Source: Geminocystis sp. M7585_C2015_104 (lineage in GTDB: Bacteria > Cyanobacteriota > Cyanobacteriia > Cyanobacteriales > Cyanobacteriaceae). From it: 37,846 nt of DNA. Numbering within the stretch: the first letter of the stretch is position 1; each line of letters begins with the position of its first letter. This document shows, in pieces, positions 1 through 37,846 of the stretch. The position numbers and the translations under genes are program-made. The stretch covers positions 1 to 37,846 of the forward strand of contig DVEF01000088.1 in assembly GCA_015295805.1 (NCBI GenBank), written 5' to 3'. Below the pieces are notes generated by a model. The model was not told where the DNA came from and made no database searches. It saw nothing but the letters and a program-made list of their open reading frames with translations.

Positions 1-189
1 GCAGGGATTATACTTCCCAATGGCAGTATGTATTTGGAATCGACATGGGGAAAATAATGAGCTTACCTAATAATGACAGTAGATACACAGATTTGACGTC
101 GTGGGGGGAGGTGAGGATTTCATTTTACTGCTAAATACCAGGGATTCGGGGTTATTTCCATTACTTATTCGCTGACAAAAGGCTGTCTA

Positions 190-1284
190 TCAGGAAGAAT
201 AACGATAACGATAATAGGCTGCACAAGCGCCTTCGGAGGAGACCATTGGCGCGCCTAGGGGATTTTCCGGAGTGCATTTTAATCCAAATGCTTCACATTG
301 ATATGGTTTTTTTATTCCTTGCAAAATTTCGCCTCCAATGCAAGGATTATCATCCCAATGGGGTTCAATTTCAGGAGATATGCCAAACTTTAATATACAG
401 TCAAATGAGGCATAATCTTTCCTCAGTTTCAAACCACTGTTGGGAATTATTCCTATACCCCGCCAGTTATAATCACTTGTTTCAAACACCTCTTCTACTA
501 TTTTTTTTGCCAGGATATTTCCCTCTTTTTTCACGCATCTTCTGTACTGATTTTCCACCCTATAAGTTTTATTTTCCAGTTGCTGGATACACATGTAAAT
601 CCCCTGTATAATATCCAGAGGCTCAAAACCAGTCACGACTATTGGGATTTTATATTCATGACATATAGACTCGTATTCATGATAACCCCTGACAGTACAA
701 ACGTGTCCTGCCGCTAAAAAACCCTGAATTTTACACTGGGGGGAAGATAAAATTGCCCTCATGGCCGGTGGCACTAAAACATGAGAAACTAGAAGAGAAA
801 AATTGGTTATCCCCTGTCTTTTTGCCTGATATACAGTCATGGCGGTGGTGGGGGCGGTAGTTTCAAATCCTACAGCTAAAAATACGACCTCCCTATGAGG
901 GTTTTCCCTGGCAATTTTAAGACTGTCTAGAGGGGAATAAAGAATACGAATATCCCCCCCTTTCCCCTTGACAGAAAGCAAATCCGTTTTACTCCCTGGC
1001 ACTCTTAACATATCACCAAAGGAGCATAAAATCACATTTTCCTGGGAGGCTATTGACACGGCTATGTCTATTATGCGAACATCAGTTACACATACGGGAC
1101 AACCAGGACCGTGTATTAACGAGATTTCGGGGGGCAGCAGCTGATCTAATCCGTATTTTAGGATAGAATGAGTTTGTCCTCCACAAACCTCCATAATTTG
1201 CCATGGTTGAGTAATAATTTCCTGGATAGCCTGGCGATATTTTTCTACTAGGGTATTCTGACGATATTCGTCTACAAATCTCAT
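190..1284 (-). CDS. hypD: Hydrogenase maturation protein HypD
   Basis: HypD is an iron-sulfur protein that works with HypC as the scaffold on which the Fe(CN)2CO group of NiFe hydrogenase is built in the cytoplasm. The 364-residue product has the family motifs in order: CGGQTHS at residues 34-40, GPGCPVC around 59-65, a GFETTAPT motif, and a cysteine-rich C-terminus ([12 protein letters not shown]) that ligates the 4Fe-4S cluster. The start is set at the ATG at 1284 because the protein then begins MRFVDEYR, as is usual; 46 further in-frame codons upstream would overlap hypE and look non-coding. It is divergent from hypE across 78 bp, so the two maturation genes probably share a control region. 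A possible minus-strand promoter there is TTGTTT, 17 bp, TATAAC. This implies a NiFe hydrogenase elsewhere in the genome. Confidence 0.97.
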
Positions 1285-1362
1285 TGGCTTACCCGTTTTT
1301 TTGTTATAGTTTTTGCTTATCCTATAAACAAGTAGGGACACTACTAAGTATAATGGAGGAAC

Positions 1363-2409
1363 ATGGAGAGGGAAAAAAATTTTATTCTCAACTGCCCCTT
1401 GCCTATAGATAAATACACACATGTTTTAATGGCCCACGGTGGAGGGGGCAAGTTAATGCATCAGTTAATTGAGCAACTTTTTTTGGCCAGTTTTCCCCCG
1501 CCAAATTCAGTGACTCATGATTCTGTAACCTTAAATTTTAACGGAAAGAAGATGGCCTTCACCACCGATTCCTACGTGGTAAATCCCCTTTTTTTTCCAG
1601 GAGGGGATATTGGATTGATGGCAGTATATGGCACAGTTAATGATTTGGCAATGGTGGGGGCTAAACCTTTATACTTGAGTTTGGGTCTTATAATAGAAGA
1701 GGGATTATCCATTGATACTCTATGGAAAATAGTAAAATCCATTAAGCAGGCGGCGGAAATTTGTCAAGTGAGTATCGTGACAGGAGACACCAAGGTAGTA
1801 GAAAAAGGCAAGGGAGACGGGATATTTATAAATACCAGTGGCGTGGGAATTATTGAACACAATTTAGAGATAAATCCCCTGGCAATTCAGGAAGAGGATG
1901 TGATTATTTTGAGTGGGGATATTGGTAGACATGGAATTGCCATCATGGCGGTAAGGGAAGCATTAGAATTTGAAACCAGTATCGAAAGTGATTGCGCGCC
2001 CCTGCATTATACTGTTTTAGAGCTCATCAAGGAGGGTATAGAAATCCACTGTTTGCGCGACTTAACAAGAGGTGGGTTGGCTTCTGCTTTGAATGAAATA
2101 GCCATAGCCGGTAAATGGGAAATGACTATAGAAGAAGACTCTATCATAGTAACAGAAGAAGTAAAAGGCGCCTGTGAGATTCTAGGATTTGATGCTTTAT
2201 ATGTAGCCAATGAGGGGAGATTTGTTGTGTTTACCCCAGAAAAATTTGCTGAGAAAACTCTGTCCATATTGCAAAAAGAAAACCCCCACGCTAGGATTAT
2301 TGGGAGGGTGAAAAAGGCTCACAGGGGGGTAGTGGTTTTAAATACGGTTATGGGAAGTAAAAGAGTCATTGATATGCTCTCAGGAGAACAATTGCCGAGA
2401 ATCTGTTAA
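1363..2409 (+). CDS. hypE: Hydrogenase maturation carbamoyl dehydratase HypE
   Basis: HypE dehydrates the thiocarbamate that HypF places on its C-terminal cysteine, giving the thiocyanate that supplies the cyanide ligands of the NiFe site. The 348-residue protein has the AIR-synthase/PurM-like fold: an early AHGGGGK motif, a TTDSYVV segment, the [11 protein letters not shown] nucleotide-binding loop, and [10 protein letters not shown] in the second half. It ends in PRIC, the invariant carbamoylated C-terminus, so the reading frame is complete and probably active. A GGAGG sits just before the ATG. A TATAAT lies at 1349-1354, only 8 bp from the start codon, so the transcript may have almost no leader. 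It is divergent from hypD. Confidence 0.97.
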
Positions 2410-2494
2410 AATGCTATAGTGCCGATTATGGTACTTAAAAAATCCTAGAAGGAGACTTAGTCACCGTTGCCTAGTTTTAAAACCAGCCGGGTAT

Positions 2495-2611
2495 TTATTT
2501 TACTCTGCCTTTCTCAAAACACCTTTTCCTGCCCTTATCGTCATAATAACAGGGGAGACTAGTTTGAACATAATCCTGTAATTCGTGGTTTGGCGGCTGA
2601 TAGGGGGGCAT
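2495..2611 (-). CDS. Small hypothetical protein, 38 aa (or 45 aa from an upstream GTG)
   Basis: This is a short minus-strand frame convergent with hypE. From the ATG at 2611 it encodes 38 residues beginning MPPYQPPNHELQDYV and ending in KRCFEKGRVK, with a CYYDDKGRKRC core. An in-frame GTG at 2632 would add seven residues (VAAFVDD), and the next stop lies just upstream. A TATAAT at 2649-2654 lies about 38 bp before the ATG, which gives a sensible leader. The composition (balanced charges, a tyrosine-rich core with two cysteines) looks like a real soluble peptide rather than random translation. I do not recognise the family. The start codon is uncertain and neither candidate has a clear Shine-Dalgarno sequence. 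Confidence 0.5.
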   Translation of the reverse strand: MPPYQPPNHELQDYVQTSLPCYYDDKGRKRCFEKGRVK

Positions 2612-2648
2612 GTCGTCGACAAAAGCAGCCACGCAAATACCAACGCCG

Positions 2649-2675
2649 ATTATACCCTATTTGTTATGTAATCAA
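2649..2675 (-). promoter_or_regulatory. Putative promoter of the 38-aa small ORF
   Basis: On the minus strand there is a perfect TATAAT -10 box (2649-2654) preceded by TTGATT (2670-2675) at a 15-bp spacing, which is shorter than ideal. Transcription would begin near 2642, about 30 nt before the ATG at 2611. Confidence 0.4.
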
Positions 2676-2945
2676 TAAATTCCTATAACACTTACTTAAC
2701 ATAAGTTAACACGCACCCGGTAATTGTAATTTTTTGTTTCAACGAACCCTAAACACAACACTGATTTTGTTAGGGAGAATAAGAAGGAAAATGATTGCAC
2801 TATAGAGTCAGCCTAGAGAGAGGAAAAACAAAAAATTTTCCGGGGATGTTTCCCAGCCTGTGGAAAGGGAAACAAAGAGGAGGGACTGTGGAAATATCCC
2901 CCATAAAAGCTATAGAATGGAAAAGATAGTTAGAACTCCACAACT
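2676..2945. other. Non-coding region upstream of the rhomboid gene
   Basis: No open frame with coding character is visible on either strand. It contains a small inverted repeat TTAAC-ATAA-GTTAA (2696-2709) that could be an operator, and a purine-rich stretch from about 2770 to 2890. It presumably holds the promoter of the rhomboid gene, but I could not pick a convincing -35/-10 pair. Confidence 0.4.
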
Positions 2946-3521
2946 ATGAGCAATAATGAGTTAAAAGCCTTGGCAAAAGAGGTAAAAACCCAATTTACCA
3001 TCCTGGGCAGCATTGTGGCAGTTTTCTGGTTTGTGCACATTATCAATGCCACTTTTTTTAACTACCGTCTCAATTATTATGGCATCTCCCCCAGAAATTT
3101 AACAGGATTAAGGGGTGTGGTTTTCGCACCATTTTTACACGGAGATTATTTTCATCTTCTTGCCAACACTACCCCCTTTCTGATACTAGGTTTTTTATGC
3201 ATGCTAAGGGAGACTAGCGACTTCTTTGTTGTGAGTCTATTGTCCATGCTAACTAGTGGTTTGGGGGTTTGGCTTTTTTCGCCAAGATATTCTATCACAG
3301 TAGGGGCAAGTGGCGTTATTTTCGGCTACCTTGGCTTTCTGCTGTTTAGGGGTTTATTCAAAAAAAACATTCCTTCCATTGCTGTGTCTTTAATGGTATT
3401 TTTCCTCTACGGTAGCATGATTTGGGGGGTACTACCCTCTTCCCCCTATATATCTTGGCAAGGGCATTTTTTCGGCTTCCTCGGTGGTGTATTAGCCGCC
3501 AAATTACTTCCTAGCAAATAA
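2946..3521 (+). CDS. Rhomboid family intramembrane serine protease
   Basis: Rhomboid proteases cleave transmembrane substrates inside the bilayer. The 191-residue protein is almost entirely membrane helices, about six. The catalytic dyad is visible: GASG with Ser122 and GHFFG with His174. HLLAN (residues 70-74) supplies the conserved HxxxN of helix 2. The length fits the minimal six-helix bacterial rhomboid without extra domains. The substrate cannot be inferred. The ribE start codon follows 15 bp after the stop, so the two genes are probably co-transcribed, although no functional link between them is known to me. Confidence 0.93.
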   Translation: MSNNELKALAKEVKTQFTILGSIVAVFWFVHIINATFFNYRLNYYGISPRNLTGLRGVVFAPFLHGDYFHLLANTTPFLILGFLCMLRETSDFFVVSLLSMLTSGLGVWLFSPRYSITVGASGVIFGYLGFLLFRGLFKKNIPSIAVSLMVFFLYGSMIWGVLPSSPYISWQGHFFGFLGGVLAAKLLPSK

Positions 3522-3536
3522 CTGTTTTTGATTAAA

Positions 3537-4241
3537 ATGTTTACGGGATTAATACAGGCAAAAGGCACAATAAAATTACTGGGAAACAATCTCTACCAGG
3601 TAGCAGTGGAGGAAGACAAGAGGGAAACTATCACTGCCGATTTAGCAATAGGGGATAGTGTTGCAGTAGATGGAATTTGTCTAACAGTGGAAGAGATAAC
3701 CACCACTGGCTTTACTGCCACCGCCTCCCCTGAAACCCTAAAACGCACCACCCTAAGTCAAACTAGCATGAGAGGCAAGATTGTCAATCTAGAAACCTCC
3801 TTAAGAGTCGGGAGTAAGATTGGTGGACATTTTGTCAGTGGACACGTAGACGGTATTGGCAGTTTAGCACAATCTGTCAAAAAACAGCAATCCTGGGAGA
3901 TGACTTTTACACCCCCCACCAGTCTACAAAAACAGTGGCAAACACACATTGCCCCCTATATAGTTTTCAAGGGGAGTATCGCTGTCAATGGCATTAGTCT
4001 CACTATAGCCGACTGTGACGAAGGAGGCAGTTGGTTTACTGTGGCAGTAATACCTCACACCTACTTTCAAACTAATCTTTCCCTTCTGCAACCTGGTGAC
4101 TGGGTAAATTTAGAAACAGACATCCTGGCCAAGTATGTAAGTAGATTTCTCCGTCATTGCCCCCAACAGGATTCCCCTATCTCCACTGACATCACCCGGG
4201 AATTCTTGTTAGAAAATGGTTATATTAACTCCCTTTTTTAA
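3537..4241 (+). CDS. ribE: Riboflavin synthase, alpha subunit
   Basis: This enzyme dismutates two molecules of 6,7-dimethyl-8-ribityllumazine to riboflavin, the last step of the pathway. The 234-residue sequence has the two tandem lumazine-binding domains: it opens with the hallmark MFTGLIQ, then VAVDGICLTV and SGHVDGIG in the first domain, and IAVNGISLTI with ETDILAKYV in the second. The ATG at 3537 is chosen over a TTG three codons upstream because the family begins at MFTG. It lies directly behind the rhomboid gene. The C-terminal tail after the second domain is slightly longer than in E. coli RibE. Confidence 0.96.
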   Translation: MFTGLIQAKGTIKLLGNNLYQVAVEEDKRETITADLAIGDSVAVDGICLTVEEITTTGFTATASPETLKRTTLSQTSMRGKIVNLETSLRVGSKIGGHFVSGHVDGIGSLAQSVKKQQSWEMTFTPPTSLQKQWQTHIAPYIVFKGSIAVNGISLTIADCDEGGSWFTVAVIPHTYFQTNLSLLQPGDWVNLETDILAKYVSRFLRHCPQQDSPISTDITREFLLENGYINSLF

Positions 4242-4383
4242 CTCTCAATGTCTTTTCCGCCAAACCCGCTGATTTCTTGTATTCTAACCCACCATCTCTT
4301 GGAAAATAATCCTCATAATTTTCCCGCAACAAGCTAGAATTACAGAGAGCAAGGGGAAAGTTTTAAGAAATATTAAATGCCTA

Positions 4384-4413
4384 TTGATTTTTGTGGTTTT
4401 AAAGGAGTATAAT
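4384..4413 (+). promoter_or_regulatory. Putative gltS promoter
   Basis: TTGATT (4384-4389), an 18-bp spacer and a perfect TATAAT (4408-4413) form a plausible sigma-70-type promoter. It would give gltS a leader of roughly 285 nt. I looked for an NtcA site (GTA-N8-TAC) and saw none with the exact spacing. Confidence 0.45.
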
Positions 4414-4703
4414 GAGGCGGTGAGGAGATACAAGAAAAGGGAAAAATCATAGGAGGAAAAAGAAAAAAGGGGGGAGAGGGGAAAATAACAGGAGCAGGAG
4501 GAGAAAGGGGAGGTGGAAATAACAAGAAAAGCTCACATTTGGCCGGGAGGAGACTGCCTAGACACCGGGAATAGTGTAAAATATATCTACGCCACCTCAG
4601 GAGGAAACAGACAAGGCCGGGAGGGGTAAAACAAAACAATATTGCCCATCAAGACAAGACCAGACATTTCCGACTATTGTGCAATAGGATAACCAGTAGC
4701 AAT
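4414..4703 (+). other. Long purine-rich untranslated leader of gltS
   Basis: Between the putative promoter and the gltS ATG there is no convincing ORF. From about 4418 to 4530 the plus strand is almost all purine, with repeated GGAGG/GGGGAGA-like runs and several perfect Shine-Dalgarno-like sequences that are not followed by a usable gene. I recognised no known riboswitch. Confidence 0.4.
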
Positions 4704-7700
4704 ATGCAAAGTCAAGAGCTGATGAGAAAATACTGTGCCAAAGAAGAAGCTATAACCTTTCAAGGACAACCCTGGTTAACAAAAGAAAGAGATGCCTGTG
4801 GTGTGGGGTTGATAGCCTATCTGGAAAACCGTCAATCCCATGAACTGGTAGAGAAGGCACTAAAAGCCCTACAATGCATGGAACACAGAGGGGCCTGCGG
4901 TGCAGACAGGGACACCGGCGATGGCTCAGGCATCATGACGGGCATCCCCGTGGACATATTTAAGCCCTGGTTTGCAGAAAACAATGTGGAAATGCCCCCC
5001 GTAGGAAAATGGGCAGTGGGAATGGTGTTTCTGCCTCGGGATGAGGAAAGGGCGGCAGAAGGGCGCCAATATGTGGAAGAAATGGTAGCTAGGGAAAAAC
5101 TTATCACCCTGGGGTGGCGAAAAGTTCCCATAAACCCCGAAGTGTTGGGAAAACAAGCTAAATCCACCCTCCCCAAAATCGAACAGATTATAGTCACCTC
5201 CCCGGATGGCAGCCAAGGAGATGAACTGGAAAAACGCCTGTATATAGCAAGATCTCGTGTAGGCAAGAGACTAACTGACGACTTCTACATCTGCTCCTTC
5301 TCCAGCCGCACTATCGTATATAAGGGGCTAGTAAGGGGAGAGGTATTAGGAAAATTCTACCAAGACCTGAGCAACCCTGCCTACACCAGCCGCTGGGCAG
5401 TATTCCACCGCCGCTTCAGCACTAACACAGTGCCCAAATGGCCCTTCGCTCAACCCATGCGTCTGATAGGCCATAACGGCGAAATTAACACCCTTTTGGG
5501 GAATATCAACTGGATGAAGGTACGAGAGGCCAACATGGAATTGCCCGGCTGGACAGAGGAGGAATTGGAAGGCACTACCCCCATCGTCAATACCCTCAAC
5601 AGCGACTCCTATAACCTGGATAGTACCCTGGAACTACTGGTGAGAACGGGGCGTAGTATTCCAGAGGCCCTCATGATCCTCATCCCGGAGGCCTACCAAA
5701 ACCAGCCGGAACTGGAAAAATACCCCGAAATAGTAGACTTCTACGAGTACTATAGCGGTTTGATGGAAGCCTGGGATGGCCCCGCCTTACTGGCCTTCAG
5801 CGAAGGGAAAACAGTTGGAGCCTGTTTGGACCGCAACGGACTACGGCCTGCCCGCTATGCTATCACCCGCGACGGCTGTGTGGTGGTGGCCTCAGAAGCC
5901 GGAGTTGTACCCCTGCCCGAGGCAGAAATCATCGAAAAGGGTAAACTGGGTCCCGGGCAAATGATTGTAGTAGACTTGGAAAACAATGTATTACTAAAAA
6001 ACTGGGAAATAAAACAAAAAATAGCAGCAGCAAAACCCTACGGCCAATGGCTGAAACAATATCGTCGTCGTTTGTCCCTATCCCCTTTCACCCCCACCCA
6101 GTCCAGACGGGCGGAAGAGGAACTAGTGCGCCTCCAAACCTCCTTTGGCTACAGTGCCGAAGATTTAGAAATGATTATCATCCCCATGGCGTTGGAAGGA
6201 AAAGAGCCTACCTTCTGTATGGGAGATGATATACCCCTGGCAGTATTGTCAGATAAACCTCGTCTTTTGTACGACTACTTCAAGCAACGCTTCGCTCAGG
6301 TGACAAATCCGGCTATTGACCCCCTGCGGGAAAGTCTAGTAATGTCGTTGGAAATGCATCTGGGATCCAGGGGGAATCTATTAGACGTTCAGCCAGAAAG
6401 TGCCCACACCCTCGTTATACCATCCCCTGTATTGTCTGATGCTGACCTGGAGGCGTTAAAACAACAGTCGGAATTCCCCTGTAAACAATTGTCCACCCTT
6501 TTCCCCATCGCCGATGGTCCTGAGGGCTTCAAAGCCTCCCTGGCAAGACTGGGTGAAGAAGCTACAAGGGCAGTAGAAGAAGGCTATCAAATTCTCATCC
6601 TCAGTGACAGGGTGGGACAAATCGGCACTGAGTACTCCTATATACCACCCCTGTTGGCAGTAGGGGCAGTCCACCACCACCTCATCAGAGAGGGATTACG
6701 TCTTAAAACCTCCCTCATAGTAGATACCGCCCAGTGTTGGAGCACCCACCACTTTGCCTGTCTCATCGGCTATGGGGCATCGGCCGTATGCCCCTATCTC
6801 ACCTGGGAAACTATCGCCGCCTGGTGGCATGACGGCAAAACCCGGAAACTCATGGAAAATGGGAAAATCGAGGCCATCAGCGAGGTGGAGGCCTTCCAAC
6901 GCTACCGCAAGGCAGTAGAGGCAGGCTTACTGAAAATCCTCTCGAAAATGGGCATCTCCCTCCTCTCCTCCTACCATGGAGCGCAGATTTTTGAGTGTAT
7001 TGGATTAGGCCCTGATGTGATAGACTTGGCCTTTGAAGGCACCACTAGCCGTGTGGGGGGCCTAAGTCTGGCAGAAGTGGCCAACGAGGTTATCTCCTTC
7101 CACCAAAGGGCTTTCCCTGAATTACAAGCCAAAAAGCTAGAAAACTACGGCTATATCAACTACAAAAAAGGCGGCGAATACCACATGAATTCCCCCGAAA
7201 TGGCCAAACTGCTACACGAGGCAGTGAGGGCCTATGGCACTCAGAAGGGCTATGACCATTATGAATGGTATCGTCGCTATCTAGAAGAGCGCCCCGCTAC
7301 CGCCCTCCGGGATTTGTTGGAGTTCAAGTCTGACAGGCAACCTATCCCCCTAGAAGAGGTGGAACCGATAGAAAACATTCTCCCCCGCTTCTGCACCGGC
7401 GGCATGTCTCTGGGGGCATTGAGTCAAGAAGCCCATGAGACCCTGGCCATCGCTATGAATCGCATCGGTGGTAAGTCTAACTCCGGCGAGGGGGGAGAAG
7501 ACCCTAAACGCTACCATATAATCAACGATGTGGATGAAAATGGCTATAGCCCCTCTTTTCCCCACCTAAAAGGACTTAAAAACGGCGACTGTGCCTCCTC
7601 CGCCATCAAACAAATAGCCTCCGGCCGTTTCGGTGTAACCCCAGAATACCTCATTAATGCTGAACAGCTGGAAATCAAAATAGCCCAAGGGGCAAAACCA

Positions 7701-9326
7701 GGGGAAGGTGGCCAGTTACCGGGCAAGAAGGTAAGCGAGTATATCGCTATGTTACGACGCTCTAAACCCGGTGTCACCCTCATCTCCCCCCCACCCCACC
7801 ACGACATCTACTCCATCGAAGACTTGGCCCAACTCATCTACGATTTACACCAAATTAACCCCACCGCCAAGGTATCCGTCAAACTGGTAGCCTCCGTAGG
7901 AATTGGCACTATCGCCGCCGGGGTGGCCAAAGCCAACGCCGATATCATCCAAATCTCCGGTCATGACGGCGGCACAGGCGCATCCCCCCTCAGCTCCATC
8001 AAACATGCCGGCAGCCCCTGGGAATTGGGTCTAACTGAAGTACATCGTACTCTCATTGAAAACCAACTGAGGGACCGGGTAATCCTGCGAGTAGATGGGG
8101 GATTGCGTACTGGTTGGGATGTGGTTATGGCCGCCCTCATGGGAGCCGAAGAATACGGCTTTGGCAGCATCGCCATGATCGCCGAGGGCTGTATTATGGC
8201 AAGGGTGTGTCATACTAATCAGTGTCCAGTAGGGGTGGCAACCCAGGAGGAACGTCTTCGTAAGCGCTTCCCAGGCGTGCCCCAGGATGTTGTCAATTTC
8301 TTCTACCTCATCGCCGAGGAAATACGTTCTATCTTGGCCAAGTTGGGGTATCGTAGTCTCGATGAAATAATAGGTCGTGCAGACCTACTTCAGTACCGTC
8401 AATCGGTGAAACTGGCCAAAACTTCCTCCCTCAATCTGGACTGCCTACTCCAGCTGCCAGATGTGAAGCACCAGCGCGAGTGGTTAAATCATGGCCCAGC
8501 CCACAGTAATGGTCATGTATTAGACGATGATATACTTGCCGACGCCGACATCCAAGATGCCATCGAAAATCACGGCACTGTCACTAAGCATATTAAGATT
8601 GTAAATACAGACCGCTCTGTGGGGGCAAGAATAGCCGGTGTCATCGCCCGCAAATACGGAGATACTGGCTTTTTGGGTAACATACAGTTGAGGTTCAAAG
8701 GTACTGCGGGGCAGAGTTTCGGCGCCTTCAACATCCAGGGAGTACACCTGTATCTGGAAGGGGAAGCCAATGACTATGTGGGCAAGGGCATGAATGGTGG
8801 CGAGATTGTCATTGTGCCCCCCGCCGAAGCCACCATAGCCCCCGAAGACAACGTCATCCTCGGTAATACCTGTCTCTATGGTGCTACCGGTGGCTGTCTC
8901 TATGCCAATGGCCGTGCTGGTGAACGTTTTGCTGTCCGTAATTCCAAGGCTACAGCCGTAATCGAGGGAGCCGGCGATCACTGTTGTGAATACATGACTG
9001 GTGGCGTGGTGGTGGTTTTAGGCTCTGTAGGACGGAATGTAGGGGCAGGTATGACAGGGGGCTTGGCATACTTCCTGGATGAAGAGGGCAATTTCCCCGC
9101 CTTCGTAAACCCCGAAATCGTCAAAATCCAGCGGATTTGCACCCCCGCCGCCGAGGCCCAATTAAAACAATTAATTGCTAATCACGTTCAAAAGACTGGC
9201 AGCAGAAAGGGTAAATTGATTCTAGATAATTGGGATGAGTATCTGCCAAGATTCTGGCAGGTGTATCCGCCATCCGAGGCCGATAGCCCTGAGGTTAAGC
9301 CTCAAAAACAACTGACTGTTGTCTAG
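4704..9326 (+). CDS. gltS: Ferredoxin-dependent glutamate synthase (Fd-GOGAT)
   Basis: This enzyme transfers the amide of glutamine to 2-oxoglutarate using photosynthetically reduced ferredoxin, completing the GS-GOGAT cycle (also called glsF in Synechocystis). The 1540-residue protein has the full architecture. A short propeptide ends before the N-terminal nucleophile Cys32 of the class II glutaminase domain (ACGVG). The central domain follows, then the FMN-binding synthase domain with SNSGEGGED and [10 protein letters not shown]. The 3Fe-4S cluster cysteines are C1163, C1169 and C1174 (C-x5-C-x4-C), and the C-terminal GXGXG beta-helix ends the protein. The sequence resembles the ferredoxin class, and no gltD-type small subunit lies nearby. 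The start is the ATG at 4704; a TTG at 4677 would add nine residues to a propeptide that is removed anyway. A terminator follows directly, so it is probably monocistronic. Confidence 0.97.
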
Positions 9327-9336
9327 TTTTTCCTTC

Positions 9337-9378
9337 AAGCTGGGTTACTTTTACCCGGTGATCCAGCTTTTTTTTTAT
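9337..9378 (+). terminator. Rho-independent terminator of gltS
   Basis: A 7-bp stem, AAGCTGG (9337-9343) with CCAGCTT (9363-9369), runs into a run of T residues. It begins 11 bp after the gltS stop codon. The loop can also form an overlapping GGGT/ACCC pairing. Confidence 0.8.
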
Positions 9379-9477
9379 TTAAAAATGTGGAATAATTCTG
9401 CCTTATTCATGTTAGCCGACCCAGAGAATTGACCATGATTTCGAGAGATAAAGTTTAGGGAATAAGTGAGGGGAAAT

Positions 9478-10179
9478 TTATAATTGGGGAAGCAGAGAAA
9501 CCTCCCTGTCTAAAGCCTCCTTTAAGGCAGCAGTAAGACGAATACTAGTCTGGCGAGGAGTGTCTGCTAAGTAGTAACTCACCCTCAAACCCCTGCCTAC
9601 CCTCACCCACACCCGACAACCACGACGGGGAATGGCCTCACTATACCTGATGGCAACGGGTAGTATTTTTAAGTCCACCTCTGGATAATTCATAGCCACC
9701 TCCGCCGCCACCTTCCCCAATCCCCTTTTTAAAGGTTGTACTTCGGATGTACGGAAAATGCCACCCTCTGGGAAAATTACTACCATCTCCCCCCTTGTCA
9801 GCAACTCATAGGTGTGGGTAAGACTACTTAATTCCGGACGCTCTGTATTTACAGGAAATCCCCCCAGACGCCGAATAAACCACCCCTGTATCCCCTTCAT
9901 CTCATTAGCAGACACCATAAAGTGGGGATCTCTTCCACTTACTAGTCTTCCAGTGGCATATGGTACTATTAAAGCATCCCAACGAGAGCGATGGGTAGGC
10001 GCCACAATAACTGCCCCCTCTTTGGGTACATTTTCTTTTCCTTCTACTACAATCTCCTTGAAGAAAAAAGGAAAAACAAGCCCTCTTATCAGGGGATAGG
10101 CAATCCTTACCAGCCACGGTGACACCCGTGAGGTTAATGGTGACTTGTCTTGACTCCCTTGGACTGTTTCTGTAACCAT
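9478..10179 (-). CDS. plsC: 1-acyl-sn-glycerol-3-phosphate acyltransferase family protein
   Basis: PlsC-type enzymes acylate lysophosphatidate to phosphatidate in membrane lipid synthesis. The 233-residue protein has the catalytic H-x4-D box (HRSRWD, residues 63-68) and the FPEGG phosphate-binding motif (136-140). A hydrophobic segment around residues 28-40 would anchor it to the membrane. The start is the ATG at 10179, preceded by GAGG at 9 bp; the TTG at 10197 has no such support. It lies 118 bp downstream of folD on the same strand with a hairpin between them. The genome may hold other plsC paralogues, so the acyl specificity is not certain. Confidence 0.88.
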   Translation of the reverse strand: MVTETVQGSQDKSPLTSRVSPWLVRIAYPLIRGLVFPFFFKEIVVEGKENVPKEGAVIVAPTHRSRWDALIVPYATGRLVSGRDPHFMVSANEMKGIQGWFIRRLGGFPVNTERPELSSLTHTYELLTRGEMVVIFPEGGIFRTSEVQPLKRGLGKVAAEVAMNYPEVDLKILPVAIRYSEAIPRRGCRVWVRVGRGLRVSYYLADTPRQTSIRLTAALKEALDREVSLLPQL

Positions 10180-10250
10180 CTTAACAGGCCTCAACAAAAC
10201 CTCCTATTCCCAGTGAAAACCATTTGTCCCTCTTTTTGCCACCTGATTAG

Positions 10251-10281
10251 GACACTTTTGCCACTGTTACAGGAAAGTGTC
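10251..10281 (-). other. Hairpin between folD and plsC
   Basis: A perfect 8-bp inverted repeat, GACACTTT (10251-10258) and AAAGTGTC (10274-10281), surrounds a 15-nt loop in the folD-plsC intergenic space. No T-tract follows on the minus strand, so it is more likely an RNA processing or stability element than an intrinsic terminator. Confidence 0.45.
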
Positions 10282-10297
10282 ACCCCCCATACCACCT

Positions 10298-11152
10298 TCA
10301 ATGGTTAATCCTCTGTAAATAACTTTGGTAGGTGTTTTGTAACAACATGGCTACAGTCATAGGACCAACTCCCCCGGGTACAGGTGTAATATAACTTGCT
10401 ACCTCCTTTACCTCGTCAAAGGCTACATCACCTACCAAACGCCCATCAACCCGATTAATACCCACATCGATGACTACAGCACCAGGTTTTACCATCTCGG
10501 CAGTGATTAATCCCGGTTTGCCTACCGCCGCCACTAGAATATCCGCCTCCCTTGTCACCGCCGCCAAATCCGCTGTGCGAGAATGGGCAATAGTCACAGT
10601 GGCATTTTTTTCCAACAACATCAAGGCTAACGGCTTGCCTACCAAAATGCTTCTGCCTACCACCACTGCCCTTTTCCCCTCTATTGGTATATCATATTCC
10701 CGCAACAATTCCATCACACCAGCTGGGGTACAACTCCTTATCCCCCTCTCCCCTCGCACTAGTTTGCCCAAATTGACTGGATGTAGACCGTCAGCGTCCT
10801 TGTCCGGGGTGATATTATGTAATAGGGCTACTGCGTCTAAATGGTTTGGCAAAGGTAATTGTACCAGAATGCCATCTACTCGCTCATCTTCATTTAACTG
10901 TCGGATAACGGCAATCAATTTTTCTTGAGAGGTTTCTGTGGGAAAATGTTTGCCGAAAGACACCATCCCCACCCCCTGGCAAGCCCTTTCTTTATTCCTC
11001 ACATACACCGCACTAGCCGGGTTGTCCCCTACCATTAATACTGCTAAACCTGGGGGCCTTTTTTTCTTTTCTATTTGGCTTTGAATCTCCTCCCGTAGGC
11101 TGCTTTCAATCTTTTTGGCTAAACCCTTTCCATCTAAAATCTTGGCTGTCAT
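10298..11152 (-). CDS. folD: Bifunctional methylenetetrahydrofolate dehydrogenase / methenyl-THF cyclohydrolase
   Basis: FolD interconverts 5,10-methylene-, methenyl- and 10-formyl-tetrahydrofolate with NADP, supplying one-carbon units for purine and formyl-methionine synthesis. The 284-residue length is typical. Visible motifs are YVRNKERAC with the catalytic lysine, [11 protein letters not shown], the [10 protein letters not shown] segment, [11 protein letters not shown] in the NADP-binding domain, and a C-terminal [16 protein letters not shown]. It starts at the ATG at 11152 and is divergent from the small OB-fold protein gene. Confidence 0.97.
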
Positions 11153-11246
11153 GTTACTATTATTGGTTGAACTGTCTGCAAAAATACACTGTCAAAAAAT
11201 TATAGGGTTAATTAGGAACAAATTCCATGACATACAATTGATTTTT

Positions 11247-11624
11247 ATGAATAGTCTTTACGCCAGCCTCCTCTCTTTTTCTTTAGTAACCGCCACTGGC
11301 TGTCACCCAGTCAATGGGGGATTAGTCACACCCGTCTTTTCCATACAGGAAATAAAACAGCAGGAAAACCTAAACCAGTTGGTGACCATAGAGGGTAAAA
11401 TAGTCAAAACCGTACCCCTATTAAACTCTCAAGCCTATCAAATCCAAGACAACAGTAGCAGCATCTGGGTGGTAGTGGGCAACAAACTGCAATTTAACCC
11501 CGGCCAAACCGTAAGACTCCAGGGCATTTTAAAATACCAAAATATTACCGTTGAAGGGGATGACTGGGGTGAATTCTATCTAGAAATGCCGGATGATTCC
11601 CTCATCCTCCCTGGCAAAAAATAA
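11247..11624 (+). CDS. Small exported OB-fold-like protein
   Basis: This 125-residue product begins with a hydrophobic signal-like segment (about residues 3-16) ending in TATGC. That could be a lipoprotein signal, although the residue at -3 (Ala) is weak for a lipobox. The rest has the spacing of an OB-fold of the tRNA-anticodon/helicase-associated type: LVTIEGKIVKTVPLL, AYQIQDNSSSIWVVV, GQTVRLQGIL. Such small periplasmic OB proteins occur in cyanobacteria without a known function. The ATG at 11247 is chosen because the long upstream extension overlaps folD and would bury the signal peptide. Its true ligand is unknown. Confidence 0.75.
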   Translation: MNSLYASLLSFSLVTATGCHPVNGGLVTPVFSIQEIKQQENLNQLVTIEGKIVKTVPLLNSQAYQIQDNSSSIWVVVGNKLQFNPGQTVRLQGILKYQNITVEGDDWGEFYLEMPDDSLILPGKK

Positions 11625-11972
11625 GCCCCTCCCGCACCCCCCCTTTATGGCGGGGTTGCCACATCACAACATACCCCCCTTACCCCTTACATTTTACATT
11701 CCTCATTTACATTTTTTAACTTTTTTCATTTCATTTCGAGGGGGACTTTGCTTTGCTATAATGGGGGGGGACGGCAGGAGGCGTGACTGCCAGGGGGTAG
11801 GAACGATAAAACAAGTCAGGAACAAAATACTGTGGAACAGATGAATGAGAGTTTTAGCCTAGCGGCGTCCTATACTATTGAATTTAATTAGCAAAAAAAC
11901 TAGATAGAGGGGAGTGAGAGCTACGGGCAATGTGCCCCACCCCCCCCCTACACATTGGGGATTGACTGGGGA
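11625..11972. other. Non-coding region with a promoter-like TGCTATAAT
   Basis: No credible ORF lies here. An extended -10 element, TGCTATAAT, ends at 11762 (TATAAT at 11757-11762). It is followed by a run of eight G and a small GGCAG/CTGCC hairpin (11773-11791). It could start a small RNA, but I see no downstream terminator and no gene for it on the plus strand. The rest is C-rich or AT-rich low-complexity sequence. Confidence 0.35.
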
Positions 11973-12173
11973 TTAACTGGGACTGCCTCCAATACGGCCA
12001 TAGTCAGCGGCGAAGCCGGAAAGAGGGGCAGCCCTTAGATTTTCATAGTACTCAGTATTGTTAACATCCAAACCTATTTCCCTTGCGGCACGGCTCAACA
12101 GGGATTGCTGACGGTTCCTCACCATTCTATCATGACGCAGCATCAGGGCACGGGCCTTTTGATTGGTGTTCAT
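11973..12173 (-). CDS. Conserved-looking small hypothetical protein, 66 aa
   Basis: The 66-residue product begins MNTNQKARALMLRHDRM and is very basic in its N-terminal half. A short tail, APLSGFAADYGRIGGSPS, follows. It has no membrane segment and no cysteine motif. The ATG at 12173 is strongly supported by an AAGGAGG ribosome-binding site 8 bp upstream and a TATAAT promoter box about 40 bp upstream. The longer frame starting 13 codons earlier would have to read through that Shine-Dalgarno sequence. The basic helical N-terminus could bind nucleic acid, but that is only a guess. It may be transcribed separately from the HerA-like gene 300 bp upstream. Confidence 0.75.
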   Translation of the reverse strand: MNTNQKARALMLRHDRMVRNRQQSLLSRAAREIGLDVNNTEYYENLRAAPLSGFAADYGRIGGSPS

Positions 12174-12210
12174 ACCTTCCCCCTCCTTTCTTCTTTTCCC
12201 TTCTGTCCTC

Positions 12211-12216
12211 ATTATA
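12211..12216 (-). promoter_or_regulatory. -10 box for the 66-aa protein gene
   Basis: The minus strand reads TATAAT at 12216-12211, giving a predicted start near 12204 and a leader of about 30 nt that contains a strong ribosome-binding site. I did not find a good -35 element, so an activator may be needed. Confidence 0.4.
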
Positions 12217-12473
12217 GTAAACTTCTGTATAAATTGCTACATTTTTATAGAATTTAACATATCCTTAACAGTACCCCTAACCCTTGACACATTTGCTTAG
12301 TTGGTGCTAGGATGGGGGAGAGTGGGGGGCAGGCAAAGGGACTGCCGAGACACTTGGGCTGGGTGCTTTCTTATAAGGAAAGATTTTCAACATGAGGGAA
12401 GAGGAGAAGGGTGGTGGGCACTTCCTGATTAGCTGATAAAAGAAAAGAGAAGGGGGGAAAAGCCATATCCCCA
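12217..12473. other. Non-coding region downstream of the HerA-like gene
   Basis: The interval between the HerA-like stop and the promoter of the 66-aa gene has no coding-like ORF. It has AT-rich and G-rich patches but no clear hairpin with a T-tract. Confidence 0.4.
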
Positions 12474-14165
12474 TCACTGCTGCCCTAAATCCCGACGGGC
12501 AGCCTCAGCGGCGGCAAAAACTTCCTCGTCGCTTTTGGTTGTCCAATGGTCGTCGGCGATTTCCTTGTAAAATTGTTCATCATAGGGTCTAGTGCGGACA
12601 ACTACAGGCATAGGTACAGCATGACCGAGGACAAGGGCTTGTTGTTTAGAATCCAGTTTGGCCAAGACTGAGCGAAGACTGCTGGCGCCGGAAACACCAG
12701 TGAAGATGGCATCTATATCCTTCTCGTCGTTTAAAAGACAGGTAATCCTAGTGCCCATCTGCGACATTACCTCATTGTCTATGCCTGATGGTCTTTGGTC
12801 TACTACTAGCAATGTTACAAAATACTTACGCATTTCTCGGGCAATAGTGCCGAAGATGGTTTGATGGACTACCCTGGAGTCTAGGAAACGATGAGCCTCT
12901 TCTATGGTAATTACTAATTGTCGTGGACGGTCGACGGGGTTTTTAGAATGAAGGAATCTCTCTGCCTTTTTCACATACTCACTGTGGATGCGTCTTGTGA
13001 TCATATTGGTTACAAGCATATAGGAAAGAAGACTGCCCTGGCTACCAAACTCAATGACCACATTTTTGCCGGCATCCAACAGGGCGAGGATTTCTTTGAT
13101 ATAATTGTAGGGACAGCTAGTGCGCATGTACTTAAGGGATTCTAGGCGTTTTAACTTCCTCTGCAAAGCCATAATTGAGCCATGGTGCCCCTGTCTTTCC
13201 CCACAGAATTCGGCTATCTCATCATTGGTCATATTTAGGAGGGTAACTATCCAGTCTTTCCCGAATTCACTGGCAAGGATATTGGCATTATCTAGACTAG
13301 CCTCCGACAACCCTAATTCCTTTGACACCAGACGCAAGTCTTCAATCTCTATTTGGTCGTAGCTTAGATATAATTCACGAGCATAGGGCACCCCGCGACG
13401 ACGGGTGGATTCCACATCTAGGGTATATATTTCCACCCTGTCAGGGAACAATTGTTTCAAACCCTTAACAATAGAGGCTCCCTTGTCTTCACTGACGGCT
13501 TCCCATCCATATTCTGAGTGCATATCAAACATGAGATTTACTGCGGCATCTTTGCGAATAATACCGGAAATCAACAAGCGGGTGAGAAAGGACTTGCCAG
13601 TGCCAGACTTGCCGAAAATTCCGTTGCTTCTCTCTACAAAACGGTCTAAATCGATACAAACGGGCACATCCATGTCAAGGGGTTTGCCAATAGCAAAATT
13701 GCGTTTACCGGGCGAATCCTCCCAGCCAAAAACACAACGAAAATCCCTCTCTGTAGACTCATATACCTGACTGAAGTGACTGGGGATAGTTTTGACGGGC
13801 AACAGTTGTAAATCTTCTAGATTGGGTATGTTATCAAAGTCAATTCTTTCTCCCTCTCCTCCGGTGAGGACTAACATTAACATGGGGGTGATTTTAATGG
13901 TACCATAGGTGTCACTGCCCGCCAAAACTTCTAACCAAAAACTATCATCATGGGCGGGGGGGTGAGTAAAAATGCGGGGATTAGACGCCCCCAAGGATAC
14001 ATCCGTTAACAGACAAAAGAAGCGGGCGCGACTCCCCTGCACCACCAAAAACTTCCCCACCCGCATATCCTCCACAGAGACATCTGGATGCAATTTTACC
14101 TCTAAACCTTCACTCAACGAACCTTGAATAACTAAACCCAACGCCTGTGGCTGATTTTTTCCCAT
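12474..14165 (-). CDS. HerA-like ATPase with N-terminal HAS-barrel domain
   Basis: The 563-residue protein belongs to the HerA/FtsK-type hexameric ATPases (DUF87) that translocate DNA. Residues 1-120 form the beta-rich HAS-barrel. The Walker A motif is GKSGTGKS at 185-192, and a Walker B-like LVITIEEAHRF lies in the last third, followed by the ATPase sensor region (LLVVDQRPSGID). Archaeal HerA works with the NurA nuclease in end resection, but no nuclease gene is adjacent here, so a role in recombination or DNA transport is only inferred. The start is uncertain: the ATG at 14165 begins just before the barrel, while the open frame continues upstream into ispH with only GTG/TTG starts. It follows ispH by 82 bp on the same strand. 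Confidence 0.85.
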   Translation of the reverse strand: MGKNQPQALGLVIQGSLSEGLEVKLHPDVSVEDMRVGKFLVVQGSRARFFCLLTDVSLGASNPRIFTHPPAHDDSFWLEVLAGSDTYGTIKITPMLMLVLTGGEGERIDFDNIPNLEDLQLLPVKTIPSHFSQVYESTERDFRCVFGWEDSPGKRNFAIGKPLDMDVPVCIDLDRFVERSNGIFGKSGTGKSFLTRLLISGIIRKDAAVNLMFDMHSEYGWEAVSEDKGASIVKGLKQLFPDRVEIYTLDVESTRRRGVPYARELYLSYDQIEIEDLRLVSKELGLSEASLDNANILASEFGKDWIVTLLNMTNDEIAEFCGERQGHHGSIMALQRKLKRLESLKYMRTSCPYNYIKEILALLDAGKNVVIEFGSQGSLLSYMLVTNMITRRIHSEYVKKAERFLHSKNPVDRPRQLVITIEEAHRFLDSRVVHQTIFGTIAREMRKYFVTLLVVDQRPSGIDNEVMSQMGTRITCLLNDEKDIDAIFTGVSGASSLRSVLAKLDSKQQALVLGHAVPMPVVVRTRPYDEQFYKEIADDHWTTKSDEEVFAAAEAARRDLGQQ

Positions 14166-14247
14166 AGTTTTTCTGTTAATGACATCATACTGACCACTGG
14201 ACCCCGTAGTGTTTGGATAATACACACTAGGGTCCAGGGAGGAAATA

Positions 14248-15441
14248 TTAGGCTTTAAGGGCAAAAAGTCTTTCAATGACTTCTTCTACAACCTTATCAG
14301 GAGTGGAGGCGCCGGAGGTAATTCCCACTGTAATCTTCCCGGGAGGTAGCCAATTTTCTGTGATTTGCACTTCCTGGTGGAGGGGTTTATGTTCAATTCT
14401 GTTGGCAGAAAGGATACGACTGGCACCATCTATATGATAGGAGGGGACTTGTGCCCTCATGGCAATTTCCTGGAGGTGGGTGGTGTTGGAAGAGTTGAAG
14501 CCACCGATGACAATAACCAAGTCTAGTTTCTCCTTCACCAATTCATTCATGGCATCTTGTCTTTCTTGGGTGGCATCGCAAATGGTGTTAAAACTCATAA
14601 AATGGTCATTAAGATTGGCAGGGCCATATTTCCTCATCATCGTTTGTTCAAATAGTTTGCCAATGGCCTCTGTCTCACTCTTCAACATGGTGGTTTGATT
14701 GGCAATACCCACCCTCACCAAGTCTAAATCAGGATCAAATCCCGGGGAAGAGGCTTTTCGGAATTTTTTTAAAAACTCCTCCTTGTCACCTCCATTGAGG
14801 ATATAATTGCACACATACTGCGCCTCTTCTAGATTCAAGACTATCAGATATTTGCCTGCAAAGGAACTAGTGGCGATAGTCTCCTCGTGTTTGTATTTGC
14901 CATGGATAATAGAGGTATATTGCTTTTTCTTGTGTTTTTCCACAGAATTCCAGACTTTAGCCACCCACGGACAGGTAGTGTCTACAATGATACACCCCTT
15001 TTCGTTTAAAAGTTGCATCTCTTGGACAGAAGCCCCAAAAGCCGGTAGAATTACTACGTCTCCCTTTGTCACCACCGAGAAATCCTTTACCCCATCCTCC
15101 ACGGGTATAAAATTAATATCCATCTCCCTCAGACGCTGGTTTACCGAGGGATTATGGATAATCTCATTAGTAATCCAAATCCTCTCGTTGGGGAAGTGAG
15201 TACGGGTTTCGTACGCCATAGCTACTGCCCTTTCCACCCCCCAACAAAAGCCAAAGGCTTGTGCCAAACGAATAGTTATATCCCCCCTGGTGATTTGATA
15301 ACCATTTTCACGAATCTTTTGGATTAGACTGCTTTTATATTCCCCTTTTAAAGTCAGGGCAACTTCTTCCTGATGCCCGAATCCCCTGCGATAGTAGTTT
15401 TCCGATTTTTGTAAATTACGCTTGAAATTTTTAGTATCCAT
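14248..15441 (-). CDS. ispH: 4-hydroxy-3-methylbut-2-enyl diphosphate reductase
   Basis: IspH carries out the last step of the MEP pathway, reducing HMBPP to IPP and DMAPP with a 4Fe-4S cluster, and so feeds carotenoid, phytol and quinone synthesis. The protein is 397 residues, the long cyanobacterial/plant form with an N-terminal extension of about 60 residues. The three cluster cysteines are C66 (GFCWGVERA), C157 (DTTCPWV) and C288 ([11 protein letters not shown]). The [11 protein letters not shown] substrate-binding segment is also present. The ATG at 15441 fits the family length. It lies between gnd and the HerA-like gene on the same strand. Confidence 0.96.
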
Positions 15442-15626
15442 ATCTAGTGATTGGTGGTATGATATGTAGCCTTTAAAATATCTTAATCCTTTTCTCCCCC
15501 CGGAAAGGGGGTAGGGTGAAGGATGTGGGGGTTAGGAGGTGGAGGTGTATGATTGTAAACTCGTATTGGTTTATCTTGTCTTTTGCCGGGGGCCCTTTAT
15601 AAACAAACCCTGAAAAGGTATTGAGA

Positions 15627-17039
15627 TTACCACTGGGTGTGGAAGAATTCTCCTCTTGGTTTGTCTATCCTCTCATAGGTGTGTGCCCCAAAATAATCCC
15701 TTTGCGCCTGGGTTAGATTTTGAGGTAGACGTTCTCTTCTGTAGCTATCGAAGTAATCAAGAGAAGCACTAAAAGCTGGAATAGGAATACCTAGATTATG
15801 AGCCAAAGCCACCACCTCTCGCCAAGCCTTTTGCCGTTGGAGGATGCTTTCTTTGAATTCGGGCGCCAGGAGGAGGTTAGGGAGGTTAGGGTTGTCAGTG
15901 AAGGCTCTTTTAATTTTATCCAGAAAACGGGCTCTAATGATACAACCCCCCTTCCAGATGCGGGCAATTTCCGATAGATTGATGTTGTATTCAAACTCCA
16001 CTGACGCCTTGGCAATCAACGCCATCCCCTGGGCATAGGAGCATATCTTAGCACAGTATAGGGCATCTCGGAGCTTATTGATATATTCCGTCACATCCCC
16101 CTGAAATTGGCTTACCATCCCTTTCAATTCTCTACTGGCTGCCACTCTTTCTTCCTTGTAAGCCGACATCACTCTGGCGTTTACTGCCGCATATATAGTA
16201 GGGATAGGCACCCCCAACTCTAACGAGTTTATCACAGTCCAACGACCTGTGCCTTTTTGGCCAGCAGAATCCAGAATATAGTCAATCAGATAACCTCCTG
16301 TCACATCGTCTTTTTTGGCGAAGATATTAGCCGTTATTTCAATTAAAAAGGAGTTTAACTCTTCCGTCTCATTCCATTGGCTGAAAACTTCATGTAATTG
16401 CTGATTATCTAAGCCTAAGCCCGTTTTTAGCAAGTCATAAGCCTCGGCAATCAGCTGCATATCCCCGTATTCTATTCCATTATGCACCATTTTGACATAG
16501 TGGCCTGCACCACGGGGACCAACATAGGTTACACAAGGGCCATCATCCACCTGGGCGGCAATTTTAGTGAGGATTGGTTCCAATTCCTGGTATGCTGTAT
16601 ATGTGCCCCCTGGCATTAGGGAGGGGCCCTGTAGTGCACCTTCTTCGCCACCGCTTACACCCATCCCCACGAAACCCAAACCAGTGGCTTCTAATTCCCG
16701 GGTGCGTCTTTCGGTATCCTGGTAGAGAGAGTTACCCCCGTCGATAATCATATCCCCTTCTTGTAATAGGGGTTTTAATTGTTGGATAACCTCATCTACT
16801 GGCGCGCCCGCTTTTACCATTACTAGTATTTTACGAGGGCGTTCCAATAATTGCACAAATTCTTCTAGGCAGTAGGCGGCTTTGACATCCTTGCCTTGCG
16901 CCTTGGTAGCCATAAATTTTTCCGTTACGGCGGCAGTGCGGTTATACACGGCAATGGGGAATCCCTTACTTTCCACGTTTAAGGCTAGATTCTCCCCCAT
17001 TACGCCCAACCCAATTACCCCAAAACTCCTTTTTGTCAT
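15627..17039 (-). CDS. gnd: 6-phosphogluconate dehydrogenase, decarboxylating
   Basis: Gnd oxidatively decarboxylates 6-phosphogluconate to ribulose 5-phosphate with NADP in the oxidative pentose phosphate pathway, the main source of NADPH in the dark. The 470-residue length is normal. The N-terminal Rossmann motif GVIGLGVMG (7-15), GGNSLYQDTERR near 101-112 and the catalytic segment with K183, H186, N187 and E190 are present. The helical C-terminal domain is complete to a GEFFHTQW end. An AGAGG ribosome-binding site precedes the ATG at 17039. It follows scpA by 91 bp. A transaldolase gene of the same pathway lies about 17 kb away. Confidence 0.97.
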   Translation of the reverse strand: MTKRSFGVIGLGVMGENLALNVESKGFPIAVYNRTAAVTEKFMATKAQGKDVKAAYCLEEFVQLLERPRKILVMVKAGAPVDEVIQQLKPLLQEGDMIIDGGNSLYQDTERRTRELEATGLGFVGMGVSGGEEGALQGPSLMPGGTYTAYQELEPILTKIAAQVDDGPCVTYVGPRGAGHYVKMVHNGIEYGDMQLIAEAYDLLKTGLGLDNQQLHEVFSQWNETEELNSFLIEITANIFAKKDDVTGGYLIDYILDSAGQKGTGRWTVINSLELGVPIPTIYAAVNARVMSAYKEERVAASRELKGMVSQFQGDVTEYINKLRDALYCAKICSYAQGMALIAKASVEFEYNINLSEIARIWKGGCIIRARFLDKIKRAFTDNPNLPNLLLAPEFKESILQRQKAWREVVALAHNLGIPIPAFSASLDYFDSYRRERLPQNLTQAQRDYFGAHTYERIDKPRGEFFHTQW

Positions 17040-17130
17040 AATTATTCCTCTTTACTAGTTACTAAAATGTCCATCCTCAGGGTAACTTGATTTTCTAGTT
17101 TTGAAGCATATTTTTTAATAATTTGTTGTG

Positions 17131-17934
17131 TTAATCTAGCAGAGTGATTTCAATGTCATGGTAGAATTCTGGTTGGTATAATTCCACCTTCGACTGAGAC
17201 GACAGAAGCAGTAATGCCCAAAACACCCCCACTCTATCCTGCTTGCTGTCTCCCCTATGTTTTTGCCACTGTCTCACCAATTCCTCAAACAGAATCTTCC
17301 TTCTTCCCTGAGACTGCTTATAATCATTCAAGAAAACACTTATTTGGTGAGTCAATTCTGTTAGATTTTCCTCATGAGCCAACTTTTTAACTGTTTCTAG
17401 TGCTTCCTGACGGTTGTCTCCTTTTTTCGGTTTTCTGTCGGGGTTTGCCTTTATATTTTCTCCCTTTTCTGATATCTCCTTTTGGATGGCTTTCAGTTGG
17501 GCAATAAACTCTTGTAGGGTTACCTTTCGCCTTTGGGGCAGTAAAGGTGTTATCTTTCTTTTAATATATTTTTCTGCCTCTTGTAGTTCATAAAACGCTG
17601 TATTTCGTGATTTTTTTTCCTGGTTTTCTCCTGAGGTATTTTCCTCCCATTCTTGGCATTTATCCTCCTTTATTATGGCTATAGTTTCAGCTTTTAATAG
17701 GACTAATTTTGAAGCAAAGAGCATAACTTTAGCAGATTCTGCTAGGCCCAAGTCTAGATTTTCAGGGGAGATATTATGGTCATCAAATAATCCTAATTCC
17801 GTCAAGAATTCATCGATGATTTCTATAACTTTTACTTCCCAGGGGTTTATCTTTCCACTTTCAGCTAACTCTATGAGTCGAGTGAGAGTGTCTTGAATTC
17901 GAGCCAAAAAAGTAGTATTGGAATTCAGAGTCAT
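17131..17934 (-). CDS. scpA: Segregation and condensation protein A
   Basis: ScpA is the kleisin subunit that joins the heads of the SMC dimer with ScpB and helps condense and segregate chromosomes. The 267-residue protein has the N-terminal helices that bind SMC (IDEFLTELGLF, LDLGLAESAKVMLFASKLVLLKAETI), a long charged and poorly conserved middle (about 90-190), and a C-terminal winged-helix region (VGVFWALLLLSSQSKVELYQPEFYHDIEI). The charged middle is longer and more lysine/glutamate rich than in Firmicutes. scpB is not adjacent, so the two genes are separated here. Confidence 0.9.
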   Translation of the reverse strand: MTLNSNTTFLARIQDTLTRLIELAESGKINPWEVKVIEIIDEFLTELGLFDDHNISPENLDLGLAESAKVMLFASKLVLLKAETIAIIKEDKCQEWEENTSGENQEKKSRNTAFYELQEAEKYIKRKITPLLPQRRKVTLQEFIAQLKAIQKEISEKGENIKANPDRKPKKGDNRQEALETVKKLAHEENLTELTHQISVFLNDYKQSQGRRKILFEELVRQWQKHRGDSKQDRVGVFWALLLLSSQSKVELYQPEFYHDIEITLLD

Positions 17935-18068
17935 AGTAAAGTCATAATGAGGGGGTGGAAAAGTGGCAAAAGTAGCTGCAAGTCTACCTCATGGTGACGG
18001 CTTATGGTTAAATATTAAGGGAATTGTTACAGGTAAAGCCAGAGTAGGAGTAAAGGAAGGATTTTCAG

Positions 18069-18584
18069 ATGGATTTATCGAGAATTCCCCCACAACCAAA
18101 ACCCGGGATTTTAAATGTCTTCATCGAAATCCCCGGAGGTAGCAAAAATAAATATGAATTCGACAAGCAATTAAATGCCTTCGTTTTAGATAGGGTATTA
18201 TATTCTTCAGTAAGATACCCTTACGATTATGGTTTCGTACCTAATACTTTAGCAGACGATGGTGACCCCTTAGATGGGATGGTGATGATGGACGAATCTA
18301 CCTTCCCAGGGTGTATAATTGCTGCTCGTCCTATTTGTATGTTAGAAATGATTGATAGCGGGGAGAGGGATGAGAAAATCCTATGTGTGCCGGCGGACGA
18401 TCCCCGTTATAGTCATGTAAGATCCTTAAAAGACATTGCCCCTCACCGTCTGGAAGAAATAGCCGAATTTTTCCGCACATACAAGAATCTAGAGAAGAAA
18501 GAAACTCAAATACTAGGCTGGAAAGATATTGACCAAGTGGCGCCTCTAGTGGAAAAATGTATAAGGGCCTATAAACAGGCTTAA
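18069..18584 (+). CDS. ppa: Inorganic pyrophosphatase (family I)
   Basis: This soluble Mg-dependent enzyme hydrolyses pyrophosphate released by biosynthetic reactions. The 171-residue length is typical of bacterial family I. The signature DGDPLD (residues 64-69) carries the metal-binding aspartates. Upstream are the substrate-binding KYEFDK and YPYDYGFVP segments, and downstream is the DDPRY motif. It is convergent with ndhV; only 55 bp separate the two stop codons, with a G-rich/C-rich potential hairpin between. Confidence 0.97.
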
Positions 18585-18639
18585 CCAATGCTATAGTGGG
18601 TGGTGGGGGTGTTGGCATCGCCCTACTCCCCCCCCGATT

Positions 18640-19071
18640 TTAGTTTCTAGCTAGCCATTTTTGTCCGTTTAACCGTTTTAAGGTAAAAGAAACCATTAAG
18701 TCTAGGGTAGCCTTACGCTCATCTATCATAAACGATTCTAAGGTGCTAGGCTTTTCACCTCTAAGGCAACAAGAAAAAGCCTTTTGCCCATTAATATTTT
18801 CCTGTAAAAAGTATAGAGAAAAAACACGTCCCCCTAAATCCCCTACTACTTGCCAACACTCCGGGAAAGATTCATAGCCGACAACGGGTATTTTAGCCTT
18901 TTTGAATTCCAACTCTACTTCAGTTATACCCTGTTTAGCAATAGCAGTTTTCAAGGCGGGGATAAAATGTTCATTAATGAATTCTGTAAGGGGTTTATCT
19001 TCTACAGCGGGGGGTTTAGCCTTTTTGGCTGGTTTTTCTGCACCGGGTGTGGCTTTTGTTTCTTCTGTCAT
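18640..19071 (-). CDS. ndhV: DUF2996 protein, likely NDH-1 subunit NdhV
   Basis: The 143-residue protein has a short lysine/alanine/proline-rich N-terminus and a compact C-terminal domain ending FTLKRLNGQKWLARN. It matches the DUF2996 family of cyanobacteria and plastids. From memory, the Synechocystis and Arabidopsis members of this family have been described as NdhV, a peripheral subunit of the photosynthetic NDH-1 complex needed for full cyclic electron flow. The family assignment is firmer than the subunit name. No membrane segment is seen, as expected for a stromal/cytosolic-side subunit. It is divergent from the YaaW-family gene with 106 bp between the starts. Confidence 0.75.
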   Translation of the reverse strand: MTEETKATPGAEKPAKKAKPPAVEDKPLTEFINEHFIPALKTAIAKQGITEVELEFKKAKIPVVGYESFPECWQVVGDLGGRVFSLYFLQENINGQKAFSCCLRGEKPSTLESFMIDERKATLDLMVSFTLKRLNGQKWLARN

Positions 19072-19177
19072 AGTCTCTAGCTATGGATTTCCAAGAGTAC
19101 TGATAGCTAATATATCATCCTCTTTTCCCTCTTCCCACACTTTCAGCCACTCGTTTATAATTGTGTTTGGGTTTACA

Positions 19178-20068
19178 ATGGGCCTTCCGACAATGAGTGT
19201 AAAAGTGGAAGACAGGAAGACAGAAGTCGACGAGTTAAGGACGGTTTTAGAATTAGCTACAGAAGAAGAGTTAAAACAGGTAACAGAAATTCTCTTTTCC
19301 CGTAGCCTCAATCCCCTGGATTATTTATATACTCCCTCCCCCATAGAAGTGCAAAGTCAGGGGTGGCAAAAGTGGTTGGATGCCATTGAGAAAAGATTTC
19401 GTTTTCTGGCGGCAGATGGTTTTACCGTGTTACGAGGACAAACAGATAAGGTAAAGTATAGGGATGTGTTAATCCAAGTGTGTCGTTACCTGCAAATCCC
19501 CTACAGTCGGCAAATGAATACCGTTGACATAGAGGCAGAGATATTTCTCCATCTTTTACAACAGACATGGGAAAAACTCCCCGCCAAGCAACAGTATTCA
19601 CTGAAACAAAAAATTATCAAATTTCTTACAGAAAACCCCTCTCCCCAACCACTACCCTTGAGTATACAACATGACCCAGTTAAGATTCTCATGAGGGGAG
19701 GTGGTGTAGTAGCTATCAACTCCCTTCTGAAAAACTGGCTGCTAGGTATAATTGCCCAACAATTTGCGCTACATTTTGCAACATATCAGGCTGCCAAGAA
19801 TGCCCTCATTAGGGGAGGAATAGCCGCCGCCAATCAAATCCAAAACTACTTCACCCTCCAGATGGCAAAAAGGGGAATGGCTATAGCTTCTGCCCGTTAT
19901 ACTGCTACTAGGAGTATTTTCGCCTTTTTGGGTCCTGCTTTATGGATTTACTTCTTTGCTGACTTGGGATGGCGCGCCATTGCCACCAATTATACTAGGA
20001 TAATACCGGTAATATTCACCCTAGCACAAATTCGTCTCACTAGGAGTCCAGAATTTCAGATAGCCTAG
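19178..20068 (+). CDS. YaaW-family protein
   Basis: The 296-residue protein resembles E. coli YaaW along much of its length. It has an N-terminal helical region (LRTVLELATEEELKQVTEIL), then a central segment with the pattern YRDVLIQVCRYLQI and QTWEKLPAKQQYSLKQKI. A glycine/alanine-rich hydrophobic C-terminus (about 185-285) looks membrane-associated and ends TLAQIRLTRSPEFQIA. The function of the family is unknown to me. The ATG at 19178 begins the homologous region, while the frame open further upstream overlaps ndhV on the other strand and is rejected. An alternative ATG lies five codons downstream. Confidence 0.75.
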   Translation: MGLPTMSVKVEDRKTEVDELRTVLELATEEELKQVTEILFSRSLNPLDYLYTPSPIEVQSQGWQKWLDAIEKRFRFLAADGFTVLRGQTDKVKYRDVLIQVCRYLQIPYSRQMNTVDIEAEIFLHLLQQTWEKLPAKQQYSLKQKIIKFLTENPSPQPLPLSIQHDPVKILMRGGGVVAINSLLKNWLLGIIAQQFALHFATYQAAKNALIRGGIAAANQIQNYFTLQMAKRGMAIASARYTATRSIFAFLGPALWIYFFADLGWRAIATNYTRIIPVIFTLAQIRLTRSPEFQIA

Positions 20069-20322
20069 GAAATATTTTTTTGCCTCCGGGGGTTTTTGTA
20101 ACTCCTGCCACCATATTCCCCCCCAACTATTTTCTTCTGCCTATTGCCGCCGACTATGCCGGTTTCGCCGATTTTTAGTTTACCCACCCATGGTGCGACA
20201 AATGACAGTTTATAATAATGGCGTGGGTTATCCCCTGCTATTTTTTTAAAGGAAAGGCAATATTTGATTTACTAGAAGATTGTCCCTCTTGTAAACCCGT
20301 AAGATTTTATCATTACAAACCC
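20069..20322. other. Non-coding region after the YaaW-family gene
   Basis: I see no real ORF or RNA gene here. There is a C-rich tract near 20090-20150 and a TATAAT at 20211-20216 with no good -35 element. The frame that starts at 20218 runs into the heptamer repeat and is not coding-like. Confidence 0.4.
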
Positions 20323-20440
20323 CTACTCCCTACACCCTACCTTATAAATCCTACCTTCTACATCCCACTTTCTACATCCTACTACATCCTACTTCCTACA
20401 TCCTACTCCTTACACCCTATTACATCCTACTCCCTGTGAC
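20323..20440. repeat. Degenerate heptamer tandem repeat (CTACATC/CTACTCC type)
   Basis: About sixteen imperfect 7-bp units of the form CTACNYC follow one another with CTACTCC, CTACATC, CTACCTT and TTACACC variants, and with two 3-bp phase slips. This resembles the short tandemly repeated heptamer arrays known from intergenic regions of cyanobacteria. The array ends about 88 bp before the next gene start. Confidence 0.8.
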
Positions 20441-20527
20441 GGTTAACGAATTGGCATATTAAAGGTTACTAATGGGGGTTAACTGTCTCATAATCATAAT
20501 CAAAACCCCAGGTGAGAAATTGGGACT

Positions 20528-21298
20528 ATGATGTATGGTTATTTAAGTTTTGGTTGCGGTTTTAGTTTCCTTTTAATTGTGGCTTTTTTTGTTTTGCAAT
20601 GGTTTAATATCCCTGTGGGAAATTTTGTGGATTGGTTGATTGGTATTGCCATTTTCTGGTGGCTACTGGCGATTGTCACCATTCCCTGGAATATCTATTT
20701 TGACGCCCAGGATGTAATTGCGGAAGCCAATGTTTCTCGTCAGAAAAATATTAGTTTTGATGAGAAACAGTTAGAGTATGTACAAAAGGTGGCATCTTTC
20801 TCAATAGTTTTAGCAATCGTGCTACATTTACTCTCTGCTTTGGGATTATATTTGCTGGCAGCTTCAGGAGTTAGTGAGATAGGTTATCTAGCATCTGGGG
20901 CTACCTTATTGTTGACTTTTTTGCGTCCAGCAGTTCGAGGTTATCAGTATTTAGCTCAACGTTTACAAGCAATTCGCGAACAAATTACCCATCCCAGGGA
21001 AGATGTTTTAGAGTTAAGAAATCGTGTTTTGTTTCTCGAAAATCAACTCAAATCCCTAGTTGAAGAATTCAATTACAATAATGAGGATTCTTTGGTGTTT
21101 AAAAATGAGCAACGGTGGCAAGAAATAAGAAATAATTATAATCAGCTAATGGCAAAATTTGAGCATTTTCAGGCGTTAAATAAGCAGGAACATGAAAATA
21201 TCATCATAGAAAGTAGAAAGGCAGTTGCCCAGTTATCAGAAGACAGCAAATTTTTAGAAAACGTCAGGGAGATTATACGCTTTTTCAAAGGGGCATAA
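20528..21298 (+). CDS. Membrane protein with C-terminal coiled coil, unknown function
   Basis: The 256-residue protein has two hydrophobic helix pairs, about residues 8-54 and 91-137, giving four membrane segments. A charged C-terminal half of about 110 residues follows, rich in Glu, Gln, Asn and Lys with heptad spacing (LELRNRVLFLENQLKSLVEEF), likely a coiled coil in the cytoplasm. I do not recognise a named family. The gene is richer in A and T than its neighbours. The ATG at 20528 is used; another Met follows immediately. Confidence 0.8.
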   Translation: MMYGYLSFGCGFSFLLIVAFFVLQWFNIPVGNFVDWLIGIAIFWWLLAIVTIPWNIYFDAQDVIAEANVSRQKNISFDEKQLEYVQKVASFSIVLAIVLHLLSALGLYLLAASGVSEIGYLASGATLLLTFLRPAVRGYQYLAQRLQAIREQITHPREDVLELRNRVLFLENQLKSLVEEFNYNNEDSLVFKNEQRWQEIRNNYNQLMAKFEHFQALNKQEHENIIIESRKAVAQLSEDSKFLENVREIIRFFKGA

Positions 21299-21350
21299 AA
21301 ACCCCCGCTTTAGTTTTCATTGTCTCCCTGTTTAGGAGAAAACCAACCAC

Positions 21351-21557
21351 ATGGCAACCCATAATGGGGTGGCATTACTAAGCCGGTTAATCGACTTATT
21401 TGATTATAGCCCCTCTCTAAACCAACTCTCCTGTGGTCGATTACATGGCGACTATTATATTTTCACACTAATTACCCAATCTGGGCTAGTGGGTGGGGCT
21501 ACAATCACCCCTAGGAGGAATGGCAAACAAGGCAGTCACTGGTTATTCACCGGTTAA
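21351..21557 (+). CDS. Small hypothetical protein, 68 aa
   Basis: This frame begins 52 bp after the membrane/coiled-coil gene with an AGGAGA about 11 bp before the ATG. The predicted product (MATHNGVALLSRLIDLF... HWLFTG) has a normal mix of residues, an N-terminal helix and several beta-like segments. Its codon use resembles nearby genes. I do not recognise it. It could be co-transcribed with the upstream gene. The call rests on open frame, ribosome-binding site and composition only. Confidence 0.45.
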   Translation: MATHNGVALLSRLIDLFDYSPSLNQLSCGRLHGDYYIFTLITQSGLVGGATITPRRNGKQGSHWLFTG

Positions 21558-21566
21558 AGAGAGTGT

Positions 21567-21618
21567 TTAGACTGGTTAGACTAGTTAGACTGGCTTATAG
21601 TTAGATTGGTTAGACTAA
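21567..21618. repeat. Nonamer tandem repeat TTAGACTGG
   Basis: Three direct copies of TTAGACT(G/A)G at 21567-21593 are followed by a 7-bp interruption and two more copies (TTAGATTGG, TTAGACTAA). The array lies in the gap after the 68-aa ORF, ahead of the 3' end of the convergent CAP-domain gene. Confidence 0.8.
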
Positions 21619-21753
21619 ATGGCGGCTAAAGGCAGCATTTATTATCAGTTATAACCACTTTTCGTAACCCCATCTGTATGGGTCAATTATTTGATATTGT
21701 AGGGGTTTATGATTTTAAAACTAACCCCACCCATATCCTAATCCCCACACAGC

Positions 21754-23397
21754 CTACAAAACTACGTTGAAGGCAACTCCCTCTAGCTGGAAAAAGTCAG
21801 AATAACTTTCCATTACATAATTCTTTTCACTCTCGTTGGTGAATAGGTAACTACCAGGCAATAATCGATTTTGAAAACGGTAGAGGGGAAAACCTTGACT
21901 ATTGGCGGGGTATACATAAAAAGCAATTCCTTCTTCTGTAAAAACGGGATAATTTCTTTTAATAGAATTGGCTTCTTCTTCCCCCACAAAAAGATAAGTG
22001 CCCATGATATTATCATTGCGGAAACGATAAATTGGCATTAACCCATCCTGGGGAGTTAGACTAACATAAAACGCCAATCCCTCTAGTTGAAATTGAGGAT
22101 AATTGCGGAGAATATTGTTAGCCTCATCTTCCCCCACAAACAAATAGCTGCCTAGATAGTCTCTATTTTGCAGCCGGTATATGGGAGTATTAAGGAGAGG
22201 TGGGAGAAGATGGGATGTGGGAGATGAGGGAGAATTGCTATTGGTGGGGGAAGAGGGGAGGGGGAGAAAATCGTTGTTGGCGGTGGGAGAATGGGGATTG
22301 CCACTGGGGGGAAGGGGAATATTTCCGTCATTGCCAGTGGTATTATCAGCAAAAGGAGAAGGGGGATTGTCATTAGTCATAGGAGAATTTAAGTTGTCAC
22401 GGGGGGTTGGATTTAAATGGTTGTTGGGGTTGGGAGAATTATAAATGTTGGGAGGAGAAGAAGAGGGAATGGAGGCTTGGGATAGACTGGTATTATCTGA
22501 AGGGAGGTTGTTGAAATTGTTACTATTGAGAAACCCAGTAGCCAGAAGGGGATTATCAGTGGCTAAGTCTAATTTGATGTTGGTGTTGCCGATAGTAACC
22601 CAGGCTTTAACTATATCATCTTTCGGGTCTTGGTCCAAATTGCCGATAAAACTAACAAGATAGTCGCCGGGGGGAAGGAATAGAGAATAACCACCCGTTT
22701 GCCAACTAGTGGTTTCGTAGCGACTCCCTGTGGTTATATTTTTAGCAATGATTCTAATATTGCCAATTCCCTCGCCAATGGTATAAAAGTCATCATCTAC
22801 CACGGAATCAGTGTAAATAACACCAGTAAGAAATGCACCATCTCCATCCTTGCGGCTATAGGCAAAATTCTGGGTAGTCACCACCGCATTGTAGTTAATC
22901 CTGTTAAAGGTAAAAACCCCCTGCAATGAGGCTATTCCCACCTCCCGAAACTCATCCCATAACATGGTGACTCGGTGACTGCGGTTGGGATAGTTATAAT
23001 CCACAAATAGATTCACATAATTGTCAATGGCAAACTTAACATAGTCCATACTACCAGTTGTGCCTTTCCAAGCGATATTTTCGCCACTTCCCCAGGGAGG
23101 TATAAACTGATAGCCGGCCATTGCCATTCTTTGTTGGGAATTAGTACCATTTACCCCAGTGTGGCTAAAGACATCATTATCCAACATCCATTTACTGTGG
23201 AGGTAAGCGGCGTCTATGAGATAGGGATTAAAAGCGAGAGGCTGTTTGGGGGTGGGAGATATACACCATTGTGGTGATACTCCCTCATTTAGATTGCCTC
23301 CCAGAAGACGATTAGCTTCCTGTTGCGGATTGCTTCTGGCCCTATTTATTAATTCTAACATTAACTGATCTACCGGGGTGGGTTCCCTAAGTCCCAT
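21754..23397 (-). CDS. CAP-domain protein with three C-terminal repeats
   Basis: The 547-residue protein has four parts. Residues about 8-180 are a CAP/SCP domain (the SCP/Tpx-1/PR-1 superfamily) with LINRARSNP, H67, GENIAW (E106) and H141 in the expected places. Residues about 200-280 form a beta-rich segment. Residues about 295-400 are a low-complexity Pro/Ser/Asn linker. Residues 406-446, 456-496 and 505-545 are three copies of a roughly 41-residue repeat, (I/L)YR(F/L)xN...G(S/T)YLF...EG(L/I/V)AF, which resembles DUF5648. Such proteins are usually secreted, but no N-terminal signal peptide is visible from the ATG at 23397. Its role is unknown; extracellular matrix or surface binding is an inference. 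Confidence 0.85.
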   Translation of the reverse strand: MGLREPTPVDQLMLELINRARSNPQQEANRLLGGNLNEGVSPQWCISPTPKQPLAFNPYLIDAAYLHSKWMLDNDVFSHTGVNGTNSQQRMAMAGYQFIPPWGSGENIAWKGTTGSMDYVKFAIDNYVNLFVDYNYPNRSHRVTMLWDEFREVGIASLQGVFTFNRINYNAVVTTQNFAYSRKDGDGAFLTGVIYTDSVVDDDFYTIGEGIGNIRIIAKNITTGSRYETTSWQTGGYSLFLPPGDYLVSFIGNLDQDPKDDIVKAWVTIGNTNIKLDLATDNPLLATGFLNSNNFNNLPSDNTSLSQASIPSSSPPNIYNSPNPNNHLNPTPRDNLNSPMTNDNPPSPFADNTTGNDGNIPLPPSGNPHSPTANNDFLPLPSSPTNSNSPSSPTSHLLPPLLNTPIYRLQNRDYLGSYLFVGEDEANNILRNYPQFQLEGLAFYVSLTPQDGLMPIYRFRNDNIMGTYLFVGEEEANSIKRNYPVFTEEGIAFYVYPANSQGFPLYRFQNRLLPGSYLFTNESEKNYVMESYSDFFQLEGVAFNVVL

Positions 23398-24366
23398 GGT
23401 TATTTCCCCTACTTCTAGTTACCCTATCCCCATCATACCCTTGTCTCATCACACCCATCCAACAGAATTACAGCTTAGTCGCCATGGACTTGATTTGGTT
23501 TCATTGGTATATACCCTCCACGGTGTTTTTAGACTGTCATATTATTTCCCTCACCGCCTTTCCACTAACTGTTAAGTAAACACTGTCAAACCACTGTTAT
23601 TGCCACCAACCACACACAAATAAGTAATGTTAAACTTTTTTCAGCCTGGCATGATTCCCCCTTCTAGGTCCCAGGTTTCTCAGAAAAATTTAATTTTTTC
23701 CTCTGTTCTTTCTTCTTTTTTTTAAAACCTTGCATTTGGGACAACATTTCCGCTGCGAAACTGCCAGAGGCCTACTTCTAAAACTCCACCAAGCCGTGGG
23801 TTTACTGAGGAAATCGTCTGCTGCATTGCCGATTCCAATTTAACTTTCCCTATTTAATGTTTATTATTTTAAAAATTGTTTAAAATTTCTCCTGTTTCTA
23901 CTTTTATATTCGACCAATATTTTCTCTATTTGTCTCCCATTTTACCCTTATATTTTTCCCCACTGAGGGGAAACACATTCCACAAAGGCAGTTTCAAAAG
24001 CCACAGGAGGAAAACAATAACAATTCTCCCCTCTCAACCGCTTAACTCTTCGAATCTAGCCCAACTGGCAGACAGTATTTCTCCAAGGCAATCCAACTAG
24101 GAAAAATGGTGGACTGTAACCGTGGCGGTGCGGCAGGAGTGGGGGATATTTTTAGAACCTCACATAATGAGAATATATACTGACATCTCCCAAATAGTTA
24201 GGGGCTTTAATAAAAAAGATTAGCATTAAATAGGACCGGGGAGGGGAAACCAGAAAGTCCTAATAACCAAAAGACCACCTCACCCCACTGACAAGCATAA
24301 GAGCAACAGGCAATGGCACAGCCGAGGCGATACCCCAGTGGTTGCCCATGAGAAGGGGAGTAGGAA
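23398..24366. other. Nearly 1 kb without a convincing gene
   Basis: Short open frames on both strands (for example 23876-24100) have no ribosome-binding site and unlikely compositions. The region is AT-rich and pyrimidine-rich around 23690-23720 and 23870-23960. I checked by eye for SRP RNA, RNase P RNA and tmRNA hallmarks and found none. It could hold the promoter of the minus-strand CAP gene near 23400-23500 and undetected small RNAs. Confidence 0.4.
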
Positions 24367-24438
24367 TGGGTCGCCTGAGACTCGAACTCAGGACCAATCG
24401 GTTAAAAGCCGAGTGCTCTACCACTGAGCTAGCGACCC
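24367..24438 (-). tRNA. tRNA-Lys (anticodon UUU)
   Basis: The minus strand folds into a complete cloverleaf: acceptor stem GGGTCGC/GCGACCC, D-stem GCTC/GAGC, anticodon arm CTCGG-CTTTTAA-CCGAT with anticodon TTT, and T-arm CTGAG-TTCGAGT-CTCAG. The discriminator base is A and the CCA end is not encoded. It reads AAA and, by wobble, AAG codons. Its own promoter lies 40 bp upstream. Confidence 0.97.
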
Positions 24439-24477
24439 GTTTGTTGCGCCGTTTTGATGAGCCGCACAACGTCTACT

Positions 24478-24506
24478 ATTCTAACGCACTGAGAAAAAAA
24501 ATGCAA
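24478..24506 (-). promoter_or_regulatory. Promoter of tRNA-Lys(UUU)
   Basis: Minus strand: TTGCAT (24501-24506), 17-bp spacer, TAGAAT (24478-24483). The -35 box and the GTGCG in the spacer recur upstream of the second tRNA-Lys, which supports both calls. Confidence 0.7.
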
Positions 24507-24624
24507 GGGTTTTTAGTACTTTTTGAACATCCCGTGGCGCCACAAAAAAACCCCATCGCCCCCACCCATTCTTGACGTTCCAAACCCCCCATTCTTCTGA
24601 CAAAAGGGAAGGACAAAGGGAAGG

Positions 24625-24696
24625 GGGGTCGCCTGAGATTCGAACTCAGGACCCATCGGTTAAGAGCCGAGTGCTCTACCGCTGAGCTAGCGACCC
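24625..24696 (-). tRNA. tRNA-Lys (anticodon CUU)
   Basis: This is a near-copy of the neighbouring tRNA-Lys with a full cloverleaf. The anticodon loop is CTCTTAA, giving anticodon CTT, which reads only AAG. The acceptor, D, anticodon and T stems are all intact, with a few loop differences. The base after the acceptor stem (position 73) is C rather than the A of the other copy; the downstream sequence continues CC, so CCA is not encoded. Its promoter lies 37 bp upstream. Confidence 0.95.
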
Positions 24697-24732
24697 GTTT
24701 GTTGCGCTGTCTTGAAGAGCTCCCATTGAACA

Positions 24733-24762
24733 ATTGTAGCGCACCGGCCACAAGAAATGCAA
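24733..24762 (-). promoter_or_regulatory. Promoter of tRNA-Lys(CUU)
   Basis: Minus strand: TTGCAT (24757-24762), 18-bp spacer, TACAAT (24733-24738). It matches the promoter of the first tRNA-Lys in its -35 box and spacer GTGCG. It is divergent from comM, whose start codon is 69 bp away. Confidence 0.7.
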
Positions 24763-24830
24763 GGGGGGGTCTAGTTTTTTTGTTGAGTTGCCTCTAAACT
24801 GGGAGGGATAATAGTATAAGGGGGATTTCT

Positions 24831-26348
24831 ATGTTGAGTAGGGTTTGGAGTGGGGCCGTAGTAGGGATCGAGGGGGTAAAGGTTGGGGTGGAAGTGGATG
24901 TGGCTGGGGGGTTGCCCAAGACAATTATTGTAGGTTTGCCGGATACGGCAGTACAGGAGTCAAGGGAGAGGGTAAAGGCGGCTATTAGAAATTCTGGTTT
25001 TGCTTTCCCGGTAAGACAAATAACAGTCAATCTCTCTCCTGCTGACTTGCGCAAAGAAGGGCCTATTTTTGATTTGCCTATTGCCCTGGGGATTCTGGCT
25101 GCCTCCCAACAGGTGGAGTCTACCCACTTGTCTGACTATCTTTTTTTGGGAGAGGTGTCTCTAGATGGCAGTCTAAGGGGGGTTGCCGGTGTTTTGCCCA
25201 TGGCAGTGATGGCGGCTAGGTTGGGATTTCGAGGCATAGTTGTGCCTAAGGATAATGTCCAAGAGGCTGCAGTGGTGGAAGTACTAAAGGTGTATGGGTT
25301 TAATCACCTATTGGAGGTAACTCAGTTTTTGCAGAATCCCTCCCAGTTTCCCGTGGCTACCCCCAGAGTGGAACAAGAGGACATGGATACCAATTATGAC
25401 CTAGCTGATGTAAAAGGACAATACTCTGCCCGTAGGGCTTTGGAAATAGCGGCTGCTGGGGGACACAATCTGTTATTGGTGGGGCCTCCCGGTGCTGGTA
25501 AAACTATGTTAGCAAGAAGACTCCCCTCCATCCTCCCGCCCCTCTCCTTTGCAGAAGCTTTAGAGGTATCCCAGATTTACTCCGTAGCTGGCCTGTTGAA
25601 GGGCCGAAGTGGTTTAATTACCCAACGCCCCTTCCGTAGCCCCCATCATTCTGCCAGTGGTGTGGCACTAGTGGGGGGAGGCTCATTGCCAAAACCTGGG
25701 GAAATTTCCCTCTCCCATCACGGTGTTTTATTCCTGGACGAGTTAACGGAGTTCAAACGTAGTGTCTTAGAGTTTCTGCGTCAACCCCTAGAAGATGGAT
25801 TTGTCACCGTCTCCCGGGCTCGTCAAACAGTCTCCTTTCCTGCCCGTTTTACCCTTATTGCTAGCACCAACCCTTGTCCTTGTGGTTACTACGGCGATTC
25901 TCTCAAAGAATGCACCTGTTTTCCACGACAACGCCAACAATACTGGGCTAAACTGTCAGGCCCTTTACTTGACCGCATCGACCTACAAGTTGTAGTCAAC
26001 CGTCTTAAACCTGAGGAGATGCTCCAACAAAAGGCAAGGGAAGGTTCCCACTCGGTGAGGGAAAGGGTTATCGCCGCACGAGAAAGGGCAAGGATTCGCT
26101 TCCAGGACTACCACATCTCCTGTAATGCCCAGATGCAATCTCACCACCTGCGACAATTTTGCCCTCTGGATGACCACTGCCGTGGAATTCTCGATGGCGC
26201 TATCCGCAAATTAGGTCTTTCCGCCCGTGCCTTCGACCGTATTCTTAAAGTAGCCCGCACCATCGCCGACTTGGACTCCTCCCCCTCCCTCCAACCACAC
26301 CACCTCGCCGAGGCCATCCAATATCGTACTCTCGACCGTCTCCTCTAA
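24831..26348 (+). CDS. comM: YifB/ComM family Mg-chelatase-like AAA+ ATPase
   Basis: ComM is a hexameric helicase that promotes branch migration when incoming DNA is integrated during natural transformation. The 505-residue protein has the N-terminal Lon-like domain (residues 1-170, GLPDTAVQESRERVKAAI), the AAA+ core with Walker A GPPGAGKT at 218-225 and Walker B LFLDELTEF, a cysteine cluster NPCPCGYYGDSLKECTC, and the C-terminal Mg-chelatase subunit domain with LSARAFDRILKVARTIADL. An AAGGGGG ribosome-binding site precedes the ATG. It is not the chlorophyll Mg-chelatase ChlI, which lacks the N-terminal Lon-like domain. Its presence is compatible with natural competence but does not prove it. 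Confidence 0.93.
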   Translation: MLSRVWSGAVVGIEGVKVGVEVDVAGGLPKTIIVGLPDTAVQESRERVKAAIRNSGFAFPVRQITVNLSPADLRKEGPIFDLPIALGILAASQQVESTHLSDYLFLGEVSLDGSLRGVAGVLPMAVMAARLGFRGIVVPKDNVQEAAVVEVLKVYGFNHLLEVTQFLQNPSQFPVATPRVEQEDMDTNYDLADVKGQYSARRALEIAAAGGHNLLLVGPPGAGKTMLARRLPSILPPLSFAEALEVSQIYSVAGLLKGRSGLITQRPFRSPHHSASGVALVGGGSLPKPGEISLSHHGVLFLDELTEFKRSVLEFLRQPLEDGFVTVSRARQTVSFPARFTLIASTNPCPCGYYGDSLKECTCFPRQRQQYWAKLSGPLLDRIDLQVVVNRLKPEEMLQQKAREGSHSVRERVIAARERARIRFQDYHISCNAQMQSHHLRQFCPLDDHCRGILDGAIRKLGLSARAFDRILKVARTIADLDSSPSLQPHHLAEAIQYRTLDRLL

Positions 26349-26553
26349 CAGTATTTTTACTTATTTACAATTTAATGTTAAAAAGTATTAACAGGGGTTG
26401 CAATTTCCGGACGAGTGGTCTTCAATGGAAGAAGAAGTAGAATGGGGTAGGTGTGTGTGTTTGAAAAGACCTTCTGGGGAAAAGAAAAAGCCGAGGTCAA
26501 AAAAACGGCGATTGGGGGCATAAGTTAAAAAGGTAGGAGGGGAGAAGGTTTGA

Positions 26554-27900
26554 GTGGTAAGACAGGGTGATATAATAAGCGTTACAATAGAAGATGTGAG
26601 CAGTGAGGGGTATGGGGTGGGAAGAATAAACCAACAGGTGGTGTTTATACCAGACACGGTGACGGGGGATAGGGTAAAAAGTAGAATTGTAAGGGTGAAA
26701 AGGAAATACGCGGAGGGGAAGATAAAGGAAATAGAATCGGAGTCGCCCCATAGAACTCGACCCAGTTGTATTGTAGCAGACAAGTGTGGGGGTTGTCAGT
26801 GGCAGCATATAGACTACCAGTATCAGTTACAACTAAAAGAAAATCAGGTGAGGGAGACTTTGACTAGGATTGGAGGTTTTACCGACATAAGGGTGGAAAA
26901 GATAATCGCTGGCAAACCCCTGGGGTATCGCAATAAGGTGAGTTATCCACTAGCCATGTCGGCAATGGGGAGGTTGAAGGCGGGTTATTATCGCCGGGGA
27001 AGCCATCAAGTGGTTAATATTAACAAGTGTCCCATTCAGGATGAGCGTTTGAATCCCCTGTTGGCGGGGATAAAAAAGGATTTACAGGCATCACAAATAC
27101 CCGTATATGACGAGAAGACGAGAAAGGGCGCACTACGACACCTTTGTTTCCGCATTGGCAAAAACACAGGGGAAATTCTAGTAACCCTGGTGACTGCTAA
27201 GAGGGTGGGGGAAAAACTGAAAACTATGGCACAGAAGTGGATGGAGGTTTATCCTGAAATAGTGGGGGTGACCTTGAATTATAACCCCAAGGCTACTAAT
27301 GTGATTTTTGGGGAGGAAACGGAATTATTGGCCGGGAGGGGTTATTTAAGGGAAACATTTGCCGGTTTAACCTTTCATCTACGCCCAGAAACCTTTTTCC
27401 AGGTTAACACCAACTCGGCAGAAGACTTGTTGTTTGCCATCTTTTCCCGTCTGGATTTGAAGGGAAATGAAACAGTGTTAGACTTGTATTGTGGTATAGG
27501 GACTTTCACTCTACCCTTTGCCCAAAAAGTAAAGAAGGTGATTGGCATCGAATCCCATTATCAGTCTATCATCCAGGCAGAGGAGAATGCTATTTTAAAT
27601 GGGATTGACAATGTACAGTTTATAACAGGGGAGGTGGAGGCCATTTTGCCAACCTTAGCAGTGAAACCAGAGGTGGTAGTATTAGATCCACCAAGGAAGG
27701 GATGTGAAGAAACTGTGATGGAAACTCTAAGGCAAATGCAACCGGAAACCATAGTATATATCAGCTGCCACCCGGCTACACTTGCCCGAGACTTACGCCG
27801 GCTTGGGGAGGACTATAACATAAAATGGGTACAACCGGCAGACTTCTTCCCCCAAACATGCCACGTAGAAACGGCCGTGATTGTTACCAGGAGGAAATAA
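26554..27900 (+). CDS. rlmD: 23S rRNA (uracil-C5)-methyltransferase, RlmD/RumA family
   Basis: The enzyme methylates a 23S rRNA uridine at C5 using SAM. The 448-residue protein has an N-terminal TRAM domain (1-60). The 4Fe-4S ligands are C72, C78, C81 and C159 (C-x5-C-x2-C then a distant Cys). The SAM-binding motif is LDLYCGIGTFTLPFA (309-323), with DPPRKG at 379-383. The catalytic nucleophile is C405 (SCHPATL) and the general base is E439 (CHVETAV). The start is a GTG that directly follows an in-frame TGA, so it is the earliest possible; a GGAGAAGG lies upstream. The gene ends 2 bp before the stop of convergent cysS. The exact target (U1939 or U747) is not decided by the sequence alone. Confidence 0.93.
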   Translation: MVRQGDIISVTIEDVSSEGYGVGRINQQVVFIPDTVTGDRVKSRIVRVKRKYAEGKIKEIESESPHRTRPSCIVADKCGGCQWQHIDYQYQLQLKENQVRETLTRIGGFTDIRVEKIIAGKPLGYRNKVSYPLAMSAMGRLKAGYYRRGSHQVVNINKCPIQDERLNPLLAGIKKDLQASQIPVYDEKTRKGALRHLCFRIGKNTGEILVTLVTAKRVGEKLKTMAQKWMEVYPEIVGVTLNYNPKATNVIFGEETELLAGRGYLRETFAGLTFHLRPETFFQVNTNSAEDLLFAIFSRLDLKGNETVLDLYCGIGTFTLPFAQKVKKVIGIESHYQSIIQAEENAILNGIDNVQFITGEVEAILPTLAVKPEVVVLDPPRKGCEETVMETLRQMQPETIVYISCHPATLARDLRRLGEDYNIKWVQPADFFPQTCHVETAVIVTRRK

Positions 27901-27902
27901 AC

Positions 27903-29354
27903 TTAGCTACGATGCCATTTGGTGACACCACCGGGCAAGTCTACCAGAATAACACCTTTTTGTTTTAGATAATCCCTAATACGATCACTTTCTGCATAAT
28001 TTTTCTGTTTACGGGCAATACTGCGTTGTTGCACGAGTGCTTCGATTTCTCTGTCTTCAATTTCCTCCTGTTGGGTGACAACATCCTGGTGTTTGACTTC
28101 CAAACGTAGGATTTTAGCAAGGGAAACCAGAGTGTGCCATTTGGCCAGTAAATCCCGAGAAGATTGAGAGAAATTGCCTTGGTGACTAAGTAAATTGGAT
28201 TCTTTACGCAATTCCTTGGCTAGTTCAAACAGAATTGCCAAACCCGCGGCAAAATTAAAATCCGAGTCTACCGCCTCCCGGAAGGCGTTTTCTATATTTT
28301 TGTCAGTATTTAAACTGGTAGCCTCAGATGCTTCAAAAGAGAGCTCCTTGGCGTATTTGTAACCGAAACAGAGGGCTTCTTTAAGGGTTTGCCACCCACC
28401 CATGGCGGCTTGTAAAGCAGATTCGCTGAAGTCTAGGGGTTTTCTGTAGTGAGTTTGCAGTATGAAAAGACGCACCGCCATGGGGTCATATCTATCCAAA
28501 AGTTCGCGGATGGTGATAAAATTGCCCAGGGATTTAGACATTTTTTCCCCGTTAACTGTCACCATGCCATTATGCAACCAGTAGAGGGCAAGGGGCCTAC
28601 CTGTGACGGCTTCTGACTGGGCAATCTCGTTTTCGTGGTGAGGGAAGATTAAATCACTGCCGCCTACGTGAATGTCGATAGTCTCCCCCAGGTTTTCCCT
28701 TATCATAGCAGAACATTCGATATGCCATCCAGGTCTTCCTTTACCCCAGGGAGAATCAAAACCTGGTTCATCTGGTTTTGCAGCTTTCCAGAGGGCAAAG
28801 TCAAAAGAATTTTGTTTTACCTGTTGGGATGCAGAAACATCAATTCTCCCACTAGCCCCCACCTGTAATTCTTCTAACCTGCGTCCAGACAGTTTACCAT
28901 ATCCGGGGAACTTATCCACTGCATAGTAGACATCCCCCTGAGACTGATAGGCAAAACCCTTTTCCTCCAATTCCCAAATCAGCCTTTTTATGCCATCTAG
29001 GGTATGAGTCACTCGAGGATAAGAGTCAGCCTTGTATACATTTAGCCTCTCCATATCCTCAAAATAGGCTTGGATGAAACGCTCAGCCACCTCCTCCATG
29101 GTGGTGTTTTCCTGACGGGCGCGGTTCAAAATTTTGTCATCTATGTCTGTAAAGTTCTGTATGTATCTTACTTGATAACCTCGCCAGACTAGATAGCTTC
29201 TCACCACATCCCAGACGACACAAGTGCGGGCATGTCCCAGGTGACAGTAGTCGTAGGCGGTGATACCGCAGCAATACATCTTAACTTGAGGGGGATTGAG
29301 GGGCTTAAATTCTTCTTCCCTTTTGGTGAGGGTATTGTAGACAATCAGACTCAT
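27903..29354 (-). CDS. cysS: Cysteinyl-tRNA synthetase
   Basis: CysS charges tRNA-Cys. The 483-residue class I synthetase has the zinc-site cysteine YCCGIT (C28/C29), the HIGH-type motif HLGH (38-41), the GGSDLIFPHHENEIAQ segment that carries the zinc-binding His and Glu residues, and KMSKSLGNF. The C-terminal DALR-type and anticodon-binding helical regions are complete. The ATG at 29354 matches the family start (MSLIVYNTLT). It is convergent and nearly abutting with rlmD, so antisense overlap of the two transcripts is likely. Confidence 0.97.
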   Translation of the reverse strand: MSLIVYNTLTKREEEFKPLNPPQVKMYCCGITAYDYCHLGHARTCVVWDVVRSYLVWRGYQVRYIQNFTDIDDKILNRARQENTTMEEVAERFIQAYFEDMERLNVYKADSYPRVTHTLDGIKRLIWELEEKGFAYQSQGDVYYAVDKFPGYGKLSGRRLEELQVGASGRIDVSASQQVKQNSFDFALWKAAKPDEPGFDSPWGKGRPGWHIECSAMIRENLGETIDIHVGGSDLIFPHHENEIAQSEAVTGRPLALYWLHNGMVTVNGEKMSKSLGNFITIRELLDRYDPMAVRLFILQTHYRKPLDFSESALQAAMGGWQTLKEALCFGYKYAKELSFEASEATSLNTDKNIENAFREAVDSDFNFAAGLAILFELAKELRKESNLLSHQGNFSQSSRDLLAKWHTLVSLAKILRLEVKHQDVVTQQEEIEDREIEALVQQRSIARKQKNYAESDRIRDYLKQKGVILVDLPGGVTKWHRS

Positions 29355-29624
29355 TGGCGTATTTTCTGTTTGGGGTGTTACTCTATGCCTATGTTAAGGG
29401 CTTATGACTATCAGTGTCTATAGGGAAATGTGAGTGTGGCAGTGGGAGAGAGGTTTTTTGAGGGTGGGAAGGCTAGGAAAGTGACCCATCACAATCCCAG
29501 TAGAATAGAGTAAGGCGGATTGCCCCTGTTAATGCTCAAGCCCAAACCCAATACAACCACCCCCGGTGAGGGGCAATTTCTTAAACTAGTAGTATAGTAT
29601 AACGAGTGTGAGTTGAAGGTGCAG

Positions 29625-30344
29625 GTGTTAAGAAAACTAAAGGAAGACTTGAAAAACGACTTTCTGGCAGGATTGTTGGTGGTTATTCCTTTAGCTACCA
29701 CCATATGGCTGAGCTATGTTATCGCTACCTGGGCAATAGATTTACTAACCAGAATACCAAAACAACTCAATCCCCTTGACAACCTCCATCCAGTATTACT
29801 GAATCTGATAAATTTCTGTATTGGCCTAACTGTGCCTCTAGCATTTATACTATCAATAGGGTTGATGGCCAGAAATATAGTTGGCCAATGGTTGTTGCAC
29901 TTAGGGGAGAGAATAGTACAGGGGATACCCCTGGCTGGTGCGGTTTATAAAACTGTAAAACAGATACTAGAAACCATTCTCCAAGACACGGAAAACAAAT
30001 TCCGTCGGGTGGTATTAGTAGAATACCCTCGTAAGGGGATTTGGAGTATAGGGTTTGTCACCGGCAAAGTCAGTGATGCCATTGGCAAGAATTTTGAAAA
30101 ACCCTTACTAAGTGTCTTTATCCCCACTACCCCCAATCCCACCACTGGTTGGTATGCTATTGTACCGGAGGAAGAGGTAACAACCTTAGACATGTCTATT
30201 GAGGATGCCTTTAAAATCCTCCTCTCTGGTGGAATTGTCACCCCCAACAGTGGTAATGGCAATTATCCCAGCACAAGCAATAATGGCTACAGGGGAAAAC
30301 CCCTTCTGATTGGCAAAAACCCCCCACCCCCCACCGCCCGCTGA
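29625..30344 (+). CDS. DUF502 family membrane protein
   Basis: The 239-residue protein starts MLRKLKEDLKNDFLAG. It has two membrane helices near residues 14-40 and 54-85, and a conserved soluble domain with RRVVLVEYPRKGIWSIGFVTG and FIPTTPNPTTGW, the hallmark of DUF502. Plant relatives include the COV (continuous vascular ring) proteins; the bacterial function is unknown to me. The C-terminus is Asn/Gly/Pro-rich and disordered. The start is a GTG at 29625, chosen for the AAGG five bases upstream and the fit with relatives; a TTG at 29613 would add four residues. No ATG is available. A strong terminator lies 115 bp downstream. Confidence 0.88.
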   Translation: MLRKLKEDLKNDFLAGLLVVIPLATTIWLSYVIATWAIDLLTRIPKQLNPLDNLHPVLLNLINFCIGLTVPLAFILSIGLMARNIVGQWLLHLGERIVQGIPLAGAVYKTVKQILETILQDTENKFRRVVLVEYPRKGIWSIGFVTGKVSDAIGKNFEKPLLSVFIPTTPNPTTGWYAIVPEEEVTTLDMSIEDAFKILLSGGIVTPNSGNGNYPSTSNNGYRGKPLLIGKNPPPPTAR

Positions 30345-30458
30345 GCCGTTTTACAAAAGATTCCTCATTTGTTACAATGAATGTAAAGAAATCTTACGGG
30401 AGACATGGGACTTTTCCCCTCTAGGCTTCCTTAAGATTAAACGACAACAAACAATTTG

Positions 30459-30504
30459 CCGAGGGCTATTTCCCCTTGTCGCTAGGGTAGCCTCGGTTTT
30501 TTTT
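30459..30504 (+). terminator. Rho-independent terminator downstream of the DUF502 gene
   Basis: The stem pairs CCGAGG-G-CTA (30459-30468) with TAGCCTCGG (30488-30496), nine pairs with one bulged G, and is followed by eight T residues. The last T is also the first base of a TATAAT at 30504-30509. Confidence 0.85.
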
Positions 30505-30509
30505 ATAAT
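30504..30509 (+). promoter_or_regulatory. Possible -10 box of psbY
   Basis: A perfect TATAAT runs directly out of the upstream terminator T-tract. It would give psbY a leader of about 90 nt. No good -35 box is visible, since that position is occupied by the terminator stem. Confidence 0.35.
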
Positions 30510-30605
30510 ATCCCATTAGGACAGTGGGGCACAATAAGTGCTATCATTTCTTTACAGATGCGGAAAAAATGTAACCAGGTAGGAAATGGAGGGAGTATAA
30601 CTACT

Positions 30606-30731
30606 ATGGATTGGAGATTATTGATAGTACTATTGCCCGTATTAGTGGCTGCTGGCTGGGCGGTTTACAATATAGCTGCAGCAGCCGTGGAGCAATTTCA
30701 AAAGCTCTTCAACAAACAACAAAAAGCCTAG
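30606..30731 (+). CDS. psbY: Photosystem II protein Y
   Basis: PsbY is a single-helix peripheral subunit of photosystem II near cytochrome b559. The 41-residue product starts [19 protein letters not shown], followed by [16 protein letters not shown], which matches the family: a short N-terminus with DWR, one membrane helix, and a basic tail. A GGAGGG lies 12 bp before the ATG. The last codons and stop are within an 11-bp direct repeat (AAAAGCCTAGT twice, 30722-30743). It stands alone between the DUF502 gene and a convergent transporter pair. Confidence 0.95.
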
Positions 30732-30784
30732 TAAAAGCCTAGTACAATGATAATAGAATAGGTGGCCGAGTGTTCGCTTCAGGC

Positions 30785-30804
30785 GGGGGTGATTCTCATC
30801 CCCC
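30785..30804 (+). terminator. Hairpin after psbY (weak terminator)
   Basis: GGGGGTGA pairs with TCA-T-CCCCC (one bulge) around a TTC loop, followed by TATTGTTT, a poor U-tract. It lies between psbY and the convergent YeeE/YedE gene and overlaps that gene's stop codon, so it may serve psbY. Confidence 0.5.
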
Positions 30805-31226
30805 TATTGTTTCCCTTCTGTGGTAAACTTATAGGCAAGAGAACCAAGGACAAAGGCTATTACAAAGAGAAAGGGATTGGGACTAAATTGTACCAGAGAA
30901 GTTACCGCGGGGCCAGGACAGTAGCCACTGATACCCCAACCAATACCAAAAATTGCCGCGCCCACAATAAGTTTGGAGTCAATGTCGTTACGGGCAGGCA
31001 GATGGAATTGGGAATCCAATAGGGGTTGTTTCCAAGATAGAATAAAACGGAAGGCAATGAGGGTTACAACCACCGCCCCTCCCAATACGAAGATGAGGGT
31101 GGCATCCCATTTTCCGGCTACATCTAGAAAGCCTAACACCTTTTCCCTGTCTACCATTTGGGAGATGCCTAACCCCAATCCAAATAGCAACCCGGAAAGA
31201 ATAGCAATTATATTCTGTGGTTTCAT
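30804..31226 (-). CDS. YeeE/YedE-family transporter half, PmpB-like
   Basis: This 140-residue membrane protein is the second half of a split YeeE/YedE (sulfur compound) transporter. It has about four hydrophobic segments and the conserved GYCPGPAVTS motif with C103, which corresponds to a cysteine of the substrate path in full-length YeeE. It begins nine bases after the stop of the PmpA-like partner, so the two are co-transcribed and probably form one channel. The family moves thiosulfate or related sulfur species; the actual substrate here is inferred. PmpA/PmpB is the name used for split pairs in Serratia. Confidence 0.85.
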   Translation of the reverse strand: MKPQNIIAILSGLLFGLGLGISQMVDREKVLGFLDVAGKWDATLIFVLGGAVVVTLIAFRFILSWKQPLLDSQFHLPARNDIDSKLIVGAAIFGIGWGISGYCPGPAVTSLVQFSPNPFLFVIAFVLGSLAYKFTTEGKQ

Positions 31227-31235
31227 ATCTTCCCC

Positions 31236-31652
31236 CTATGCCAGTAGATGCCTGGTGACGAATACAGTTAGAATCCCAGTGATGAGGAATGTAATAACAG
31301 CTACTAGTGAGCGTAATGATAGTCTACCTAGCCCACAAACACCATGTCCACTAGTACAACCGTTAGCCATGGTTGTGCCCCACCCTACCAGAAAACCACC
31401 CACAAGCATAGCAATGGGGTGGAAGGGATAACGGGGAGTATCCGGAAAGGGCAAGACGTATTCAAACAGTAATCCCCCCAACAACATTCCTCCTAGAAAA
31501 TACCAACGCCAAAGCTGTGAGGCTTTAAATTCCAAAGCCCCATTAATCATTCCACTTATCCCCGCAATCCTACCATTAAAGGCTAACAATATCGTGGCAC
31601 TGATTCCTATCAAGACTCCTCCTATTAAGCCATTTATCCAGCTGGTTTCCAT
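31236..31652 (-). CDS. YeeE/YedE-family transporter half, PmpA-like
   Basis: The 138-residue protein is the first half of the split YeeE/YedE transporter, with four to five membrane helices and the family signature NGCTSGHGVCG (C99 and C106). It begins METSWINGLIGG. The downstream PmpB-like gene follows after nine bases. No rhodanese, sulfurtransferase or ArsR/BigR-type regulator gene is adjacent, which is often the case for such operons elsewhere. The upstream intergenic space (31653-31803) is shared with the divergent YciO/YrdC gene. Confidence 0.87.
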   Translation of the reverse strand: METSWINGLIGGVLIGISATILLAFNGRIAGISGMINGALEFKASQLWRWYFLGGMLLGGLLFEYVLPFPDTPRYPFHPIAMLVGGFLVGWGTTMANGCTSGHGVCGLGRLSLRSLVAVITFLITGILTVFVTRHLLA

Positions 31653-31803
31653 GTGGTTGTTCCCGTCATATCATCGCCCAACAATATATTCTAATGGTCA
31701 GTGGGACTTTGTGCTGGTTGGTGCTGTTAAAATTGTCTATATTCTTGCCGTTTTTTGGGTCAGGATTGTCTGTTAGGCTAACAATAAGAAGCTAAGTTAA
31801 AAC

Positions 31804-32460
31804 ATGGCGACATTGTATCAGGTAAATCATAAAAACCCCCAGAATCGCAAGATAGAGGCCATTACAAAAGCTCTAAGGGAGGGGGCAATTATGCTCTATC
31901 CTACAGACACAGTATATGCCATTGGCTGCGACATAAATTGCAAAAAAGCGGTGGAAAGAGTTAGGGCAATCAAACGACTAACTAATGACAAACCCCTGAC
32001 TTTTTTGTGTTCCTCCCTGTCAAATATAGCCGAATATGCCACTGTTTCTGACGAGGCCTATTATATCATGAAAAGGTTAATTCCAGGACCTTATACTTTT
32101 CTTTTGCCCGCCACTAAACTAGTGCCTAAACTAGTAATGTCTCCCAAAAGGAGAACTACAGGGATTAGAGTCCCAGACCATCCGGTTTGTCAAGCTCTGT
32201 TAAACAATCTTAACAACCCTATCATTTCCACCTCAGCACACATTAACGAGGAGGAGGGGTATTCCCCTTCTGAAAATTGGGAAAAGGCTAAGTTGTTTGA
32301 CTATTTTGACAAGATTGTGGACATTATAATAGACGATGATACAGACCCAGGTTACGAAGTGTCCACCATTATAGACTTTTCTTCGGAAAGTCCCACAATA
32401 GTTAGACAGGGAAAAGGATGGGAAGAAGTGAGGAAATGGTTAACGGTTGTGGAGGAGTGA
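31804..32460 (+). CDS. Sua5/YciO/YrdC family protein
   Basis: The YrdC fold makes threonylcarbamoyl-AMP for the t6A modification of ANN-decoding tRNAs, although YciO-type members may have another role. The 218-residue protein has LYPTDTVYAIGCD, the KRLTNDKPLTFLC segment, PGPYTFLLPAT, RTTGIRVPDHP and ISTSAHINEEEG. The length fits the short YciO/YrdC class without the Sua5 C-terminal domain. It looks closer to YciO (KRLTNDKPL, PGPYTF), so the t6A function is not certain. It precedes the DUF2256 gene by six bases and the methionine salvage genes, probably one transcript. Confidence 0.87.
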   Translation: MATLYQVNHKNPQNRKIEAITKALREGAIMLYPTDTVYAIGCDINCKKAVERVRAIKRLTNDKPLTFLCSSLSNIAEYATVSDEAYYIMKRLIPGPYTFLLPATKLVPKLVMSPKRRTTGIRVPDHPVCQALLNNLNNPIISTSAHINEEEGYSPSENWEKAKLFDYFDKIVDIIIDDDTDPGYEVSTIIDFSSESPTIVRQGKGWEEVRKWLTVVEE

Positions 32461-32466
32461 GAGTAA

Positions 32467-32640
32467 ATGGCTAAACAGAGAAAGAAATCTGATTTACCCA
32501 CCAAAATATGCCCAGTATGTGGCTTATCCTTCACGTGGCGGAAAAAGTGGGCCTCCTGCTGGGAGGAGGTAAAATATTGTTCAGAAAGATGTAGACGACG
32601 CCGACATACTATTGCCTCTGAAGATAGGGGGGGTTATTAG
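32467..32640 (+). CDS. DUF2256 zinc-ribbon-like small protein
   Basis: The 57-residue product has the DUF2256 signature: CPVCG (C15, C18) then FTWRKKWA, a WEEVKYC segment and SERCRRRR (C38, C42). The four cysteines suggest a zinc ribbon. The basic ends suggest nucleic-acid contact, but the function of the family is unknown to me. It starts six bases after the YciO/YrdC stop codon and ends 46 bases before mtnB. Confidence 0.9.
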
Positions 32641-32686
32641 GTATCATGGTATATTGTTGGCGGTAGGATGGGGATAGCAAGAGCCT

Positions 32687-33316
32687 ATGACATATTCTCA
32701 GAGGGATTTTGAAAAGGCGGCAGAGAATATCATCAATATAGGTAGGATTTTATACCAGCGGGGGTGGACACCGGCAACCAGTAGTAATTTTTCCCAGCGT
32801 TTGGATGGGAGGTATTGTGCCATTACAGTGTCTGGTAAAGATAAGGGGAATCTCACCATAGAAGACGTGATGGTGGTAGATTTAGAAGGAATTCCCCAAA
32901 CTCCCCAAAAACCCTCTGCGGAAACCCTTCTCCATACCAGTCTCTATGCCTGGGATTCTTCCATTGGCGCGGTTTTACATACCCATTCCCTCCATAGCAA
33001 CTTGATTAGTTGTCTTTGTCAGGGTAATCGTTGGCGATTGCAGGGGTATGAGTTGTTAAAGGCTTTTGCTGGCATTGACACCCATGAGACTGTAGTAGAC
33101 TTTCCCATTTTTGACAACTCCCAGGATATACCACAATTAGCGAAACAGGTGAGAGAATATCTAGAAAGAGGAATCCCCTGCTGGGGGTATTTGATTAGAA
33201 AACACGGAGTCTACACCTGGGGTAGGGATATGGCAGAGGCATTAAGACATTTAGAGGCGATAGAATATTTAATGGAGTGCGAATTGGAACTTATGCGGCT
33301 AAAGGGTGTAACTTAA
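32687..33316 (+). CDS. mtnB: Methylthioribulose-1-phosphate dehydratase
   Basis: MtnB dehydrates methylthioribulose 1-phosphate to diketo-methylthiopentyl phosphate in the methionine salvage pathway, which recycles the methylthio group from polyamine and SAM metabolism. The 209-residue protein is a class II aldolase/adducin-type enzyme with TPATSSNFSQRLDG, VSGKDKG, the zinc site HTHS (H98, H100), and the later KHGVYTWG segment. The next gene, mtnD, begins after a single base, so the two are translationally coupled. Confidence 0.95.
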   Translation: MTYSQRDFEKAAENIINIGRILYQRGWTPATSSNFSQRLDGRYCAITVSGKDKGNLTIEDVMVVDLEGIPQTPQKPSAETLLHTSLYAWDSSIGAVLHTHSLHSNLISCLCQGNRWRLQGYELLKAFAGIDTHETVVDFPIFDNSQDIPQLAKQVREYLERGIPCWGYLIRKHGVYTWGRDMAEALRHLEAIEYLMECELELMRLKGVT

Positions 33317-33317
33317 A

Positions 33318-33905
33318 ATGACTGTACTGAGAATATTCCAACAAGACAATCCACAAACCCCCATATTCGACAGTAATAACATTGCATCCCCAAAGGAGAG
33401 GATTAACACCATCAAGGAGAAATTACAACAATTGGGTGTGAGATTTGAGCAGTGGGAGACTAAGACAGAAGTAGTTTCTGGGGCATCGGAGGAGGAGATT
33501 CTGTCTGCCTATCAACCAGAAGTGGAAAAATTAATGTCTGAGGGAGGGTATCTAAAGGTAGATGTAGTTAGTCTTACCCCAAATCATCCCCAGAAGGAGG
33601 AATTGAGGCAAAAATTCCTTTCAGAACACACCCATAGTGAGGACGAAGTACGTTTCTTTGTAGACGGCTTGGGGTTGTTTAGTATTCATATAGACAATCA
33701 GGTATTAGAGATATTGTGCGGCAGAGGAGACTTAATAGGCGTGCCAGCCAATACCCGTCACTGGTTTGACATGGGTGCGAATCCCCGTTTTACTGCCATT
33801 CGTTTCTTCAACAATCCCTCTGGCTGGATTGCCAACTACACTGGCAGTGACATCGCCAGTCGTTTCTCCCGTCTGGAAGACTATCTAGCAGTGTCTGTGT
33901 CTTGA
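33318..33905 (+). CDS. mtnD: Acireductone dioxygenase
   Basis: ARD oxidises acireductone to the keto acid precursor of methionine plus formate (Fe form) or to other products (Ni form). The 195-residue cupin has the metal ligands H104, H106 and E110 (EHTHSEDE) and H148 (ANTRHWFD). It overlaps no other gene and starts one base after mtnB. The enolase-phosphatase step (mtnC) that lies between the two enzymes in the pathway is not in this window, so it must be elsewhere or bypassed. A strong hairpin follows the gene. Confidence 0.95.
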   Translation: MTVLRIFQQDNPQTPIFDSNNIASPKERINTIKEKLQQLGVRFEQWETKTEVVSGASEEEILSAYQPEVEKLMSEGGYLKVDVVSLTPNHPQKEELRQKFLSEHTHSEDEVRFFVDGLGLFSIHIDNQVLEILCGRGDLIGVPANTRHWFDMGANPRFTAIRFFNNPSGWIANYTGSDIASRFSRLEDYLAVSVS

Positions 33906-33929
33906 TGGGCTAGTTTTATCCCATGCCAC

Positions 33930-33964
33930 CCCTCCCTGGACAACCCGTAAACTGCCAGGGGGGG
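33930..33964. terminator. Hairpin between convergent mtnD and transaldolase genes
   Basis: CCCTCCCTGG (33930-33939) pairs with CCAGGGGGGG (33955-33964) with one G-T wobble and a 15-nt loop. No long U-tract follows, but its position between convergent stop codons suggests bidirectional transcript ending. Confidence 0.5.
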
Positions 33965-33985
33965 ATAGGTGAGACAAATGCCACT

Positions 33986-35164
33986 CTAACAGACCTTTGC
34001 CAAGTATAACACGGCTCCCAGACCGGAGGCCATCTCCTCGGCGCTAATTTTCCCGTCGCGGTTGGAATCTAGGGCATCAAAGACGGCATCGGCCCCTGCC
34101 CATTCCTCCCTGGTAATAAACCCGTCGCCGTCTAAGTCATAGACGTGGAAAATGTCATCCACCGCATGGGCCAGAGTTTCCCCCCTTTCCAAACAGCTTA
34201 AACGCCTAGCCAAAAATTGTTCCAGAGTTTCTAACGCCTTAGTGAATCCCCTAATCCCCTCATCCAGTTTCTCTCTGGCCATTCTATCCTGACTGTGCAT
34301 TTTATCAAAAGTCTCCCTGTCCATGGTAATCTTTTCTATGTCCATGGCGGCTGCCTTTTCCGGTGACAGTTTCCTGGGCAATTCCCCTTCCTTGCTTTGT
34401 AACTCTTCCAACAGTTTGGGGGAGATTGTTAATAAATCACACCCTGCCAACTCACAGATTTGTTCTATGTTACGGAAACTTGCCCCCATTACCTCTGTCT
34501 TATACCCAAATTTTTTGTAATAGTTATATATTCTCGTAACTGATTGCACTCCAGGATCTTCAGGCCCAGGGAAGTAATCTCTCCCGGTTTCCTTCTTATA
34601 CCAGTCTAGAATTCTGCCTACGAAGGGGGAGATGAGGGTAACACCTGCTTCTGCACAGGCTACTGCTTGATGGAAGCCAAAAAGGAGGGTGAGATTGCAG
34701 TGAATGCCCTCTTTTTCGAGGATTTCGGCGGCCCTAATCCCTTCCCAGGTGGAGGCAATTTTAATTAAAACCCTTTCCCTGCTAACCCCTGCTTTTTCGT
34801 AGAGGGAAATCAGATAACGAGCTTTGTTGACTGTGCCTTCTGTATCATAGGATAAACGGGCATCTACTTCTGTGGAGACTCTTCCCGGCACTATTTCTAG
34901 TATTTTTTTACCAAATGCCACTGCTAGCCAGTCTACTGCCAGTTTAGCTACTTCTTCAACAGAGGCGGATTCCCCCAATTCCCTTCTAGCCTCTTTTAGG
35001 GTTTCATCTACAATTTCCCGATACTGAGGCATCTGTGCTGCTGCTGTTATTAGAGAGGGATTGGTGGTAGCATCTCTAGGTTTAAATGTCTCAATAGCCT
35101 GAATTTCTCCAGTATCCGCCACAACTATTGTATATTGTTTCAACTGTTCTAGTAAATTCGCCAT
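33986..35164 (-). CDS. tal: Transaldolase with C-terminal EF-hand pair
   Basis: Transaldolase exchanges three-carbon units between sedoheptulose 7-phosphate and glyceraldehyde 3-phosphate in the pentose phosphate pathway. The 392-residue protein has the transaldolase barrel in residues 1-320, with the Schiff-base lysine K135 ([11 protein letters not shown]) and the DATTNPSLI motif. After it are two canonical EF-hand loops, [12 protein letters not shown] (343-354) and [12 protein letters not shown] (366-377), predicting Ca binding. This fusion is found in other cyanobacteria, so it is not unique, but how Ca affects the enzyme is not known to me. The ATG at 35164 is used; a TTG two codons upstream is weaker. 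Confidence 0.96.
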
Positions 35165-35353
35165 AATCAACCCTGTTAATTATCTCTCTATTTCTACTCT
35201 ATCTCAGTCTAGATAACCCGCTATAATAATGATTACTTTAGTTACTTTTTTTAACAATAACTGCTTCTTTTAATAGTTGCCCTTGCTAGATAAATATACT
35301 CATGCCCCGGAGAATTTTGACTCCGTCCCATGTAATCCTTTAGATTTCCTCCA
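35165..35353. other. Divergent intergenic region, transaldolase / ccmP operon
   Basis: AT-rich space between two divergent genes. A small hairpin CGGAG-N8-CTCCG (35308-35325) lies in the likely leader of the 86-aa gene. I could not assign promoters with confidence. Confidence 0.35.
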
Positions 35354-35614
35354 ATGAATAATCAATTTTTTGACCAGGAAAACCATGAGTATTTTAGCCT
35401 GAATTCCTCCGTAACTCCGGGAAGGGAAAATCAGGGAAACACAGAAGTATCTCCTGAAAAAAGAAGGGAGATTAAAAGGGTATTTTTGTTTTTATTGGCC
35501 CTAGGTTTGACTATTGGAATTTTAACCTCCTTTTCTGTGGTGAAATTGCTAAAATACCTCGGACTGACGGAAAAAACAAATCAGTTTGAAAGAATCCATA
35601 CCCCCCAACAATAG
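35354..35614 (+). CDS. Small single-pass membrane protein, 86 aa
   Basis: The product has a polar N-terminal half (about 40 residues, Asn/Gln/Glu rich), one membrane helix around residues 42-66 (VFLFLLALGLTIGILTSF), and a short tail (TEKTNQFERIHTPQQ). It has no known domain. It is the first gene of a probable operon with ccmP (79 bp later) and the pentapeptide-repeat gene. A role connected with the carboxysome is guilt by association only. The ATG at 35354 has a TTTCCTCCA upstream that is not a Shine-Dalgarno sequence. Confidence 0.7.
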   Translation: MNNQFFDQENHEYFSLNSSVTPGRENQGNTEVSPEKRREIKRVFLFLLALGLTIGILTSFSVVKLLKYLGLTEKTNQFERIHTPQQ

Positions 35615-35692
35615 TAAACCCAGTTGCCTAAACTTAGAGAATCCATGATAATTTACTGTTGTTACCTATTTTTCTTACAATACACCTCACTC

Positions 35693-36331
35693 ATGAGTGT
35701 TGAACTGCGTAGTTATGTCTACTTGGATAGACTGCAACCTCAACACGCGTCTTACATTGGTACTGTTGCCCTTGGTTTCCTTCCTCTCCCTGGGGATGCC
35801 TCTCTCTGGATTGAGATTTCTCCAGGGATTGAAATAAACAGAATTACAGACGTAGCTCTAAAATCAGCGGTGGTAAAACCAGGAGTCCAATTTGTGGAAA
35901 GGTTATATGGTCTATTGGAAATCCATTCTAGCAATCAGGGGGAGGTGAAAGCCGCCGGCAGGGCCATTTTAGAAGCATTGGGGGTTAGTGAGAAAGACTG
36001 TCTCAAGCCAGAAGTGGTTTCCAGTCAGATTATCCGTAATATTGACCCATATCAGGCTCAAATCATCAATCGTAACCGCAAAGGTCAAATGTTGCTAGCT
36101 GGCGAAACTCTCTATGTCTTGGAGGTGAAACCTGCAGCCTATGCCGCACTCGCCGCCAATGAGGCTGAAAAGGCAGCTAGAATCAATATTATCTCTGTCC
36201 AGGCGGTGGGGAGTTTTGGCAGACTTTATTTAGGTGGTGCGGAAAGAGAAATTAAGGCTGGTGCAGAAGCCGCACTGGAGGCTATTACTAGCGTTGGAGG
36301 GAGAATAGACTTGTCCAACATCTATGAGTAG
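35693..36331 (+). CDS. ccmP: Carboxysome shell protein CcmP (double BMC domain)
   Basis: CcmP is a minor shell protein of beta-carboxysomes. It forms trimers of double BMC domains with a large gated pore, thought to pass bulky metabolites such as 3-phosphoglycerate. The 212-residue product has two BMC domains (about 1-105 and 110-212) and opens [20 protein letters not shown]. The gating pair E69-R70 ([13 protein letters not shown]) is at exactly the expected position. The ATG at 35693 gives the usual length. The frame is open to a TTG at 35624, but those 23 residues are hydrophobic and not homologous. As in other cyanobacteria, ccmP lies apart from the main ccm cluster. The pentapeptide gene follows after 17 bp. 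Confidence 0.95.
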
Positions 36332-36348
36332 CAAGCACGGTATTTACG

Positions 36349-36927
36349 ATGAACAATCGCGATTATCTGCTATACTTAATCAATAACGTCCAACAGTGGA
36401 ATTATTGGCGCTCCAAACATCCGGAGGTTTTCATTGACCTTTCGGGGGTGACTTTGAGTGGCTATGACTTAGAGGGCATTAATCTAAGCGGTTGTAAATT
36501 ACATGGTGTAACTCTTATTGGCAGTAATCTCCGATTTGCTAATCTTTCTCATGCCGATTTGACTGGGAGTAATCTTATTGGTGTCAATCTTAGACTGGGC
36601 AACCTCAGAAATGCTATTTTTTACAAAACTATCCTCCAACGCAGTAACCTCAGTGAGGCTAATCTAGTTAAGACTATCATCTGTGAATCCGACTTTAGTA
36701 GGGCCGTATTATACGAAACAGAATTGATAGAGGCCACCATCTACAAGACTGATTTTAGTCATGCCCAACTCATTAATACCCACCTTGGCAAAGCTAGTAT
36801 CCTTATGAGCAATTTTGAAAATGCTACAATTGACGGAATAGACCTAAGATGGGCAACTATAGTTCATTCTCCCGGCTTTCCCCCCGCGCCTTCCCCATAT
36901 TGTAAACAAATTTTCCTATCCCTCTGA
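36349..36927 (+). CDS. Pentapeptide repeat protein
   Basis: The 192-residue protein has an N-terminal helical segment (residues 1-27, YLLYLINNVQQWNYWR) followed by about 28 pentapeptide repeats of the A(D/N)LXX type from residue 30 to 175, expected to form a right-handed quadrilateral beta-helix. A short, Pro-rich tail follows. No enzyme domain is attached. It starts 17 bp after ccmP and is probably co-transcribed. Pentapeptide proteins are abundant in cyanobacteria and most have no assigned function. Confidence 0.92.
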   Translation: MNNRDYLLYLINNVQQWNYWRSKHPEVFIDLSGVTLSGYDLEGINLSGCKLHGVTLIGSNLRFANLSHADLTGSNLIGVNLRLGNLRNAIFYKTILQRSNLSEANLVKTIICESDFSRAVLYETELIEATIYKTDFSHAQLINTHLGKASILMSNFENATIDGIDLRWATIVHSPGFPPAPSPYCKQIFLSL

Positions 36928-37202
36928 CCTTTTCCCTTCACGCATATTGTTTATATTAACGCCCCTGCCACCCCCCCATACTCCTTGTGTCTACGCCTTC
37001 CCCCTTTTCCCTACACCCAACTGGAAATCTCATCCCCACCTAAGTATATTTACAAGCCAACCTGCCATAAGGCTTCTCTAGTAGGGAGAAAGTAGGTCTA
37101 AGTTGTGGGACAATGGGACAGTGCGGGTTTATGTGGTAAAAAAGGTCACTAGTTATAGAGTGCCACTGTATGCCTTTGAACATGGCTCTCAATAGTAGAG
37201 CC
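36928..37202. other. Non-coding region after the pentapeptide gene
   Basis: Mostly C-rich and T-rich sequence without a credible ORF. A short AAGCC/GGCTT inverted repeat occurs near 37053-37075 but has no U-tract, so I do not call it a terminator. Confidence 0.4.
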
Positions 37203-37322
37203 TCATTCTACTACAATTTTGCCTGTTGGTTTAACCCCACAAGGAAAAGCTGAAAAGGGGGGAATTAAAAAAGACTTGCAGAAATCTTCTTCTTCCTCTT
37301 CTTCTTCTGACATGTCTGACAT
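37203..37322 (-). CDS. Candidate small acidic ORF, 39 aa
   Basis: The minus-strand frame begins MSDMSEEEEEEEDFCKSF and ends TGKIVVE. The acidic run is encoded by a CTT/CTC-repeat tract on the plus strand (37285-37308), so it may be a chance product of a simple repeat. A weak promoter-like TTGTAA/AATACT lies upstream, and there is no Shine-Dalgarno sequence. Treat as a possible gene only. Confidence 0.2.
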   Translation of the reverse strand: MSDMSEEEEEEEDFCKSFLIPPFSAFPCGVKPTGKIVVE

Positions 37323-37618
37323 GTTGGAATGCCATGGGGTAAGTGGCTAAGTATTTTTCCCGGCTAACTTGTTACAAAATTCTCTTGCAGCAGGAAATGG
37401 ATTTTTGGCTTTTACTGTTGGCGAGCAGATGGGTTATAATTCGCGAAGGTGCCATATGGCTGGCTAAAAGGGGCAAATTCAGTCATACAATCCAAAAACA
37501 TACAATACAAAAAGACGTTGACAGTTTGCGGATATTTGCCTCAGTGGCGGTGAATGAGTTTAGGCTAGGATTTATATTTACTAATCAATTCTAGTTTTAG
37601 CCCTTTTGAAAAGGCAAT

Positions 37619-37783
37619 TCAAATGGCGTTATTAGGGGTGATGAATAGGAATACCAAGAAGGCAAAAAACACAACACCCCCTGCTACAGAAAAGGCAAGA
37701 ATTTTTTCTACCCATAGACGGTTGAAATAGGGGCAGTTTTTGTGATTTTTGTAATGGCCAGGTATAATGAGCCAACAAGGCAA
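37619..37783 (-). CDS. Candidate small membrane protein, 54 aa, TTG start
   Basis: The minus-strand frame encodes PCWLIIPGHYKNHKN, then CPYFNRLWVEKILAFSVAGG, followed by one long hydrophobic helix (about residues 30-48) and TPNNAI. The only start is a TTG at 37783. It is preceded by AAGGGGG four bases upstream, a good ribosome-binding site that decides the start; a stop codon lies three codons further up. The polar, His/Asn/Cys-rich N-terminus plus one membrane helix resembles small photosynthetic or transport accessory proteins, but I do not recognise it. Confidence 0.45.
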   Translation of the reverse strand: MPCWLIIPGHYKNHKNCPYFNRLWVEKILAFSVAGGVVFFAFLVFLFITPNNAI

Positions 37784-37846
37784 AAATCCCCCTTATGGCG
37801 GCATTCGTGTGGAAAAAAGACTGCCTAAAGGGAATAGGGGGTAAGA

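Follow-up and report, generated by a model that had tools for sequence, protein, structure and literature searches.

A tRNA-Lys(CUU) gene that probably arose by tandem duplication and an anticodon switch in one cyanobacterial genus

Two neighbouring tRNA-Lys genes, one with the anticodon UUU and the other with CUU, lie in the stretch of 37,846 nucleotides analysed here (the window), which is the entire contig C88 of a 2.82-Mb genome of Geminocystis sp. M7585_C2015_104 (G000; 108 contigs, 96.9% complete). We consider it very probable that a promoter and its tRNA-Lys gene were duplicated in tandem on the stem of the genus (g1), that one copy switched its anticodon in a setting of increased AAG use, and that a C at the discriminator position of that copy (C73) was tolerated by a class I lysyl-tRNA synthetase (LysRS).

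Both ARAGORN and Rfam call the two genes that a sequence-only reading of the window had proposed, and the reported spacing of 258 bp is correct as a start-to-start distance, the intergenic gap being 186 bp (Table 1). The Rfam scores are 69.6 bits for the UUU and 63.5 bits for the CUU gene, against a gathering cut-off of 29, so that the latter combines a tRNA model score above the family cut-off with a CUU anticodon. ARAGORN starts the CUU gene at 24623; the coordinates in the table are counted with the discriminator base. The two bodies had been described as the same, and they are indeed closely alike, but they differ at 5 of 72 positions (UUU/CUU): one in the D-loop (T/C), the anticodon (T/C), position 44 (T/G), one in the T-loop (G/A) and position 73 (A/C), the last of which had been overlooked. 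A direct repeat (D1; 95 nt, 93%) comprises the tRNA gene and 24 nt of 5′ leader in both copies. BLAST between the copies gives 83% over 24626-24765, ending just past the -35 box, in agreement with the proposed unit of about 140 bp that holds promoter and gene together. Minimum-energy folding, which produced no clean cloverleaf for either of the genes, was left unused.

Table 1. Features of the tRNA-Lys gene pair and its neighbour in the window.
Feature	Coordinates	Strand	Details	Source
tRNA-Lys, anticodon UUU	24367..24438	-	A73	ARAGORN, Rfam
5′ leader of UUU gene	24439..24462	-	common to CUU gene	repeat D1
UUU promoter	24478..24506	-	TTGCAT 24506-24501, 17 nt spacer, TAGAAT 24483-24478	by eye
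tRNA-Lys, anticodon CUU	24625..24696	-	C73	ARAGORN, Rfam
5′ leader of CUU gene	24697..24720	-		repeat D1
CUU promoter	24733..24762	-	TTGCAT 24762-24757, 18 nt spacer, TACAAT 24738-24733	by eye
comM-like gene	24831..26348	+	Mg-chelatase domains, divergent neighbour	Pfam

The promoter boxes (TTGCAT with TAGAAT or TACAAT) were found again by eye. The promoter scanner that we used lists neither tRNA-Lys promoter, TTGCAT fitting its consensus at 3 of 6 positions; a -35 box of the TTGCA type also stands at the tRNA-Lys genes of other aligned family members. The boxes of the CUU gene are kept in the second species of the genus (G001), where they read TTGCAT, 18 nt and TATAAT and the leader has 16 nt more than in the window. 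When the 130 nt upstream of the two window genes were aligned, the score of 40 was reached by none of 1000 dinucleotide shuffles, and about 70 nt upstream are alike, which bears out the common 5′ flank of the earlier description. No alignment was obtained for the 120 nt downstream, for which 103 of 300 shuffles equalled the score. The upstream regions of the G001 pair barely align (19 of 1000 shuffles attain the score), so that flank homology between the neighbouring copies is clear in G000 and weak in G001.

To map the distribution of the gene, a pattern built on the window's CUU gene was run with up to three mismatches on 60 related genomes. CUU genes of the window type were found only in G000 and G001, both of genus g1. 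One of the 20 genomes matching this pattern (G044) does so through a tRNA-Asn, and three of the 60 (G015, G027 and G046) carry differently made CUU genes seen by a looser pattern only. Among the 13 other genomes of the family (f1), none has a window-type CUU gene and 11 have UUU alone; the two without any match are 63% and 67% complete, and a search of 5 of the 13 with the looser CUU pattern found nothing. The G001 CUU gene differs from that of the window at 1 of 72 positions and has C73 too, and the UUU genes of the two species are identical over 72 nt. The G001 contig with the pair (L026) is identical over 8000 bases to JAUQQP010000014.1 (Cyanobacteriota bacterium SRBZ.bins.94.201705), so the UUU/CUU pair is present in a separately assembled genome. 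The CUU gene is thus not an old gene of all relatives set in unrelated flanks, the finding that the sequence-only reading had named as speaking against it: among the f1 genomes searched it is confined to g1, and upstream it shares ancestry with the UUU gene.

The neighbourhood of the pair indicates which state is older. About 135 bp from the window's CUU gene stands a divergent gene that a profile assigns to the Mg-chelatase domains and that we take to be comM; the names rumA, cysS and gltB for genes, and Cyanobacteriia for the class, are likewise our own assumption. In both genomes of genus g4 (L028, L033), a single UUU gene lies at the same place, divergent to comM at about 150 bp. No comM was found beside tRNA-Lys at nine other f1 loci, two of them read for 1.5 kb on each side only, or at nine loci outside f1, most of them read for 1.5 kb on each side. 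The comM neighbourhood likely marks the ancestral place of tRNA-Lys. In a gltB protein tree of 17 rows, which omits G006 and G013 and represents G007 by a partial protein, g1 is sister to the 11 other f1 members used (100/100 and 100/99). Since the relatives have UUU only and the g4 UUU gene lies beside comM, UUU is the older state and CUU the derived one, which supports the suggested change of anticodon from TTT to CTT in one copy.

In the order of events that we favour, a stretch with the promoter and the tRNA-Lys(UUU) gene beside comM would have been duplicated in tandem on the g1 stem. The copy nearest comM would then have changed T34 to C and acquired G44 and C73, giving a tRNA that would read AAG alone. 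The other copy would have remained UUU and would continue to decode AAA and AAG, a UUU tRNA normally reading both codons. A rise in G+C and in AAG use may have made an AAG reader worth keeping, and C73 would have been tolerable since f1 would charge tRNA-Lys by a class I LysRS, for which position 73 may be of little weight. If both tRNAs are expressed and charged, as we suppose, the decoding of AAA and AAG may be partly separated between them.

Position 73 is C in the CUU gene of both g1 species, which thus lacks A73, the identity base of class II LysRS. Among genes that could be read over their whole length, the base is A in the 11 other f1 UUU genes and in all 11 CUU genes from other cyanobacteria (nine by script; L036 and L046 by eye). 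ARAGORN ends overrun in L036, L046 and the window, where position 73 was taken from direct reading, and the CUU genes of family f66 are known only as matches that end before this position. Class I LysRS was found above the Pfam cut-off in all five f1 genomes searched, which had completeness values of 97% for G000 and 99% for G001, and class II LysRS above cut-off in none of the five. Against TIGR00467 (cut-off 147.55), the G000 protein (G000:C79:46054-47037, L302) scored 341.7 bits and that of G001 359.3 bits, and the nearest solved chain to the former is 1irx, a lysyl-tRNA synthetase. The best class II LysRS-like match of G000 in the profile search was an AspRS. The only LysRS-checked genome among the other CUU carriers, G211, has class II LysRS and no class I LysRS above cut-off. 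The occurrence of class I LysRS without class II above cut-off in this cyanobacterial family is an observation in its own right; a 2006 survey, in the part consulted, seems to list nine cyanobacteria under LysRS2 (PMC1475646).

According to the excerpted text of a review, substitutions of A73 lower lysylation in the E. coli system, and A73 is marginal for the class I enzyme (LysRS-1) of Borrelia (PMC9976931). The identity rules for LysRS-1 come from Borrelia only, and the G2-U71 pair that is essential there is absent here. The class of LysRS may accordingly be linked to the tolerance of C73, but the rest of f1 keeps A73 with class I LysRS, so that this enzyme may allow C73 and does not force it. 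A more far-reaching version, which we hold to be possible although rather doubtful, is that class I LysRS freed position 73, that the tandem copy became an AAG-only tRNA with C73, and that the two tRNAs reading AAA and AAG came to be charged with unequal efficiency. If true, lysine codon choice would become a possible point of control.

Two of the five differences between the genes, together with the weak upstream likeness in G001, tell against a single-step history within g1. In the CUU gene the D-loop base is C and the T-loop base A. The same combination occurs in the UUU genes of g3 and g5 and in 7 of the 9 outgroup UUU genes with a full reading, whereas T and G are found in those of g1 and g4. 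From these bases, it would appear either that g1 and g4 changed alike independently, or that the duplication is older and was followed by several losses. In the latter case, the f1 ancestor would have had two tRNA-Lys copies, with C/A and T/G in the D- and T-loops; g4 would have kept the T/G copy, g3 and g5 the C/A copy and g1 both, its C/A copy becoming CUU. Such a history is also favoured by the comM neighbourhood, common to g1 and g4 alone among the loci tested and absent from the nine other f1 loci, and by the g4 UUU upstream region, which resembles the region upstream of the G000 UUU gene (score reached by 4 of 1000 shuffles) more closely than the one upstream of CUU (197 of 1000). However, g4 is nested next to the g5 genome G010 in the gltB tree (99/98), which would require several losses of the T/G copy. 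Among the matches listed, moreover, D-loop T is common in unrelated genomes, and T-loop G occurs in four genes, always with D-loop T, so that convergence is not hard to envisage. We regard the older duplication as unlikely. Independently of this question, none of those four tRNA-Lys genes, among the matches listed, has D-loop C, and perhaps there is a weak tertiary coupling between the two bases in cyanobacterial tRNA-Lys.

It is highly improbable that a tRNA-anchored integrative element imported or copied the CUU gene. This idea draws on G001, in which the UUU and CUU genes lie 1.15 kb apart with about 0.9 kb that holds fragments of a tyrosine-recombinase-like gene between them, that gene is present as a full copy on the 3′ side of UUU, and the sequence following the 3′ end of CUU matches its counterpart at tRNA-Arg(CCG) (77% over 303). 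The element-like sequence in this region bears on the spacing of the G001 pair. In the window, however, tblastn found no copy of the recombinase, and G000 matches it only in a short piece of a different contig, C4 (54% identity). The promoter of the CUU gene was copied as well, whereas site-specific integration at a tRNA 3′ end is not known to copy promoters. Since similar flanks stand beside many G001 tRNA genes, these sequences are more simply explained as later guests.

The G001 sequences merit description in themselves. The recombinase-like gene encodes 522 aa (L026:531-2099), the fragments between the Lys genes lie at 3029-3500 of the same contig, and relatives are located 3′ of a tRNA-Glu (L178) and a tRNA-Ser (L180). 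Family profiles and PDB sequences gave no usable match for this gene. In an alignment of 11 relatives, R285, K348 and R417 are kept in all 11 and H414, H440 and Y449 in 10; we take these conserved R, K, H, R, H and Y residues to be those of tyrosine recombinases, which is the basis of the name. Relatives at E 0.001 or better were found in 26 of 195 genomes of the order. As many as 26 of the 43 tRNA 3′ flanks of G001 share at least 35 nt with another flank, a few of the pairs being trivial overlaps, and 21 of the 43 are alike in register from the tRNA 3′ end (loci L026, L178, L180 and L235-L271). The corresponding number for shared flanks in G000 is 4 of 35, two of them belonging to the overlapping Lys pair. 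With a single G001 flank as query, 14 places were found in G001, counting the query, against none in G000 and one weak match in 12 other f1 genomes. For at least eight G001 tRNA genes, no more than 311 nt separate the 3′ side from the end of a contig, where about 0.3 would be expected under even placement. Judged from these features, the flanks look like members of a family of elements that anchor themselves on the 3′ side of tRNA genes. At L262 (minus strand, about 1200-1150), we saw by eye a stretch resembling a tRNA 3′ end and followed by the same element signature, possibly the remnant of an attachment site. The elements are perhaps, we presume, in the manner of tycheposons. These are mentioned in the excerpt of PMC10872708 consulted.

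Conservation between the two species indicates that the CUU gene is maintained. Three neighbouring genes show 230 differences between the two species over 578 fourfold-degenerate sites, a rate at which about 29 of the 72 positions of the CUU gene would be expected to differ instead of one (P 7e-15), so the gene is under selection. Such a comparison of sequences indicates that the gene is selected, but does not say what for. A decaying duplicate without function is highly improbable: C73 does break the identity rule known for class II LysRS (in the part of PMC9976931 consulted), but decay is at odds with a single difference set against 40% fourfold divergence, with promoter boxes retained in both species and with the tRNA score of the gene.

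The comparison of AAG and AAA usage, which the sequence-only reading had put forward, gave a higher AAG share in g1, but the effect is not specific to lysine. With roughly 5 to 38 kb sampled from each genome, the AAG share among lysine codons is 0.35 and 0.40 for the g1 genomes, compared with 0.10-0.21 for 12 other f1 genomes (pooled from rounded shares, 0.37 vs 0.15), and G+C is 0.45 in g1 against 0.31-0.39 in the other f1 genomes. The shares of CAG and GAG, however, are up in g1 about as much as that of AAG, and there is no anticodon CUG or CUC among the 43 tRNA genes found in G001 (the G000 set is incomplete, with 35 genes and no Ile or Asp gene). In addition, G021, a genome outside f1, has an AAG share of 0.39 and no CUU match. 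We therefore reject codon use as the sole cause and see it as a favourable setting.

CUU genes also occur outside the family, and the remark that many cyanobacteria have only the UUU gene stood in outline. The looser exact CUU pattern matched at least 11 of 186 genomes of the window's class, counted by hand; this is a lower bound on prevalence, as a like-built UUU pattern matched 119 of 184 class genomes only, one of these matches (G439) looking like chance. The CUU carriers are the g1 pair (G000, G001), seven genomes that share one anticodon-arm sequence (L039-L045, of which L045 alone sits in a tRNA array, as far as the retrieved stretches go), G027 (L036), where the gene is within a tRNA array, and G211 (L046), where CUU adjoins UUU. 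Of 200 genomes that belong to the phylum but not to this class, 121 matched the looser pattern, and CUU genes of different body occur in at least six genomes of family f66, among the matches listed. A scan exact for 21 bases located a CUU/UUU pair in L083 (uncultured cyanobacterium H1_Bin_Bin_12_1_1) and, in L070, a CUU gene on its own. CUU genes of other makes do exist: those of G211, L083, L070, L036, L039-L045 and f66 have the same anticodon as the window's gene on different bodies.

Two of these cases resemble the window in arrangement. In L083, CUU also stands beside UUU with an alike upstream flank (0 of 1000 mononucleotide shuffles), and the genes differ at 5 of 72 positions. The adjoining genes of G211, unlike those of the window, do not clearly resemble each other upstream (77 of 1000 mononucleotide shuffles attain the score) and differ at 9 of 72. 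We also noted two identical tRNA-Lys(UUU) genes, 153 bp start to start, at G506:C65:41675-41900 (L183); their upstream sequences are alike (0 of 1000 shuffles), and the pair has the look of a tandem duplication in which neither anticodon has yet changed. To judge by such pairs, local copying of tRNA-Lys has happened more than once among cyanobacteria, and CUU would have arisen in this way at least twice if L083 is counted.

Duplication followed by an anticodon switch has already been proposed in print, and g1 looks like a completed case. According to the portion consulted of work on Pseudomonas fluorescens SBW25, a new tRNA gene copy arose there, as in g1, through tandem duplication, and a later switch of T34 to C is raised, whose longer-term occurrence remains to be seen (PMC7661048). 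The SBW25 duplications, in the same portion, are large, belong to laboratory populations and involve no anticodon switch, whereas in g1 the recognisable copied stretch is about 140 nt, the case is natural, the switch is complete and it predates the split of two species. Isoacceptor shifts, which like the g1 change exchange U and C at the first anticodon base and leave the amino acid the same, are few among 61 Enterobacteriaceae (one or four, depending on the passage of the excerpted text), with position 44 among the sites that covary with them (PMC3923123). Position 44 differs in the g1 pair too (T and G, in our numbering), but in g1 the gene with the old anticodon persists next to the switched one, and position 73 has changed in addition. 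Our literature search found no paper on a tRNA-Lys CUU anticodon in cyanobacteria, and CUU goes unmentioned in PMC5733544 and PMC6902448. The g1 case is a known type of event, distinguished by its C73.

Bacteria are generally believed to enlarge their sets of tRNA genes through duplication and a switch of anticodon. Completed natural cases in which the unswitched gene is still alongside, the place is given by synteny and the new gene is conserved are few in the literature surveyed, as far as the excerpts consulted go. The g1 case may also connect an altered discriminator base with the synthetase class, a relation that can be tested in vitro, and the pair offers a natural example of the birth of a new kind of tRNA.
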